From Methylohalobius crimeensis 10Ki (GTDB lineage Bacteria > Pseudomonadota > Gammaproteobacteria > Methylococcales > Methylothermaceae): a DNA stretch of 64,000 bases. The position numbers were made by a program, and so were the translations under genes. Below, one piece after another: positions 1 to 64,000 of this stretch; the first letter of the stretch is position 1; each line of letters opens with the position of its first letter. The notes beneath the pieces were generated by a model that did not search any database, was not told the DNA's origin, and saw only the letters and a program-made list of their open reading frames with translations. The stretch spans positions 1,674,001 to 1,738,000 of the forward strand of contig NZ_ATXB01000001.1 of NCBI RefSeq assembly GCF_000421465.1, given 5' to 3'.

Positions 1-1214
1 TCGAATCCATCGCCTTCGGCCGGATCGCCGCGCAAACCGCCAAGCAGGTCATCGTGCAGAAGGTGCGCGAAGCGGAGCGGCGCAAAGTCGTGGAAGCGTA
101 TAAGGACCGGGTCGGGCAATTGGTCACCGGAGTGGTCAAACGGACCGAGCGGGGCAACGTTTATTTGGATTTGGGCGAAAACGCGGAAGCCTTGATCCCC
201 CGCGAGGAAACCATTGCTCACGAATCTTTCCGAATCGGGGATCGGGTGCGCGGTTATCTTAAGGAAGTCCGCGAGGAAGGCCGCGGTCCTCAGTTGATCG
301 TCAGCCGCACCGCGCCGGAACTGTTGATCGAGCTGTTCCGGCTGGAAGTGCCGGAAATCGGCGAGGATGTGATCGAAATCAAGGGGGCCGCCCGCGAGCC
401 CGGCGTGCGGGCCAAGCTGGCGGTGAAAAGCAATGACCCGCGCCTGGATCCGATCGGCGCTTGCATCGGCATGCGCGGCTCTCGGGTGCAGGCGGTTTCC
501 AACGAACTCAACGGGGAACGGGTCGATATCATCCTCTGGGATGAAAACGAAGCCCAATTTGTCATCAATGCGATGGCGCCGGCCGATATCGTTTCCATCG
601 TGGTGGACGAGGACGCCCATGCCATGGATATCGCGGTAGCCGACGAAAATCTGTCCCAGGCGATCGGTCGGGGCGGGCAAAACGTGCGCTTGGCGAGCCT
701 GCTGACCGGTTGGGAGCTGAATGTGATGTCGGCATCGGAAATGGAGGAAAAACACCGCTCCGAGTCGGAATTGATCAAACAAAAATTCATGGAGCAACTG
801 GATATCGACGAGGATCTTTCCGATGCGCTCGTCCAGGAAGGATTTACTTCCCTGGAGGAATTGGCCTACGTACCGGCCAAGGAACTGTTGGGGATCGAAG
901 CCTTCGACGAGGAGTTGGTGGACGAGTTGCGCAAGCGTGCCCGCGATGCCTTGCTGTTGAAGGCGATCGCCTCCGAGGAGCAGGCCGATGCCACCCAAGC
1001 GCCGGAACCCGAATTGCTGGCATTGGAAGGCATGAGCGAAGCGCTGGCGCATCAATTGGCGAAAACCGGCGTCGTCTCCGTGGACGATCTGGCCGAAATG
1101 TCGGTGGACGAACTGCGGGAAGTCAATGCCGGTCTGGACGAGGATAAGGCCGCGCAATTGATCATGAAGGCGCGTGAACCGTGGTTCGCGGAGCAAAGTC
1201 AGGCAGGTGAGTAA
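1..1214 (+). CDS. nusA: Transcription termination/antitermination factor NusA (5'-truncated by window edge)
   Basis: NusA binds RNA polymerase and nascent RNA and modulates pausing, termination and antitermination. The reading frame is open from base 3, and the residues before the first in-frame GTG ([19 protein letters not shown]) match the region just before the S1 domain of gammaproteobacterial NusA, so the true start lies outside the window. The visible part holds the S1 domain, the KH region ([20 protein letters not shown], then [13 protein letters not shown]) and two C-terminal helix-hairpin-helix repeats ([15 protein letters not shown] and [15 protein letters not shown]). It is followed after 17 bases by infB, the usual nusA-infB order. 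The C-terminal repeats are of the type found in gamma- and betaproteobacteria. Certain apart from the missing N terminus. Confidence 0.97.
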
Positions 1215-1231
1215 AAAGGGGGTGAGAATAT

Positions 1232-3760
1232 ATGAGTGAAGTGACCGTTAGACAATTGGCCGATACCATCGGTATTCCACCGGAACGCCTGCTGAGTCAA
1301 TTGACCGAAGCCGGCCTGCCTAAAAGCGATGCCAATGATATTTTGAACGATGACGAAAAGGTGCGCTTATTGGCGTATCTGCGCCAGAGTCACGGCAAGG
1401 GCGACACGGATGAAACCGCGGAACCGCGCCGGGTGACGCTGAAGCGCCGGGAAGTCAAAGAGCTTCGTCAAGGTCGGGTACCGGGGCGCGGAACCAAGAC
1501 CGTCAGCGTGGAGGTGCGCAAACGCCGCACCTATGTCAAGCGCAGCGCGGTCAGCGGCTTGACGCCGGAGCAGGTGGAGGCGGAAAAGGCCCGCCAGGCA
1601 TTGGAGGAGCAACGCCGCCAGGAGGCCCTGGAAGAAGACAAACGCCGCGAGGAAGCCGAAGCCGCCCGTCGCGCCGAGGAAGACAAGCGCCGCGAGGAAG
1701 AGTTGCGTCGTCGACAGGAAGCCGAGGAGCAGGTCCGCCGCGAAGCGGAGGAGGCGGCGCGCCGCGAGGAAAAAGCGGCCAAAGAGGCGGCTGAGGTCGA
1801 AGCCAAGGAAAAAGCGCCCGTCGAGACGGCGCCTCCCGCGGAAAAGCCGGCGCCTTCCCGCAAAGCCCGGGAAGAGAAAAAGGCGAAGAAAAAGGAACGC
1901 CCCGAACGCAAAAAGCTGGAGGCTTCGGAGAAGGTATTGGCCGCCAAGGCGCGCCGCAAGAAAAAGGCGAAGGCCGAAAAGCCGCGTCCGCCGGTCACTC
2001 AAACGGTACGCGAGGTGGCGGTCCCCGAATCGATCACCGTTTCCGATCTGGCCCAACGCATGGCGGTCAAAGCCACCGAAGTGATCAAGCAGTTGATGAA
2101 ACTGGGCATCATGGCGACCATCAACCAGGATCTCGATCAGGAAACGGCGGCGATCATCGTCGAGGAAATGGGGCATAAGGTCAAATTGCAAAGTCCCGAG
2201 GATCTGGAAGGGGATCTTCTGTCCCGGGCGACCGTTTCCTTGTCCAAGGAGAAAAGCCGGTCGCCGGTGGTGACCATCATGGGACACGTGGATCACGGCA
2301 AGACCTCCCTATTGGACTATATTCGCCGGACTCGAGTGGCGGCCGGAGAAGCCGGCGGGATTACCCAGCATATCGGCGCTTATCAGGTAAAGGCCGATCA
2401 CGGTCGGATTACCTTCCTGGACACGCCCGGCCACGCCGCTTTCACCGCGATGCGGGCCCGCGGCGCCCAGGCGACCGATATTGTCGTGTTGGTGGTGGCC
2501 GCCGACGACGGCGTGATGCCGCAGACCAAGGAAGCGGTGGAGCACGCCCGCGCGGCGGGGGTGCCGCTGGTGGTGGCCGTCAATAAGATCGATAAGCCGG
2601 ATACCGACCCCGATCGGATCAAAAATGAATTGTCGGCCCTGAAAGTGGTGCCGGAAGAATGGGGCGGGGATACCCAGTTTGTTCCGGTGTCGGCGATGAC
2701 CGGTCAGGGGATCGATCACCTGCTGGAAGCGATTTTATTGCAATCCGAATTGTTGGAGCTGAAAGCGCCGACCAAGGGCAGTGCGCGCGGGGTGGTATTG
2801 GAATCCCGGTTGGATCGGGGGCGCGGGCCGGTGGCCGACGTCTTGGTACAGGCCGGTACCTTGAATAAGGGCGACATGGTGCTGTGCGGCGAACATTACG
2901 GCAGGATTCGGGCGATGTTCGACGAGCACGGTCGTCAGGTCAAGGAGGCGGGACCGTCGGCGCCGGTGGAAATCCTGGGGCTTTCCGGGGTACCCAACGC
3001 GGGGGACGAATTGACCGCGATGGAAGATGAAAAAATCGCCAGAGAAATCGCCGAATTGCGCACCGAGAAGAGCCGCTCCAAAAAACTGGCGGCACAACAA
3101 GCGACCAAGTTGGAACAGGTGTTCTCGCGGATGGAAGAAGGCGAGGCGGTGGATCTCAACCTGGTCATCAAGGCCGATGTGCAGGGAAGCCTGGAGGCCT
3201 TGCGCGATTCTCTCGCCAAGTTGTCCACCGAGAAAGTGCAAGTCCGGGTGATTTCCGGCGGCGTCGGCGGGATCAACGAGGGCGACGTCAACCTGGCCTT
3301 GGCTTCCGAGGCGATTATCATCGGCTTCAATGTTCGCGCCGATGCCGGCGGTCGCAAGCTGGCCGAGGAACGAGGGGTGGAAATCCGCTATTACAGCGTG
3401 ATTTACGACGTCATCGACGACGTCAAGAAATCCATCAAGGGGATGTTGGCGCCGGAGATGAAGGAACGGATCGTCGGCTTGGCCGAGGTGCGCCAGGTCT
3501 TCCGTCATCCCAAACTGGGCCAGATTGCCGGCTGCATGGTCAAGGAAGGTTTCGTGCGTCGCAATCTCCCGATCCGCGTGTTGCGCGACAATGTGGTGAT
3601 CTACGAAGGTCATTTGGAGTCCCTGCGCCGCTTCAAGGACGACGTCGCCGAGGTCAAGGCCGGCATGGAATGCGGGATCGGCGTCAAGAACTACAACGAC
3701 GTCCGGGAAGGCGATCAGATCGAGGTCTACGAGCGGGTGGAAGTGGAGGCCGAAGGCTGA
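1232..3760 (+). CDS. infB: Translation initiation factor IF-2
   Basis: IF-2 is the GTPase that brings initiator fMet-tRNA to the 30S subunit and promotes subunit joining. The 842 residues show an N-terminal IF2_N domain (about 1-55), a long charged Ala/Glu/Lys/Arg-rich linker (about 125-240), a second IF2_N domain (about 265-320) and the G domain, with G1 GHVDHGKTS near residue 351, DTPGH near 397 and NKID near 450. Beta-barrel and C-terminal tRNA-binding domains follow. The start ATG is preceded by a strong Shine-Dalgarno sequence (AGGGGGTGA). In E. coli, internal starts give shorter IF2 forms; that cannot be judged here. It is co-transcribed with nusA and rbfA. Confidence 0.98.
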
Positions 3761-3763
3761 ACC

Positions 3764-4162
3764 ATGACCAAAGAATATGAGCGCGCTCGGCGGGTGGCTT
3801 CGCAGCTGCAAAGAGAATTGGCGGTGCTCATCCGCGACGAGCTCAAGGATCCGCGCCTGGGGTGGGTGACTGTGGACGACGTGGACGTGAGTCGGGATTT
3901 ATCGGTGGCCAAGATTTATGTCAGTACGCTCGAAGAGAGTCAACTGGAAGCGACCCTCGAGGCGCTCAAGTCTGCGGCGCCTTTCTTGCGTCGGGAATTG
4001 GGCAAAGTCCTGCGGCTGCGTTTCATTCCGGAATTGCGTTTTTATCGAGATACCGCGATCGAAAGCGGCTTGAGAATGACGCGCTTATTGGATCGAATTG
4101 CCGAGCAAGAGGGGAGGAAAGATTCGAAGCCGACCGGCTCTGAAGGAGAATCGGATGAGTAA
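3764..4162 (+). CDS. rbfA: 30S ribosome-binding factor RbfA
   Basis: RbfA is a small KH-fold protein that binds the immature 30S subunit and helps 16S rRNA 5'-end maturation. The 132-residue product carries the family hallmarks: the N-terminal RVASQLQRELAVLIRDELKDPR, VTVDDVDVSRDLSVAKIYVS in the middle, and LRFIPELRFYRDTAIE near the end. It starts 3 bases after the infB stop and its last 8 bases overlap truB, so translation is probably coupled. The acidic, disordered C terminus is typical. The family assignment is secure. Confidence 0.97.
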   Translation: MTKEYERARRVASQLQRELAVLIRDELKDPRLGWVTVDDVDVSRDLSVAKIYVSTLEESQLEATLEALKSAAPFLRRELGKVLRLRFIPELRFYRDTAIESGLRMTRLLDRIAEQEGRKDSKPTGSEGESDE

Positions 4163-5108
4163 GCAACCCAGACGCCGCCGGGGAGACGATATCCACGGCA
4201 TTTTGCTTTTAGACAAACCGCAGGGAGTGACCTCCAATCATGCCCTGCAGAAGGTCAAACGCTTGCTCGGTGCCCGCAAGGCGGGGCACACCGGCAGCCT
4301 GGATCCGGTCGCTTCGGGACTTTTGCCGATTTGTCTCGGCGAGGCGACCAAAATTTCGCCGTTTCTGCTGGGCAGCGACAAGCGTTATCGGGTGACGGTT
4401 CGCTTGGGAGCGGCGACCGCGACCGGCGATGTGGAAGGAGAGATTACCGACCGCCGTCCCGTGCCGGCTCTGAATGAACCGACGATTGAACCGGCTTTGG
4501 CGCGCTTCCGGGGAGAAATCGATCAGATTCCGCCCATGTATTCGGCGCTCAAGCAGGGCGGCAAGCGTCTCTACGATTTGGCCCGGCAGGGGATCGAAGT
4601 GGAACGCCCGCCACGGCGAGTGGCCATCCACTCGCTTGAGTTATTGGAGTTCGGTTCGGATTTTCTCAAGTTGGAAATTTTTTGCTCCAAGGGAACGTTC
4701 ATCCGGACATTGGCCGAGGACATCGGCAAGGAACTCGGCACCGCCGGGCATGTGGAGGCATTGCGAAGGACGCGGGTGGGGGATTTCGTCATCGATGACG
4801 CCGTCACCCTGGATCGGCTGACGGCAATGTCCTTGGAGGAGCGCCGCCGGTTGTTGCTTCCCATCGATCGGGCGGTGCTTGCGTTTCCTTCGGTCAGTCT
4901 TTCCGATGATATGGCCTTTTACGTCATGCGGGGGCAGCCGGTCATGATTCCCAAACTTAAGGCGCAGGGATGCGTTCGCCTGTATAATCGGGAGGGAACC
5001 TTTCTGGGCGTGGGCGAAGTACTCGATGATGGTCGGGTTGCGCCTCGCCGCTTGTTCAAACTGGTCTTCTCGAGGCCGAATCGAAACGCTACGGAACAAA
5101 CCGCGTAG
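4155..5108 (+). CDS. truB: tRNA pseudouridine(55) synthase TruB
   Basis: TruB converts U55 in the T-loop of tRNAs to pseudouridine and acts as a tRNA chaperone. The catalytic motif GHTGSLDPVASGLLPI is present near residues 40-55, with the catalytic Asp in SLDP. RYRVTVRLGAATATGDVEGE and FICSKGTFIRTLAEDIG-like segments follow in the family order, and there is a C-terminal PUA-like domain. I chose the ATG at 4155 (MSKQPRRRRG) because AAGGAGAA precedes it at 4143-4150. The frame is open further upstream to 4098, but that part lies inside rbfA. The start overlaps the rbfA end by 8 bases. The 317-residue length is normal. Confidence 0.97.
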   Translation: MSKQPRRRRGDDIHGILLLDKPQGVTSNHALQKVKRLLGARKAGHTGSLDPVASGLLPICLGEATKISPFLLGSDKRYRVTVRLGAATATGDVEGEITDRRPVPALNEPTIEPALARFRGEIDQIPPMYSALKQGGKRLYDLARQGIEVERPPRRVAIHSLELLEFGSDFLKLEIFCSKGTFIRTLAEDIGKELGTAGHVEALRRTRVGDFVIDDAVTLDRLTAMSLEERRRLLLPIDRAVLAFPSVSLSDDMAFYVMRGQPVMIPKLKAQGCVRLYNREGTFLGVGEVLDDGRVAPRRLFKLVFSRPNRNATEQTA

Positions 5109-5148
5109 CTGAAAATTTTCAACCATCAGTCTATCAGGAGTGACAACC

Positions 5149-5418
5149 ATGCCTTTGAGCGCTGAAGAAAAACGCCAGATCATGCAGGATTATCAACGCG
5201 GCGAAGGGGACACCGGCTCCCCCGAGGTGCAGGTGGCCTTGCTGACCGCCCGGATCACGCAATTGACCCCTCATTTCCAGCAGCATAAAAAAGACGTCCA
5301 TTCTCGCCGTGGCTTGTTGCGGTTGGTCAATCAGCGGCGCAAGCTTCTGAGTTATCTCAAACGCAAAGACATCGAACGCTATCGCAATCTAATCGAACGT
5401 CTAGGACTACGTAAGTAA
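5149..5418 (+). CDS. rpsO: 30S ribosomal protein S15
   Basis: Primary 16S rRNA-binding protein of the 30S platform. The 89 residues align end to end with E. coli S15, including [28 protein letters not shown], and [17 protein letters not shown]. The start is the ATG at 5149 with ATCAGGAG a few bases upstream. An in-frame ATG at 5140 exists but would add three residues not found in the family. It lies between truB and pnp, the classical gammaproteobacterial arrangement in which S15 autoregulates and is cut apart from pnp mRNA. Confidence 0.98.
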
Positions 5419-5455
5419 TATTCCCGATGAAACATTATCAGGACAGAGAATTTTT

Positions 5456-5471
5456 ACGCACTTTAGTGCGT
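5456..5471 (+). promoter_or_regulatory. Stem-loop in the rpsO-pnp intergenic leader
   Basis: A perfect 6-bp hairpin (ACGCAC, loop TTTA, GTGCGT) preceded by five T residues lies 29 bases before the pnp start. In E. coli the pnp leader contains a hairpin cut by RNase III and used by PNPase for autoregulation. By position this element could play the same role, but sequence conservation is not evident, and it is shorter than the E. coli structure. Confidence 0.35.
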
Positions 5472-5500
5472 CCGCAGGGTGGCGTGCAGGGAGGTACGGC

Positions 5501-7591
5501 ATGAACGCAATTCGTAAAGCATTCCAATACGGTGACCATGAGGTCGTTCTGGAAACCGGCGAAATCGCCCGTCAGGCCGACGGCGCGGTGCTGGTTCAGA
5601 TGGACGGCACGGTGGTGCTGGTCACGGTGGTGGGAGCAAAGGAAGCGGCCTCAGGCACCGATTTTTTTCCCCTCACCGTCAACTACCAGGAAAAATCCTA
5701 TGCCGCCGGACGCATTCCCGGCGGCTTTTTCAAACGCGAAGGTCGACCTTCGGAAAAGGAGACCTTGACTTCGCGCCTCATCGACCGCCCCATCCGTCCC
5801 TTGTTTCCGGACGGATTCCATAACGAGGTTCAAGTCATCGCCACGGTGCTGTCTTCCAATCCCGAAGTGGATGGGGACATTCCCGCGCTGATCGGTGCGT
5901 CGGCCGCCTTGTCGGTTGCCGGTTTGCCCTTCCAGGGGCCCATCGGGGCGGCGCGGGTCGGGTATCGGGACGGCCGATATCTGCTCAATCCCACCGCCAC
6001 TGAACTCGCTGATTCGCAACTCGATTTGGTGGTAGCCGGTACCGAGCATGCGGTCATCATGGTGGAATCGGAGGCCAAGGAGTTGCCCGAGGACGTCATG
6101 CTGGATGCGGTTCTGTTCGGCCACGAACAGATGCAGACCGCCATCGAGGCGATCAAGGAATTGACCGCCGAGGTCAATCCCAGCGTTTGGGAATGGACCG
6201 CTCCGGAGACCGATGCCGAGTTGGAGGAAAAAGTGTCCGCCCAAGCTCGGGAAGGATTGCTGGAGGCCTATCGGGTTCGGGAAAAGAAAGCCCGCTCCCA
6301 AACGCTCAAGGAAATTCGCAGCGCGGTGATCGAGGCATTGACCGAGGACGAGCAATACACGCCGCTTGAGGTCAAATCCGTGTTGGAGACCCTGGAAAAG
6401 AAAATGGTCCGCGGAAGAATCCTCAGCGACGGCGATCGCATCGACGGGCGGGGCTTGGAAGACATTCGGCCGATCAGCATTCGGCCCGGCGTCCTGCCGC
6501 GCACGCACGGATCGGCCCTGTTTACCCGCGGCGAAACCCAGGCCATGGTGATCGCCACCCTGGGAACCGGACGGGACGCCCAGTTGATCGACGCCATCGA
6601 AGGGGAGTATTTGGAATCTTTCTTGCTCCACTATAATTTCCCGCCCTTCTGCGTGGGAGAGACGGGCTTCGTGGGGGCGCCCAAACGCCGCGAGATCGGT
6701 CACGGTCGACTGGCCAAACGGGCGCTGGTGGCGGTGATGCCCACCGAGGATGAATTTCCCTACGTGATCCGCGTGGTGTCGGAAATCACCGAGTCCAACG
6801 GTTCCAGCTCCATGGCCAGCGTCTGCGGCACCAGCCTGGCGCTCATGGATGCGGGGGTCCCCATCAAGGCGCCGGTGGCGGGGATCGCCATGGGGCTGAT
6901 CAAGGAAGACGATCGGTACGCGGTCCTGTCCGACATCATGGGCGACGAGGATCACCTGGGCGATATGGACTTCAAAGTGGCGGGTACCGACAGCGGGGTG
7001 ACCGCGCTGCAGATGGATATCAAGATCGAAGGGATTACCCCCGAGATCATGCGTACCGCGCTGGAACAGGCCAAGACCGGACGTTTCCATATTCTCGGCA
7101 AGATGAACGAAGTCCTGCCGTCGCACCGCGAGGAAATGTCCGACTATGCGCCGCGCATCACCACCTTCCGGATCGACCCGAACAAGATCCGCGACGTGAT
7201 CGGCAAGGGCGGCGCCACCATCCGCAGCATCACCGAAGAGACCGGCGTCAGCATCGACATCAGCGACGACGGGATGGTCAAGATCGCATCCGTGGATAAG
7301 AGCGCCAGCGAAGAAGCGCGGCGCCGGATCGAGGAAATCATCGCCGACGTGGAGGTGGGCAAGGAATACGAAGGCAAGGTGGTCCGGATCATGGATTTCG
7401 GCGCCTTCGTCAATATCTTGCCGGGCCGGGACGGCCTTCTGCATATTTCCCAGATCACCGACCGGCGCTTGGAAAACGTCCGCGATGTCCTCAAGGAAGG
7501 CGACGTGGTCCGGGTCAAGGTACTCGAAATCGATCGCCAGGGAAGGGTGAGATTGAGCAAAAAAGGCGTCAAACAGGCGTCCGAGGACTGA
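5501..7591 (+). CDS. pnp: Polyribonucleotide nucleotidyltransferase (PNPase)
   Basis: Phosphorolytic 3'-5' exoribonuclease and polymerase of the RNA degradosome. The 696 residues show two RNase PH domains (about 10-140 and 310-540; the second contains [13 protein letters not shown] and [15 protein letters not shown]), an alpha-helical linker, a KH domain ([17 protein letters not shown] near 566) and an S1 domain ([26 protein letters not shown] read in two parts, near 625-650) ending in the usual RVRLSKKG. Length is normal. A GGAGGT Shine-Dalgarno sequence precedes the ATG. An intrinsic terminator follows the stop, closing the operon. Confidence 0.98.
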
Positions 7592-7602
7592 CCGGAAATA
7601 TT

Positions 7603-7632
7603 AAAAAAGCAGGCAGGGAAGCCTGCTTTTTT
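7603..7632 (+). terminator. Intrinsic terminator after pnp
   Basis: AAAAAAGCAGGC, loop AGGGAA, GCCTGCTTTTTT form a perfect 12-bp inverted repeat with a GC-rich core and a T tract, 11 bases past the pnp stop. The flanking A and T tracts mean it could work in both directions. Confidence 0.92.
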
Positions 7633-7649
7633 ATTTAAAGGAGCGCGAC

Positions 7650-7943
7650 ATGCGACCCTTACCCGATGGCCTTGTCTGCTACAAGAAAACCCCGGAATTT
7701 ACCGAACAAACCATGCCGCCCGGATTGACCCGTTCTCATCGAACGGCTGCCGGGGTGTGGGGCGTCATTCGGGTACGGGAAGGCACCCTTAAATACCGGA
7801 TTTTGCCGGACCCGGTGGAAGGCGCCGGTAAACCGGAGGAGCATCTGCTCGATCCGGACCGTCCCGGCGTCATTGAACCGGAGGTGCCCCACGAAGTGGA
7901 AGCTATGGGCCCGGTTCGGTTTCAGGTGGAGTTTTATCGCTGA
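7650..7943 (+). CDS. DUF1971 (TehB/YeaR-like) domain protein
   Basis: A 97-residue cupin-like protein of the DUF1971 family, also found in E. coli YeaR and as the N-terminal part of some tellurite-resistance TehB proteins. Family features seen are LPDGLVCYKKTPEFTEQTMPPGL near the N terminus, GVWGVIRVREGTLKY in the middle and IEPEVPHEVEAMGPVRFQVEFYR at the end. GGAGCG lies before the ATG. Function is unknown; relatives are linked to nitrite or tellurite stress. It stands just after the pnp terminator and its 3' end overlaps the convergent DUF488 gene by about 40 bases. Confidence 0.85.
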   Translation: MRPLPDGLVCYKKTPEFTEQTMPPGLTRSHRTAAGVWGVIRVREGTLKYRILPDPVEGAGKPEEHLLDPDRPGVIEPEVPHEVEAMGPVRFQVEFYR

Positions 7944-8292
7944 GGCGCGACTCCAGGAACGCTTTCAGCGCAGCCGCGTTGTTGCGGTCGGTATCCTTGG
8001 CGGCGTAAACCAGAGTTACGGCGCCTTTTTCCAAGGCGTTCAATAGCGGGCGCCAGCTTTCCGGATTGTGCTCGAGTTCGTCGAAATATTTCTTTTGGAA
8101 AGCTTCCCATCTGTCGGGATCGTGCCCGAACCATCGCCGAAGCGCGGCGGAGGGGGCGGCTTCCTTGATCCAGCTCGTCAATTGCAATGCCTCCTTGCGT
8201 TTTCCCCGCGGCCACAGGCGGTCCACTAGATAGCGCGCGCCGTCTTCCTCGGTCGGGGGATCATAAGCGCGTTTGATGCGGAGCGGATGCAT
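7903..8292 (-). CDS. DUF488 family protein (YeaO-like)
   Basis: A 129-residue protein of the DUF488 family. Signature segments are IKRAYDPPTEEDGARYLVDR, LWPRGKRKE and the C-terminal TLVYAAKDTDRNNAAALKAF, with a WIKEAAPS-type centre. Biochemical function is unknown. I chose the ATG at 8292 (MHPLRIKRAY) because the family begins there. The frame extends upstream to 8361, and those 23 residues look like untranslated leader. The gene converges with the DUF1971 gene and shares about 40 bp with its 3' end. Confidence 0.85.
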   Translation of the reverse strand: MHPLRIKRAYDPPTEEDGARYLVDRLWPRGKRKEALQLTSWIKEAAPSAALRRWFGHDPDRWEAFQKKYFDELEHNPESWRPLLNALEKGAVTLVYAAKDTDRNNAAALKAFLESRLSDKTPPETEPGP

Positions 8293-8449
8293 ATGTATTT
8301 CCCATTCACGCCAATTTTTTAAATATACCATCGGCGCGGAATTTTCATTGATGAATCGCAATGACGTCTTTTATCGTTTTGGATTGAATATAAGGTGAGA
8401 AACCTGATTGATCATTGTATTTCCAGGGATTAACTGGCAGGCAAAACGA

Positions 8450-8767
8450 ATGGCATATAGCGAAAACAAGATTCAGGCCGTATGGGAAAAGGGCCGGGTA
8501 ACCCCGGATCGGGATCCGACCGAATGGCGTCAGGATCAATGCGGTGCGTGGCTCAACCGGCATCAATATAATTCGGAATTGGAATACGGTTGGAGGATCG
8601 AGAACGTGGAAGCCGGAGGCGGAGACGTTGGGGACAACTTGTATCCCTTTCATTGGAAGAATACCTTCGACATCGAAAACGGTAAGCCGAAGTGTCTGGT
8701 GACGGCCGACCGCACCGATTTGGCGCCCGGTCAGCATGTCGATCAACCGCGTAATGCCAATGTCTGA
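8450..8767 (+). CDS. Small protein resembling an HNH-endonuclease domain with altered catalytic residues
   Basis: 105 residues from the ATG at 8450. The order TEWRQDQCGAWLNRHQYN, then EYGWRIENV, then GGGDVGDNLYPFHWKN follows the layout of small bacterial HNH-like proteins, where one normally reads YGWEIDH, a glycine-rich segment, then NLRPLHWKNN. Here the catalytic Asp-His pair is replaced by Glu-Asn (IENV), so nuclease activity is doubtful. Flanking genes are hypothetical, and the opposite strand is open over the same stretch but lacks any recognisable feature. Function unknown. Confidence 0.6.
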   Translation: MAYSENKIQAVWEKGRVTPDRDPTEWRQDQCGAWLNRHQYNSELEYGWRIENVEAGGGDVGDNLYPFHWKNTFDIENGKPKCLVTADRTDLAPGQHVDQPRNANV

Positions 8768-8851
8768 GGGGCGTGTTTGGAAGAGGACGAAGCCGCTGAG
8801 ATCGACGGCTGAGACGGGAAATTTTGTGATGGTTCTGTGAGGGAGTGAAAA

Positions 8852-9352
8852 ATGAGTGGAAAAGAAGGTGATGTCGGAAAGCAAGGTCGGCGGGATCGCT
8901 TGATCAAGGAGCGGATCCACGATCCTTACATGACGCGCAGCAAGCCGGCCGAGCCCAGTGTGTGCAAGGAATGCGGCGTGGTATTCAGCGGCGGAAGGTG
9001 GCAATGGCAATCCACTCCGCCGTCCGGTATCCATGACACCGTATGCCCGGCGTGCCTGCGCGTCCATGATAAAGTGCCGGCGGGGTTCTTAACCTTGGGC
9101 GGGGAGTTTTTCCATGCCCATCGGGATGAAATCCTCCATCTGGTCCACAATAAGGTGGAAGAACAGAAAGCCCAACATCCCATGAAACGCTTGATGGCTA
9201 TCGAGGATCAGGATGGCGAGACGGTGATCACCTTTACCGATATCCATCTTCCGCGCGGCGTGGGCGAGGCGATCGAGCGTGCCTACGAGGGGGAGTTGGA
9301 AATCCAGTACACCGATGAAGCCGGACTCTTGCGTGTGTATTGGCGGCGTTGA
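8852..9352 (+). CDS. BCAM0308-family zinc-ribbon-like protein
   Basis: 166 residues. A basic N terminus is followed by two CxxC pairs (CKECG near residue 38 and CPACL near 67) that would bind a metal, as in the BCAM0308 family of proteobacterial proteins with a ribbon like that of NMD3. The C-terminal half contains an FTDIHLPRGVGEAIERAYEGEL segment. A strong Shine-Dalgarno sequence (GAGGGAGTG) lies before the ATG. Function is not known. It converges with the protease gene downstream, only 10 bases away. Confidence 0.75.
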   Translation: MSGKEGDVGKQGRRDRLIKERIHDPYMTRSKPAEPSVCKECGVVFSGGRWQWQSTPPSGIHDTVCPACLRVHDKVPAGFLTLGGEFFHAHRDEILHLVHNKVEEQKAQHPMKRLMAIEDQDGETVITFTDIHLPRGVGEAIERAYEGELEIQYTDEAGLLRVYWRR

Positions 9353-9362
9353 GGAGACGTGT

Positions 9363-10538
9363 TCAGCCGGGGGATTGTTCGATCTCCAATTTGAGTTCGA
9401 TGATCTCCCTCAAATCCCGCAGCGAAATGACGCCCACCAGGCGTTCATCTTCCGCCACCATGAAACACACGGGTGCGTCGGGTCGATTCATGGCGGACAA
9501 CAACTTGGCGGTATCCATATCGGGGGAGATTGTGTTGGCGGACGAGGGGGGGGTGGACAGATCCCTTACTTGTTTTTGCGGCCATTGTTCGGAAGGTATT
9601 TTCTTAACGTCCTCCAGGGTGATGCAACCCAACAGCTTGGCGTCTTCCACCACCGGGAACATCCTGAAATGATAGCGATAGACGTAATCTTCGAGCAATT
9701 GCCGCACATTGATCGAGGGGGGGACGGTGACCGGTTCGCGCCGCATGAACCGGCTGGCGGGTTCCCCTTGAATCATTTCATGCAAAACCATTTGCTGGTA
9801 TGAGGTCCGGGCGGCGCCGCGCAGGAAAGCGCCGATCAAAAACCACCACATGCCGCCGATGAAATTGCCTTGAATGAAGGCCAGAACGCCCAGAATCATC
9901 AACACCAGCCCGAATCCGGCGCCGATCTGACTGGAAAGGCGAGTGGCATCCAGCAGATTCTTCTTCCATTGCCATAGCAAGGCGCGCAGCATGCGACCGC
10001 CGTCCAGAGGAAAGGCGGGCACCAGGTTGAACACCGCGACCACCATGTTGACGATCCCCAGGTAGTGGGCGATTCCGATGATCGCGGTCGGCCACGCTCC
10101 CGAAGTGGCCAGAGTTTCCAGTTGGAAGAAAAGAAACGCGAGCAGAAAACTTGCCAGGGGACCTGCGATCGCCATGAAAAATTCCGCCTTGGGGCTGGGA
10201 GGCTCGTGTTCCATTTGCGCGACTCCGCCGAAGATGAACAGAGTAATCCCCCTGATCGGCAAGTCGTAGCGCCGTGCGACAAGCGAATGGGACAGTTCGT
10301 GGAACACGATGGAGAAGAAAATGCCCACCGCGCCGGCGACGCCCATCCACCAATAGGTTTTTTTGGAAAGGTCGGGATAATCGGCGGGAAACATCCCCGC
10401 GGCCAAGGTCCAGGTAATGAGCAGCGCCAAAAGCAACCAGCTCAGATCCAACTTGACCTCGAAACCGAAGAGACGAAACAGGCGGTAGCTCCCGAACATG
10501 GAGACCGACTCGGAAGATTTTCTTGGATTGCTAGCCAC
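9363..10538 (-). CDS. Site-2 protease family zinc metalloprotease with CBS domains
   Basis: Intramembrane metalloprotease of the S2P/SpoIVFB type. The 391 residues contain several membrane segments, the zinc motif HELSH (residues 80-84) and the third-ligand motif NLVPAFPLDGGRMLRA near residue 170, followed by a C-terminal pair of CBS domains (about 260-390). CBS domains in this family are thought to sense adenine nucleotides. The start is a GTG with a near-perfect AAGGAGG nine bases upstream. A shorter start at Met14 is less well supported. Substrate unknown. Confidence 0.9.
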   Translation of the reverse strand: MASNPRKSSESVSMFGSYRLFRLFGFEVKLDLSWLLLALLITWTLAAGMFPADYPDLSKKTYWWMGVAGAVGIFFSIVFHELSHSLVARRYDLPIRGITLFIFGGVAQMEHEPPSPKAEFFMAIAGPLASFLLAFLFFQLETLATSGAWPTAIIGIAHYLGIVNMVVAVFNLVPAFPLDGGRMLRALLWQWKKNLLDATRLSSQIGAGFGLVLMILGVLAFIQGNFIGGMWWFLIGAFLRGAARTSYQQMVLHEMIQGEPASRFMRREPVTVPPSINVRQLLEDYVYRYHFRMFPVVEDAKLLGCITLEDVKKIPSEQWPQKQVRDLSTPPSSANTISPDMDTAKLLSAMNRPDAPVCFMVAEDERLVGVISLRDLREIIELKLEIEQSPG

Positions 10539-10617
10539 CTTATTCAGCCTCCTTTCGATGGAAATTGATTTCGAGTGTAGTGGGCGGGATCAAGCGCGGC
10601 ATTGAGAAATATCAATT

Positions 10618-11805
10618 TCATTCCGCGCGCAACGCCACGATGGGATCCAGTCTTGCCGCCCGCCAGGCGGGAATCGCGCCCCCCGCAAGGCCCACGGCGA
10701 CGGCGACCGCCTCGGCCAAAAGTGCGTAATCCCATTGCATGCGGGCGGGCAGTTCCGGAATCAAGAGGGCTATCAGCCAGGCGCCGCCCCCGCCCAGGAC
10801 CAGTCCGGCGATTCCTCCCAGCAGCGCCAGCAGCAGGGCTTCCCCCAGGAAGAGGAAAATGACCTGCCGGCGGCGGGCGCCCAATGCACGCAGCAAGCCG
10901 ATTTCGCCCCGCCGTTCGCTGACCGCGACCGTTTGGATGGTGAGAATGCCGATGCCGCCGACGATCAGGGAGATACTGCCCAAGGCACCCACCGCCAGCG
11001 TCAGGACTTCCAAGACCGAGCCCAAAGTCTCCAGCATTTGATCCTGGGTGATGAGGGTGAAGTCCTCGCGTCCGTGGCGACGCTGCAAAAGCGCGCGTAT
11101 CTTTTCCGCCACCTTGGCGCTGTCGGCGTCGGGGGCATAGAGAATGTCGATTTCCATCACCCCTTCCCGGTTGAACAATCCCAAGGCGCGTTCCACCGGC
11201 ACATACACCGCGTCGTCGAGGTCGAAGCCGAGCATTCTTCCCTTGGGGGTCATCATCCCGATGATACGGTAGCGCTCGCCGGCGATGGTCAGTCGTCGAC
11301 CCAGCACCGATCCGCTGTCGAACAATTCATGACGGACGGTGGCGCCCAAGGTGGTGAACGGGCGGTTTCCGGGGGGGAGGAAGCGGCCGGCGGTAGGGGG
11401 AAGGCGCCAGACCCGGGGCAGGTCGGGACCCACCCCGAACAAGGTGGTGCGGCGACTGCGTCCGGCACCCTTGACCTCCACGTTGCCCATCACCATCGGC
11501 ACCACGCCCAGCACTTGGGGAAGCCGTCCGATCGCTGCGGCGTCGGCCACCGTCAAGGGCCGGACCGTTCCGATCAGTCCTCCGGAGACGCCGAATGTTT
11601 GGGTACGCCCCGGCGTCACCGCGATCAAATGGCTTCCGAACTGGGTGAATTGATTGAGCACGAAGCGTTGCACGCCGCCGCCGATGGCGGTGAGCAACAC
11701 CACCGTGGCGATGCCGATGGCGATCCCCAGACCAGTCAAAAAGCTGCGGCCTCCGTAAGCCCGAAGAGAAGCCGAAACAAGGTGAAGGTAATCGGGGAAG
11801 CGCAT
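10618..11805 (-). CDS. ABC transporter permease, MacB/FtsX type (second permease)
   Basis: 395 residues with the MacB architecture: an N-terminal membrane helix (FLTGLGIAIGIATVVLLTAIGGG), a large periplasmic domain (about 50-260) and a C-terminal FtsX domain with three helices (SISLIVGGIGILTIQTVAVSERRGEIGLLRALGA). No ATPase domain is attached. It ends in LDPIVALRAE, like its sister at 13189-14394. In the ancestral order it probably followed that gene directly; an IS110 element and REP pair now separate them. It works with the ATPase at 14391-15089 and the adaptor at 15089-16231, presumably exporting a peptide, lipid or drug. Substrate unknown. Confidence 0.88.
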   Translation of the reverse strand: MRFPDYLHLVSASLRAYGGRSFLTGLGIAIGIATVVLLTAIGGGVQRFVLNQFTQFGSHLIAVTPGRTQTFGVSGGLIGTVRPLTVADAAAIGRLPQVLGVVPMVMGNVEVKGAGRSRRTTLFGVGPDLPRVWRLPPTAGRFLPPGNRPFTTLGATVRHELFDSGSVLGRRLTIAGERYRIIGMMTPKGRMLGFDLDDAVYVPVERALGLFNREGVMEIDILYAPDADSAKVAEKIRALLQRRHGREDFTLITQDQMLETLGSVLEVLTLAVGALGSISLIVGGIGILTIQTVAVSERRGEIGLLRALGARRRQVIFLFLGEALLLALLGGIAGLVLGGGGAWLIALLIPELPARMQWDYALLAEAVAVAVGLAGGAIPAWRAARLDPIVALRAE

Positions 11806-11885
11806 GGATTAGGAATTATTTACTTTTGTCGGCATCTGCGGGAAGAGCCGGAAATGGCGAAGCACCAAATGACTCAAATAGAGTC

Positions 11886-11954
11886 CCTTCTCCCGCTGGC
11901 GGGAGAAGGCAAGGTTGAGGGTGGTTCGAAAACCCTCTCCCGCCAGCGGGAGAG
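11886..11954. repeat. REP-like pair of palindromes
   Basis: Two closely related palindromes in opposite sense: 11886-11909 (11-bp stem CCTTCTCCCGC around TG) and 11935-11954 (9-bp stem CTCTCCCGC around CA), separated by 25 bases. This is the usual layout of a bacterial REP doublet (BIME). It lies between the upstream IS110 transposase and the downstream permease; IS110-family elements often insert at such palindromes. Confidence 0.75.
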
Positions 11955-11955
11955 C

Positions 11956-13188
<1,233 letters not shown>

Positions 13189-14394
13189 CTAGTGAGGATG
13201 GAGCGCGACCACCGGGTCCAGGCGGGCGGCGCGGCGCGCCGGCAGGAGACCGAAGATCAAACCGGTGCCGATGGCCACCGCGCCTGCGGCGGGCAGCGAC
13301 CAGGGCGCCACCTGGAAGGAGATTTGCGGCCAAAGCCGGTCGAGGCCGGCCAGCGCCACCATCGCAAGTAAGGTTCCGCAGGCGGTGCCCAGAAGGGAAA
13401 GCAGCAGCGCTTCGGCGAGAAAAATTTTCAATATCTCGCCGGTGGATGCGCCCAATGCTTTGAGCAGACCGATTTCCGAAGTGCGCTGGGCCACCGCCAC
13501 CAGCATCACGTTCATGATCAAGATACCCGCCACCACCAGGCTGATGGCGGCGATTCCGCCCACCGCCAGGGTCAGGCTTTGGAGAATCTGTCCGAAGGCG
13601 GATAGGATCGCGTCCTGAGTCAGAACGGTGATGTCTTTTTCGCCTTCATGGCGGGTTTGGATGATCGTTTCGATGTCCTGTTGGGCCCGGGGAATGGCGG
13701 CTCGACTTTGGGCCTGGGCCACGATTCGAAATAATCCGGGGGTGTTGAACAGCATTTGCGCCGAGGCCGCCGGGATCAGGGCGATCTCGTCCACTTCCTC
13801 GCCGAAGGCGTGACCGGTGCTTTGGAGGATTCCGATGACCCGGAAGCGGCGGTCGCCGATGCGAAGCCATTTTCCCAAAGCCGATTCACCCGCGAACAGC
13901 TCTCGTCTCAAGGTTTGGCCCAGGACTACCACCGGGCGCCCATGATGGGGATCGTCCGGGGGTAGGAATTGACCTCGGGCCATCTCCAGATGCCGAATAG
14001 CCAAAAAAGGGGAGGTGGTCCCCAGGATATTGGCCTCCCGGCTGCGGCCCCGGTACTGAACCGGCGCCGCGCCCACCACGATCGGTGCGACCTTCTCGAC
14101 GGCGGAGCTTCGGAGCAGAGCGAGGGCGTCGTCCAGGGTCAGATCGCGCGGTGTTTCCCCCAATAAGGGCGGGGGGCCGCCGCGGGTTTCGTTGCGTCCG
14201 GGCAGAACGATCAGCAAATGGGTCCCCAGTCCGGCGAACTGGTCCACCACGTACCGGCGGGTGCTGTCGCCCAGGCCGGTCAGCAAGATCACCGCACAAG
14301 TAGCGATGCCCATGGCCAACAAGGTCAATCCGCTCCGCAAGGGGTTGGCGGCGATCGCCTGGAAAGCGAAACGAAACCGGTCGGGTAAATTCAT
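13189..14394 (-). CDS. ABC transporter permease, MacB/FtsX type (first permease)
   Basis: 401 residues with the same build as the permease at 10618-11805: an N-terminal helix (SGLTLLAMGIATCAVILLTGLGD), a periplasmic MacB_PCD-like domain and a C-terminal FtsX domain (VAGILIMNVMLVAVAQRTSEIGLLKALGA, then two more helices). Its ATG overlaps the stop of the ATPase gene by 4 bases, so the two are coupled. Having two separate permeases and one ATPase suggests a heterodimeric transporter rather than a homodimer of a fused MacB. The 3' end abuts the IS110 element. Confidence 0.88.
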   Translation of the reverse strand: MNLPDRFRFAFQAIAANPLRSGLTLLAMGIATCAVILLTGLGDSTRRYVVDQFAGLGTHLLIVLPGRNETRGGPPPLLGETPRDLTLDDALALLRSSAVEKVAPIVVGAAPVQYRGRSREANILGTTSPFLAIRHLEMARGQFLPPDDPHHGRPVVVLGQTLRRELFAGESALGKWLRIGDRRFRVIGILQSTGHAFGEEVDEIALIPAASAQMLFNTPGLFRIVAQAQSRAAIPRAQQDIETIIQTRHEGEKDITVLTQDAILSAFGQILQSLTLAVGGIAAISLVVAGILIMNVMLVAVAQRTSEIGLLKALGASTGEILKIFLAEALLLSLLGTACGTLLAMVALAGLDRLWPQISFQVAPWSLPAAGAVAIGTGLIFGLLPARRAARLDPVVALHPH

Positions 14395-15089
14395 GACTGC
14401 CTGGCATCCTGAATGATGGCGCCGTCGCGCATTTCGATCCGGCGCGCGGCCCGGGCGCCCAATTCTCGGTCGTGGGTGACCACGATCAAGGTCAATCCCT
14501 GCCGGTTCAATTTTTCGAGCACGCCGATCACTTCCCGACCGGAAGCCTGATCTAGATTGCCGGTGGGTTCGTCGGCGAGGATCAAGGCGGGTTCCATGGC
14601 CACCGCGCGACCAATGGCCACCCGCTGGCGCTGTCCCCCGGAAAGTTCGGCCGGGCGGTGGCGGGCGCGATCGGCCAGTCCCAGCGCATTCAACAGTTCG
14701 GTCACTCGCCGGTGTCGCTGTGAGGGAAGTATTCCGGCCAGGGTCATGGGAAGCTCGATGTTTTCCGCCGCGGTCAGGCGCGGGATCAGGTGAAACACCT
14801 GGAATACGAAGCCGATTTGGTCACGCCGCAAGCGGGCACGGTTTTCTTCGTCCAAAGAGGTGGTTTCGATACCCGAGAGGCGATAGCTCCCCTGGTCGGG
14901 TCGGTCGAGGAGACCGAGCACGTTGAGGAGGGTGCTCTTGCCGGACCCGGATGGACCCATCACCGCAAGATACTCCCCGGAGGCGATGTTCAAATGGACA
15001 TTCCGGAGGCCGTAGACGATGGCCTCTCCCACCTGGAAAGTGCGTTCGATATCCCGTAATATCACTTGGCGGCGATGCGAGTCGTGCAT
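14391..15089 (-). CDS. ABC transporter ATP-binding protein, LolD/MacB type
   Basis: 232-residue ATPase. Walker A is GPSGSGKST, the Q-loop region [14 protein letters not shown], the signature [14 protein letters not shown], Walker [14 protein letters not shown], and the H-loop VVTHDREL. The closest subfamily is LolD/MacB/YknY, which partners FtsX-type permeases. The ATG at 15089 shares one base with the stop of the adaptor gene (TAATG) and has GAGGAGA in front. The frame stays open to 15758, but that extension is antisense to the adaptor gene and carries no domain. The 3' end overlaps the first permease by 4 bases. Confidence 0.93.
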
Positions 15090-16231
15090 TATTTCTCCTC
15101 GGCATAGGCTTCGGCGCCGGCCTGCACACCTTCTCGATCGAGAGAAAGCACCACTTCTTCGCCGGCGCTGAGACCTTGCCGAACTTCGGTCCAGTCCCAA
15201 TTGCTCAGGCCCGTTTCGAGGCGGCGTTCCACCAGGCGATCCTGCTCCAATACCAACACTTGATCGGCTTCCCTGACCGCCTCGGTGGGAATCCGCAAGG
15301 TGTTTCCCCGGCGAGCCAGGATGATTTCCACGTCGGCGCTGTAGCCGGGGCGTTGCAGCGCTTCGTCTTCGGACTGGAGGAAGTCCACTTCCACCTCCAC
15401 CGTGCGGGCTTGCTTTTCCACTTCCGATACATAGGGAGCGATGCGCCTGAGGCGGCCCGGAAATTGCCGCTCGCCGAAAGCGTCGATGTGAATGCGCGCC
15501 TCGAGACCGGGGGTCAGGTGTCCGCTGTCGATTTCGTCGATGGGGACCGAGATATAAAAACATTCCGCGGAGATCAGATCGACCGCCGGCGGCGTGGGAA
15601 CGGCGGGCGGCGAGGGGGTGGCGTATTCGCCTTCCTCGCCGTAAACTTCCGCCACCAAGCCGTCGAAAGGCGCATAAAGAAGCGTCTTGGCCAGTTGGGC
15701 TTCGGCCAAGGCCAGGCGCGCCTCCCGCACAGTGATGGCCGCTTTGGCCGCGCGGCATTCCTCGGTCAAGGCCTTGGCTTCGGTGTCGGCCTGATCCACC
15801 GCCTCTTCGGAGACCAAGTTGCGTTTATACAAGGGAGGCAAGCGGGCGGCTTGGCGACGGGCGTTTTCGGCACGCAGGCAGGCGGCGTCGGCCGAAGCGC
15901 GGGCCACCTCGGTTTCGTTTTTGGCCAAGGCCACTTGGGCCTGGAAATCCCGGTTCCACAGACTCAAAAGGAGCTGACCCTGCTTGACCGAATCGCCTTC
16001 CTCGACCCATAGGCGTTCGATTTGTCCGCCGATTTCGGGAGAAAGGCGGCTGCGCCGGCAAGCCTTGACGCTGCCCACGCGCGTGTTGGCGACGGTTTCT
16101 TCCACCGTTCCATAGGCGACCGTATGGACCCGGACCGGAATGGGGCGGGGACGGTTGGCGTACCAGAAGACCAGGGCCAGCGCCAGCAGAACGAGAAGAC
16201 TAAAAGCCGTGCGGCGTAAACCGGTTGACAT
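15089..16231 (-). CDS. Periplasmic adaptor (MacA/HlyD-type membrane fusion protein)
   Basis: 380 residues. An N-terminal signal-anchor helix (FSLLVLLALALVFWY) is followed by a lipoyl/barrel-sandwich half (LSPEIGGQIERLWVEEGDSVKQGQLL), a coiled-coil hairpin (about 100-190), the second lipoyl half (LLYAPFDGLVAEVYGEEGEY) and a beta-barrel domain. This is the adaptor of a tripartite MacAB-like exporter; no TolC-like outer-membrane gene is in the window. It is the first gene of the operon and is divergent from the ATPase operon, with 71 bases between the starts. Confidence 0.9.
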   Translation of the reverse strand: MSTGLRRTAFSLLVLLALALVFWYANRPRPIPVRVHTVAYGTVEETVANTRVGSVKACRRSRLSPEIGGQIERLWVEEGDSVKQGQLLLSLWNRDFQAQVALAKNETEVARASADAACLRAENARRQAARLPPLYKRNLVSEEAVDQADTEAKALTEECRAAKAAITVREARLALAEAQLAKTLLYAPFDGLVAEVYGEEGEYATPSPPAVPTPPAVDLISAECFYISVPIDEIDSGHLTPGLEARIHIDAFGERQFPGRLRRIAPYVSEVEKQARTVEVEVDFLQSEDEALQRPGYSADVEIILARRGNTLRIPTEAVREADQVLVLEQDRLVERRLETGLSNWDWTEVRQGLSAGEEVVLSLDREGVQAGAEAYAEEK

Positions 16232-16257
16232 GGCTTCATGGTAATCTAACCTTTTGA

Positions 16258-18091
<1,834 letters not shown>

Positions 18092-18095
<4 letters not shown>

Positions 18096-18370
18096 TCGCG
18101 CCCCGTCACCGGGACTGGTTGGTGGCAGTCCGGCGCCAGGTACGCGACTTTCGCCGCTCCTCGGATGAAGAGCGCACCCTCTTGGCCCAGCTTGCTTACC
18201 TGGGAACCGCGGGGTTGGTGTTGGTATTGCCCATGGTGGCCGGTGCTTATTTGGGTAATTGGATCGACAGCAAGCTTCCCGGTTATTCGATTCAATGGAC
18301 CCTGAGTTTGATTTTTCTGGGCTTGGTGCTCGGCCTGGTCAATCTTTGGCTATTGTTCAAGGGAGAATAA
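18092..18370 (+). CDS. atpQ: N-ATPase accessory membrane protein AtpQ (AtpI-like)
   Basis: A 92-residue protein with a basic, hydrophilic N terminus (RRQVRDFRRSSDEERTL) and two membrane helices (about 38-58 and 66-88), typical of AtpI/AtpQ proteins. In described N-ATPases it is followed by atpR, but here atpB begins 3 bases after the stop. AtpI-type proteins are thought to help c-ring assembly. The start overlaps the atpC stop by ATGA; the upstream in-frame extension to 18068 is not needed. Confidence 0.82.
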
Positions 18371-18373
18371 AGC

Positions 18374-19081
18374 GTGCGGGACGGAGAGATCTTCCCGATC
18401 GTCGTATTCCATTTGGGACCATTGGAGCTGACCGATACCCTGCTGACCGCTTTCGGTCTGACCGTCGTTATCTGGCTGGGAAGCGTGTTGTTTTCCCGCC
18501 GACTCAAGCAGGATCCCGGGCCGATACAGACCTCGGTGGAAGGCATCGTGCTGGCGATGGAGGCATCGATTCGGCAAGTGCTGCCGGCCCATGTGGCGCA
18601 GGTGGGGCCTTTCATCATGGGGCTTTGGTGGTTTCTGCTTCTGGCCAATCTGATCGGCTTGATTCCGGGGCTCCATTCGCCCACCCGCGATCTTTCCATT
18701 ACTTCGGCCCTGGCGCTGCTGGTGTTTTTGTCGGTTCATTGGTTCGGCATTCGCAGTGAAGGCTGGAAAGGCTATCTGAGTCATTATCTAAAGCCGTTTC
18801 CGTTTTTGCTACCGTTTCATTTGGTGAGTGAAATCACCCGAACCGTTGCCTTGGCGGTGCGGTTGTTCGGCAATATGATGAGCCTCGACCTGGTGGCCTT
18901 GATCGTGCTGATGCTGGCCGGATTTCTGGTTCCGGTGCCGATCCTCATGCTCCATATCGTGGAGGCGCTGGTGCAGACTTACATTTTCGGGATGCTCGCC
19001 TTGATGTATATCGCCGGAGGGATTCATTCCTCGCCGCGGCGTTTCGAGTCCCACCCACAAGACAAAGAGGATAGCCAATGA
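18374..19081 (+). CDS. atpB: N-ATPase subunit a
   Basis: Membrane stator subunit that carries the ion half-channels. The 235 residues contain about five helices, and the family core SEITRTVALAVRLFGNMM (near 148-165) holds the essential Arg facing the c-ring. The C-terminal helix AGFLVPVPILMLHIVEALVQTYIFGMLALMYI is read in pieces. The start is GTG at 18374 with AGGGAGA upstream. The N-terminal helix begins almost at once, so the periplasmic tail is short. The stop overlaps the atpE start by ATGA. Confidence 0.93.
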   Translation: MRDGEIFPIVVFHLGPLELTDTLLTAFGLTVVIWLGSVLFSRRLKQDPGPIQTSVEGIVLAMEASIRQVLPAHVAQVGPFIMGLWWFLLLANLIGLIPGLHSPTRDLSITSALALLVFLSVHWFGIRSEGWKGYLSHYLKPFPFLLPFHLVSEITRTVALAVRLFGNMMSLDLVALIVLMLAGFLVPVPILMLHIVEALVQTYIFGMLALMYIAGGIHSSPRRFESHPQDKEDSQ

Positions 19082-19347
19082 CAAATGATATGACCTGGAT
19101 CGTCGTCGCATCGACGGTGGCGGCGGCGTTGGGGATCGGAATCGGCGTGTTGGGGCCGGGAATGGCCATGGGGCGCGCCATCGGGCAGGCCCTGGATGCG
19201 CTGGCCAGACAGCCGGAGGCGGAGAAATCCCTGCTGCGGATGTTGTTCATCGGCCTGGCGATGATCGAATCCCTGGCGATTTATTGCCTGGTGATCATTC
19301 TGATCATTTTGTTTCGCAATCCCTTGCTGAGTTATGTGGTGGGATAA
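19078..19347 (+). CDS. atpE: N-ATPase subunit c (rotor ring) with altered ion-site residues
   Basis: 89-residue hairpin of two helices joined by the ARQPEA loop. The ion-binding carboxylate is Glu64 in MIESLAIY, with Ser65 and Tyr69 placed as in Na+-dependent c subunits (ES...Y). In helix 1, the position that is Gln32 in the Ilyobacter Na+ ring, or a second carboxylate in described N-ATPases, is Met31 (GPGMAMG; codon at 19168-19170). The residue after ES is Leu rather than Thr. A side-chain ligand is therefore missing, and the coupling ion cannot be assumed to be Na+. Confidence 0.93.
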   Translation: MTNDMTWIVVASTVAAALGIGIGVLGPGMAMGRAIGQALDALARQPEAEKSLLRMLFIGLAMIESLAIYCLVIILIILFRNPLLSYVVG

Positions 19348-19352
19348 AAGGG

Positions 19353-20120
19353 ATGGAATTGAACTGGTCCACCTTCGTTTTGGAGATCGTCAACTTTCTG
19401 GTCCTGGTGTGGTTGATCCACCGATTCCTTTACCGGCCGGTACGCCAAACCGTGGATCGCCGACGAAAAGCGATCGAAGAACGGTTGGCCGAGGCCGATC
19501 GTTTGCATCAGGAGGCCGAGGAGATGCAAGCCCGTTACGAGAACCGGTTGGCGGAATGGGAGCAGGAAAAGCAAAAACATTACGAATCCTTGGGCCGGGA
19601 ATTGACGAGCGAACGCCAACGCCGTCTCGAAGCGCTGGAAAAGGAGATCGCGGCCGAACACGCAAAAGCCCGAAAATTATGGGAGCAGGAAAAAAGGGAA
19701 CAGCACCATCATTTGGAGCGTGCAGCCCTGAATCTGGGCGCTTCCTTTACCGCCAAATTGCTGGAGCGTTTGGCCGACCGGCATCTCCAGGATCGCCTAT
19801 TAGAGCTTCTCAAGGAAGATCTCGAGAGCTGGTCCGGCGATCGAATCGAGTCGCTTCGTCGAGGTTGGCGCAATAATCCCGTCCCGGTCACGGTGACCTC
19901 GGCTTTCCCTCTGGAAGAAACCCGTCGGCGCACGATCCATACCCTTTTGAAGCAGCTCTTGGATGAAGCACCCGAAGCGACATTTGCGGTCGATACCGAT
20001 CTGCTCGCGGGGGTACACGTCGATTTGGGCGCATATATCCTGCGCGCCAATTTGCGCGACGAGCTGAAATTTTTTGCCCATGGAGAAGAATCGAGCGTCG
20101 GTGATGAAAGATTCCATTGA
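19353..20120 (+). CDS. atpF: N-ATPase subunit b with C-terminal delta-like region
   Basis: 255 residues, much longer than a housekeeping b subunit (about 156). One N-terminal helix ([20 protein letters not shown]) is followed by a long charged coiled coil (about 30-145) and a C-terminal globular region (about 160-255; [20 protein letters not shown], then [20 protein letters not shown]) that resembles the delta/OSCP C-terminal part. No separate atpH gene is present, as expected for N-ATPases. The start at 19353 follows atpE by 5 bases. Confidence 0.9.
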
Positions 20121-21582
20121 TTGGTCCACCGGCGGGGACGCATTTGAAACGTTACGCCACCGGCTCGAGGGTTACCGATTCGAGCCGCACCTGACCGAGC
20201 AGGGGGAAGTCGTCTCGGTGGGAGACGGGATCACCTGGATTCAGGGGCTGCCGTCGGCGGCGTTGGACGATCTTCTCCAGTTCGATGAAGGCAGCCGGGG
20301 CGTGGTATTCGACTTGCGGGCCGATCGGGTGGGAGCGATTCTTCTGGAGCAGAGCGACCGTTTGACCGCCGGGACCACGGTTCAGCGCGCCGGCAGGATC
20401 TTGAGTATCCCGGTGGGGCAGGCGCTTCTGGGAAGGGTGATCGATCCTTTGGGCTATCCCCTGGACGGCTTGGAGCCCCCTTCTTGTCATGCTCGTCGGC
20501 CCTTGGACGCTTTGTCGCCGCCGATCGTCGCGCGGGATTTCGTCGAGACGCCCCTGTATAGCGGTTGCAAGAGCATCGACACCATGATCCCCCTCGGACG
20601 CGGTCAGCGTCAGCTCATCATCGGCGACGAGGGGACCGGGCGTAGCTCCCTGGCGCTGGATGCGGTGATTCATCAGCGCCATCAAAATGTCCTTTGTGTC
20701 TATGTGCTGATCGGCCAGAAGCGCTCGAGCGTGGTCGCCACCATCGAGACCCTGCGCCGGTTCGACGCCATGGACTATACCGTGGTGGTGGTGGGGGAGG
20801 CCTTTGCCTTGCCCGGCTTGAAGTATTTGGCGCCCATGGCCGGCTGCGCCATCGCCGAATATTGGATGCTACGTGGCCGCGATACCCTGGTGATATACGA
20901 CGATCTCAGCACCCATGCCGCGACCTACCGGGAATTGTCCCTGCTCCTGCGTCGCCCTCCCGGACGCGAAGCCTATCCGGGGGATGTGTTTTACCTTCAT
21001 TCGCGCCTTTTGGAACGGTCCACGCGTCTGAATGCCGACCACGGAGGGGGGAGTATGTCGGCGCTCCCCGTTGTCGAAACCAAGCAAGGGGAAATCGCCG
21101 CCTACATTCCCACCAATCTGATCTCCATTACCGACGGGCAGGTGTATCTGGATCAGCAGTTGTTCGCCGCCGGTTTCCGCCCCGCCATCGACATCGGCAA
21201 ATCGGTCTCCCGGATCGGCGGCAAAGCCCAGCATCCCAAAATCAAAGCCGAGGCAGGGCGAATGAAACTGGATTATCTGCAGTTTCTGGACTTGGAAGCC
21301 TTCACCCGCTTCGGGGCCAAGTTGGAGGAAAGCGTGGCGCGGAAGATCCGGCGCGGGCGCATACTTCGGGAAATCCTGAAGCAAGAGCGTTTGCATCCCT
21401 TGCCCATCGAATTTCAACTGGCGTGGTTGATCGCCTTCAATGAAGGATTAATCGACTCGATCGCATTGGACCAGGTGCCGGAACGGATCGCTTCTCTGGA
21501 GAAAGCGGTGGCAACTTCCGGTTTGGGATTGGAGACCGATCGCGAAGTGTGGCTCCACCATCTCAGGGGGTGGTTGGCATGA
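20104..21582 (+). CDS. atpA: N-ATPase subunit alpha with Arg in place of the Walker A Lys
   Basis: Non-catalytic alpha subunit, 492 residues from ATG 20104. The N-terminal barrel ([20 protein letters not shown]), the nucleotide-binding domain and the C-terminal domain are all present. Family motifs [51 protein letters not shown] and [13 protein letters not shown] are intact. The P-loop reads GDEGTGRSS instead of the usual GDRQTGKTA, so the conserved Lys is Arg (codon 20641-20643) and RQ is replaced by EG. It overlaps the atpF end by 17 bases. Confidence 0.94.
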
Positions 21583-22430
21583 GCCGTCGCCGTGAGGTGG
21601 AAAGCCGCCTGACCGCCCTGGGGGAAATGCGCGAGATTATGGCGGCGATGAAGAATTTGGCCTTCATGGAAACGCGCAAACTTGGCCGGTTCATGGATTA
21701 CCAGCGCCTTGCGGTGGCGACCATCGAACGGGCGGCGACGGATTTTTTGAGCGGCTGGCCGGAATACTTTTCCCAATCCGTTCCCACCCGGATTGCTTTT
21801 GTGGTGATCGGCTCGGAGCGGGGTTTCTGCGGCGATTACAACGAAAAGCTGTTGGAAGCGGTGGAGAACCACTGCCGGAGAATGCACTGCCGGGCACGGT
21901 TGGTGGCGGTGGGAAGCCGCCTGGAAGACCAATTGAGAGGAGACTCCCGGTTGCTTCACTCCATGGCGGGGGCCACGGTGGCGGAAGAGGTACCCGAGGT
22001 GCTCCAAGAGGTGGTGACGGTAATCAATCGTTTGGACAAAGAAGGGCAACCGGCCGCCTGGTTCGGTTTGCATCATAGCGACAGTCACAATGACGGCAGC
22101 TTCTCCTCCCGGCTTACCTCGCTTTTGCCGCCGTTCCAGCAGTTGAAGACCAAAACCGAAACTTTAGCCGGGCAACCTCTCTTGTATCTGGAACCGGGGG
22201 TATTATTGGAAGGGTTGGTGGATCACTACCTATTTGCGCTGCTCAATACGATGTTTTTCGAAGCCTTGCTGGCCGAGCACCAGCGGCGCGTTCAGCACCT
22301 TTCCGGCGCCATCGACCGGCTCGATGAGAATTGCCGAAATCTCGCCATTCGCCGCAACGTCCTGCGCCAGGAAGAAATTACCGAAGAGATCGAAATGATC
22401 ATGTTGAGTGCCGGCGCGCTGGAAGAATAG
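21579..22430 (+). CDS. atpG: N-ATPase subunit gamma
   Basis: Central-shaft subunit, 283 residues. The N-terminal coiled coil ([23 protein letters not shown]) and the C-terminal coiled coil ([31 protein letters not shown], read in parts) are the rotor arms. The Rossmann-like middle shows the family motif [14 protein letters not shown]. The C terminus is somewhat divergent, as is common in this subgroup. Last gene of the operon; its ATG overlaps the atpA stop by ATGA. It converges on moeA 12 bases away with no obvious terminator hairpin. Confidence 0.93.
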
Positions 22431-22442
22431 GGTTGATCTCTC

Positions 22443-23714
22443 CTACATAAGCGCCGAAAAAGGCCAGACCGTGACCGTTTCGCCAGCTTCCACCCGCGCC
22501 CGTTCGTGCTCCAGCACGATAAAGCAATTAGCCAGGCTCATGGAGCTGAGGATTCCCGAACCTTGCTGACCCGTGGTTTCGACTTGCCAGCGGCCTTCCG
22601 CGTCGACGCTCAAGATGCCGCGCTGGAATTCGGTCCGGCCGGGTTTTTTGCGAAGCGCTTCCACGGTGCGTGCGGGAAAAGCGGGGATCAACGGCGGGGA
22701 ATCGGTGCCGGCCATATGATACAGCGCCGGTAAAACGAACCGATAATAAGTCACCATCACCGCCACCGGGTTGCCCGGCAAACCGAAGAAAGCGGAATTG
22801 CCCGGTTGGCCGAAGGCGAGGGGGCGCCCCGGTTTGATCGCCACTTTCCAAAAGTCGATTGTCCCCAGTTCCGCGAGAACTTTTTGGGTGTAATCGGCCT
22901 CACCCACCGAGACGCCGCCGGAACTGATGATCACGTCGCTGCGATCGATTGCATCCTCAAAGGCTTGGCGGAGAAGGGATGGATCATCCGGAACGATGCC
23001 GTAATCGAGAATTTCCACCGGCAGTTTTCGCAAAACGGCCATGAGCGAGAAACGGTTGCTGTCGTAAAGTTTTCCCGGCTTGCGAGGGACGCCTTGAGGG
23101 AGGATTTCGTCTCCCGTGGAAAGGACCGCTATTTTGAGTTTGCGTTTGACTTTGATTTCGATGATGCCCAGGGAGGCGATCAACCCCAAGTCGGCAGGCG
23201 TCAGCAATCTCCCCGGTTTCAGGACGGTTTCTCCTTGGCGAATATCTTCGCCGGCCCGGCGCACATTTTCACCGGCATGGTGACGGTCTCCCACCAATAT
23301 TCGATTTCCCTCTAGAGCTTTCACGTGCTCTTGCATTAAGATCGTATCCGTTTCGTCGGGAAGGGGGGCGCCGGTCATAATGGCCACGGACTGATCGGGG
23401 GCGATGTCGTCGGAAAAAGGGTGGCCCGCCAGCGCTTCTCCGATGACTTGGAAGACGGCCGTTTGGCCGGATGGCGGCAAATCCCGGCTTCGAATGGCGA
23501 AACCGTCCACCGCGGCGTTGGTATGAAGGGGGACGTCGAAGGAAGACACCAACGGTTCGGCCAAGACGCGATTCAAAGCAATATCCAAAGAAACGGTTTC
23601 ACAGCCCTTGACCGGTCGGAGGCGGTCGAGAATGCGATTGAGCGCGGTCGTGACCGAAATCGTTCGGGGGTCGAAGAAATCCGTGCAATTGGGTTGGGAT
23701 GGGAGCGTCGACAT
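22443..23714 (-). CDS. moeA: Molybdopterin molybdenumtransferase MoeA
   Basis: MoeA inserts molybdenum into adenylylated molybdopterin, the last step of molybdenum cofactor synthesis. The 423 residues carry the family segments LHTNAAVDGFAIRS, AIMTGAPLPDETDTILMQEH, VGDRHHAGENVRRAGEDI, VLSTGDEI, DVIISSGGVSVGEADYT, IKPGRPLAFG and FGLPGNPVAVMVTYY. I took the ATG at 23714 (MSTLPSQPN). The frame also opens from a TTG at 23735, and neither start has a clear ribosome site. Likely users are molybdoenzymes such as formate dehydrogenase, none of which is in the window. Confidence 0.95.
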   Translation of the reverse strand: MSTLPSQPNCTDFFDPRTISVTTALNRILDRLRPVKGCETVSLDIALNRVLAEPLVSSFDVPLHTNAAVDGFAIRSRDLPPSGQTAVFQVIGEALAGHPFSDDIAPDQSVAIMTGAPLPDETDTILMQEHVKALEGNRILVGDRHHAGENVRRAGEDIRQGETVLKPGRLLTPADLGLIASLGIIEIKVKRKLKIAVLSTGDEILPQGVPRKPGKLYDSNRFSLMAVLRKLPVEILDYGIVPDDPSLLRQAFEDAIDRSDVIISSGGVSVGEADYTQKVLAELGTIDFWKVAIKPGRPLAFGQPGNSAFFGLPGNPVAVMVTYYRFVLPALYHMAGTDSPPLIPAFPARTVEALRKKPGRTEFQRGILSVDAEGRWQVETTGQQGSGILSSMSLANCFIVLEHERARVEAGETVTVWPFSALM

Positions 23715-23873
23715 GAATTTCAATGTATGATGCAAGATGATTCTATTTTACGATTGTCAACTATTTTTACAATTTACGCGGCGCCATCGGACCCCCGCAG
23801 TTGAAATTTTGTAACTGTTTGTCAGTGCTATGGTTTTTATTTTTGGCGCGGAGATTGCTTGAAGATTTGCGCT

Positions 23874-24578
23874 ATGAATAAAAATAAATCAGATCGTACA
23901 GCAGCAGTTAAACCGGAAACGTATGATCCGGTAGCCTCGGGGTTGCCTGAAAGGCGCAAAACCGCTCGCCGGCGGACCAACGGTGTCAGGCATTACCACC
24001 ATCATCGCTACAAAGGTTTGATTTACGGTTTGGGGGCGGTGTCCGGCGTACTTTTTTTGCTGCTCTTGTTCACCGCGATTCAACTCAGCATGTACGCGAA
24101 AGAAGTCAACGATCAGACGATGATTCTGAACAGTCAGGAACGGGAATTGGTCCAACTGCGTCCGCAAATCCAGCAGCTCGAGGATGAGCTCTCCGAATTG
24201 GTCCAGGGCCGATTGCCGGGGCTTTATCCCCTCGAGTTCGACAAGGTGATTTCGGTCGAGAAGAAGTACGTCCGAAACATTATTTTTACCCTGATTGGCA
24301 AGGAATCGGATCGGAGTTACGAGTACAAAGTCAGCGTAAAAAACGAACAATTGACCGCCGTTCATCCCATTATTAAAGTCCTTTTTTTCGATCAATTGGG
24401 GATTCAAGTGGCCAGTTCCGTGATCGGTTTGGATGAAGAGGGGGTGCCCACCCTGGATGTCCTGGAGCGCGGTGAAGTGCGTTCCTATACCAATGTGATC
24501 GATCTGCCCGAAGGTAAAAAGGCGAAATATTTCATCGTTGAGACCGATGTCCCGGAATATCAGAAGATCGCCAAATAA
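23874..24578 (+). CDS. Membrane-anchored coiled-coil protein of unknown function
   Basis: 234 residues, not recognised as a named family. What can be seen is a basic, His-rich cytoplasmic stretch (GVRHYHHHRYKG), one membrane helix (about 48-70: LGAVSGVLFLLLLFTAI), a predicted coiled coil (about 78-115: NSQERELVQLRPQIQQLEDELSEL, read in parts), and a C-terminal periplasmic beta-rich domain (about 130-234), where VSVKNEQLTAVHPIIKVLFFD and RGEVRSYTNVIDLPE recall FxLYD/DUF3426-like modules. It is divergent from moeA and convergent with the YheT-type gene, sharing 47 bp. The GTG/ATG choice is uncertain: I used ATG 23874, but the frame opens at a TTG at 23859. Confidence 0.7.
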   Translation: MNKNKSDRTAAVKPETYDPVASGLPERRKTARRRTNGVRHYHHHRYKGLIYGLGAVSGVLFLLLLFTAIQLSMYAKEVNDQTMILNSQERELVQLRPQIQQLEDELSELVQGRLPGLYPLEFDKVISVEKKYVRNIIFTLIGKESDRSYEYKVSVKNEQLTAVHPIIKVLFFDQLGIQVASSVIGLDEEGVPTLDVLERGEVRSYTNVIDLPEGKKAKYFIVETDVPEYQKIAK

Positions 24579-25563
24579 ATTGGGTTGCGAGAAACTCGGG
24601 GATGCGTCGTTCCAACCAGTATTTCGCTTTGCCCGGTAACGGGCCTTCGACAAACCCCACATGGCCACCCCTGGGCGTAATTTCCAATAATACCGATGGG
24701 GCGGTTTCCTCCGCCGTGGGAATGACTTCCGGGGTTGTGAAAGGATCGTCACGTGCCTGGATGATTAGCGTCGGAATTTCGATGTGCGGTAAAAATTGTC
24801 GGGAACTGCATTTCGCATAATAATCATGCACATCATGGAAGGGATATAGTTGGGCAATCACCCGGTCGTCGTATTTCCAGAATGAGCGGATGGATTCCAA
24901 ATGCCCCAACGCTTTGAGCTTTTTGGCTTCCGACCGCATTTGCAAGCGTTCCAAATAAGAAATCTTGGCTCGAAGGTATCGCTTGAGTTCCGATAACAAA
25001 TGATTGCGGTAAATGCGGGCCAACCCTCGGTCCATGGCCGTGGCGCACTTATCCAATAAGAGCGGGACGGAAACCGCGCAGGCGGCGAATAAATCAAGTT
25101 CCGCGCCATGTTCTCCCAACCACTTCAAAAGCACGTTGCCGCCCAGCGAATAGCCCACCACAGCCAATGGTGTTTCCGGCTCGCGTTGACGGATCATTCG
25201 ATAAACCAAATTCAAATCGCCCGTCTCGCCGGAATGATAACAAAGGGCGGTACGGTTGGGCGTTCGGCCGCAGCCGCGGAAATTCAATACCACACTGCGC
25301 CAACCCTGCTTGTGCAGAGCCCATTGCAGCCCTTTGACATAATGAGAGTCGGCGCTTCCGGTCAATCCATGGAGAATCAACACCAAGGGACCTCGATCCC
25401 CGCACCACTCCAGCTCCAATACATCCCTGTCCGGAGTGGAATAGATCTCATGCCTGCGGGGTGGCGCATCAATGCGTCGTAGCAAAAACGGCCAAAGGGT
25501 TTGGCAGTGGGGGGAGGGTAGCCACCATGCCGGCTTGAAGGAAGAAGGAATGTAAGCGCCCAT
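24532..25563 (-). CDS. YheT-family alpha/beta hydrolase
   Basis: 343 residues of the YheT/AB-hydrolase_4 family. Family features are the N-terminal PSSFKPAWWLPSPHCQTLWP, the oxyanion segment LILHGLTGSADSHYVKGLQ, NFRGCGRTPN, the nucleophile elbow VVGYSLGGNVLLKWLGEHG (Ser in GYSLG) and the C-terminal RGGHVGFVEG with the catalytic His. Some relatives are described as esterases, but physiological substrates are unknown. ATG at 25563. The 3' end overlaps the unknown membrane protein gene by 47 bp. Confidence 0.92.
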   Translation of the reverse strand: MGAYIPSSFKPAWWLPSPHCQTLWPFLLRRIDAPPRRHEIYSTPDRDVLELEWCGDRGPLVLILHGLTGSADSHYVKGLQWALHKQGWRSVVLNFRGCGRTPNRTALCYHSGETGDLNLVYRMIRQREPETPLAVVGYSLGGNVLLKWLGEHGAELDLFAACAVSVPLLLDKCATAMDRGLARIYRNHLLSELKRYLRAKISYLERLQMRSEAKKLKALGHLESIRSFWKYDDRVIAQLYPFHDVHDYYAKCSSRQFLPHIEIPTLIIQARDDPFTTPEVIPTAEETAPSVLLEITPRGGHVGFVEGPLPGKAKYWLERRIPEFLATQFIWRSSDIPGHRSQR

Positions 25564-25621
25564 AACTGCGGGGTTAATTTGAACTGAAGTCCAAACAGTA
25601 TATAATTACTTGGCTACTTTA

Positions 25622-25698
25622 CGGGGCATAGCGCAGTCTGGTAGCGCGCCTGCTTTGGGAGCAGGATGTCGGGGGTTCAAATCCCTCTGCCCCGACCA
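25622..25698 (+). tRNA. tRNA-Pro (anticodon TGG)
   Basis: A 77-base cloverleaf with CGGGGCA/TGCCCCG acceptor stem, D-arm GCGCAGTCTGGTAGCGC, anticodon stem CCTGC/GCAGG around TTTGGGA (anticodon TGG), T-arm GGGGGTTCAAATCCCTC and an encoded CCA end. Confidence 0.97.
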
Positions 25699-25704
25699 TT
25701 TCCC

Positions 25705-25781
25705 GCGCCTGTAGCTCAACCGGATAGAGCATCGGCCTTCTAAGCCGAGGGTTGCAGGTTCAAGTCCTGCCAGGCGCGCCA
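25705..25781 (+). tRNA. tRNA-Arg (anticodon TCT)
   Basis: A 77-base cloverleaf with GCGCCTG/CAGGCGC acceptor stem, D-arm GCTCAACCGGATAGAGC, anticodon stem TCGGC/GCCGA around CTTCTAA (anticodon TCT), T-arm GCAGGTTCAAGTCCTGC and encoded CCA. It lies 6 bases after tRNA-Pro, so the two are co-transcribed. It sits at the left border of a region with foreign character. Confidence 0.97.
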
Positions 25782-25873
25782 ATTAGATCAAAGGGTTAGA
25801 TGAAGTTTCCCGATCAACCATTCTTGCCTTGAGACGCCATGTAAGCGCTGTGTAAGCAGATTGGCAGAAACAC

Positions 25874-26056
25874 ATGTCCCACCAGTACATCATCGACGAA
25901 ACCGGCAATCGCGTCTCCGTGGTCCTTCCCCTAGATGAATACCAAGAGTTGCTCGATGACCTGGAGGATTTGGCTGCGGCCGATGAACGTCGCGACGAAG
26001 AAACGGTCGATCACGCCGAAGTCGTAGCCAGGCTCAAAGCCGATGGCCGCCTATAG
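25874..26056 (+). CDS. Phd/YefM- or RelB-type antitoxin
   Basis: A 60-residue acidic protein. A short beta-rich N terminus (YIIDETGNRVSVVLPLDEYQELL) like the DNA-binding part of Phd/YefM-type antitoxins precedes a charged tail (DLAAADERRDEETVDHAEVV) that would wrap the toxin. Its 3' end overlaps the RelE-like toxin frame by 14 bases, the usual arrangement. No clear Shine-Dalgarno sequence is seen. Whether it is functional depends on the damaged partner. Confidence 0.75.
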   Translation: MSHQYIIDETGNRVSVVLPLDEYQELLDDLEDLAAADERRDEETVDHAEVVARLKADGRL

Positions 26057-26273
26057 GCTGATTTGGAAGCGATCCGCCGAACGGGAATTACGTGAACTGC
26101 CAAAAGTCGCCATAGCCCGATTAGTGGCTCTGGCCGAATTACTCACCGATAACCCATACTCGCCTGGAACCAGAAAGCTCATGGGAACCGATCACACTTA
26201 CCGCGTGCGGACCGGGAATTACCGGCTTGTGTATTCCATGGAAAACAAGCTATGTCAAAAAACTGCTGGATGA
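26043..26273 (+). pseudogene. RelE/ParE-type toxin, C-terminally truncated
   Basis: 76 residues that follow the RelE family up to GNYRLVYSMENK: AAYRLIWKRSAERELRELPK at the start and PYSPGTRKLMGTDHTYRVRTGNYRLVYS at the end. The conserved last strand and helix (normally an IVRVGHRxxVYR-like segment with catalytic residues) are missing. Instead the frame runs into LCQKTAG and stops. Another frame across the junction reads YVKKLLDDSGDLD, which looks like the tail of an unrelated gene, so a deletion probably fused the toxin to foreign sequence. Probably inactive. Confidence 0.65.
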
Positions 26274-26438
26274 CAGCGGCGACTTGGACTAGCGGGAGCA
26301 TTTGAACAGAAACTTACGGTTTTCGACAAAATCGGCCACTGACAATGATTCATTTGAAATAGGACGACCATCAGATTATGGACCATTTCGGTCTTTCGGT
26401 GGATAACCTTTAAATCATCGTAGTGCGAATATTATAGA

Positions 26439-26475
26439 TTGACAATAGGGTATATATGTGGATATATTCGAATAT
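26439..26475 (+). promoter_or_regulatory. arsR promoter with overlapping ArsR operator
   Basis: TTGACA at 26439-26444 and TATATT at 26463-26468, 18 bases apart, form a sigma-70 promoter 31 bases before arsR. The perfect palindrome ATATTCGAATAT at 26464-26475 overlaps the -10 box, where a bound ArsR repressor would block polymerase. The same 12-mer recurs between arsR and arsI. Confidence 0.75.
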
Positions 26476-26499
26476 CCGTATATTAATAAATAAGTTACC

Positions 26500-26850
26500 A
26501 TGCTGTCACTGGTACAATTTTTTAAATGTCTTTCCGACGATACGCGTCTGCGCTGCGTGACGTTGCTGCATCAGGAAGGTAAGTTATGCGTCTGCGAGTT
26601 GACGACGGCGCTGGCTCTGTCGCAGCCGAAAATCTCGCGGCACTTGGCCTTGTTGCGTCAATCCAGTCTGTTGCTCGACAGCCGCGAAGGGCAGTGGGTT
26701 TATTACCGGATCAACCCGAATTTGCCATGGTGGGCCTATCCGCTGCTCGATGATGCATTGAAGGCGGTGCAAGCGAGTGAATCCTTCGGAAACGATCTGG
26801 ATCGCCTGAGGCAAATGGATTGCCGTCCGGACATGGCGGTTTGCGGCTAA
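26500..26850 (+). CDS. arsR: ArsR-family arsenic-responsive repressor
   Basis: 116-residue winged-helix repressor of the SmtB/ArsR family. The helix-turn-helix segment is LALSQPKISRHLALLRQSSLL and the wing is REGQWVYYRINP. The metalloid site is the CxC pair in KLCVCELTTAL at the start of the DNA-recognition region, as in E. coli ArsR; the third Cys of that protein (here Thr) is missing, and a further Cys pair near the C terminus could stand in. It should release the ars promoter on binding As(III). First gene of the arsenic island. Confidence 0.93.
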   Translation: MLSLVQFFKCLSDDTRLRCVTLLHQEGKLCVCELTTALALSQPKISRHLALLRQSSLLLDSREGQWVYYRINPNLPWWAYPLLDDALKAVQASESFGNDLDRLRQMDCRPDMAVCG

Positions 26851-26872
26851 AAATTTTGTTCATTATATATGC

Positions 26873-26884
26873 ATATTCGAATAT
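26873..26884. promoter_or_regulatory. Second ArsR operator, between arsR and arsI
   Basis: The palindrome ATATTCGAATAT is repeated exactly here, 26 bases before the arsI start. Two identical operators suggest a second ArsR-controlled start, or extra repression, for the resistance genes downstream of arsR. Confidence 0.6.
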
Positions 26885-26909
26885 CAATTTATCAAAATGA
26901 GGATTTGCA

Positions 26910-27401
26910 ATGAAAAGGTTACATATTCACCTGTCGGTCGATGATCTGGAAAAAAACATCGCGTTTTACAGCACGCTATTCGGCAGTGAGCCGGCCGTGC
27001 GGCACGAGGATTATGCAAAATGGTTGCTCGACGATCCGCGCGTCAATTTCGCGATTTCGAACCGCAGCCAACAACTCGGTCTCGATCATCTAGGCATACA
27101 AGCAGAGAACGAGCAGGAACTCGCGGCGATCAAGCGGCAGCTCGACGCGACGCAAGCGCCGATCGAGGCTCAGGAAGGCGCGGCCTGCTGCTATGCACGA
27201 TCCGACAAATACTGGGTCACCGACCCGCAAGGCATTGCTTGGGAATCCTTTCATTCCTTGAGAGAGATTCCGACTTTCAACGACGCGAAAGCCGCCTCCG
27301 ACGGCGAAAATCCATTCGTGTGCCGCCCGGCTGAAAAGTCGTCGTCGAGCTGTTGCCCCAATCCTACGACTGAAAATATCGAATCATCTTGTTGTGGCTA
27401 G
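26910..27401 (+). CDS. arsI: ArsI/CadI-family VOC protein (organoarsenical C-As lyase type)
   Basis: 163-residue vicinal-oxygen-chelate protein. The first half (LHIHLSVDDLEKNIAFYSTLFG) and DHLGIQAENEQEL supply the VOC metal His/Glu residues; SDKYWVTDPQGIAWESF carries the third. The vicinal Cys pair in AACCYARSD matches the pair that binds trivalent organoarsenicals in ArsI, the Fe(II) dioxygenase that cleaves C-As bonds. The C terminus adds CCPNP and SSCCG Cys clusters, likely metal-binding. CadI-type cadmium-induced relatives share the fold, so the substrate is inferred from ars neighbours. Confidence 0.82.
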   Translation: MKRLHIHLSVDDLEKNIAFYSTLFGSEPAVRHEDYAKWLLDDPRVNFAISNRSQQLGLDHLGIQAENEQELAAIKRQLDATQAPIEAQEGAACCYARSDKYWVTDPQGIAWESFHSLREIPTFNDAKAASDGENPFVCRPAEKSSSSCCPNPTTENIESSCCG

Positions 27402-27444
27402 AGACCAGGCTGTCATTTCCACTTGTCGGCCGGAGGATAAGCCC

Positions 27445-27564
27445 ATGAATGCATTCTGGAAAACCGAGTCCGGCACCTTGCTGGCGGTGTGTTCTGGCGC
27501 CGTGTTGCCGTTGTACGCAGGCATTCTTACAAAATCTAAACTAACCAGGAATTCAGCATGTTGA
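27445..27564 (+). pseudogene. Remnant of an ArsP/DUF318-type permease
   Basis: A 39-codon frame reading FWKTESGTLLAVCSGAVLPLYAGI before diverging. The segment resembles the conserved CSxxVLPLFAGI region of DUF318/ArsP permeases, which in intact proteins is followed by GPAxNxLA-type helices. Those are missing; the frame ends within the start of arsC. It sits where an arsP gene is expected in such islands, so it is probably what a deletion left behind. Too short for certainty. Confidence 0.5.
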
Positions 27565-28037
27565 ATGTATTTGTGATTTGTACCGGCAATTCCTGCCGCA
27601 GCGTCATGGGCGAAGCCCTGTTCAATCATCACGGCCAGGGCCGCATTCGGGCCTTTTCGGCCGGCAGTCATCCGATCGGCCGGATCAACCAGGGCGCGCT
27701 GGCGACTTTGAAACGCCACGGCTTGCCGACCGAAGGCTATCAAAGCCAGTCTTGGGAAGATTTCGAGCATCAGCCGATGGATATCGTGATCACGGTTTGC
27801 GACAGTGCGCACGGCGAAACCTGTCCGGTCTATCTGACCAAGGCGGTGCGGGCGCATTGGGGCGTGTCCGATCCGGGGCATGTCGAAGGCACCGAGGAAG
27901 AAAAAATCGCCGCGTTCGAGCAAACCTTCGCGACGCTGGAATTGCGCGTCAAGACCCTGCTGGAATTGCCGTTGGAAACGATGCCGCGCGATGAATTGAC
28001 CCGGAAACTCAACGAAATCGGCCAATTGACGGCTTGA
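27558..28037 (+). CDS. arsC: Arsenate reductase ArsC, low-molecular-weight phosphatase type
   Basis: 159 residues of the LMW protein-tyrosine-phosphatase-like arsenate reductases. The P-loop CTGNSCRS (CX5R) is near residue 9, and the second redox Cys is in [14 protein letters not shown] near residue 80-90. It reduces As(V) to As(III), using thioredoxin or a similar thiol, for export by Acr3. The ATG at 27558 overlaps the permease remnant. Confidence 0.93.
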
Positions 28038-28056
28038 GAGCCGACGAGGAGAGGTT

Positions 28057-29382
<1,326 letters not shown>

Positions 29383-29467
29383 CACCCAATGAAAATGGAT
29401 TTTACAAAATCAAAATCATATTAATTCAAGCGGCGCGCGTTAGCCGCTACGGTCGAGGAGATTAACC

Positions 29468-30328
29468 ATGTTTTCCAAAATTATCGTCGGCACCAGCCTT
29501 AGCGAAACTTCCAGTAAAACCCTGTGTTGCCTGAAAGACCTGCGCCAGGCCGGCGCCACGGAAGCCATTCTGGCCCATGCGATGAATATCCGTGATGTCG
29601 GCAGTTTGTACAGCCAGTTGCGCAAGATGGCCGAACCCATGCTCGAAGAACAAAAGAAAATCCTCGAAGACATGGGCTTCTCGGTCGAGATCGAAGTGCT
29701 GCTGGGCTTTCCGGCTTATGAAATCAACCGGCTCGCTCGCGAGAAGCAGGCTTCGTTGATCGCCGTGCACATGACCAGCGAGTCATTGTTCGACGATACC
29801 TTCGTCGGCGGGGTCGCTTACGAAGTCATTCAACATGCCGAACTACCGGTGCTGGTGATGAAGGCGAAAACGGCTCATGGCCAATGCGAGCTGGTCTGCG
29901 AGGAAGTGCTGACGCATATTATTCATCCGACCGATTTCTCCGACAATGCCGAAAGAGCCTTCGCTTATGTCGAAAAACTGGTCGAAAGCGGCTGCAAAAA
30001 AGTCACATTGTTGCATGTTCAGGAACAAGAGCGGATCGACAAATATTTGAAGGATAGACTCGCTGAATTCAATGCGATCGACCAAGCCCGTATGGAGCGC
30101 TTGAAAGAACGCTTGCTGGCAAAAGGCGCCGAAGAGGTCTTCATCGAAATTCCTTACGGCTCGGCAACCCGGGAACTCTTGCGTGTGGTCGCGGAAAACG
30201 CTTATTCAATGATTGTGATGGGCAGTCAGGGGCGCGGCTTCATCTCCGAAGTCTTTCTCGGCAGCGTCAGCCACAACATCGTTCGCAAGGCGCCGGTGCC
30301 AGTGCTGTTGATACCCGCTGTGCGCTAG
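29468..30328 (+). CDS. Tandem universal stress protein (UspA family)
   Basis: 286 residues, two UspA domains (about 1-135 and 145-286). The second has the ATP-binding signature VMGSQGRGFISEVFLGSVSHNIV; the first has a degenerate one (HMTSESLFDDTFVGGVAYEVI). AGGAGATTAACC precedes the ATG. UspA genes are common passengers of resistance islands; a direct role in arsenic resistance is not shown. Confidence 0.9.
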   Translation: MFSKIIVGTSLSETSSKTLCCLKDLRQAGATEAILAHAMNIRDVGSLYSQLRKMAEPMLEEQKKILEDMGFSVEIEVLLGFPAYEINRLAREKQASLIAVHMTSESLFDDTFVGGVAYEVIQHAELPVLVMKAKTAHGQCELVCEEVLTHIIHPTDFSDNAERAFAYVEKLVESGCKKVTLLHVQEQERIDKYLKDRLAEFNAIDQARMERLKERLLAKGAEEVFIEIPYGSATRELLRVVAENAYSMIVMGSQGRGFISEVFLGSVSHNIVRKAPVPVLLIPAVR

Positions 30329-30400
30329 TTCAAACCCAGACTGACGAGCATGAAGCACACCGAAAAAATCATCCGGGTTTTTCAACACGAAGGAGAAAAA

Positions 30401-31258
30401 ATGATTCGTCAAACCGTGACTAACGTCATGCACAGTGATGACGCAAAAACCAAAGCCGCAATGACCTACAATGCCGCCGCCGATCACTTCGACCATCCGG
30501 TCAGTTCGTTTTGGCACCGCTTTGGCCGGCGAACGGTCGAACGGCTCGATCTACAAGCCGGCGAACGGGTGCTGGATGTTTGCTGCGGCAGCGGCGGTTC
30601 GGCACTACCGGCGGCGAATAAGGTTGGCGTTGACGGCGCCGTAGTGGCGGCCGATCTCGCCGGACGTCTGATCGATCTGGCCAGAGCCAAGGCCGAAGAC
30701 CAGCGCCTGAACAACATCGAATTTCGGGTCGACGACATGCTGGCGTTGGGCTATTCCGATCACAGCTTCGATGCGGTTGTTTGCGTATTCGGCATTTTCT
30801 TCGTGCCGGACATGAGCGAGGCGGTCAGGGAATTATGGCGTATGGTTAAACCGGGTGGCCGGCTGGCTATCACCACCTGGGGACCGAATTTGTTCGAGCC
30901 GGCCAACGGCGCTTTCTGGGAGGCCATTGCAGGCGAACGTCCCGATCTGCATCGAGCCTTCAATCCCTGGGATCGCATCTCGGAACCGGACGGCCTTAGA
31001 CAGATGCTGGCGGAAGCCGGGATACATGAGGTTGACCTCCTGACCGAATCCGGCAAGCATCCTTTGAACGAACCGGAAGATTGGTGGAAGATCGCGATGG
31101 GTAGCGGCTATCGGGGCACGCTGGAGCAACTGGACACGGATGCCTTCCAGCGTGTGCGCCAAGGTAATTTGTCCCGCCTCTTTGAAGAGCGAGTAGCAGA
31201 GATTGAGACCAACGTCATTTATGCGATAGCCACAAAAATTGAGCCTAGGAGCCGGTAA
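30401..31258 (+). CDS. Class I SAM-dependent methyltransferase (UbiE-like)
   Basis: 285 residues. Motif I is VLDVCCGSGGSALPAA, with EFRVDDMLALGYSDHSFDAVVC and LWRMVKPGGRLAITTWG as post-I and III motifs, typical of the Methyltransf_11/UbiE group. I chose ATG 30401 because AAGGAG lies 7 bases upstream; an ATG at 30350 has no such site. Its place at the end of the arsenic island invites thought of an ArsM-like role, but the spaced Cys residues of ArsM are not evident, so substrate is unknown. Confidence 0.85.
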   Translation: MIRQTVTNVMHSDDAKTKAAMTYNAAADHFDHPVSSFWHRFGRRTVERLDLQAGERVLDVCCGSGGSALPAANKVGVDGAVVAADLAGRLIDLARAKAEDQRLNNIEFRVDDMLALGYSDHSFDAVVCVFGIFFVPDMSEAVRELWRMVKPGGRLAITTWGPNLFEPANGAFWEAIAGERPDLHRAFNPWDRISEPDGLRQMLAEAGIHEVDLLTESGKHPLNEPEDWWKIAMGSGYRGTLEQLDTDAFQRVRQGNLSRLFEERVAEIETNVIYAIATKIEPRSR

Positions 31259-31285
31259 ACAGGTTCTAAGCCGGCGAATAGGCGA

Positions 31286-32665
31286 TCACTTGACGACGTG
31301 CTCCAAATGGTATTTTTGAATTCGGTAGCGCAGGGTTTCGCGGGTCGTCTTAAGCAGGCGGGCGGCAGCGGTGACGTTGCCGGAGGTCTGAGTCAGGGCG
31401 GTTTCGATGATGCGCCGTTCCATCTCATCCAGGGACAGGCTGCCGTCCAGGGGAAGGCGAACGGTACTGTCGTCGTCCAGGGGAGGTGTCGTCCCCGGGA
31501 GTCCCAGCCATTGGTGGGGGAAAATTTCGTCTTCGGCGAGGAGGACGCAGCGTTCGATCAGGTTGCGAAGTTCACGCACGTTGCCGGGCCAATGGTAACG
31601 TTCGAAGGCCGACCAGGCGGCTTCCGGAATCTCTCGGACGCGTTTGCCGGCTTTGGCGTTGAATTCTTCCACCAGCATGGGTACCAGTATTTGCAGGTCT
31701 TCCTTGCGTTCCCTGAGGGGTGGGATTTCCACTTGAAAGACCGTGAGGCGGTGATATAAATCCCCTCGAAAATGTCCGGTTTCCACTTCTTTGGCCAAAT
31801 CCCGGTTGGAAGCGGCGATGATCTGAACGTCCACTTGGATATCCCGCTCGCCTCCCAGCAGCCGGAAGCGTTTGTCCTCCACCGCCTTGAGCAATTTGGC
31901 CTGAATTCCCGGATCCAGCTCGCCGATTTCGTCCAGAAACAAAGTGCCGCCGTCGGCCTGTTCCAGCAAGCCGTGATGGCGGTTTTTGGCACCGGTGAAG
32001 GCCCCGGGCTCGTAACCGAAAAGCTCCGATTCCACCAGATCTCGAGGAAGGGCGGCGCAGTTGAGCTCGACCCAGGGTCCCTGCCGTCGCAGTCCGTTGT
32101 GGTGAAGCACCCGTGCCGCCAACCCCTTACCGCTCCCGGTCTCGCCTTGGATGACCAGGGAAGAGAAGGGAAGCTGGGCGAGACGTTCGAGCAACTGGCG
32201 CAATTTTACCGTGCGGGGGCTGGCGCCGGCGAACACCGCCGGCGTGTAGCGGGCATTGCCTTGGGCGGCTTCGAAGGCAAGGCGCCGTTGGGCGTGAGCG
32301 CTGCGGGCGGCGCTCTCCAACAGGAGCTGCAGGCGGCTGGGATCGCAGGGTTTTTCCAGGAAATCGTAGGTGCCCAAGCGTAAGGCGCGCACCGAGTCGG
32401 CGACGGTGCCGTAACCGGTAAGAAAGATCCATTCGCATCCGGCATGGTGTCCGCCCAATTTCTCGAAAAAGTCCAGGGCGTTCCCGTCCGGCAGATTCAT
32501 GTCCGACAATACCACCAAGGGCTCAAGTTGTTGATCGTCCAGCAGCTGTCTGGCCTCGCGCAGATTTCGGGTCAGCCAAACCTCCCACTCCAGCTTTCGA
32601 TAATGGTGCGCCAGTTCTTTGCCGAGCAGGATTTCATCTTCGATGATCAGGAGTGAATTGCGCAT
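31286..32665 (-). CDS. Sigma-54-dependent response regulator, NtrC family
   Basis: 459 residues: receiver domain (about 1-120; phospho-acceptor Asp in VLSDMNLPDG, Lys in FLEKPCDP), AAA+ domain (about 150-380) with Walker A GETGSGKG, the sigma-54 contact loop GAFTGA, and Walker B GTLFLDEIGEL, then a Fis-type helix-turn-helix (GNVTAAARLLKTTRETLRYRIQKY). It overlaps the kinase gene by 19 bases. It is the last gene of the block beginning with SulP, whose promoter looks sigma-54 dependent, so it probably controls the whole block. Confidence 0.95.
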   Translation of the reverse strand: MRNSLLIIEDEILLGKELAHHYRKLEWEVWLTRNLREARQLLDDQQLEPLVVLSDMNLPDGNALDFFEKLGGHHAGCEWIFLTGYGTVADSVRALRLGTYDFLEKPCDPSRLQLLLESAARSAHAQRRLAFEAAQGNARYTPAVFAGASPRTVKLRQLLERLAQLPFSSLVIQGETGSGKGLAARVLHHNGLRRQGPWVELNCAALPRDLVESELFGYEPGAFTGAKNRHHGLLEQADGGTLFLDEIGELDPGIQAKLLKAVEDKRFRLLGGERDIQVDVQIIAASNRDLAKEVETGHFRGDLYHRLTVFQVEIPPLRERKEDLQILVPMLVEEFNAKAGKRVREIPEAAWSAFERYHWPGNVRELRNLIERCVLLAEDEIFPHQWLGLPGTTPPLDDDSTVRLPLDGSLSLDEMERRIIETALTQTSGNVTAAARLLKTTRETLRYRIQKYHLEHVVK

Positions 32666-34035
32666 GGTATCTCCACGATGACTCGAGCCCCTTGCGGTTC
32701 AGAGGGAGCCAGTTGCATGCGACCGTCAAGGGAGGAGACGAATCGCTTGACCATCAGCAGACCGAGACCGGTGCCGCCGGCGCGACCGCTGGCGAAGGAG
32801 CGAATACCGTTCTTTAATAGCTCTTCCGGGAAACCGGGGCCGTCGTCGCTGACGGTAAGGACCAGTCGATCTTGGTTTTGGTGGGTTTCGATCCAAATAT
32901 TGCCCGGTTTCTCATTCAGAACCTGGGCGGCGTTCAACACCAGATTGATCAAGGCCTGGCGCAGGCCGGTCTCCGGCAGGCGGGCTTTTACCTCCGGCAT
33001 GCCGCTATAATGAAGTCGGATTGCGTCGGGGACTTGGTATCGAAGGAGCGCTAATATCTCGCGGATAACCGAGTCGATATGGATCTCCTTGATCGGTTCG
33101 GGTTGATGGCGGGCTTGATCCAGCAATTGATTCAGATGCCGTCCCAGGCGATCCAGTTCGGTAATGATGAGATTGAAACGTTGTTGGTTTTCCGGGTCGG
33201 CGCACTCGGCGCGCAAATTGTGGAGCGCCAATTGGATGCCGGCCAAGGGATTGCGCAGCTCATGCGCGATGCCGGCGGCCACTTCGCCCACCGCCGCCAG
33301 ACGCTCGGCCCGGGCCAGGTCCTGGCTTTGGGCCAGCAAAGTGCGGGCGGCGGCGCTGACTTGCGCCTCCAGGGAGCGAGTATGTGCCTGACGGGCCTGC
33401 TCCAGGGCGGCCAAGCGGGTCACCATGCGGTTGTAATTGGAGATGAGCGTGCTCCAGGGCGGGACCTTTTCCGGAATCGGGATCGGTTCGAAGCGACCTT
33501 CCTCGAGACGGAGCAGGAGCTTGCTCATTTTTTTGAGGGGAGTAAACACCCAATGTTTGGCCAGCAGGATCCCCAGCCCCAGGAGCACGATCAATGCGGC
33601 GGTTCCCATCAAGGCTGCTTCCAGTTCCAGGTGGGTATCGTAAACCACCTTGGCCAAGAGGTTGCGTTCGTTGGTGTTTTCCTGTTCCAGTAAGTTTTGA
33701 AGACCTTGTATCGCCGCTTCCAGCCGCTCTTGGGTGGGGCGTTCCAGAAGGCGTTGCATGGGCGAAACCGGTAGTTGCAACCTTCCCCTCGCCAATTTCG
33801 ATAATTCGGCTTGCAGGCGGTCCCGTTCGGCTGAGTGGATGGTGTCGGATGATAGTTGCTGGAGACGATGTTCGATGGCTTGGAGGCGATTGACTTGGCC
33901 GACGGTTTGTTCGACCTGGTGGATTCGTTCCAGATTGCGCCAGGTCAACGCGACGAAGGCGGTGAGCACCAGCAGGAGCGCTAAGGTTAGAATCGCGCCG
34001 CTGATCAGAATCGGCCGATAAAGTAAAAGTCTCAC
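32647..34035 (-). CDS. Sensor histidine kinase
   Basis: 462 residues. A first helix (about 8-30), a periplasmic helical sensor part (about 31-140), a second helix (about 142-162), a HAMP-like linker, then the kinase: H-box GIAHELRNPLAGIQLALHNL, N-box ALINLVLNAAQVL, G1 DDGPGF and G2 GTGLGL. The sensor shows no named domain, only a helical bundle of the four-helix type. It begins 35 bases after the small-subunit gene stop, so it is read with the complex. Signal unknown; the neighbours suggest membrane energetics or inorganic carbon. Confidence 0.93.
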   Translation of the reverse strand: MRLLLYRPILISGAILTLALLLVLTAFVALTWRNLERIHQVEQTVGQVNRLQAIEHRLQQLSSDTIHSAERDRLQAELSKLARGRLQLPVSPMQRLLERPTQERLEAAIQGLQNLLEQENTNERNLLAKVVYDTHLELEAALMGTAALIVLLGLGILLAKHWVFTPLKKMSKLLLRLEEGRFEPIPIPEKVPPWSTLISNYNRMVTRLAALEQARQAHTRSLEAQVSAAARTLLAQSQDLARAERLAAVGEVAAGIAHELRNPLAGIQLALHNLRAECADPENQQRFNLIITELDRLGRHLNQLLDQARHQPEPIKEIHIDSVIREILALLRYQVPDAIRLHYSGMPEVKARLPETGLRQALINLVLNAAQVLNEKPGNIWIETHQNQDRLVLTVSDDGPGFPEELLKNGIRSFASGRAGGTGLGLLMVKRFVSSLDGRMQLAPSEPQGARVIVEIPCAIHS

Positions 34036-34070
34036 GAGTTCCAGATTATCGATTGAAAAATGAATCGATT

Positions 34071-34628
34071 TTACGGCCCAAGTGATTTTTCCAAAAGTTG
34101 GTCACATTTCTTTCCGTTGTTGTCGATCGCAGAAAGTATTCCCGCCAGTAAAGTCGCAGGCGAAGGCGGGCATCCGGGTATTTTGACGTCCACCGGGATG
34201 ACGTTTTCCACCGCGCCGCAACTGGCGTAAGAGACGCCGAATTCGCCGCCGCACCCGGCGCAGTCGCCACAGGCGATCACCCATTTGGGAGCGGGCATGG
34301 CGGTGTAGGCTCGTTTGAGGGCCGCCTCCATATGCCGGGAAACCGGCCCGGTCACCAAAAGGATGTCGGCATGGCGAGGAGAGGCGACAAAATGAACCCC
34401 CAAGCGTTCGATGTCGTAATACACGTTATTGAGGGCGTGGATTTCCAATTCACAGCCGTTGCAGGAGCCGGCATCCACCTCGCGGATGGCCAGGCTGCCG
34501 GCGAATTTCCGGTCCACCCGGCGTTTGACTTCGATGCCCAGGGTTTCCACCTCCGGGTCGCGCAACAGCTTTTTGACCGATTCGGTCTTGATGCCGGTCT
34601 TGAGGATTTTCGGGTAAAGTAGCCGCAT
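34071..34628 (-). CDS. hyfI: NuoB/HyfI-type small subunit of hydrogenase-4-like complex
   Basis: 185 residues. Ligands for the proximal [4Fe-4S] cluster are seen in GSCNGCELEIHALNN, the GDCAGCGGEFGVSYASCG stretch and IPGCPPSP, as in NuoB, HycG and HyfI. The first 45 residues are a basic extension. Cysteines are complete here, in contrast to the large subunit. Gene order with its neighbours (B-C-E-F-G-I) matches E. coli hyf minus A, D, H and J. ATG 34628, 33 bases after the large-subunit stop. Confidence 0.9.
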   Translation of the reverse strand: MRLLYPKILKTGIKTESVKKLLRDPEVETLGIEVKRRVDRKFAGSLAIREVDAGSCNGCELEIHALNNVYYDIERLGVHFVASPRHADILLVTGPVSRHMEAALKRAYTAMPAPKWVIACGDCAGCGGEFGVSYASCGAVENVIPVDVKIPGCPPSPATLLAGILSAIDNNGKKCDQLLEKSLGP

Positions 34629-34661
34629 GAGGGTTCTCTTGATTGATCCTGGATACTCTTT

Positions 34662-36266
34662 CTACAAATCCGCGCCCGAATAGGAACCGTTGATCGATTT
34701 GTTGCATACCGGAAAGTCCGGCACGATGTTGTCCAGGATCAACTGTTCCAGGGCCGGCCAGTTGAGCCAACTGGGATCGCGCGGGAAATATCGGTCGATC
34801 AGGCCGCCTTCGCCGAAGCGGACATAGGCGACGGTTTCGCCCCGCCAGCCTTCCACGATACCCAAGCCTTCGGCGCCGGCCTCAGGGGGGCGCCATTTCG
34901 TGCGGGTCGCCCCGTCGGGAAGCCGCCCCTGCAGGACCCGTAACAGGCGCATCGCGATCCGGATCTCCTTGTAGCGGACCCAAAAACGCGAACCCACATC
35001 CCCGCTTTCCTCCACCGGCACCTTGACCGTCAACTGATCGTAGGGGGGATAAGCCGCGTTGCGGCGTACGTCGAAGTCCTGGCCGGAGGCGCGGCCCACG
35101 TATCCCAGGCAACCGAGATCGGCGGCAACTGCGGCCGACAGGACGCCGGTGGTGTATAGGCGGTCGCCAAGGGAAGCGTTGCGATCGACGATCGTCAATA
35201 GCTCATCCAGTTCTCGTCCCAGTTGGGTCAGCGCGGCGTCAAACGGTTGAACTTGGGCGGGATCGAGATCGATATTCACCCCGCCCGGCACGATCCGGTC
35301 CATCAGCAGGCGGTGACCGAATACGGCCCGGTTGTCCCTGAGCCAATTCTCGCGCAGCCGGCCGAACTGATAGTGGGCGAACGCGAATCCCACGTCGTTG
35401 CAGATCGCTCCCAGGTCCCCGAGATGATTGCCGATCCGCTCGCGCTCGGCGAGGATCGCGCGCAGGAAGGCCGCGCGCGGCGGGATCTCGATCCCCGAGG
35501 CCCGCTCGCACGCCATGGCCGCGGCGAAGGCGTGGCCCACGGTGGTGTCGCCGGAGACCCGCCCGGCCAGTTTGACCAATCCTGCCGCGTCGCGGCTTTC
35601 GGCGATTTTCTCGATGCCCTTGTGGACGTAGCCGAAACGTTCCTCGAGGTTGAGGACGGTCTCGCCCACCGCCTGGAAGCGGAAATGGCCGGGTTCGATG
35701 ATGCCGGCATGGATTGGTCCCACCGGAATTTCATAGACGCCGGCGCCCTTGGCCTGGATAAAAGGATAATCCTTGTCCGGCGGCGTCTCTTGCCGCCCGC
35801 TATCCGGATCGGCAAGCCGATCGCCGGAAGCGGGATAATCCTTGCGCAGCGGATGGACGTGTTCCGCCCACGCTTGGTGGCGGGTCCAGCGGCGCGCATC
35901 GGGATGATCGGTGAAGCGGACGCCGAGTAGATCCCGGCTGTGGCGCTCGCTGCGGTCGGCGGCGGGATAATGGGGGGCCTGGGAGGGCAGTTCCGGCTTT
36001 TCCGCCGGCACCTCGGTTCTTAGCAGCAGATAGCGTCCGTTCAGCTCCAGCAGGGCATTGATGCGCAGGCACTCGGTTAGGTCTTCCCCCCACCCGGTGC
36101 TCCAGCGCAAGCCGCGGGCTTTAGCCGCAAGCGCGCACCGGCCCCAGTCGGCCGCAGGAACGGCGAGGATTTCCGCAGGGGGCAGGGGGCTTCCCCTTTT
36201 CAAAGCAATCCCTTCGTTTTCCAGGGTGGAGAGAAAATCCGGCAGGGAGTGTTCCTTTTGTGTCAT
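34662..36266 (-). CDS. hyfG: NuoCD/HyfG-type large subunit lacking NiFe-ligand cysteines
   Basis: 534 residues: an N-terminal NuoC-like domain (about 1-150, with HPLRKDYP near its end) joined to a NuoD/hydrogenase large-subunit domain (about 185-534; YVHKGIEKIAESRDAAGL, ERERIGNHLGDLGAIC). In NiFe enzymes the metal is held by two CxxC pairs. Here the first reads RVSGDTTVGH and the second region reads NKSINGSYSGAD, so all four Cys are gone. It cannot hold a NiFe centre, which places the complex with the 'energy-converting hydrogenase-related' (Ehr) group. I took ATG 36266 (MTQKEHSLP), overlapping the upstream gene by ATGA; the frame extends to 36500 without meaning. Confidence 0.9.
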   Translation of the reverse strand: MTQKEHSLPDFLSTLENEGIALKRGSPLPPAEILAVPAADWGRCALAAKARGLRWSTGWGEDLTECLRINALLELNGRYLLLRTEVPAEKPELPSQAPHYPAADRSERHSRDLLGVRFTDHPDARRWTRHQAWAEHVHPLRKDYPASGDRLADPDSGRQETPPDKDYPFIQAKGAGVYEIPVGPIHAGIIEPGHFRFQAVGETVLNLEERFGYVHKGIEKIAESRDAAGLVKLAGRVSGDTTVGHAFAAAMACERASGIEIPPRAAFLRAILAERERIGNHLGDLGAICNDVGFAFAHYQFGRLRENWLRDNRAVFGHRLLMDRIVPGGVNIDLDPAQVQPFDAALTQLGRELDELLTIVDRNASLGDRLYTTGVLSAAVAADLGCLGYVGRASGQDFDVRRNAAYPPYDQLTVKVPVEESGDVGSRFWVRYKEIRIAMRLLRVLQGRLPDGATRTKWRPPEAGAEGLGIVEGWRGETVAYVRFGEGGLIDRYFPRDPSWLNWPALEQLILDNIVPDFPVCNKSINGSYSGADL

Positions 36267-37738
36267 CGGGGGATATCTCCGCTGATCAGTTGAGCCGCAT
36301 GATCGAACCAGTTCGCCAGGACGTCGGGAATGGCCAGTCCCAACCACAAAACCAGGGTCAGATGAATGAAGACCGGTAGCATGTTCGCCCGGACCGGTTG
36401 CTGGTTTTCCGGCCTTGCCCCGTATACCATCGGATGCAGATGCTTGAACAGGCCGGCGAAGGCGATCCCGATGCCGGCCAAAACCGGCAGGGTCAGCCAC
36501 GGGAAGGATTTCATGGTGGCCACCAGCACCAGGAATTCACTCACGAACACCCCGAATGGCGGAAAACCGGCAATCGCCAGGGTTCCGATGAGCAGTCCCC
36601 AACCCACCGCCGGCTGGGTGGCGAGCAGGCCGCGGATTTTGGGTATGAACTGCGTGCCGGCGATATGCGAGGCGTGACCGACGGTGACGAAGATCGACGA
36701 TTTGGTCAGGGAATGGGTGGTCATGTGCATCAGCGCGGCGAAGGTGGCCAGGGGTGTGCCGATGCCGAAGGCGAAGGTCATCATGCCCATATGCTCGATG
36801 GAGGAATAACTGAACAGGCGTTTGATGTCCCGCTGGCGGTGGAGAAACAGCGCCGCCACCAGAAAGGAGATCAGCCCGAAACCCATCATCAGAAACCCTG
36901 CGAGATTATCGGACAAGGCTTGATCGACGATCATCTTGCTGCGCACGATCGCATACAGGGCATCGTTGAGCAGCAACCCCGACAGAATGGCCGACATGGG
37001 CGTGGGGCCTTCCGAGTGGGCGTCCGGCAGCCAGCTATGCATGGGCACCAGACCCACCTTGGTGCCGTATCCCACCAGTAAAAACACGAAGGCGATCTTC
37101 ATCACCGTCGGATCGAGCTCGGCGGCGTGGGTATAGAGGGTGGTCCAGGTGAGCGCCTTGCCGCCGATGCCCAACACCTGGGAAGCGGCGAAGTAAAGCA
37201 AAATGGTTCCAAACAGGGCCTGGGCGATGCCGACGCCGCAGAGAATGAAGTATTTCCATGCCGCTTCCACCGATTCCGGCGTCCGGTAAAGGCTGACCAG
37301 GAGTACCGTGGCCAGGGTCGCGCCTTCCATCGCCACCCACAAGATGCCCATGTTGTTGGTGACCAGAATCAGGTACATGGCGAGCATGAAAGCCTGATAC
37401 ATGGCGTAATAGAGCCTGAGTCGCCGATGGGTCAAGCGACCGATTTCGCGTTCATGTTCCATGTAGGGGGCGGAGAAGATTCCGGTGGTCAGTCCCACCA
37501 GGGCGGTGAGGACGATCAGATAAACGCTGAAGGAATCCACCATCCACCAACGGTCCGCCGACAGGAAGGTGCCCATACGGAGGACGGCCGCCGCCAGAAT
37601 CAGCGAGACGACGAAGGTGGCGGTGTTGAGGAGATTGTTGATACGCGCCGCCATGGGGCGGTCACCCAGCCACGCCAAGCCGAATACCCCCCCCAGAGGA
37701 ATCAAAAGAAGCCCGTACAATGCAATCATTGCAATCAT
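36263..37738 (-). CDS. hyfF: HyfF/NuoN-like proton-pumping membrane subunit
   Basis: 491 residues, about 14 membrane helices, Proton_antipo_M domain. Antiporter-type segments include FLLVGYGTKVGLVPMHSWLPDAHSEGPTPMSAILSG (with the conserved Lys and His) and RLFSYSSIEHMGMMTFAFG. This is one of the two large pump-like subunits of the complex. ATG 37738 overlaps the hyfE stop by ATGA. Confidence 0.93.
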   Translation of the reverse strand: MIAMIALYGLLLIPLGGVFGLAWLGDRPMAARINNLLNTATFVVSLILAAAVLRMGTFLSADRWWMVDSFSVYLIVLTALVGLTTGIFSAPYMEHEREIGRLTHRRLRLYYAMYQAFMLAMYLILVTNNMGILWVAMEGATLATVLLVSLYRTPESVEAAWKYFILCGVGIAQALFGTILLYFAASQVLGIGGKALTWTTLYTHAAELDPTVMKIAFVFLLVGYGTKVGLVPMHSWLPDAHSEGPTPMSAILSGLLLNDALYAIVRSKMIVDQALSDNLAGFLMMGFGLISFLVAALFLHRQRDIKRLFSYSSIEHMGMMTFAFGIGTPLATFAALMHMTTHSLTKSSIFVTVGHASHIAGTQFIPKIRGLLATQPAVGWGLLIGTLAIAGFPPFGVFVSEFLVLVATMKSFPWLTLPVLAGIGIAFAGLFKHLHPMVYGARPENQQPVRANMLPVFIHLTLVLWLGLAIPDVLANWFDHAAQLISGDIPR

Positions 37739-38427
37739 TTTTCTTCCTCGCCTTCATACAGATGGCTCAGGCGGTTGAGCCGGTCCACGTCCAGAGAGTC
37801 GATGCTTTCGCGGATCTGGAAGAAAAACACCCCGAAAATGACCGCCCCCACCATGACGTCGAAAGCGATCCCCAATTCCACCACCAGCGGCATGCCGTAG
37901 GTGGACACCACCGCCAGGAAGAACAGGGCGTTTTCCATCGCCATGAATCCGATGACGTGACTGATCGCCTGGCGGTGGGAAATCATCAGCAACATGCCCA
38001 ACAGGAACGAGGCGGTGCTGGTGGCGATGATATTGCGGGTACTCAGTTCCGACAGATGGATCGCCGGCAGGATAATGTAGTAACTGAACACCATGAGCGA
38101 GGCTGCGCCCAACAGAAGCCCCAAGGGACGGATGACCCGGTCTTCCTGGCGATGGAGGCCCAATCGCACAATGAACCAGTGGAGCATGAACGGAATCAGC
38201 GCCGCTTTCAAAACCAGGGTCAGCCCGGCCGAAATGAACAGGTGCGGGGTGGCATGCACAAATCCCACCAGGGCCGTCGTTGCCGCGAGCAGCCCGCCCT
38301 GGAGCGCGAACAATTTGACCAGGTTCACCAGACGGGTTTGGGCCAGCATGACAAACGAGGTGAACAGCACCAACGCCGCCAGGAGAAACACCGTTTGGTC
38401 GTATATCGGATTCAACGCTTCTTCCAT
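37735..38427 (-). CDS. hyfE: HyfE-like membrane subunit
   Basis: 230 residues, six to seven membrane helices, with the NuoK-like part in the C-terminal half (GFMAMENALFFLAVVSTYGMPLVVELGIAFD, read in parts, with its conserved Glu residues). It corresponds to HyfE of hydrogenase-4. I take the ATG at 38427 (MEEALNPIY), which shares a base with the hyfC stop (TGATG); an upstream TTG at 38430 would add one Met. Confidence 0.9.
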   Translation of the reverse strand: MEEALNPIYDQTVFLLAALVLFTSFVMLAQTRLVNLVKLFALQGGLLAATTALVGFVHATPHLFISAGLTLVLKAALIPFMLHWFIVRLGLHRQEDRVIRPLGLLLGAASLMVFSYYIILPAIHLSELSTRNIIATSTASFLLGMLLMISHRQAISHVIGFMAMENALFFLAVVSTYGMPLVVELGIAFDVMVGAVIFGVFFFQIRESIDSLDVDRLNRLSHLYEGEEEK

Positions 38428-39368
38428 CAACCGACCTCCAAAATCACGTGGGTGAGCATGCCGAGCAAAGCGAGCAGGTAAGCGAATCCCAAAAACAGGG
38501 GCGCCCGAAACAGACGCATCTTGGCCAAAGCGGCTTCCGCCAGGACCAATATCACGGCGAGTGCGGCTAGTTTAAGGGTGATAATCAAAGCCCCCCGGCC
38601 CAGTTCGGGAAGAGCGAAGGTTTCGGCCAATCCCTGGGGAATGAAGATGTTTGCCAGCAAAACCGCGTAGATCATCAACCGGATCTGGGCCGCCCATTCG
38701 ATCAAGGCCAGATGGCGGCCGCTGTATTCCAAAATCATCGCCTCATGGATCATGGTCAGTTCCAGGTGGGTGGCGGGGTTGTCCACCGGAATCCGTCCGG
38801 TTTCGGCGACGGTGACCAGCGCGAGTCCCAATCCGGCGAACAGGAATGAAGGTCGGACCATTAAAGGTTGATGCAGCAGGGATTCGATCGCCGCCGACAA
38901 ATTGGTGGTGGACATGGAGACCGCCAGGGTGAACACCGCCATCAACATGGCCGGTTCGGCGAGCGAGGCGATGGTCATCTCCCGTGAAGCCCCCATGCCG
39001 CCGAAGGCGGTGCCGATATCGAGTCCGGCAAGGGCCTGGAAGAAACGGGCCAGAGCGAAGAATCCCACCAGCACGATCACGTCGGCCATGGCCGAGGTCG
39101 GCAGGTGGACCGCCATCAGCGGGACGATGGTGGCGGCGAGCACCGCGACGGCGAAAATGAGGTAAGGCGCCAGATAAAAAACCCAAGACGCCCCCTCGGC
39201 GGCCACGGTTTCCTTGCGCAGCAGCTTGGCCAGATCCCGATAGGGTTGCAGCAGCGAAGGCGCCCGGCGGTTCTGGGACCAGCATTTCAGTTTCTTGATC
39301 CAACCCGAAAGCAAGGGAGCGGCGGCTACGAACAGTAATACTTGAACCAAGTTCAACAACCAAGCCAT
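38427..39368 (-). CDS. hyfC: HyfC/NuoH-like membrane subunit
   Basis: 313 residues, about eight helices, NADHdh/NuoH family. Family segments are QPYRDLAKLLRKETV, FQALAGLDIGTAFGGMGASREM and ETGRIPVDNPATHLELTMIHEAMILEYSG (read in parts), which links the peripheral arm to the membrane arm. The ATG at 39368 shares a base with the hyfB stop (TGATG). The frame is open to 39509 and has an ATG at 39383 that would add five residues. Confidence 0.92.
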   Translation of the reverse strand: MAWLLNLVQVLLFVAAAPLLSGWIKKLKCWSQNRRAPSLLQPYRDLAKLLRKETVAAEGASWVFYLAPYLIFAVAVLAATIVPLMAVHLPTSAMADVIVLVGFFALARFFQALAGLDIGTAFGGMGASREMTIASLAEPAMLMAVFTLAVSMSTTNLSAAIESLLHQPLMVRPSFLFAGLGLALVTVAETGRIPVDNPATHLELTMIHEAMILEYSGRHLALIEWAAQIRLMIYAVLLANIFIPQGLAETFALPELGRGALIITLKLAALAVILVLAEAALAKMRLFRAPLFLGFAYLLALLGMLTHVILEVG

Positions 39369-41551
39369 CAGCTGATTACCCATAACAGAAGAATCAAAGT
39401 GAAAAAGGAATAACCCAGATAGACGCGAATGTTGCCGGTCTGGATTCTTCCCACCTGTCGAACCGCTCCCGTGACCGCCCGGGCAACCGGGGCATAGAAA
39501 ATCAGCCACAGTCGATCGCTCACGTGGAGACGATAGCGAATACGCCTGACATTTCCGGCCTCGGGGTCCGGGGCGTTTTTTTCGACTGCCTCATTCACCA
39601 CGAAAGCGTCGGCGAAGATGCGTCTGAGGGGCATGGCGAAGGCGCTGGCAGTATATTCCATGCGCGGGGTAAGCTCTCCGAAACCGCAATCCCAGGGGTA
39701 GGCGCGGCGCACGGACGCGCGCGGACGCAACCAGCGATAAGTGAGCATCCACGCGATGCCGATCGCCAGAAGCACCCAAAGGGCGGCATAGGAAGCCTGT
39801 TCCGGCGCCACCGGTGACAGCCACAGCCAGCCGCGGCCGGCGGTTTTCGGCAGGCCGGCCCCGGTCAGTTCGATCGCCAGATTCTCCAGCAGACCGACCA
39901 GCGGAGTGGGCAACACGCCGAATACCAAACACAGTCCCGCCAGCCAGCCGATGCCGAGCAGGGAAGCGGTGGATTGAACTTCGCGCGCGCGCCCTGCGTG
40001 ATGGCTGCGCGGTTGGCCCAAAAAAACGACCCCGAACACCTTGACGAAGCAGGCCGCCGCCAGTCCCCCCGTCAGGGCGAGCATGGCCGCGGTGACCGGG
40101 ATGAAGCTGCGGAGCACGCCGCTTTCCAGAGCCGAGACCTGCAGCGCGGCCTGATAGGTCAGCCATTCCGACACGAAGCCGTTGAAGGGCGGCAGTGCCG
40201 AGATACTGAGGCAACCGATCAGAAACAAGCCTGCGGTGATCGGCATGCGATGGATTAGCCCGCCCATCCGCTCGAGGTCGGATTCGTGGGACTGCTGCAG
40301 GATCGCCCCCGCCCCCAGGAATAAAAGGCTCTTGAAGAGAGCGTGGTTGAGGGTGTGATACAGGGCGGCGATCAGAGCGATGGCGCCCAGGGTCGGATGT
40401 CCGTTGCTGTAGAACAGGATGGCCAGTCCCAAGCCCATGAAGATGATGCCGATGTTCTCCACCGAGTGATAGGCGAGCAAGCGCTTGAGGTTGTGCTGCA
40501 TCAGGGCGTACAACACCCCCAGCACCGCCGAAGCGCTGCCGAGGACGAGCGCCGCCAGTCCCCACTCCCATTGAAGTTCCCCGACCAGGTCGAAGGTGAA
40601 GCGGATAAAACCGTAGACCGCCACCTTCAGCATCACCCCGCTCATCAACGCTGAAATATGGGAAGGCGCGACCGGATGGGCTTCGGGCAGCCAGGCGTGA
40701 AGCGGGACGATGCCGGCTTTCATGCCGAACCCGATCAGTCCCAGGGTGAAGGCGATCGAGGCCCACAGGGGCGTCAACGGCGCCGCTTTCATTTGGGCGA
40801 AGGTGAAGCCGTCGCCGAAACCCACCAGCACACCGTAGGCGAGGATGATGAACAAGGCGCCGATTTCGGCCATCAACAGGTAAATGAACGCCGCGCGCCG
40901 ATTTTCGGCTTTTTCGTGGGTATAGGCCACCAGAAAATAGCTCGCCACCGACATCAGTTCCCAGGCGATCATGAAGAAGAAGGCGTCGGCAGCGAGCAAT
41001 ACCAACTGCATTCCCGCCACGAATAGGCCGGTGGCGAGCGCGAGCACCGAGAGGGGATGGCGGCCGTGTTCGTATTCCCGCACATAGTGGGGACCGAACA
41101 AGGCGATCGCCACCAGCACCACGCTGACCACGCATAGAAAAAATCCGGACAAGGCATCCAGATGCAGGTGCCAGGCCAGAAAAGGGAGTCCCAACGGCAA
41201 GGCCAGGTCTTGAGAAACCGTGGCGATGAGAGCGGTTAGCCCGCCCCCCAGGCCCATCAAGCCCGAGAATCCCAGAAGTGCGAAGCTGACCTGCCGTAAA
41301 AGGCGGGGATTGCGGTCTGCCCCGAGACCGGCGAATCCCGAGGCGAGAGAGAGGCCCACCGCCAGCAAGCTGAATGGTAACGCGGACTGCGTGCCCGCGA
41401 TGACGACATAGCCCGCGGTCAGCGCAATTCCCAATCCCAGGCCGATGGCGATCGACAAATGGGCGCGAAGATAACTTGCGGCCGCCCCGATGCTCTGGAC
41501 GATCCGTCCCCGACCTGGATGGACCGAAGGGGTGAACGGTTCTTGATTCAC
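39368..41551 (-). CDS. hyfB: HyfB/NuoL-like proton-pumping membrane subunit
   Basis: 727 residues with about 16 helices; Proton_antipo_N and _M domains. Typical segments are HLDALSGFFLCVVSVVLVAI, FFMIAWELMSVASYFLV (the conserved TMH Glu), FGMKAGIVPLHAWLPEAHPVAPSHISALMSGVM in pieces, and HNLKRLLAYHSVENIGIIFMGLG. The C-terminal extension (Arg/Pro-rich, then two helices) is like HyfB. Start is GTG 41551 with GGAG seven bases upstream. It begins 161 bases after the SulP stop. Confidence 0.93.
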   Translation of the reverse strand: MNQEPFTPSVHPGRGRIVQSIGAAASYLRAHLSIAIGLGLGIALTAGYVVIAGTQSALPFSLLAVGLSLASGFAGLGADRNPRLLRQVSFALLGFSGLMGLGGGLTALIATVSQDLALPLGLPFLAWHLHLDALSGFFLCVVSVVLVAIALFGPHYVREYEHGRHPLSVLALATGLFVAGMQLVLLAADAFFFMIAWELMSVASYFLVAYTHEKAENRRAAFIYLLMAEIGALFIILAYGVLVGFGDGFTFAQMKAAPLTPLWASIAFTLGLIGFGMKAGIVPLHAWLPEAHPVAPSHISALMSGVMLKVAVYGFIRFTFDLVGELQWEWGLAALVLGSASAVLGVLYALMQHNLKRLLAYHSVENIGIIFMGLGLAILFYSNGHPTLGAIALIAALYHTLNHALFKSLLFLGAGAILQQSHESDLERMGGLIHRMPITAGLFLIGCLSISALPPFNGFVSEWLTYQAALQVSALESGVLRSFIPVTAAMLALTGGLAAACFVKVFGVVFLGQPRSHHAGRAREVQSTASLLGIGWLAGLCLVFGVLPTPLVGLLENLAIELTGAGLPKTAGRGWLWLSPVAPEQASYAALWVLLAIGIAWMLTYRWLRPRASVRRAYPWDCGFGELTPRMEYTASAFAMPLRRIFADAFVVNEAVEKNAPDPEAGNVRRIRYRLHVSDRLWLIFYAPVARAVTGAVRQVGRIQTGNIRVYLGYSFFTLILLLWVIS

Positions 41552-41712
41552 CCCTTATCTCCGGTCCGGTCCCGTTCGGCACCTTTCAAAGGGACTGCAA
41601 CACGGTCGTGCCCCTGTTGGATTTCAAGGAATGGCTGCATTCATTATCCTCCGTTGTTTACGAGTGACGGATGCGGCGAGGGTGGCCGGCTGCTTGGTCA
41701 GGAGCCGGTATA

Positions 41713-43422
<1,710 letters not shown>

Positions 43423-43465
43423 GCTTAGCATTCTCCTGCTCGAATCGAGATAACCGATTACAGAA

Positions 43466-43483
43466 AAGCAAGCGACGTGCCGA
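43466..43483 (-). promoter_or_regulatory. Sigma-54 (-24/-12) promoter upstream of SulP
   Basis: On the minus strand the sequence reads TCGGCACGTCGCTTGCTT. Against the consensus TGGCACG-N4-TTGCW it has a single mismatch (C for the first T), and the GG and GC pairs are exactly ten bases apart. The -12 element is about 46 bases before ATG 43422. An NtrC-type activator with an intact GAFTGA loop is encoded at the end of the same block. Confidence 0.75.
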
Positions 43484-43724
43484 TTTTTATCTATTTGAAA
43501 TTAATATGTTTTTCTGTTTTTCAATCGATGAGGTGGTTGAAATCCACCAATCGGGCAGGGGCAAAACCACCAAGGGCTTTCTTGTTGGAGGCAATGTTCG
43601 AAGAGGCGGGCCGAACATTCGGCGCCTTGGCCAATCTGGTCAACAATATCGGTATTCAATAGGATGCGCCATCGACCACTCTTGGGCCGTATCGAAGACC
43701 TGTTGTTTTGTAGAGTGCCAATAC

Positions 43725-43754
43725 GTGAAATGCCGCAGAATTGCGGCATTTCAC
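43725..43754. repeat. Perfect 13-bp inverted repeat (hairpin)
   Basis: GTGAAATGCCGCA, loop GAAT, TGCGGCATTTCAC. No T tract follows, so it is not a standard terminator on either strand. It lies about 285 bases upstream of the predicted SulP transcription start and 75 bases past the lipoprotein stop codon. It could be a dyad bound by the NtrC-type activator, a terminator-like element for the lipoprotein transcript, or a repeat element. Confidence 0.6.
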
Positions 43755-43829
43755 ACAGAAGACTCCGACCCCGAATTTTTTGAAACCGATGTGCGCTTGC
43801 TTCGATGGAAAGCTTGATCTATCCAGCCT

Positions 43830-44105
43830 TTATTCTTCTTGGGGCATCGGTTGCTCTTTTTGCATATCTTCCTCGACCTCCTCTTGAAGCGGACTGACCG
43901 GCGCGCCCTCCTTAGTCTCTCCCCCCTCCATGGGCGCTTTCGATTCGGTGACCGATTCCGGAGTTGTTTGGAGGGATTCTTCTTGATGGGGCGTGGCGGG
44001 TAATTTGGGCTCTTCAGCTTTGGATTTCTCTTCTTCCTGTTTTCCACAGGCGCTTATGCTTAAAGCGATCGCAATTGCTGCAATTGATGTCAAGACGGCT
44101 TTCAT
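43830..44105 (-). CDS. Small acidic lipoprotein
   Basis: 91 residues from ATG 44105 (GAGGTAAG upstream). A signal peptide (MKAVLTSIAAIAIALSISAC) ends in a lipobox with Cys near residue 20. The mature part is a low-complexity Glu/Pro/Lys-rich tail (EEEKSKAEEPKLPATP and QEEVEEDMQKEQPMPQEE) with no domain. Probably an anchored, disordered periplasmic peptide. Function unknown. The frame is open further upstream to 44159, but this adds no signal feature. Confidence 0.7.
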   Translation of the reverse strand: MKAVLTSIAAIAIALSISACGKQEEEKSKAEEPKLPATPHQEESLQTTPESVTESKAPMEGGETKEGAPVSPLQEEVEEDMQKEQPMPQEE

Positions 44106-44348
44106 TCTTACCTCCCCGCTTGGTTGGCATGTCTGCAAGGTATTTTTTACATGCAGCAATGCTCGGTTGCATTGATAATTTTCAATCAGCGGTAGGTCAG
44201 TAGGCTTGATTCTTTCGGTGTTTAGTTCCCCGGTCGTCCCGGATTCCGTGCTTCGAATGGCGGGATCACCGAGAAATGGGAGGGGCAGCGGACGATTCAG
44301 CGAATATCGGTAAATGAAGTAGAATGCCGTATCGCCCGCCGGAGAGAA

Positions 44349-44726
44349 TCAGTAATGGAGCGTCCAGACGCCGCTGGAACAATCGCTGATTTCGCTTCGT
44401 TCTTTTTCCGGGTCCGTGAAGAGCGAATAGGGGAGGATGAATGCGTCGGAAGTGGCGGAAAAGATCAGATCGGATGTGTTGCTCAAAAAGAATACCGGGA
44501 AAATAAATGCTCGAACCGCCGTCCGGCCGCTCAGATTTTGGGTTTCTTGCATCAAGTCGGAAGATTCGCAATACCAGCTAGACAGGTTGTTGGTGGTTCC
44601 TGCGAAGGGGTGCCCCTTCAAGCGATTTTCCTTATGGGCGGTCAAGGTCGAACACGCGGACAGGGCCGACATCCAAAAGAGCGCAAGCAAGAGTCTGAGT
44701 AGGATCGATTTTTGATTATTTTTCAT
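44349..44726 (-). CDS. YceK/YidQ-family lipoprotein
   Basis: 125 residues. The signal peptide (LLRLLLALFWMSALSAC) carries a lipobox with Cys 25. The mature part (GHPFAGTTNNLSSWYCESS, then FPVFFLSNTSDLIFSATSDAFILPYSLF) follows the DUF1375 YceK/YidQ pattern of a Pro-rich start, a central variable part and a hydrophobic segment ending in DAFILPYS. Function unknown; outer-membrane lipoproteins of this type are common in gammaproteobacteria. Confidence 0.75.
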   Translation of the reverse strand: MKNNQKSILLRLLLALFWMSALSACSTLTAHKENRLKGHPFAGTTNNLSSWYCESSDLMQETQNLSGRTAVRAFIFPVFFLSNTSDLIFSATSDAFILPYSLFTDPEKERSEISDCSSGVWTLHY

Positions 44727-44794
44727 AACATGGAATGCTTAATTTTACGTTGAGATTCTTGAATATTTTAGATAGGAAATCAACCGCTGGCCGT

Positions 44795-45454
44795 TCAAAC
44801 CCGGCCGGAAAAAAGCGCGGCACATCCGGCGATTTCGATGGAAACATCTTTAAACCGTCGACTTAATGCTTGTTTCAGCCCATCGAGGTCATCGTGTCGG
44901 TTGGAGAAGATCCCCTTGTGGTTGTAGACGGCCATCAGCCGTTTGGCGGCCCAATTTCGCTGAACGCTTCCTTGCAGCAGAGTGGCGCCGAAAATCACTG
45001 CATGGGGATTCATGAGGGGCTTCAGGTGATCGAAGATGATCGCTTTGTCTCCGATCGACCCCGGCAGGCAGTGAAGAAGATAGTTGACGCCGACCGAGTC
45101 GAATTTGCCCATTTCCATGGAAATGGGCTCCAATAGGTCGCAACGGTAGATTTCGGGCGTGTATCTGGCGATTCTGCGCGAAGTGAAATCCAGCGAATTC
45201 CGATTAAGATCCATCAGCGCGACGCGCGGTGAGGGCGTTGGAAACCGGCATTTATCCAGGAAATAGCCCGTGCCGATCCCCACATCCAGATGATTGCCCG
45301 TGACGTGTCTGTCGTAATGCCTCGCCAGTCGTCGAGTCGGACACTTCCAAATCAAGCGATTGGATAGCCCGAGAACGAACCAATCGTAGACACGAAGTAT
45401 ACGCGGAGAATAGATAGTGTGTCCGGCTGCCGGCCGAGTTGGCGTCTTGTTCAT
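44795..45454 (-). CDS. Class I SAM-dependent methyltransferase
   Basis: 219 residues. Motif I is HLDVGIGTGYFLDKC, post-I VALMDLNRNSL, and GKFDSVGVNYLLHCLPG is the motif II region. An N-terminal segment (YSPRILRVYDWFVLGLSNRLIWKCP) precedes the Rossmann fold, as in methyltransferases that act on lipids or quinones. No partner is seen nearby. Substrate unknown. Confidence 0.85.
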   Translation of the reverse strand: MNKTPTRPAAGHTIYSPRILRVYDWFVLGLSNRLIWKCPTRRLARHYDRHVTGNHLDVGIGTGYFLDKCRFPTPSPRVALMDLNRNSLDFTSRRIARYTPEIYRCDLLEPISMEMGKFDSVGVNYLLHCLPGSIGDKAIIFDHLKPLMNPHAVIFGATLLQGSVQRNWAAKRLMAVYNHKGIFSNRHDDLDGLKQALSRRFKDVSIEIAGCAALFSGRV

Positions 45455-45617
45455 CTTGCTCCAATCCGGTCAATGATAAGAGTCATCTGATGTCGAGCTC
45501 GCTTGGCATGAATCAAGCTAATATAATAATTCGATTATGATTACGTTTCCCACCCGCGTGTTCGACCGGAATAACGCCGGATTTTCCGTCAACCGATCCG
45601 ATTGCTTTTAATCCTTC

Positions 45618-46871
45618 ATGAAATTACCTGCTCGTCGTTATTGGCCTTGGGGTGTGGTTTTGCTGGGGGTTTTGGCTTTCGCCGTGCTGATTTTAACCCG
45701 TCCGCGGCAGGAAGCGCCGCCGATCCGACCCAAGGTTTGGCTGGTGCGGGCGATTGCCGTTCACCCCCGAAAGCTACGCCCTGTTTTGACCCTCTATGGC
45801 GAAGTCCAAACGTCCCGATCAATGCGTGCCGCGGCGCCGGGAAGCAGTCGGGTGGTCGAAGTGCCGGTCAAGGAGGGGGAGGCGGTCGAGGCCGGGCAGT
45901 TGTTGGTGCGCCTGGATTCGCGCGATTTTCAATCCAAGGTGGTCCAGGCGCAGGCGGACGTGGATGAATTGGCGGCCCAATTGCGCTTGGAGCGGCAGAC
46001 TCACGCCGGCAACCAAGAGGCCCTCGAGCATGAAACGGCTTTGCTGGACTTGAACCGAGCGGCGGTGGCGCGGATGGAAAAGCTGCGGCGGCGTAATCTC
46101 GCCGCACAGGCGACCTTGGATCAGGCGCGGATGGATTTGGAGCGCCAGGCATTGGCGGTGACCGCACGGCGCCTGGAAGTCGAACAACACGCCGCCCGCC
46201 TGGCTCAAGTCGAGGCCCGTCTGATGCGCGCCAAGGCGGCGTTGACGATGACGGAAGTGGCGCTGGAGCGCAGCCAAGTGAGCGCGCTGTTCCCGGGAGT
46301 GGTGGCCGACCTGCCGGTGGCGCCAGGCGACTACGTTCAGGCGAACCAGGAGCTGATCAGTGTCTATCCCCGGGAACAATTGGAGGTGCGGGCGAAGATT
46401 CCGGCGCCTCACCAAACCGAGGTCTTCAAGGCCCTGAACCGGCGTGATTTGCTTCCCGCTTGGGGCGAGAGTCTGGGGACTCGGTTTGATTTGAATCTTC
46501 GGCGATTGGCGGGGGAAGCCGAGGCCGGGGGGGTTGACGCGCTGTTTGAGTTGGAAGGGAAAGAAGAAAAGCTCCGACCCGGCTTGCCGGCGACGGTGCA
46601 CCTGAATTTGCCTCCCCGCCCACACGCCGTCGCGGTACCGTATTCCGCGCTCTACGGTTCCGATCGCATTTACCGCATCGAATCCGGAAAGCTCGAAGCG
46701 GTCCAAGTGACCCGTCTGGGAGATTATCGGCTTCCCGGCGGACGGACCTGGCTGTTGGTGCAAAGTCCGGCGATCGACGCCGGGGATTTGATTTTAACCA
46801 CTCATTTACCCAACGTTGCCACCGGCCTGCCGGTCAAGCCCCAAGTGGTCGCCTTGCCGGAGGGGGAGTGA
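45618..46871 (+). CDS. RND efflux periplasmic adaptor (MexA/AcrA family)
   Basis: 417 residues: N-terminal anchor helix (WPWGVVLLGVLAFAVLIL), barrel-sandwich halves (VVEVPVKEGEAVEAGQLLVRLDS and VSALFPGVVADLPVAPGDYVQ), a long coiled-coil hairpin (about 95-215) and a beta barrel with C-terminal membrane-proximal domain. The last four bases overlap the pump gene (ATGA), so the two form one operon. No TolC-type gene is present. Confidence 0.92.
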   Translation: MKLPARRYWPWGVVLLGVLAFAVLILTRPRQEAPPIRPKVWLVRAIAVHPRKLRPVLTLYGEVQTSRSMRAAAPGSSRVVEVPVKEGEAVEAGQLLVRLDSRDFQSKVVQAQADVDELAAQLRLERQTHAGNQEALEHETALLDLNRAAVARMEKLRRRNLAAQATLDQARMDLERQALAVTARRLEVEQHAARLAQVEARLMRAKAALTMTEVALERSQVSALFPGVVADLPVAPGDYVQANQELISVYPREQLEVRAKIPAPHQTEVFKALNRRDLLPAWGESLGTRFDLNLRRLAGEAEAGGVDALFELEGKEEKLRPGLPATVHLNLPPRPHAVAVPYSALYGSDRIYRIESGKLEAVQVTRLGDYRLPGGRTWLLVQSPAIDAGDLILTTHLPNVATGLPVKPQVVALPEGE

Positions 46872-49800
46872 TGGGACGGGGTTGGATTCGGTTTTTTGTC
46901 CGCCATGCGGTGGCGGCCAATCTTTTCATGGTCATGATGCTCCTGGGAGGCATGTACGCATTGGACAAGCTCAATGTCCAATTTTTTCCCAATTTCACCT
47001 TGGACATCGTTCGCGTCAGTGTCAGTTGGCCCGGGGCGAGCGCCGAAGATGTGGAGGACGGCTTGACGACGCCCCTGGAACAGGCCTTGAAGTCGGTGGA
47101 CGACTTGCGTCAGATGACGTCCACTTCCGCCGAGGGCGTCAGCAGCATCACCTTGGAGTTCGAGGAAGGCACCGAGATCCTGCTCGCCCTCAACCAAGTC
47201 AAGCAGCGGGTGGACGAATTTCGCAATCTGCCGCGCGGGGCGGAAGACCCGACGGTCACCCAGGCGGCCCGCTACGAGCCGGTGGCGCGTCTCATTCTGT
47301 ATGGCGCGCGCTTGAAGGAATTACGTCCCCTGGCGCATCGCTTCGAACGCGAACTGATGGGGCGCGGCATCGACAAAGTCGATATCGTCGGATTGCCGAA
47401 AGAAGAGATTGCCATTGAATTCTCCGATCCCACCCTCAATGCGCTGGGACTGAGTCTCGATCAAGTTGCCGAAAGAGTTGACTCGTTCAGCCGCGACATC
47501 CCGGCGGGGCATTTGGGAGACCGGGAAACCTTGAAGGTTTTGCGAGTCACCGAGCAACGCCGCGCGCCATCCGAGTTCGCCCGAATTCCGGTGACTTCCG
47601 GAACCGAGCGGGTCGAGCTGGGATCGGTGGCCAGTATTCGGCGGCAGCCGCGCCCCAACAGCACCCATTTGTCGTTCCGCGGTCAGCCGGCGGTGGAGCT
47701 TCGGGTCCGCCGCGCCGAGCACGGCGATTCGCTGAAATCCGCGCAGGCTTTCGCCGCCTGGTTGGCGGAGACAAAACCCAATTTGCCGGCCACCGTCCGC
47801 TTTCATGTCTATGACGAAACCTGGCACCTGATTCGGGAGCGCATCAATCTGCTTCTTAAGAACGGCGCCGGCGGTCTGGTGCTGGTGGTGTTGATCCTTT
47901 ACCTGTTTCTTACCGGCCGGGTGGCCTTTTGGGTGGCCTTGGGGATTCCGGTCTCTTTCATGGCCACTTTGTTGATCCTGTATGCCGCCGGCGGCAGCAT
48001 CAACATGATCAGTCTGTTCGGCCTGATCATGGCTTTGGGGATCATCGTGGACGATGCCATCGTGGTGGGAGAAAATGCCTTGACCCATTATCAATCGGGG
48101 GATTCTCCCTTGGACGCCGCGGAAAGCGGGGGCAAAAGGATGCTTGCGCCGGTGATGGCTTCTTCCCTGACCACGGTGGCGGCGTTCCTGCCCCTGATGT
48201 TGGTGGGCGGGCCCACCGGGAAAATTTTATTCGCCATACCACTGGTGGTGGTCTCCGTCATCGGCGCGTCCTTGTTGGAAAGCTTCTGGGTCTTGCCGGC
48301 CCACTTGCGCTATGCCTTCGAAAGAATCCACGGAAAGCGGGAAGGGGAATGGCGCCGCCGTCTGGACCAAGGTTTTCGGGTTTTTCGCGAAACCTATTTT
48401 CGACCGTTGGCGCGAGCCGCCTTGAATCATCGGGGACTGACCCTCGCTTGTGCCGTTGCCCTGTTAATCGCGTCCTTGGGATTGGTGGCGGGAAAAAGAG
48501 TCCAATTCGTTTTTTTTACCGCCCCCGAGGCGGATATGCTCCAGGCGACGGTGGCATTTGTTCCCGGCACCGTCAAAGAACGACTCGATCATTATCTGGC
48601 GAACCTGGAGGCGGCTCTCCACGAAGCCGAAACCGAGCTTTCCCCGGACCGTCCCCTGGTACGGACGGCATTGCAGTTGCACGGACAGACCTTGAGTACT
48701 GCCGGGGCCCTTCAGAAGCAGGGGGATCATTTGGGGGCGATGGTGGTGGAGTTGATGCCTTCGGAGACCCGTTCGGTGCGAAGCTGGGAGTTGATCGAAG
48801 CATGGCGCGCCCGCATTGCCGAGGCGCCCGGACTGGATAATTTGTCGATTTCAGCGCGACAAGTGGGGCCTCCGGGGCGGGATGTGAGCGTGCGCATGAC
48901 CGGCGACAACGCCGATCGGCTCAAGCAGGCGGCTTCGGATCTGGTGCAAGCGCTCGAGGCGGTTCCCGGGCTCAGCGATGTGACCAGTGATTTGCCTTAC
49001 GGGCGCGAGCAATGGATTTATCGGCTTACCCCGGTGGGGGAAATGTTGGGGCTGACGCCGGCCGAGATCGGCAGGCAGTTGCGTACCGCTTTTTCCGGTC
49101 GCCTGGTGCAGATATTTCAAGACGGCGCCGACGAGGTGGAAGTTCGGGTCCGTTTGGCCGAGGCGGAACGGTCACATCTGGATGTATTGAATACGTTTCA
49201 AGTGCGTCTGCCCGGCGGCGAGCGGGTACCCCTGCACACCGTCGCCCGGGCGGATACCCGGCAAGGCTTCGAGGTTTTGCGGCATGCTTCGGGAAGGTTG
49301 GCGGTGGAGGTGTCGGCGGAGATCGATACCCGCGTCAACAAGCCCGACTTGGTGATGGAAACGCTGGATGACTCGGTGCTGCCGCAATTGGCCCGCCGCT
49401 ACGGAATCGATTATCAATCCTCGGGACGGGCGGAAGATCGAGCCGAGACCCTGGCCGACATGAAAAAAGGCGGTCTGATGGGGTTGGTGCTGATCTATCT
49501 CATTTTGGCGTGGGTTTTCGGATCTTACGGCTGGCCACTGGTGGTCATGGTGGCGATTCCTTTCGGATTGGTGGGCGCGATTTTTGGTCATTGGGTTATG
49601 GGGTTGGATCTAACCATCCTCTCACTGTTCGGGATTTTCGGTCTGTCCGGTATCGTGGTCAACGATTCCATCATTTTGGTGAGCTTTTATCGGGATCTGC
49701 GCGCGCAAGGATGGGGGCTGGGAGCGGCGCTGGAGGAGGCGGCGTGTCAACGCCTGCGCGCGGTGCTCTTGACCTCTCTGACCACCATCGCCGGCTTGCT

Positions 49801-49957
49801 CCCGCTGTTGTTCGAGACTTCTCTGCAGGCCAAATTCTTGATTCCGATGGCGGTGTCCATCGCTTTCGGCCTTTTGTTCGCGACTGCGCTGGTGCTCTTG
49901 GTCATCCCCGCCTTGCTCGGGATTTACGAACACAAGAGGGCTGGTTCTTATGCTTGA
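46868..49957 (+). CDS. RND-family efflux pump (AcrB/MexB-like)
   Basis: 1029 residues with the RND architecture of two six-helix halves and two large periplasmic loops. Helix 4 of the first half has GIIVDDAIVVGENAL, with the Asp pair that relays protons; GIFGLSGIVVNDSIILVSF is the matching part of the second half. The N terminus (FFVRHAVAANLFMVMMLLGG) and NVQFFPNFTLDIVRVSVSWPGASAEDVE are typical. Substrate unknown; the relatives in this branch (Pfam ACR_tran, divergent from classical multidrug AcrB) often lack a defined role. Confidence 0.93.
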   Translation: MMGRGWIRFFVRHAVAANLFMVMMLLGGMYALDKLNVQFFPNFTLDIVRVSVSWPGASAEDVEDGLTTPLEQALKSVDDLRQMTSTSAEGVSSITLEFEEGTEILLALNQVKQRVDEFRNLPRGAEDPTVTQAARYEPVARLILYGARLKELRPLAHRFERELMGRGIDKVDIVGLPKEEIAIEFSDPTLNALGLSLDQVAERVDSFSRDIPAGHLGDRETLKVLRVTEQRRAPSEFARIPVTSGTERVELGSVASIRRQPRPNSTHLSFRGQPAVELRVRRAEHGDSLKSAQAFAAWLAETKPNLPATVRFHVYDETWHLIRERINLLLKNGAGGLVLVVLILYLFLTGRVAFWVALGIPVSFMATLLILYAAGGSINMISLFGLIMALGIIVDDAIVVGENALTHYQSGDSPLDAAESGGKRMLAPVMASSLTTVAAFLPLMLVGGPTGKILFAIPLVVVSVIGASLLESFWVLPAHLRYAFERIHGKREGEWRRRLDQGFRVFRETYFRPLARAALNHRGLTLACAVALLIASLGLVAGKRVQFVFFTAPEADMLQATVAFVPGTVKERLDHYLANLEAALHEAETELSPDRPLVRTALQLHGQTLSTAGALQKQGDHLGAMVVELMPSETRSVRSWELIEAWRARIAEAPGLDNLSISARQVGPPGRDVSVRMTGDNADRLKQAASDLVQALEAVPGLSDVTSDLPYGREQWIYRLTPVGEMLGLTPAEIGRQLRTAFSGRLVQIFQDGADEVEVRVRLAEAERSHLDVLNTFQVRLPGGERVPLHTVARADTRQGFEVLRHASGRLAVEVSAEIDTRVNKPDLVMETLDDSVLPQLARRYGIDYQSSGRAEDRAETLADMKKGGLMGLVLIYLILAWVFGSYGWPLVVMVAIPFGLVGAIFGHWVMGLDLTILSLFGIFGLSGIVVNDSIILVSFYRDLRAQGWGLGAALEEAACQRLRAVLLTSLTTIAGLLPLLFETSLQAKFLIPMAVSIAFGLLFATALVLLVIPALLGIYEHKRAGSYA

Positions 49958-50064
49958 CACCCATGCCGTCTTGCCTCGCTCGGGCTCGGGAGAATCTCCT
50001 GGAGGCATGGCGGGCGACTTGGCACCTATGGTACCCTTTTACGTTTATAGAACATTGAAACGGC

Positions 50065-51120
50065 ATGTCAGTGCCTGACTGGGACACGTCCGGTATTCGA
50101 AAATCCTCGCTCGAAAATAATGGGGTCAAAGTACGGGCTCCGGCACGTTTGCACTTGGGGTTTCTCGATCTGGGCAGCCACTTGGGGCGGCGCTTCGGCA
50201 GTATCGGTGTGACTTTGGAGTCGATCGCCACCGAGGTTGAAGTGCTGCCGGCGCCGAGCTTTTCGGTGACCGGACCGGGGGCAGCTAGGGTCGCCGATGT
50301 GGCCCGGCTTTTGTGCAAACAGTTGAATTTGCCGGACCGGGTGCATATTCGCATGACCTCCCAGATTCCCCCGCATGCGGGGCTGGGCTCCGGAACCCAG
50401 CTCGCTTTGGCAGTGGGTAGCGCTTTGGCGCGTTTCTGGGGAAGCCGCGTGGACTTGCGTCGGATAGCCTGGAGGGCGGATCGCGGAACACGCTCCGGGA
50501 TCGGCATCGCCGCCTTCGAAGGCGGCGGATTCATCCTGGACGGGGGCAGCGCTGAGGATACCTTGACGCCACCGCTGCTGACGCGCTTGACGGTACCGGA
50601 AAACTGGCGTTGGCTTTTGATCTTCGACGAGCGTTTCCAAGGCTTGTCCGGCCAGCGAGAAGTGCAAGCCTTTCGTGAGTTGCCGCCTTTTTCCCGTCGA
50701 ACGGCGGCCGACTTATGCTATCAGATTGTGCTCCAAGGCTTGCCGGCATTGGCGGAAAATCGCTACGACGATTTCTGCGAGACACTCGCCGCCGTGCAAA
50801 GGGCCAACGGGGATTATTTTTCTCCCGCCCAGGGGGGACGCCATGCCAGCCGCGATGTGTCCGCCGTACTCGAATGGCTGGAACGCCAAGGTTGGAGGGG
50901 TGTGGGGCAAAGTTCATGGGGGCCGACCGGCTTTTGTTTATTGCCCGGGCCTGAAACGGCCGAGCAGGTTAAGGCGGCCCTGGAAAAGCACTTTGCCGGA
51001 TGGAACGGGTTGCGTTTCCAAGTGGTCCGATCGCGTAACCGCGGCGCGGAGATTTTGCGCCCAGATTCGAAACGTTCCTCTGGTGACATAGCAACCACGG
51101 TCGAAGCCTTGTCCGGTTGA
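50065..51120 (+). CDS. mptG: Beta-ribofuranosylaminobenzene 5'-phosphate synthase (H4MPT biosynthesis)
   Basis: 351-residue GHMP-kinase-fold enzyme that joins p-hydroxy/aminobenzoate to PRPP with loss of CO2, the first dedicated step of H4MPT synthesis. The GHMP motif is TSQIPPHAGLGSGTQLALAVG, with ARLHLGFLDLGSHLGRRFGSIGV at the start as in family members. First gene of the C1 cluster, 107 bases after the RND pump. The ATG at 50065 has no strong ribosome site, and the conserved part begins near residue 21, so a later start is possible. Confidence 0.9.
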   Translation: MSVPDWDTSGIRKSSLENNGVKVRAPARLHLGFLDLGSHLGRRFGSIGVTLESIATEVEVLPAPSFSVTGPGAARVADVARLLCKQLNLPDRVHIRMTSQIPPHAGLGSGTQLALAVGSALARFWGSRVDLRRIAWRADRGTRSGIGIAAFEGGGFILDGGSAEDTLTPPLLTRLTVPENWRWLLIFDERFQGLSGQREVQAFRELPPFSRRTAADLCYQIVLQGLPALAENRYDDFCETLAAVQRANGDYFSPAQGGRHASRDVSAVLEWLERQGWRGVGQSSWGPTGFCLLPGPETAEQVKAALEKHFAGWNGLRFQVVRSRNRGAEILRPDSKRSSGDIATTVEALSG

Positions 51121-52256
51121 ACGGGGTTTTTTTGGTCATCGGCCAGTCTACCCGGATGATGGCTCAGTCGGTTCGGCGTGGGGGTGGGTTACCGATCTCC
51201 GTGGATCTTTTCGCCGATCTGGATACCCGCGCCGCCAGTCATGCGTGGTATCGGTTGCCCTCCAAAAACGGTCGTATTGAGCCGGAATCCCTGGAGCGCG
51301 TGGTGGAAACCGCGTTGGCCGACCATCGCCCCGAGGGGTGGATTTACGGAAGCGGTTGCGATGCCTTGACAGATCAGATCGAAAAGATTGCCCGGCGGTG
51401 TCCCCTTTACGGAAATCGGCCCGAAGTGGCACGGATCTGTACCCGGCCTCGCCAGTTTTTTCCCTTGCTCGATCGCTTGGCGATTCCCTATCCGGAAATT
51501 CATTGGTTACCGCCGACCTTGGAATCGAATGGCTCCGATCGATATCCGAATTGGTTGGTTAAGCGAGGCGGGGAAGGCGGACGCGGTGTGAGCGTCTGGC
51601 AAGGAGAACGGCGGGTCGAAGGGTATTGCCAACGCCGCCTGGAGGGGCCAGTCTATTCCTTGGTGTTTCTCGCCGGAAAAGGGCGGGTGTGGTGGTACGG
51701 GTTTAACAGGCTTTATCAGGCGGATTATAATGCGGGCAATCCGTTCCTGTTCGCGGGGGCGATTAACCGGGCTGTCTTGCCCGCCGAGGCGGAGGCGACG
51801 ACTCTGGCATATGCGCGCAGGCTCAGCGCCGCGTTGGATTTGCGCGGCATCGGGGGGCTGGATTTTATGTTGGAAGGGGAATCTCCCCGGGTACTGGAGC
51901 TCAACCCCCGCCCCGGCGCGGCCCTGGGTTTGTGGGATACGGCTTGGCCGGCGGGATTGATGACGGCTCAGATCCAAGTCTGTCAAGGCAAGCCGGCGGT
52001 GGGTTTTAGGCCGGTGCCGGTGAGCGGATTTCGAATCGTGTTTGCGCAGCGCCGGTTTAGGTTGGCGCCCTGCCGTTGGCCAAGTTGGTGTGCCGATTTG
52101 CCACCGGCCGGAACGGAAATGGCCCCGGGGACGCCGGTTTGCAGCGTGACCGCTTCCGGCGGTTCGGTGACGGCGGTGGAAGCGCGCCTGAAAGCGCGGG
52201 AATTATGGGTGAAGCAGCGATTGCTGGATCATTTGGATGAGAGTGTGGAGAGGTAA
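51117..52256 (+). CDS. ATP-grasp protein of the H4MPT gene cluster
   Basis: 379 residues. The ATP-grasp core is seen in [16 protein letters not shown] (nucleotide-binding loop) and [28 protein letters not shown] (metal ligands Asp/Glu/Asn). Proteins of this kind are standard members of methylotroph H4MPT/methylofuran clusters, but the reaction is not established; a carboxylate-amine ligation in cofactor tailoring is expected. It overlaps the previous gene by 4 bases. Confidence 0.85.
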
Positions 52257-52263
52257 CACAGGA

Positions 52264-53238
52264 ATGACAGAGATAGCGCAGGTCCGTATCAACGACAATA
52301 CTCGCCCCTTGGTGGAAGCCTTGGTGAGGGACGCCAATAAATTGCGGCTGAAGATATCCCGTCTGGGTAACGGCGTCACCCTGGTGGACGCTGGCATCGA
52401 GGTCGACGGCGGTTTGGAGGCGGGAAGGCGGATCGCCGAGATTTGCATGGGAGGACTGGGGAGCGTGACCTTGGCGCATACCGCCGTGACGCCGGGGTGG
52501 CCCCTGCGGGTCAACGTCCATGCCACCGATCCGGTGCTGTCTTGCCTGGGCAGCCAGTACGCCGGTTGGAGCCTCTCCCACGGAAAAGGCAAGGACGCCT
52601 TCTATGCCTTGGGTTCCGGACCGGCGCGGGCCTTATGTGTGAAGGAGCCCTTGTTCAAGGAGCTCGATTATCAGGATCAAGCGGACACCACGGTGCTGGT
52701 GATGGAAGTGGACAAACAACCACCGCTGGAATTGCTCGATCGGGTCGCCGCCGACTGCGGCGTGATGCCGGAGGGGCTGACGGTGATTTTAACTCCCACC
52801 TCCAGTCTCGCCGGCGGTCTGCAGGTGGTGGCGCGGGTGCTCGAGGTGGCCATGCATAAGGCGCATGAATTGCATTTTCCGCTGAAAAACATCGTCGACG
52901 GATCGGGCAGCGCACCGGTTCCGCCGCCGGCCCCCGATTTCATGACCGCCATGGGCCGGACCAACGATGCCATTCTGTTCGCGGGTCAGGTGCAATTGTT
53001 CGTCAAGGGGCCGGACGAGGAGGCCGAGAATTTGGCGCGCAATCTACCCAGCTCCACTTCGCGCGATTACGGCAAGCCGTTCGCCCAGGTCTTCAAGGAA
53101 TACGACTACGATTTTTTTAAGATCGACCCCATGCTGTTCAGTCCCGCCAATGTGATCGTCACCGCGGTCGATTCCGGCCGTAGCTTCCGTTGCGGTGAAT
53201 TGGACGAAGACCTTTTGGCCCGTTCGTTCGGGGCATGA
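52264..53238 (+). CDS. mch: Methenyl-H4MPT cyclohydrolase
   Basis: Interconverts methenyl- and formyl-H4MPT in formaldehyde oxidation. The 324 residues begin [19 protein letters not shown] and contain the conserved [38 protein letters not shown] and [17 protein letters not shown] 52264 has ACAGGA before it; the upstream in-frame extension to 52237 is not in the family. It lies 7 bases after the ATP-grasp gene. Confidence 0.97.
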
Positions 53239-54134
53239 AGCCGCGCTACGCCATTATTACCGACGATCCCGGCTGGCACGGGGCGCGGCTTCGGGAAGCG
53301 CTGTTCGAGCGGGGCTGTGAAGCGGTATGCCTCGCTTTGAGTCAGGGACGATTGGAGACCTTGCCAGGGCGTCCGTCGGTGGTGTTTCCGGGGTTCGAGA
53401 CCGAGCCTCCGTCGGGGGTCTTCGTACGCGGAATCAACGGCGGCTCGCTGGAACAACTCATTCTCCGCTTGGATCTGTTGCACGGCTTCGAATTGGACGG
53501 GATCAAGGTCTACAATCCGCCGCGGGCGATCGAACAGAGCGTGGATAAAGGGATGACCAGTGTCTTGTTGGCTCGGAGCGGCATTCCGACGCCACCCGCC
53601 TGGATCACTTCGGATCCTGCCGAAGCCCGAGCCATTGTTCGAGCGGAACTGCTCCGCGGGTATTGGATGGTGAGCAAACCCTTGTTCGGTTCCCAGGGAG
53701 ACGGCGTGGAACGCCACACCGATTTGGATTCCCTGGAGGCCCTCCAGCCCGCCGGCGATGTCTATTATCTGCAGCGCTACGTCGGTCAGAGTCCCGCTTG
53801 GGATTGGCGGGTCTTCGTGATTGCCGGAAAGGCGGTCGCAGGGATGGTCAGACGGGGGATGGATTGGCGTACCAACGTGGCGCAAGGAGGCCGCCCCGAA
53901 TTGGCCCGGTTGGATAAGCCACTGATGAAACTGGCAGAGGATTCGGCGCAAGCATTGCGTCTCGATTACGCCGGGGTCGATATCATCCGCGATGCCGAGG
54001 ACCGCTATTGGGTGTTGGAGGTAAACGCCATTCCGGCTTGGAAGGGATTGCAGAGTGTGGCCGGTTTGGATATGACACGACTTTTAGTGGAGGATTTTTT
54101 AACCCATTGCCAACCCTTGCGCCGAACCGGATGA
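53235..54134 (+). CDS. RimK-like glutamate ligase of the H4MPT cluster
   Basis: 299-residue ATP-grasp ligase of the RimK family, related to archaeal MptN/CofF that add glutamate to H4MPT or F420. Seen are [20 protein letters not shown] (nucleotide loop), [20 protein letters not shown] and [27 protein letters not shown] (metal ligands), with substrate loop [17 protein letters not shown]. It most likely adds glutamate to the H4MPT side chain, as methylotroph dephospho-H4MPT differs from the archaeal form. The ATG overlaps the mch stop. Confidence 0.88.
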
Positions 54135-55024
54135 CGATTTCTCGGGCCGACTTGGAAGACGCCTACTTGGAAGCCTGCGCCTTGGATGTGGAGGCATTCA
54201 AACCGGGCAACGTCAGTGTATATGCTTCCGGCCACGACATGACCCCGGAGGATTTTTATCGCAGCGCCCGGATCAGCGCCCTCCCTATCTGCGATTCCAC
54301 TCTTTCCTTAGGAGAAAAAGTCTATCGAGCCGTAGAAGCTACCCGCGAGGCGGTCGGGTGCAACACCAACTTGGGAATCGTGCTTCTGGCAGCTCCCCTG
54401 ATAGAGGCGGTTCAATCGCTTTCCGAAGGTGGTCTAAGGGAGCGATTGCGCGCTGTCATCGCGGCTACAAGCCGGACGGACGCCGATTGGGTATACCGGG
54501 CGATTCGCCTTGCCGAACCGGGCGGCTTGGGTAAAGTCGGTCGAGAAGACGTTCATTGCCCGCCCTCGGTGACCTTATTGGAGGCGATGGAATTGGCCAA
54601 AGATTATGACCGAATCGCCTTTAACTATACTTTTGCCTATCGGGATATTTATGAATTGGCGATTCCCGGTTATCATGATGCAGTTTATCGATGGGGGAGT
54701 GAACGCTTGGCCACGGTGGCGGTGTTTGCGGCTTTGTTGCGCCGCATTCCCGATAGCCATGTTGAGCGCAAATTCGGCCGGCGTTATACAGGGATCATTA
54801 CGACCAGGATGGCCTATTTGGAACGGAAATTATCACAATCTGCCGACCCTGAGAGGGTTCTAGCGGAGATCGGAAAGATCGACGAGGAGTTCAAGGCGGC
54901 AGGCATCAATCCCGGCACAACGGCCGATTTGATGGTTGCGACCTTATTGGCCGTGCGCTTGGAAAAACTAACATCCTTGAGTCGTTCAAGGATGGTTGGA
55001 GCAGGTGGGAACTGGGTTCCTTAA
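54131..55024 (+). CDS. CitG-like (triphosphoribosyl-dephospho-CoA synthase family) protein of the H4MPT cluster
   Basis: 297 residues from ATG 54131, overlapping the ligase stop. CitG family features are DVEAFKPGNVSVYASGHDM, TNLGIVLLAAPLIEAV and GLGKVGREDVH. Proteins of this group occur in methylotroph H4MPT clusters and are required there for cofactor formation or C1 growth. They probably catalyse a phosphoribosyl-type transfer, but the reaction is not established. The in-frame extension upstream to 54008 lies inside the ligase gene. Confidence 0.87.
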   Translation: MTISRADLEDAYLEACALDVEAFKPGNVSVYASGHDMTPEDFYRSARISALPICDSTLSLGEKVYRAVEATREAVGCNTNLGIVLLAAPLIEAVQSLSEGGLRERLRAVIAATSRTDADWVYRAIRLAEPGGLGKVGREDVHCPPSVTLLEAMELAKDYDRIAFNYTFAYRDIYELAIPGYHDAVYRWGSERLATVAVFAALLRRIPDSHVERKFGRRYTGIITTRMAYLERKLSQSADPERVLAEIGKIDEEFKAAGINPGTTADLMVATLLAVRLEKLTSLSRSRMVGAGGNWVP

Positions 55025-55108
55025 TGCTCGATTGGGGAGAGCAAAATGTCGTTAATCCAGAAAATCTTTTCTCTATTTTCATCGTCAACCAAAGAGGAAA
55101 CAATAGGA

Positions 55109-55621
55109 ATGATAAAAGTCAATAAAATGCTGATTGGAGAGTCCCTGAAGGGCGAAGGCAACGAAGTGGCGCATATCGACCTGCTCATCGGCCCCCGCGG
55201 CAGTGCCGCAGAAACCGCTTTCGCCAGTTGCCTGACCAATAACAAGGCAGGTCATAGTGCCCTGTTGGCGGTGGTGGCTCCCAACCTGATGTGCAAACCG
55301 GCGACCGTCATGTTCAACAAAGTGACGATCAAGAACGGCAAGCAGGCGACTCAGATGTTCGGTCCGGCCCAACGGGGCGTGGCCATGGCGGTGACCGAAT
55401 GTGTCGAGGATGGAACGATTCCTTTGGAAGAAGCCGATGATCTCTTCATTTGTGTTGGCGTGTTTATCCATTGGCTGGCCGAGGACGATGCCAAGATTCA
55501 GGACTACAACTACGAAGCTACCAAGGAATCCATCCAGCGTGCGGTAGCGAGCGAACCGTCGCCGGGCGAAGTGGTGGAAAAGGCAAGAACCGTCCATCAT
55601 CCTTTTGCGGCTCACGATTAA
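55109..55621 (+). CDS. fae: Formaldehyde-activating enzyme Fae
   Basis: Condenses formaldehyde with H4MPT to methylene-H4MPT, the entry step of C1 oxidation. The 170 residues from ATG 55109 align with methylotroph Fae: [22 protein letters not shown] (catalytic His in AHID), [33 protein letters not shown] and [13 protein letters not shown]. An in-frame ATG at 55046 with a good GGGGAG site would add 21 residues not seen in the family. ATG 55109 has GAGGAA eight bases upstream. Confidence 0.97.
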
Positions 55622-55646
55622 TCGTTGCGCCTGAAACGATAGCTAT

Positions 55647-56318
55647 TCAGTTAGGGGTTTCAGGACGAATAGAGCCGTCGTGCAGGGCGCTGGCTATCAG
55701 CGCCCTGCCAATGCCGAGTGATTTTAGGCGGGCCAGATCCAGCGGATCGCGAATCCCTCCCGCGGCGATCCAGGATTTGGCGGGATGCTGTTGCCTGAAA
55801 TCCTCTAGCCGCCGCCAGTCCGGTCCGGAGCGGCTGCCGACCCGGTCCAAGGTCATCACGATCACCGAGGAAGGCCAGTAGGCCGCTTCTTGCAATAAAT
55901 CGCGAGGACCGTATAAGCCCGTTGTTCCGAAATCCAAAGACAAAATCCAGGAATATGCGGCCCAGGGAGCAATTGCGGTTTTCCAATCCGCGCCGAGCGA
56001 TTCGCTTCCGATGACTGGCGTAATGGTCGGAGTCGGTCGAAGCGGCGGCCATCCGCGATCGACCCAAAGGTGAAGACGGGGAAATCGTTGCCGGATGCGC
56101 GAAATAATTATACCGTTATCTCCCGTTTTTAATAAAGCATCCAAATCCGCAAGATACAGAATTTCAAAAGGATGCAAATCCAGAAAAGCCGATACCACCG
56201 AGAGCGGATTGCTGTCGGAACACAACGGCGTTCTCAGAGGACGGTAATGCCGACGTTGGCCGTGTCTCGCCATGACCGCCTCACCGCTACGAATATCTAG
56301 CACCGGAATCAGCTCCAT
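55647..56318 (-). CDS. HisA-like TIM-barrel protein of the H4MPT/methylofuran cluster
   Basis: 223 residues resembling phosphoribosyl-formimino isomerase HisA: MELIPVLDIRSGEAVMARHG at the start (catalytic Asp region), YLADLDALL, LSLDFGTTGLYG (second Asp) and WIAAGGIRDPLDLARLKSLG. HisA-like proteins are regular members of methylotroph C1 clusters; a role in cofactor synthesis, not histidine synthesis, is inferred. The ATG at 56318 has GGAG nine bases upstream. It is divergent from the ATP-grasp gene with 13 bases between start codons. Convergent with fae. Confidence 0.85.
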   Translation of the reverse strand: MELIPVLDIRSGEAVMARHGQRRHYRPLRTPLCSDSNPLSVVSAFLDLHPFEILYLADLDALLKTGDNGIIISRIRQRFPRLHLWVDRGWPPLRPTPTITPVIGSESLGADWKTAIAPWAAYSWILSLDFGTTGLYGPRDLLQEAAYWPSSVIVMTLDRVGSRSGPDWRRLEDFRQQHPAKSWIAAGGIRDPLDLARLKSLGIGRALIASALHDGSIRPETPN

Positions 56319-56331
56319 CGTTTCCAACTCC

Positions 56332-57321
56332 ATGAATATCCTCTTATTTGAATATCTTACCGGTGGCGGTATGGGAGAGGGGTACTTGTCTTCTCCCGAA
56401 CTGACGCGGGAGGGGGAAATCATGCTGACCGCGCAGATCGAAGACCTGACCGGAATGCCCCTCGGCGTGATGTACGATCGGCGTTTACCGCTCCCTTCCA
56501 TCCTGACAGGTGATGATCCGACGGCAAAAATTTGGACCGTCGACGGGGATTTTGAAACAACTTGGCGAGCCGCCTTGGATTGGTCGGATGTCGTCTGGGT
56601 CACGGCGCCGGAAACCGGCCAGATATTAGCCCATTTGAGCCGCCAGGTGTTAGAGAGAAACAAACTATTACTCGGATCTCATCCTCAAGCGATTGATTTG
56701 ACCGCGGATAAGTTGCGAACCTTAGATTTGCTCGACAAGGCCGGCGTGGAATCCGTTCCTACTTGGACCTTGGGGGAATTTACCGGTCAGGTGGCCCCTC
56801 CGTGGGTGGTTAAACCCCGCTATGGGGTAGGGTGCGAGGGCATGCATTTGATAAGCGAATTGTCCCAATTGAACCGCTTTCCCCGAGACTGGCTGCTGCA
56901 ACCCTTCCTGGAGGGCGCGCCTTTAAGCATAAGCGCTATTTTCGCCGAGGGAAGCGGGGTGTTCCTCAGCGGTAATCGGCAACGGTTCCAAAACGAAGGA
57001 GGGGCGTTTCGTTTACTCGGATGCGAGGTCAACGCTTTTCAAGATTCCCAGGGTTATTGGCAGAAGTTGTGCGATCGAATCGCCGCCGCCGTGCCGAATT
57101 TGTGGGGTTATGCGGGAGTGGATGTGGTGGTCTCAAAAAAGCACGCTTGGGTGTTGGAAATCAACCCCCGTCTGACGTTGTCTTATGCCGGTGCCTCAAA
57201 AGCCTTGGGAGAACCCATAGGGGAATGGATCGTCGCCTTGGGCCAGGGGGACATGACGTTAGCGGAAATAGCTCGTAGGCGATCGAAAATCGTCGGAAAA
57301 ACCGTATCGGTGAAAGCATGA
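56332..57321 (+). CDS. MfnD-like ATP-grasp ligase (methylofuran biosynthesis)
   Basis: 329 residues. N terminus MNILLFEYLTGGGMGEGYLS, nucleotide loop WVVKPRYGVGCEGMHLI, metal site YAGVDVVVSKKHAWVLEINPR with the LTLSYAG tail. Archaeal MfnD joins glutamate to tyramine in methanofuran synthesis, and this homolog with MfnF- and MfnE-like neighbours points to the same step for methylofuran. The ATG at 56332 sits in a CATG that also contains a possible minus-strand start. The frame opens at 56272 but the family starts here. Confidence 0.85.
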   Translation: MNILLFEYLTGGGMGEGYLSSPELTREGEIMLTAQIEDLTGMPLGVMYDRRLPLPSILTGDDPTAKIWTVDGDFETTWRAALDWSDVVWVTAPETGQILAHLSRQVLERNKLLLGSHPQAIDLTADKLRTLDLLDKAGVESVPTWTLGEFTGQVAPPWVVKPRYGVGCEGMHLISELSQLNRFPRDWLLQPFLEGAPLSISAIFAEGSGVFLSGNRQRFQNEGGAFRLLGCEVNAFQDSQGYWQKLCDRIAAAVPNLWGYAGVDVVVSKKHAWVLEINPRLTLSYAGASKALGEPIGEWIVALGQGDMTLAEIARRRSKIVGKTVSVKA

Positions 57322-58358
57322 ATCATGTGGTGGGCTGGGATGTGGGCGGCGCGCATTTGAAAGCAGCATTGGTAAGCGAGGGACGCAGCCGGGCCATCTG
57401 GCAAGTGGCTTGTCCGCTTTGGCAAGGGTTGATGTCTTTGGACCATGCCATCGATAAGGTGAAAACCAACTTGCCCATCGATTGTGTGCATGGGGTGACC
57501 ATGACCGGCGAAATGGTCGATCTCTTCGATGATCGTTCCATCGGCGTGCAAACGCTGTTGGAACGCTTTTCCAAGAAGATCGGTCTGCAGCGTTGCTTCG
57601 TGTTTCAAGACGGGGTATTTATACCGTTATCTAATTTCAATTCAAAAAATCATAAAAAAATAGCCTCCAAAAATTGGCAGATCAGCGTTTCCTATCTGGC
57701 CCAACTGGAAAAAAACGCTTTGCTAATCGACATCGGCAGTACGACGTGTGACATCTTATCTGTCCGAAATCATCATCCCGTTGCAAGAGGGCATGACGAT
57801 TTCACCCGTCAGCGCTACGATGAACTGATATACATGGGTGTTGTCAGAACACCTTTGATGGCTTTGTCCGAGCAGGTGCCTTTTCAGGGAGAAAGGGTGC
57901 CTTTAATGGCAGAGCATTTCGCCACCATTGGAGACGTTTATCGAATTCTTAATTTACTGCCGGAAAAAGCGGATCACGCCGAAACCGCCGACGGGAAGCC
58001 CAAAACAAAAGCCGCCAGCATGCAGCGCCTTGCCCGAATGATCGGCCTTGACCGGGACGATGCCCCAATCGAGGCTTGGGAAGAGCTCTCCCGATATCTC
58101 CATGAAATCCAACTGCAACGCCTTGTCCGCGCCTGCTTATACCACCTTTCACGGGACCCATCCAATCGACCGATTCTGGTGGGTGCGGGAGTAGGGCGCT
58201 TTTTAGTCGAAGAGATGGCAAAAAGACTAGGATTGGAATATCGGGACTTCAACACGTATTTCAAACAGGATCTCAATCTTGGGGCCGGGCTTTCCGCGGC
58301 CGATTGTGCTCCCGCCGCTGCAATTGCCTGTTTACTCGAAAGCCGCTTACAAACATAG
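57318..58358 (+). CDS. MfnF-like H4MPT-linked C1-transfer protein (hydantoinase fold)
   Basis: 346 residues in the H4MPT-linked C1-transfer pathway family that includes archaeal MfnF. ASKHA/hydantoinase features are VVGWDVGGAHLKAALV (phosphate 1), ALLIDIGSTTCDILSV (phosphate 2) and VGAGVGRFLVEEMAKRLG. MfnF couples the furan amine to the tyramine-glutamate moiety in methanofuran. The ATG overlaps the MfnD-like stop by ATGA. An AT-richer patch occurs around 57630-57670 (NSKNHKKIASKNW), a variable loop. Confidence 0.88.
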   Translation: MNHVVGWDVGGAHLKAALVSEGRSRAIWQVACPLWQGLMSLDHAIDKVKTNLPIDCVHGVTMTGEMVDLFDDRSIGVQTLLERFSKKIGLQRCFVFQDGVFIPLSNFNSKNHKKIASKNWQISVSYLAQLEKNALLIDIGSTTCDILSVRNHHPVARGHDDFTRQRYDELIYMGVVRTPLMALSEQVPFQGERVPLMAEHFATIGDVYRILNLLPEKADHAETADGKPKTKAASMQRLARMIGLDRDDAPIEAWEELSRYLHEIQLQRLVRACLYHLSRDPSNRPILVGAGVGRFLVEEMAKRLGLEYRDFNTYFKQDLNLGAGLSAADCAPAAAIACLLESRLQT

Positions 58359-58418
58359 CTGTAGCAGCCGATTCTTGTTAAGATTTTTGTAACAAAGCTG
58401 CGTTCAAATCGAGTCTTC

Positions 58419-59819
58419 ATGGATTCGCCCTATCTAATATCCGAACTGCCTTACCTGGAAGATAGTAGCGAGCTGTTTGCCCAATGGGCTCAGGAGCCTT
58501 GGGCTATATTTCTGGATAGCGGTCGCCCTCGAATCGAGCAGGGTCGATATGACATCCTAGCGGCTCGCCCGTCGGCCACCCTGGTCACTCGGGGCAATCT
58601 TACCGAAATCCGTAACTCCGACGGTATCCGACTGTCGCCAGAGGATCCTTTCAAGTTGCTCCGGGAGATTCTGGGGGAACCTGCCGAGGGAATGCCTGAC
58701 TTACCGTTCTGCGGCGGAGCTTTGGGTTATTTCTCTTATGACCTGGCCAGGCGCTTGGAGAACCTTCCTCAAACCACCCTGGATCCGGGTAATATCCCTG
58801 AAATGGCGGTCGGGATTTACGATTGGGCCGTGGTGGTGGACCACCGGGAAAGACAAACCTATCTGGTCGCCCGCTCCACGCCCGCCACGCGCAAAATATG
58901 GCCGGAATTGCAACAAAGCTTGCGCCATCCCTTTCCTCGAATCAGCAGAACCGGTTTTTGCCTGCAATCCCCGATCCGTTCCAATCTTAGCTGGGATGCT
59001 TACGCGCACGCATTCGCCAAGATTCAACACTATATCCAGGAAGGCGACTGCTATCAGGTCAACTTTGCCCAGCGCTTCGAGGCGAAAGCGGCCGGCGATC
59101 CTTGGCGGGTTTATCAAGACTTACGACGGGAAAACCCGGCGCCGTTCGGAAGTTTTTTGCGCCTCCCTCAACTCGGCATTCTCAGTTCCTCCCCGGAGCG
59201 TTTTTTGCGGGTTCGAGAGGGCAAGGTCGAGACCAAGCCGATCAAGGGAACGCGCGCCCGGCGATTGTCACCGGAGGAAAACCTTTTCCAGATCGGCGCC
59301 TTGACCGAAAGCGCCAAGGATCGGGCCGAAAACCTAATGATCGTCGATTTGCTGCGCAATGATTTAAGCAAGACCTGCCAACTGGGTTCGGTCAAAGTTC
59401 CTGAACTGTTCCAAGTGGAAAGCTTCGCCACCGTCCATCATTTGGTCAGCACGGTGGTGGGAGAGTTGAAGGAAGATTGCCATAGCCTGGACCTGTTGCG
59501 CGGTTGCTTCCCCGGGGGCTCCATCACCGGCGCGCCCAAAATACGCGCCATGGAGATCATTGAAGAGTTGGAGTCAATTCGGCGCGGGATCTACTGCGGC
59601 GCCATCGGGTATATCGGCTTCGACGGCAACATGGATACCAATATCGCCATTCGAACCTTGGTGCATGCCGATCGGAGTATCCATTTCTGGGCCGGGGGCG
59701 GTATCGTGGCGGATTCCGACGCAAAACGGGAATATCAGGAGAGCTTCGATAAAGCGTCGGCTTTGATTCAGGTGTTATCCCGCTTCGGCATTACTTCCGC
59801 CGATCATGTGGGTGGTTAA
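58419..59819 (+). CDS. pabB: Aminodeoxychorismate synthase component I PabB
   Basis: 466 residues: N-terminal domain (about 1-140) and chorismate-binding domain (about 195-455) with NFAQRFEAKAAG, PIKGTRARR, DLLRNDLSKTCQLGSV, FATVHHLVSTV and GGSITGAPKIRAMEII. It makes aminodeoxychorismate for p-aminobenzoate, the precursor used by beta-RFAP synthase as well as folate. Its place within the C1 cluster suggests dedication to H4MPT. Its end overlaps the kinase gene by 14 bases. Confidence 0.94.
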   Translation: MDSPYLISELPYLEDSSELFAQWAQEPWAIFLDSGRPRIEQGRYDILAARPSATLVTRGNLTEIRNSDGIRLSPEDPFKLLREILGEPAEGMPDLPFCGGALGYFSYDLARRLENLPQTTLDPGNIPEMAVGIYDWAVVVDHRERQTYLVARSTPATRKIWPELQQSLRHPFPRISRTGFCLQSPIRSNLSWDAYAHAFAKIQHYIQEGDCYQVNFAQRFEAKAAGDPWRVYQDLRRENPAPFGSFLRLPQLGILSSSPERFLRVREGKVETKPIKGTRARRLSPEENLFQIGALTESAKDRAENLMIVDLLRNDLSKTCQLGSVKVPELFQVESFATVHHLVSTVVGELKEDCHSLDLLRGCFPGGSITGAPKIRAMEIIEELESIRRGIYCGAIGYIGFDGNMDTNIAIRTLVHADRSIHFWAGGGIVADSDAKREYQESFDKASALIQVLSRFGITSADHVGG

Positions 59820-60462
59820 AATCGGGGGGAGCTTGGGTGAGCACCCGACTCTCCGAGAATGGCTTAGGCATTCAGCCCGAGTTGGGCGGGGGAGGGTGGT
59901 GATCGTCCCGGGAGGCGGACGTTTCGCCGATCAAGTCCGGCTGGCTCAAAAACATTGGGAATTCGACGATCGAATCGCACACCACATGGCATTGCTGGCC
60001 ATGCACCAATACGGACTCGTTTTCCAAGGCTTGGAGCCTTGCTTGAAATCCGCCCGGACCGGGCAAATCGACGGATTGCTCCGACAAGGCGAGGCGGTCG
60101 TTTGGCTGCCCGAATTGAGTGAATTGGACCGGGCCGAAGTGCCGTCGGACTGGACGGTTACTTCCGATACCCTGGCCGCTTGGCTGGCGGGAAAACTCCA
60201 TGCCGAACGGTTGATATTAGTGAAGTCCGAGCATTCCGCCGGCACCGATCCAGAGACTCTGAAACAGAGCGGGATTGTCGATGCAGCCTTTCTCGATTGG
60301 CTGCCCACGCATGTCGAACTGAACTGTTTTCACCGCAACCAAGCGGACCAGTTTGCCGAGCAGTTACGGCGTAGCGGAGCGAATCACGGGCAGCCCACCA
60401 TGGCTAGGATTGATGATCGGGAGGATGCCGAAACCCGTCAATCCCTTGCCAGGGGAAGGTAG
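59806..60462 (+). CDS. MfnE-like amino acid kinase family protein (methylofuran biosynthesis)
   Basis: 218 residues of the amino acid kinase fold: VVKIGGSLGEHPTL (phosphate loop), RVVIVPGGGRFADQVR, and DWTVTSDTLAAWLAGKLHAERLILVKSE. Archaeal MfnE phosphorylates aminomethylfuran phosphate; the linked MfnD and MfnF homologs support the same role. Start ATG 59806 lies inside pabB. The last 20 residues look disordered. The gene is followed by 58 bases and a convergent mtkB. Confidence 0.83.
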   Translation: MWVVKIGGSLGEHPTLREWLRHSARVGRGRVVIVPGGGRFADQVRLAQKHWEFDDRIAHHMALLAMHQYGLVFQGLEPCLKSARTGQIDGLLRQGEAVVWLPELSELDRAEVPSDWTVTSDTLAAWLAGKLHAERLILVKSEHSAGTDPETLKQSGIVDAAFLDWLPTHVELNCFHRNQADQFAEQLRRSGANHGQPTMARIDDREDAETRQSLARGR

Positions 60463-60465
60463 CGC

Positions 60466-60497
60466 GGTGGGTTTCGGCAATGCCTCCACCCACCCTA
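60466..60497. terminator. Possible bidirectional terminator-like hairpin between mfnE-like gene and mtkB
   Basis: GGTGGGT and ACCCACC form a 7-bp stem around a loop of about 15 bases in the convergent gap. There is no T tract on either side, so it is a weak candidate only. Confidence 0.3.
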
Positions 60498-60520
60498 TGT
60501 AACCGGCGGGGATAGTTGGA

Positions 60521-61405
60521 TTATCGGATGCCGTTTTCCTGGAGCGCCCGCAATACCGTTTCACCGATGTGTGCCGGGTTGCGCGCCACGTATAAGCCCA
60601 GCGCTTCCATCGCATCCATTTTGGCTTTGGCGGTATCTTCCTCGTCGGAAATAATCGCCCCCGCATGCCCCATCCGCCTTCCCGGAGGCGCGGAGAGACC
60701 GGCCACGAAACCAATCAATGGCTTTTTCATGTGCGCTTTGGCCCAGCGGGCGGCGGCCACTTCCTGAGGTCCCCCGATTTCTCCGATCATGACCACGGCA
60801 TCGGTGTCCGGATCCTGTTCGAATGCCTTGAGCACGGTGACGAAGTCGGTGCCGTTAACCGGGTCTCCGCCGATCCCCACCGAAGTGGATTGCCCCAGAC
60901 CGAGACCGGTCATTTGCTCGACCGCTTCGTAGTTGAGAGTCCCGGAACGGGACACGACGCCGATCCGCCCCGGTTGATAAATGTGGGCCGGCATAATGCC
61001 CACCTTGCATTCTCCCGGCGTGATCAATCCCGGGGTGTTGGGACCGATCACCAGGCAGTCGCGTCCGACCCGATAACGCTGCACCCGCACCATGTCTTGG
61101 ACCGGGATACCGTCGGCGATCACCACCGCTAACTTGATGCCCGCTTCAATGGATTCCATGATGGCATCGGCGGCAAAGGCCGGCGGAACGAAAACGCCCG
61201 CGACGTCGGCGCCGGTTTCCCGCACCGCTTCGGCGACCGTGTCGAAAACCGGCAAGCCCAAATGGGTGGTTCCTCCTTTACCCGGGGTGACGCCGCCCAC
61301 CACCCGGGTGCCGTTCTTGATCGCTTCCTGGGCGTGGAAGGTGGCGTGCTGGCCGGTGAAGCCTTGGAAGATGACTTTTGATCCTCGATTGACAAAAATA
61401 CTCAT
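60521..61405 (-). CDS. mtkB: Malate-CoA ligase (thiokinase) alpha subunit / SucD family
   Basis: 294 residues of the CoA-ligase alpha family: [19 protein letters not shown] (CoA/dinucleotide loop), [30 protein letters not shown] and the phospho-His segment [17 protein letters not shown]. Succinyl-CoA ligase alpha is the same family. The arrangement with mcl points to malate-CoA ligase, which activates malate for cleavage in the serine cycle. The ATG overlaps the mtkA stop by ATGA and has GGGAGA upstream. Confidence 0.88.
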
Positions 61406-62580
61406 GCGTTCTCCCTGTTGACGGTGGTAACGGCTTTGGCGGCGGCGTCGTCGAGATGGTCGGCCTGAACGAAGGGCAGGCCGGACTCGGTGAGGATCTT
61501 ACGTCCTTCCTCCACATTGGTGCCGGCCAGACGAACGACCATCGGCAACTCGATATTCAAAGTCTGATACGCCTGGATCAATCCGGTGGCGATCCAATCG
61601 CAGCGGTTAATGCCGGCGAAGATGTTCACCAACAAAGCCTTGACGTTGGGATCTTCCATGACGATTCGGCAGGCGTTGGTCACTTTTTCCGGCGAAGCGC
61701 CGCCGCCCACGTCCAGGAAATTGGCCGGCCGTCCGCCGTGAAGGGAAATGGCGTCCATGGTGGCCATGGCGAGACCGGCACCGTTGACGATGCAGCCGAT
61801 GTTGCCATCCAGGGCGATATAATTGAGGCCGTGGCCGGAAGCTTCCACTTCCTTGGGGTCTTCTTCGTCGAGATCCCGCAATTCGTTGATATCCGGACGC
61901 CGATAAAGGGCGTTGGTATCGAAATTGAACTTGGCGTCCAGGCACATCAAATGATGATCTTTGCCCACCAGGCCCAAGGGATTGATTTCCGCCTGCAGGG
62001 CGTCGTTGTCGCGAAAACAACGGTAAATGCGCTTCATGATCCGAACCGCCTGCGACATGCAGCTTTTTTCCCGGAGACCGATCGCGGCGGCGACTTTGCG
62101 GCATTGAAAGTCCAGCAGACCGATCGCCGGGTCGATGGTTTCCTTGACGATTTTGTCCGGCGATTGGCGGGCGACTTCCTCGATTTCGACGCCGCCTTCG
62201 GAAGAGGCGACGATGGTGATGCGTTGGCTGGCTCGATCGATCACAAAGCCGAAATAAAATTCCTTGCGAATGTCACTGGCTTCCTCCACCAACACCCGCC
62301 GTACCACTCGCCCCTGGGGACCGGTCTGGTGGGTGACCAGCGTCGTACCGATCATCTCGTCGGTGATGCGGCGGACGTCCTCGACGGAATCGGCCACCTT
62401 GACACCGCCGGCCTTGCCCCGGCCGCCGGCGTGAATCTGGGCTTTCACCACCCATTTATCGCCGCCGATTTGTTCCGCCACCGCTTGGGCTTGGCTGTCC
62501 GAATAAGCGACGTTTCCGTTGGGCACCGGAACGCCGTAGGATCTCAATAATTCCTTGGCTTGATATTCATGAATATTCAC
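61402..62580 (-). CDS. mtkA: Malate-CoA ligase (thiokinase) beta subunit / SucC family
   Basis: 392 residues: an ATP-grasp domain (about 1-240; [40 protein letters not shown]) and a CoA-ligase C-terminal domain ([47 protein letters not shown]). Segments such as EINPL and ANFLDVGGG resemble methylotroph MtkA more closely than E. coli SucC, by memory of the family. With mcl and mtkB it forms the malate to malyl-CoA to glyoxylate plus acetyl-CoA route. Confidence 0.88.
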
Positions 62581-62613
62581 CGTGTCACTCTCCTCGTAGG
62601 GTGAAACACCCGT

Positions 62614-63579
62614 TCAGCGGGAACGGGCGTTGATCTGTTCGATTTTAGCCGTCAGGTTTTGCGCCATCCGGATGGAGGCGGCATCGATCAGGCGACCGTC
62701 CAGGGACACGGCGCCTTTGCCTTCGCGCGCGGCCTCTTCCATGGCGGCGAGTATTCTGCGGGCGCGCTCGACCTCCTCGTCGGAGGGAGTGAAAACCTGA
62801 TTGGCCAGGGAAATCTGGGAGGGATGAATCGCCCATTTGCCTTCGCATCCGAGCGCGGCGGCGCGACGGGCGGCGGCCAGATAACCGTCGGGATCGCTGA
62901 AGTCTCCGAACGGGCCGTCGATCGGGCGCAGCCCGTTCGCTCTGCAGGCGACCACCATTCGAGCAATGGCGAAATGCCACTGATCCCCCCAATGGCTCTC
63001 GCGTCGATCGCTGGAGGAAGCATCGGTGAGCATCGCGTAATCGGGGTTGGCACCTCCGATATTGGTGGTCCGGGCCTGGATGGAGGCGGCGTAATCCGCC
63101 ACTCCGAATACCAATGCTTCAAGCCTCTCCGGACAGGCCCGGGAAATTTCCTTGACGTTGTCCATGCCGGCGGCGGTTTCAATCAAGGCGTGCAAATTGA
63201 TCGGCTGCCAACCTTTCGCCTGCTCGATTTGATCCAGCAGGGTGGCCACGAAATAAATATCTTCCGGCCCGTTGACCTTGGGAATCAGAATCGTATCGAG
63301 TTTATCGCCTACCTGTTCCACCACCTCAACCAAGTCGCGGTAGCAGTAGTGCGTATCCAGCCCGTTGATGCGGACCGATACCGAGCATTTGGACCAGTCC
63401 AGGGAACGGAGCGCCTCGATTACGTTGTGGCGAGCCTCTTCCTTGTCGTCGGGAGCCACCGCATCCTCCAGATCGAGAAATACGACATCGGCACCCGCGT
63501 CGGGGGCCTTGGCCAACATTCTGGGATTGCTGCCGGGAACGGCAAGCTCACTGCGATGAAGGCGATTTTTTATGGCCAT
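62614..63579 (-). CDS. mcl: Malyl-CoA lyase (HpcH/HpaI aldolase family)
   Basis: 321 residues of the CitE/HpcH family that cleaves malyl-CoA to glyoxylate and acetyl-CoA. Seen are RSELAVPGSNPRMLAKA (CoA site), DVVFLDLEDAVAPDDKEEAR (metal Asp/Glu), SVRINGLDTHYCYRDL, LIPKVNGPEDI and ALIETAAGMDNV (metal Glu), and KWAIHPSQISLANQVFTPS. First gene of mcl-mtkA-mtkB; 33 bases separate it from mtkA. Beta-methylmalyl-CoA lyase activity cannot be excluded. Confidence 0.92.
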   Translation of the reverse strand: MAIKNRLHRSELAVPGSNPRMLAKAPDAGADVVFLDLEDAVAPDDKEEARHNVIEALRSLDWSKCSVSVRINGLDTHYCYRDLVEVVEQVGDKLDTILIPKVNGPEDIYFVATLLDQIEQAKGWQPINLHALIETAAGMDNVKEISRACPERLEALVFGVADYAASIQARTTNIGGANPDYAMLTDASSSDRRESHWGDQWHFAIARMVVACRANGLRPIDGPFGDFSDPDGYLAAARRAAALGCEGKWAIHPSQISLANQVFTPSDEEVERARRILAAMEEAAREGKGAVSLDGRLIDAASIRMAQNLTAKIEQINARSR

Positions 63580-63610
63580 ATTTTTTTATCTGCTTGTTAA
63601 AAAACCAATC

Positions 63611-63616
63611 ATTATA
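63611..63616 (-). promoter_or_regulatory. Candidate -10 box of the mcl operon
   Basis: On the minus strand a perfect TATAAT lies about 32 bases before the mcl ATG. A -35 hexamer is not clear (TCCATT at the right distance is a poor match), so this is tentative. Confidence 0.4.
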
Positions 63617-63733
63617 CGACGTCTGATAGGGTAAATGGATTGAAACCCGCGTTCGAAGAAACGATCAAAGCAATAATTTTCCCGCTTTTCGGTTAAAATA
63701 TTCTATTTATCCAACCAACTTAATGAGGAATGT

Positions 63734-64000
63734 ATGGCGATAGAGCGCACTTTGTCCATTATCAAACCAGATGCGGTGGCCAAGAATGCAATCGGTGAAA
63801 TCCTGGCCCGCTTCGAAAAGGCCGGCCTGGCGATCGCCGGGGCGAAAATGCTTCACATGACCCGCGAACAAGCCGAAGGATTTTATGAAGTCCACAAGGA
63901 CAAACCTTTCTTCGGCGAATTGGTCGAATATATGATTTCCGGCCCCGTCCTGGTTCAGGTTCTGGAAGGCGAAAACGCTGTCGCCATGAATCGCGAAATC
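63734..64000 (+). CDS. ndk: Nucleoside diphosphate kinase (3'-truncated by window edge)
   Basis: 89 codons are visible from ATG 63734 (TGAGGAA upstream): [20 protein letters not shown], then [25 protein letters not shown] and [19 protein letters not shown]. These are the first two thirds of the family; the catalytic phospho-His near residue 117 lies beyond the window. It transfers phosphate from ATP to other nucleoside diphosphates. In many gammaproteobacteria ndk heads the rlmN-pilF line; what follows here cannot be seen. Confidence 0.95.

Follow-up and report, generated by a model that had tools for sequence, protein, structure and literature searches.

The hyf locus

The window, meaning the whole 64,000-nucleotide stretch of the Methylohalobius crimeensis 10Ki genome analysed here, carries on its minus strand a run of genes in the order SulP-STAS, hyfB, hyfC, hyfE, hyfF, hyfG, hyfI, sensor kinase and NtrC-type sigma-54 regulator. 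The features, from 5' to 3' of the presumed operon, are as follows.

43468..43482, minus strand: sigma-54-like -24/-12 element CGGCACGTCGCTTGC, one mismatch, 37-51 nt before the SulP ATG
41713..43431, minus strand: SulP-family anion transporter with STAS (Pfam Sulfate_transp and STAS), first gene of the presumed operon
39368..41551, minus strand: hyfB, antiporter-like membrane subunit (NCBIfam NF005086, hydrogenase 4 subunit B, 826 bits, cut-off 667)
38427..39386, minus strand: hyfC, NuoH-like membrane subunit, start taken at 39386 (Pfam NADHdh, 129 bits)
37735..38430, minus strand: hyfE, NuoK-like membrane subunit (NCBIfam NF008556, 76 bits, below the cut-off of 136)
36263..37738, minus strand: hyfF, antiporter-like membrane subunit (NCBIfam NF005045, hydrogenase 4 subunit F, 753 bits, cut-off 543)
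34662..36266, minus strand: hyfG (hyqG/ehrL), NuoC-NuoD fused large subunit of 534 aa without NiFe cysteines
34071..34628, minus strand: hyfI (hyqI/ehrS), small subunit with four cysteines for one N2-type [4Fe-4S] cluster and hydrogenase-type CxxC spacing
32647..34035, minus strand: sensor histidine kinase, directly 3' of hyfI (Pfam HisKA and HATPase_c)
31286..32665, minus strand: NtrC-type sigma-54 response regulator (Pfam Response_reg, Sigma54_activat and HTH_8)

In the ORFs of the window, the hyfG ATG at 36266 overlaps the stop codon of hyfF. Six genes in the order B-C-E-F-G-I are found at 64 of the 69 loci with enough flanking DNA; three loci match all six in another order (for one of the three, the apparent B could be a cross-match to F), and two miss one gene. 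Because automatic ORF maps miss genes on GC-rich loci, where antisense ORFs win, gene counts were redone, the six-gene counts by blastp on stop-to-stop frames and the SulP counts by tblastn. Elsewhere in the window, positions 26500-29382 hold an arsenic-resistance-like cluster (ArsR-like, Cys-rich glyoxalase-like, ArsC-like and arsenite transporter-like genes), named from translations only.

A large subunit without [NiFe] ligands

HyfG matches the Pfam domains Complex1_30kDa and Complex1_49kDa, with a weak match to NiFeSe_Hases at residues 216-281. The top PDB sequence by phmmer is HycE of the E. coli FHL complex (7z0s_E, 211 bits; runner-up 124). HycE is also the best structural match (Z 47.2, 2.1 Å over 519 residues) to an AlphaFold2 model of HyfG with a mean pLDDT of 89.5, low at residues 184-189, 212-214 and 531-534; the next matches are complex I 49 kDa subunits (Z 42-44, about 350 residues).

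In the alignment with HycE, the positions of C241, C244, C531 and C534 are occupied in window HyfG by S238, T241, S528 and G531. A sequence-only reading of this DNA had claimed that all four NiFe cysteines are gone from the large subunit, and the alignment bears this out; the two HyfG motifs quoted for it were correctly read. The same reading had named CxxC pairs elsewhere in the chain as evidence that would count against it. Window HyfG has six cysteines (44, 66, 253, 289, 386 and 521) and zero CxxC, so this objection falls away; CxxC does occur at other places in the chain in 6 of the 125 family rows, window HyfG not being among them. Window HyfG lacks the four cysteine ligands of a group 4 [NiFe] hydrogenase and the cleavable C-terminal tail of such enzymes, and blastp gave no match to the maturation protease HycI at 127 loci. 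In the 125 rows the chain never extends past the last window column, and in 3 of them it stops before it; HycE has 32 further residues there.

The absence of ligands is shared across the family. At the NiFe-ligand positions covered by each row, 120 of the 125 rows have no cysteine and 5 have one. The 125 rows comprise 120 that are distinct over window residues 171-440, the other 5 being genes reached twice; 3 of the 125 stop short of the C-terminal ligand pair, and the counts exclude six rows of greater divergence as well as three references from E. coli. Those six rows likewise lack ligand cysteines, one being cut before the C-terminal pair. The loss of the NiFe ligands is old and fixed, and not a product of chance.

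Residues beside the old ligands are strongly conserved. D240, N280, D284 and D291 are present in 120 of 120 distinct rows; N522, K523, S524, Y529 and D533 are present in all 117 distinct rows reaching the C-terminus, and N526 in 116 of these. At D240, N280, D284, N522, K523 and N526 the family is unlike HycE, HyfG and NuoCD of E. coli. S524 and D533 are common to all three of these proteins, Y529 is shared with HycE and HyfG, and D291 with NuoCD. D240, N522, K523 and N526 are thus new, (nearly) invariant residues beside the old ligands, and judged by sequence position they probably line the old pocket. Such strong constraint suggests that the family is under selection. A Cys-based replacement metal site was considered and rejected for the whole family because C289 and C521 are not universal: C289 is present in 82 of 120 distinct rows (non-Cys in 38) and C521 in 84 of 117 (non-Cys in 33), and zero cysteines are universal.

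The pocket also differs from that of complex I. The positions of E. coli NuoCD H224 and Y273, which we take to be the His and Tyr that bind the quinone head in complex I, are Ile in 125 of 125 rows and Gly or Ala in 122 and 3 rows, respectively (Ile190 and Gly239 in the window), so that window HyfG is without the quinone-head His and Tyr of respiratory complex I. The neighbouring NuoCD histidine, H220, is kept in 125 of 125 rows, yet it is also present in HycE. With the quinone-head His and Tyr replaced and H220 shared with HycE, a canonical quinone site is not supported.

Subunit composition

The sequence-only reading had also stated that the small subunit retains its Fe-S cysteines, and C56, C59, C123 and C153 of HyfI are each found in 118 or 119 of 119 aligned rows, a set that includes one uninformative, out-of-frame E. 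coli NuoB row. The best PDB sequences for HyfI are HycG (7z0s_G) and MbhJ (6cfw_J). Among the membrane subunits, HyfB keeps the channel residues Glu/Lys/Lys/Glu, as in E. coli HyfB, and HyfF has the same Glu and Lys channel residues as E. coli HyfF. The earlier assignment of the complex to the Ehr type is upheld by these results: a group 4-like large subunit without NiFe ligands, the small-subunit cysteines, and NuoH-like and antiporter-like subunits are all present.

Relatives of E. coli HyfA, HyfH, NuoI, HyfJ and HycI were not found by blastp at 1e-8 among ORFs of at least 60 aa at 127 loci; at 29 of these the flanking DNA available was limited to about 1.5 kb. Since HyfA, HyfH and NuoI are among the subunits not found, the six-subunit complex appears to contain just one Fe-S cluster. 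The NuoI subunit and NADH module of complex I are lacking from the window operon, and NuoI is absent from the matches at the 127 loci. What the operon encodes is a complex I core in a form close to group 4 hydrogenases.

Distribution of the family

A HyfG relative (E ≤1e-60) is carried by 44 of 369 sampled genomes of the class. A scan of named genomes confirmed at least 583 loci; the best 80 of these, a list skewed towards relatives of the window organism, come from methanotrophs, purple sulfur bacteria, rhizobia, Burkholderiales, Gallionellales, Nitrospirota, Mariprofundia, Geobacteraceae and others. The closest relatives among the matches listed are from Methylothermaceae methanotrophs, as they are in a quick tree of 63 rows. 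The complex is widespread, with Alpha- and Betaproteobacteria, Nitrospirota and Geobacteraceae also among the matches listed.

In the window genome (3.5 Mb, 99.4% complete), hyfG is the sole NuoD-family match. This genome also has HypD, a separate NiFe hydrogenase gene outside the hyf locus and two pairs of Rnf/Nqr genes; a Rnf/Nqr pair, HypD and a NiFe hydrogenase large subunit lie within 30 kb of one another (G000:C1:1242108-1271788). In 24 of the 44 carrier genomes there is no HypD match at 1e-40, which, genome incompleteness apart, indicates that the complex is independent of NiFe maturation in those hosts.

Two genome-level associations were considered as clues to a common role and rejected. 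nifH is found in 12 of 44 carriers and 19 of 325 other genomes (odds ratio 6, p 5e-5, kinship uncorrected). Given that nifH was not found in 32 of the 44 carriers, and has no match at 1e-100 in the window genome, N2 fixation is not the common role; the link is a trait of some members and does not define the family. RuBisCO is found in 22 of 44 carriers and 151 of 325 others (Fisher p 0.75, 369 genomes) after removal of 13 weak RuBisCO-like matches, with which the counts are 24 and 162 (p 0.63). Among the 30 closer carriers, 20 have RuBisCO (p 0.03); the window genome has no match.

Several gene types were seen alongside the family. Loci L117, L118, L121 and L128, from gammaproteobacterial genomes (G040, G207 and G358) that also carry the main family, hold a second, divergent group of Cys-less large subunits with motifs such as RVSGVGS... 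and NEASFGL..., and at L118, L121 and L128 the ORF after this gene has a ferredoxin-like CxxCxxCxxxC. Another Cys-less type, with the motif TIAGDT..., occurs at L094:1-2801 (which also has CNKSFDLSYCG) and L075:20311-21582, on the same contig as an adjoining normal main-family operon. A DUF2490 protein, assigned by Pfam on L063 alone and by similarity in the rest, is encoded at nine methanotroph loci (L033, L035-L039, L042, L051 and L063), 3' of hyfI in eight of them and upstream on the other strand in L042; the window is without it at that place.

A proposed ion-pumping oxidoreductase

Our first choice among the explanations, held tentatively, is that the operon encodes a Hyq-type (hyfBCEFGI, Ehr class) membrane oxidoreductase that has a single cluster and a low-potential partner, perhaps uses a quinone, pumps ions and, in methanotrophs, works in partnership with SulP. 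The likeliest role is that of an ion-pumping oxidoreductase, perhaps quinone-linked, and not of a [NiFe] hydrogenase. Under this proposal, the HyfI cluster, uncovered by any NuoI/HyfH subunit, would exchange electrons with a soluble low-potential partner, for which ferredoxin, flavodoxin or a docking dehydrogenase are candidates. The crevice enclosed by HyfG, HyfI and HyfC would bind the second redox partner, a small organic compound for which a quinone is the leading candidate. Electron transfer would drive the movement of H+ or Na+ through HyfC/E/B/F, reversibly. In methanotrophs, the complex would work with the SulP anion transporter encoded in the same, putatively sigma-54-controlled, operon.

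One-electron chemistry with a quinone-like molecule is favoured because the complex has a single Fe-S cluster and neither flavin nor metal is evident, although the canonical quinone residues are missing. The main channel residues kept in HyfB and HyfF were counted in favour of pump function. The missing NiFe ligands, the absent tail and the 24 of 44 carriers without a HypD match were counted against a NiFe enzyme. Three redox partners had been suggested by the sequence-only reading, and they fare differently. A quinone is possible, with Ile190 and Gly239 in place of the two quinone-head residues weighing against it. Ferredoxin is a possible donor, but a ferredoxin-like subunit was not found beside the operon. 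For a C1 carrier, the one hint, an indirect one, is the SulP transporter in methanotroph operons. No electron donor gene was found near the window operon, and a ferredoxin-motif scan of the loci returned 15 ORFs with CxxCxxCxxxC, of which just one, at the far end of locus L112, has two motifs.

The SulP transporter and inorganic carbon

By tblastn, a SulP match is present at 17 of 98 loci (L033-L130). At methanotroph loci, SulP is part of the operon or immediately precedes it in all 10 informative cases, these being the loci, among 14 classed as methanotroph by record title, where the contig covers the region before hyfB (the other four start inside the operon). In Methylocaldum (L057; on this genus see PMC10974252), SulP is located between hyfF and hyfG. 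Seven further loci (L043, L044, L059, L075, L079, L085 and L109) have SulP proteins mostly less like that of the window; in L075 the gene is between hyfG and hyfI, and in L059 it is on the opposite strand. In the literature, SulP with carbonic anhydrase is described for At. ferrooxidans (PMC6458275), and inorganic-carbon toolkits are reviewed in PMC10880623. A limited open-access literature search found no paper on a SulP-hyf link. The association is a gene-neighbourhood lead on function in methanotrophs, and SulP is not a general feature of the carriers.

These arrangements, including the other SulP types near the operon, are also consistent with a model in which the complex mainly energises the handling of anions or inorganic carbon (bicarbonate or formate), with SulP as its partner and a logic like that of NDH-1MS or DAB. 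The formate channel gene focB is located 3' of E. coli hyf. The A. caldus hyf cluster is reported to adjoin a beta carbonic anhydrase gene (PMC3826726). We consider the model unlikely, however, since a comparison of positions places SulP within 10 kb of HyfG in just 2 of 44 carrier genomes (one of them the window genome), RuBisCO is no commoner in carriers than in other genomes and has no match in the window genome, and the window SulP scores 111 bits against the BicA model, for which the cut-off is 880.

As to regulation, the window contains 61 matches to the sigma-54 element with at most two mismatches, against 67 expected, so the element at 43468-43482 is not significant alone. Good elements precede SulP at -47, -59 and -58 in the methanotroph loci L034, L041 and L042, respectively. 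A simple scan of 64 loci for sigma-54/NifA elements found a good element before hyfB in L057, a weaker one in L072 and one UAS-like match in L106. It found none before the rhizobial operons, and hence does not extend to them the NifA control described for Azorhizobium.

Formate and other dehydrogenases

Somewhat less probable again is a formate-linked pump (FDH-Ehr), in which formate dehydrogenase or another cytosolic dehydrogenase docks on HyfI. An FDH-Ehr complex has been proposed for Margulisbacteria (PMC6349859), and Ehr subunits of Geobacter sulfurreducens are reported to be more abundant on formate (PMC7894505). Docking of this kind is not what the gene neighbourhoods suggest: neither a HyfA-like linker nor a HyfH/NuoI-like subunit was found in the 127 loci, and there are no dehydrogenases among 19 scanned neighbour proteins, a small part of all neighbours. 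A domain scan of one neighbour, c62 of locus L107, returned no family.

Hydrogen metabolism in Azorhizobium caulinodans

Experimental evidence comes from A. caulinodans, where hyqRBCEFGI is described as encoding a respiratory "endo-hydrogenase" with NifA-dependent expression (PMC2650096, PMC3357923, PMC2930871). The sequence-only reading was incomplete in this respect, as operons of this six-gene kind had already been deleted and characterised there under the name Hyq. According to these studies, deletion of hyq slows diazotrophic growth by about a fifth and alters H2 release. A hupSL mutant with hyq intact was reported to release little H2, and a hupSL hyq double mutant much (PMC3357923 Table 2B; PMC2930871 Table 1). 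This pattern looks like hyq-dependent H2 oxidation. The Azorhizobium H2 data are the strongest evidence against our preferred explanation, as a non-hydrogenase does not easily explain them.

Sprecher et al. (2012, PMC3357923) state that HyqG from eight genera is without both CxxC motifs and treat the catalytic site as speculative, so the loss of the cysteines is already in print. The same paper calls three HyqG cysteines completely conserved; these are not universal in our wider set of 120 distinct rows. We located the A. caulinodans genome via a primer printed in PMC2650096. Its HyqG has 504 aa, is 44% identical to window HyfG over 443 aa, is without NiFe cysteines and branches inside the family in the quick tree (63 rows); the gene order is R-B-C-E-F-G-I. 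Besides HyqG, PF00374 finds only three genes in that genome, close together, which by their position we take to be HupV, HupL and HupK.

A hyqR-like regulator is not found directly 5' of window hyfB, where the gap to SulP is just 161 nt. A small, hyqR-like XRE-type regulator (80-117 aa) directly precedes hyfB at 14 of the best 80 of at least 583 loci; loci with such a regulator include L058, L061, L092, L099, L110 and L112, with Pfam tested on L099. Because of this frequency, hyqR is not taken as family-defining.

It is conceivable, if improbable, that the complex is genuinely a hydrogenase, of a novel type lacking NiFe, in which H2 is oxidised or made at the rebuilt pocket without nickel, Cys ligands or Hyp maturation. 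The A. caulinodans studies report that H2 release can either rise or fall when hyq is removed, and that a strain without the entire hup/hyp operon still recycles H2 fully (PMC2650096, PMC2930871, PMC3357923). HyqG there is a Cys-less member of the family, in a genome where PF00374 otherwise finds only the clustered genes. Interpretation is complicated by the fact that, by the published accounts, the evidence for activity is gas given off by cultures or nodules and not an assay of the purified complex. Moreover, no known metal site fits the pocket residues, C289 and C521 vary across the family as described above, against the three conserved cysteines of PMC3357923, and nifH is without a match (1e-100) in the window genome. 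Still harder to credit is the broader claim that the Cys-less Hyq complexes as a whole, that of the window among them, represent a fourth type of hydrogenase chemistry, without Cys ligands or [NiFe] maturation; if it were true, the Azorhizobium genetics would be literally correct. Least credible of all is the view that this is an ordinary [NiFe] hydrogenase whose ligands are merely atypical, or one in the course of decay. HypD and another NiFe hydrogenase gene in the window genome could be cited for it; against it stand ligands absent family-wide, no maturation tail, strongly conserved replaced residues and many carriers without a HypD match.

Azorhizobium is the one experimental system, and work on it assigns H2 chemistry to a protein without NiFe ligands. 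D240, N522, K523 and N526 are direct mutagenesis targets for this Hyq hydrogen puzzle, and the interest lies in the puzzle now being testable rather than in the loss of the cysteines itself.

Comparison with known systems

The window operon belongs to the Hyq/hyfBCEFGI type by its six genes B-C-E-F-G-I, its HyqG signature and its position in the tree. With Azorhizobium Hyq it shares the same six structural genes in the same order and the same HyqG signature. It differs in having SulP in front and a kinase and sigma-54 regulator behind, where Azorhizobium has hyqR before hyqB, and in a genome without a nifH match, where Azorhizobium Hyq is linked to N2 fixation.

Similar complexes have been described under other names. 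Ehr of comammox Nitrospira is reported to be without CxxC and of unknown function (PMC10284858), and Geobacter Ehr to be without the NiFe site (PMC13194489). hyfBCEFGI of At. ferrooxidans is classed as a non-hydrogenase (PMC7735108), a six-gene cluster having earlier been listed as a group 4 hydrogenase (PMC2621215). The six-gene cluster of Cupriavidus is thought not to serve lithotrophy (PMC2864759), and Nitrospira hyfBCEFGI adjoins CODH in one genome (PMC5596200). Compared by published description, the systems of PMC10284858, PMC7735108 and PMC13194489 are like the window's in having large subunits without a NiFe site or in being classed as non-hydrogenases, and Geobacteraceae and Nitrospirota homologues fall within the HyfG family tree (63 rows); the neighbour genes of the described clusters differ from those of the window. 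Calling the complex hydrogenase 4, as some genome papers do (for example PMC5596200 and PMC3826726), may lead to wrong conclusions about H2 or formate metabolism.

The resemblance to E. coli FHL-1 and hydrogenase-4 extends from HycE, the best match in fold and sequence, to counterparts of hyfB, C, E and F. In contrast, the four cysteines are intact in E. coli HycE and HyfG, which run on for another 32 residues at the C-terminus; the E. coli hyf operon further includes A, D, H and J (relatives of A, H and J were not found near the family in 127 loci), and hydrogenase-4 has three antiporter-like genes against two in the window operon. Complex I (NuoCD, NuoB) is similar in fold, N2-type cluster and antiporter-like subunits. 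It differs in that the window small subunit is closest to the hydrogenase type, two quinone-head residues are replaced, and the window operon is without NuoA, NuoE, NuoF, NuoG and NuoI. The window operon is a further case of the already described Ehr/Hyq type, the methanotroph form of which includes SulP.
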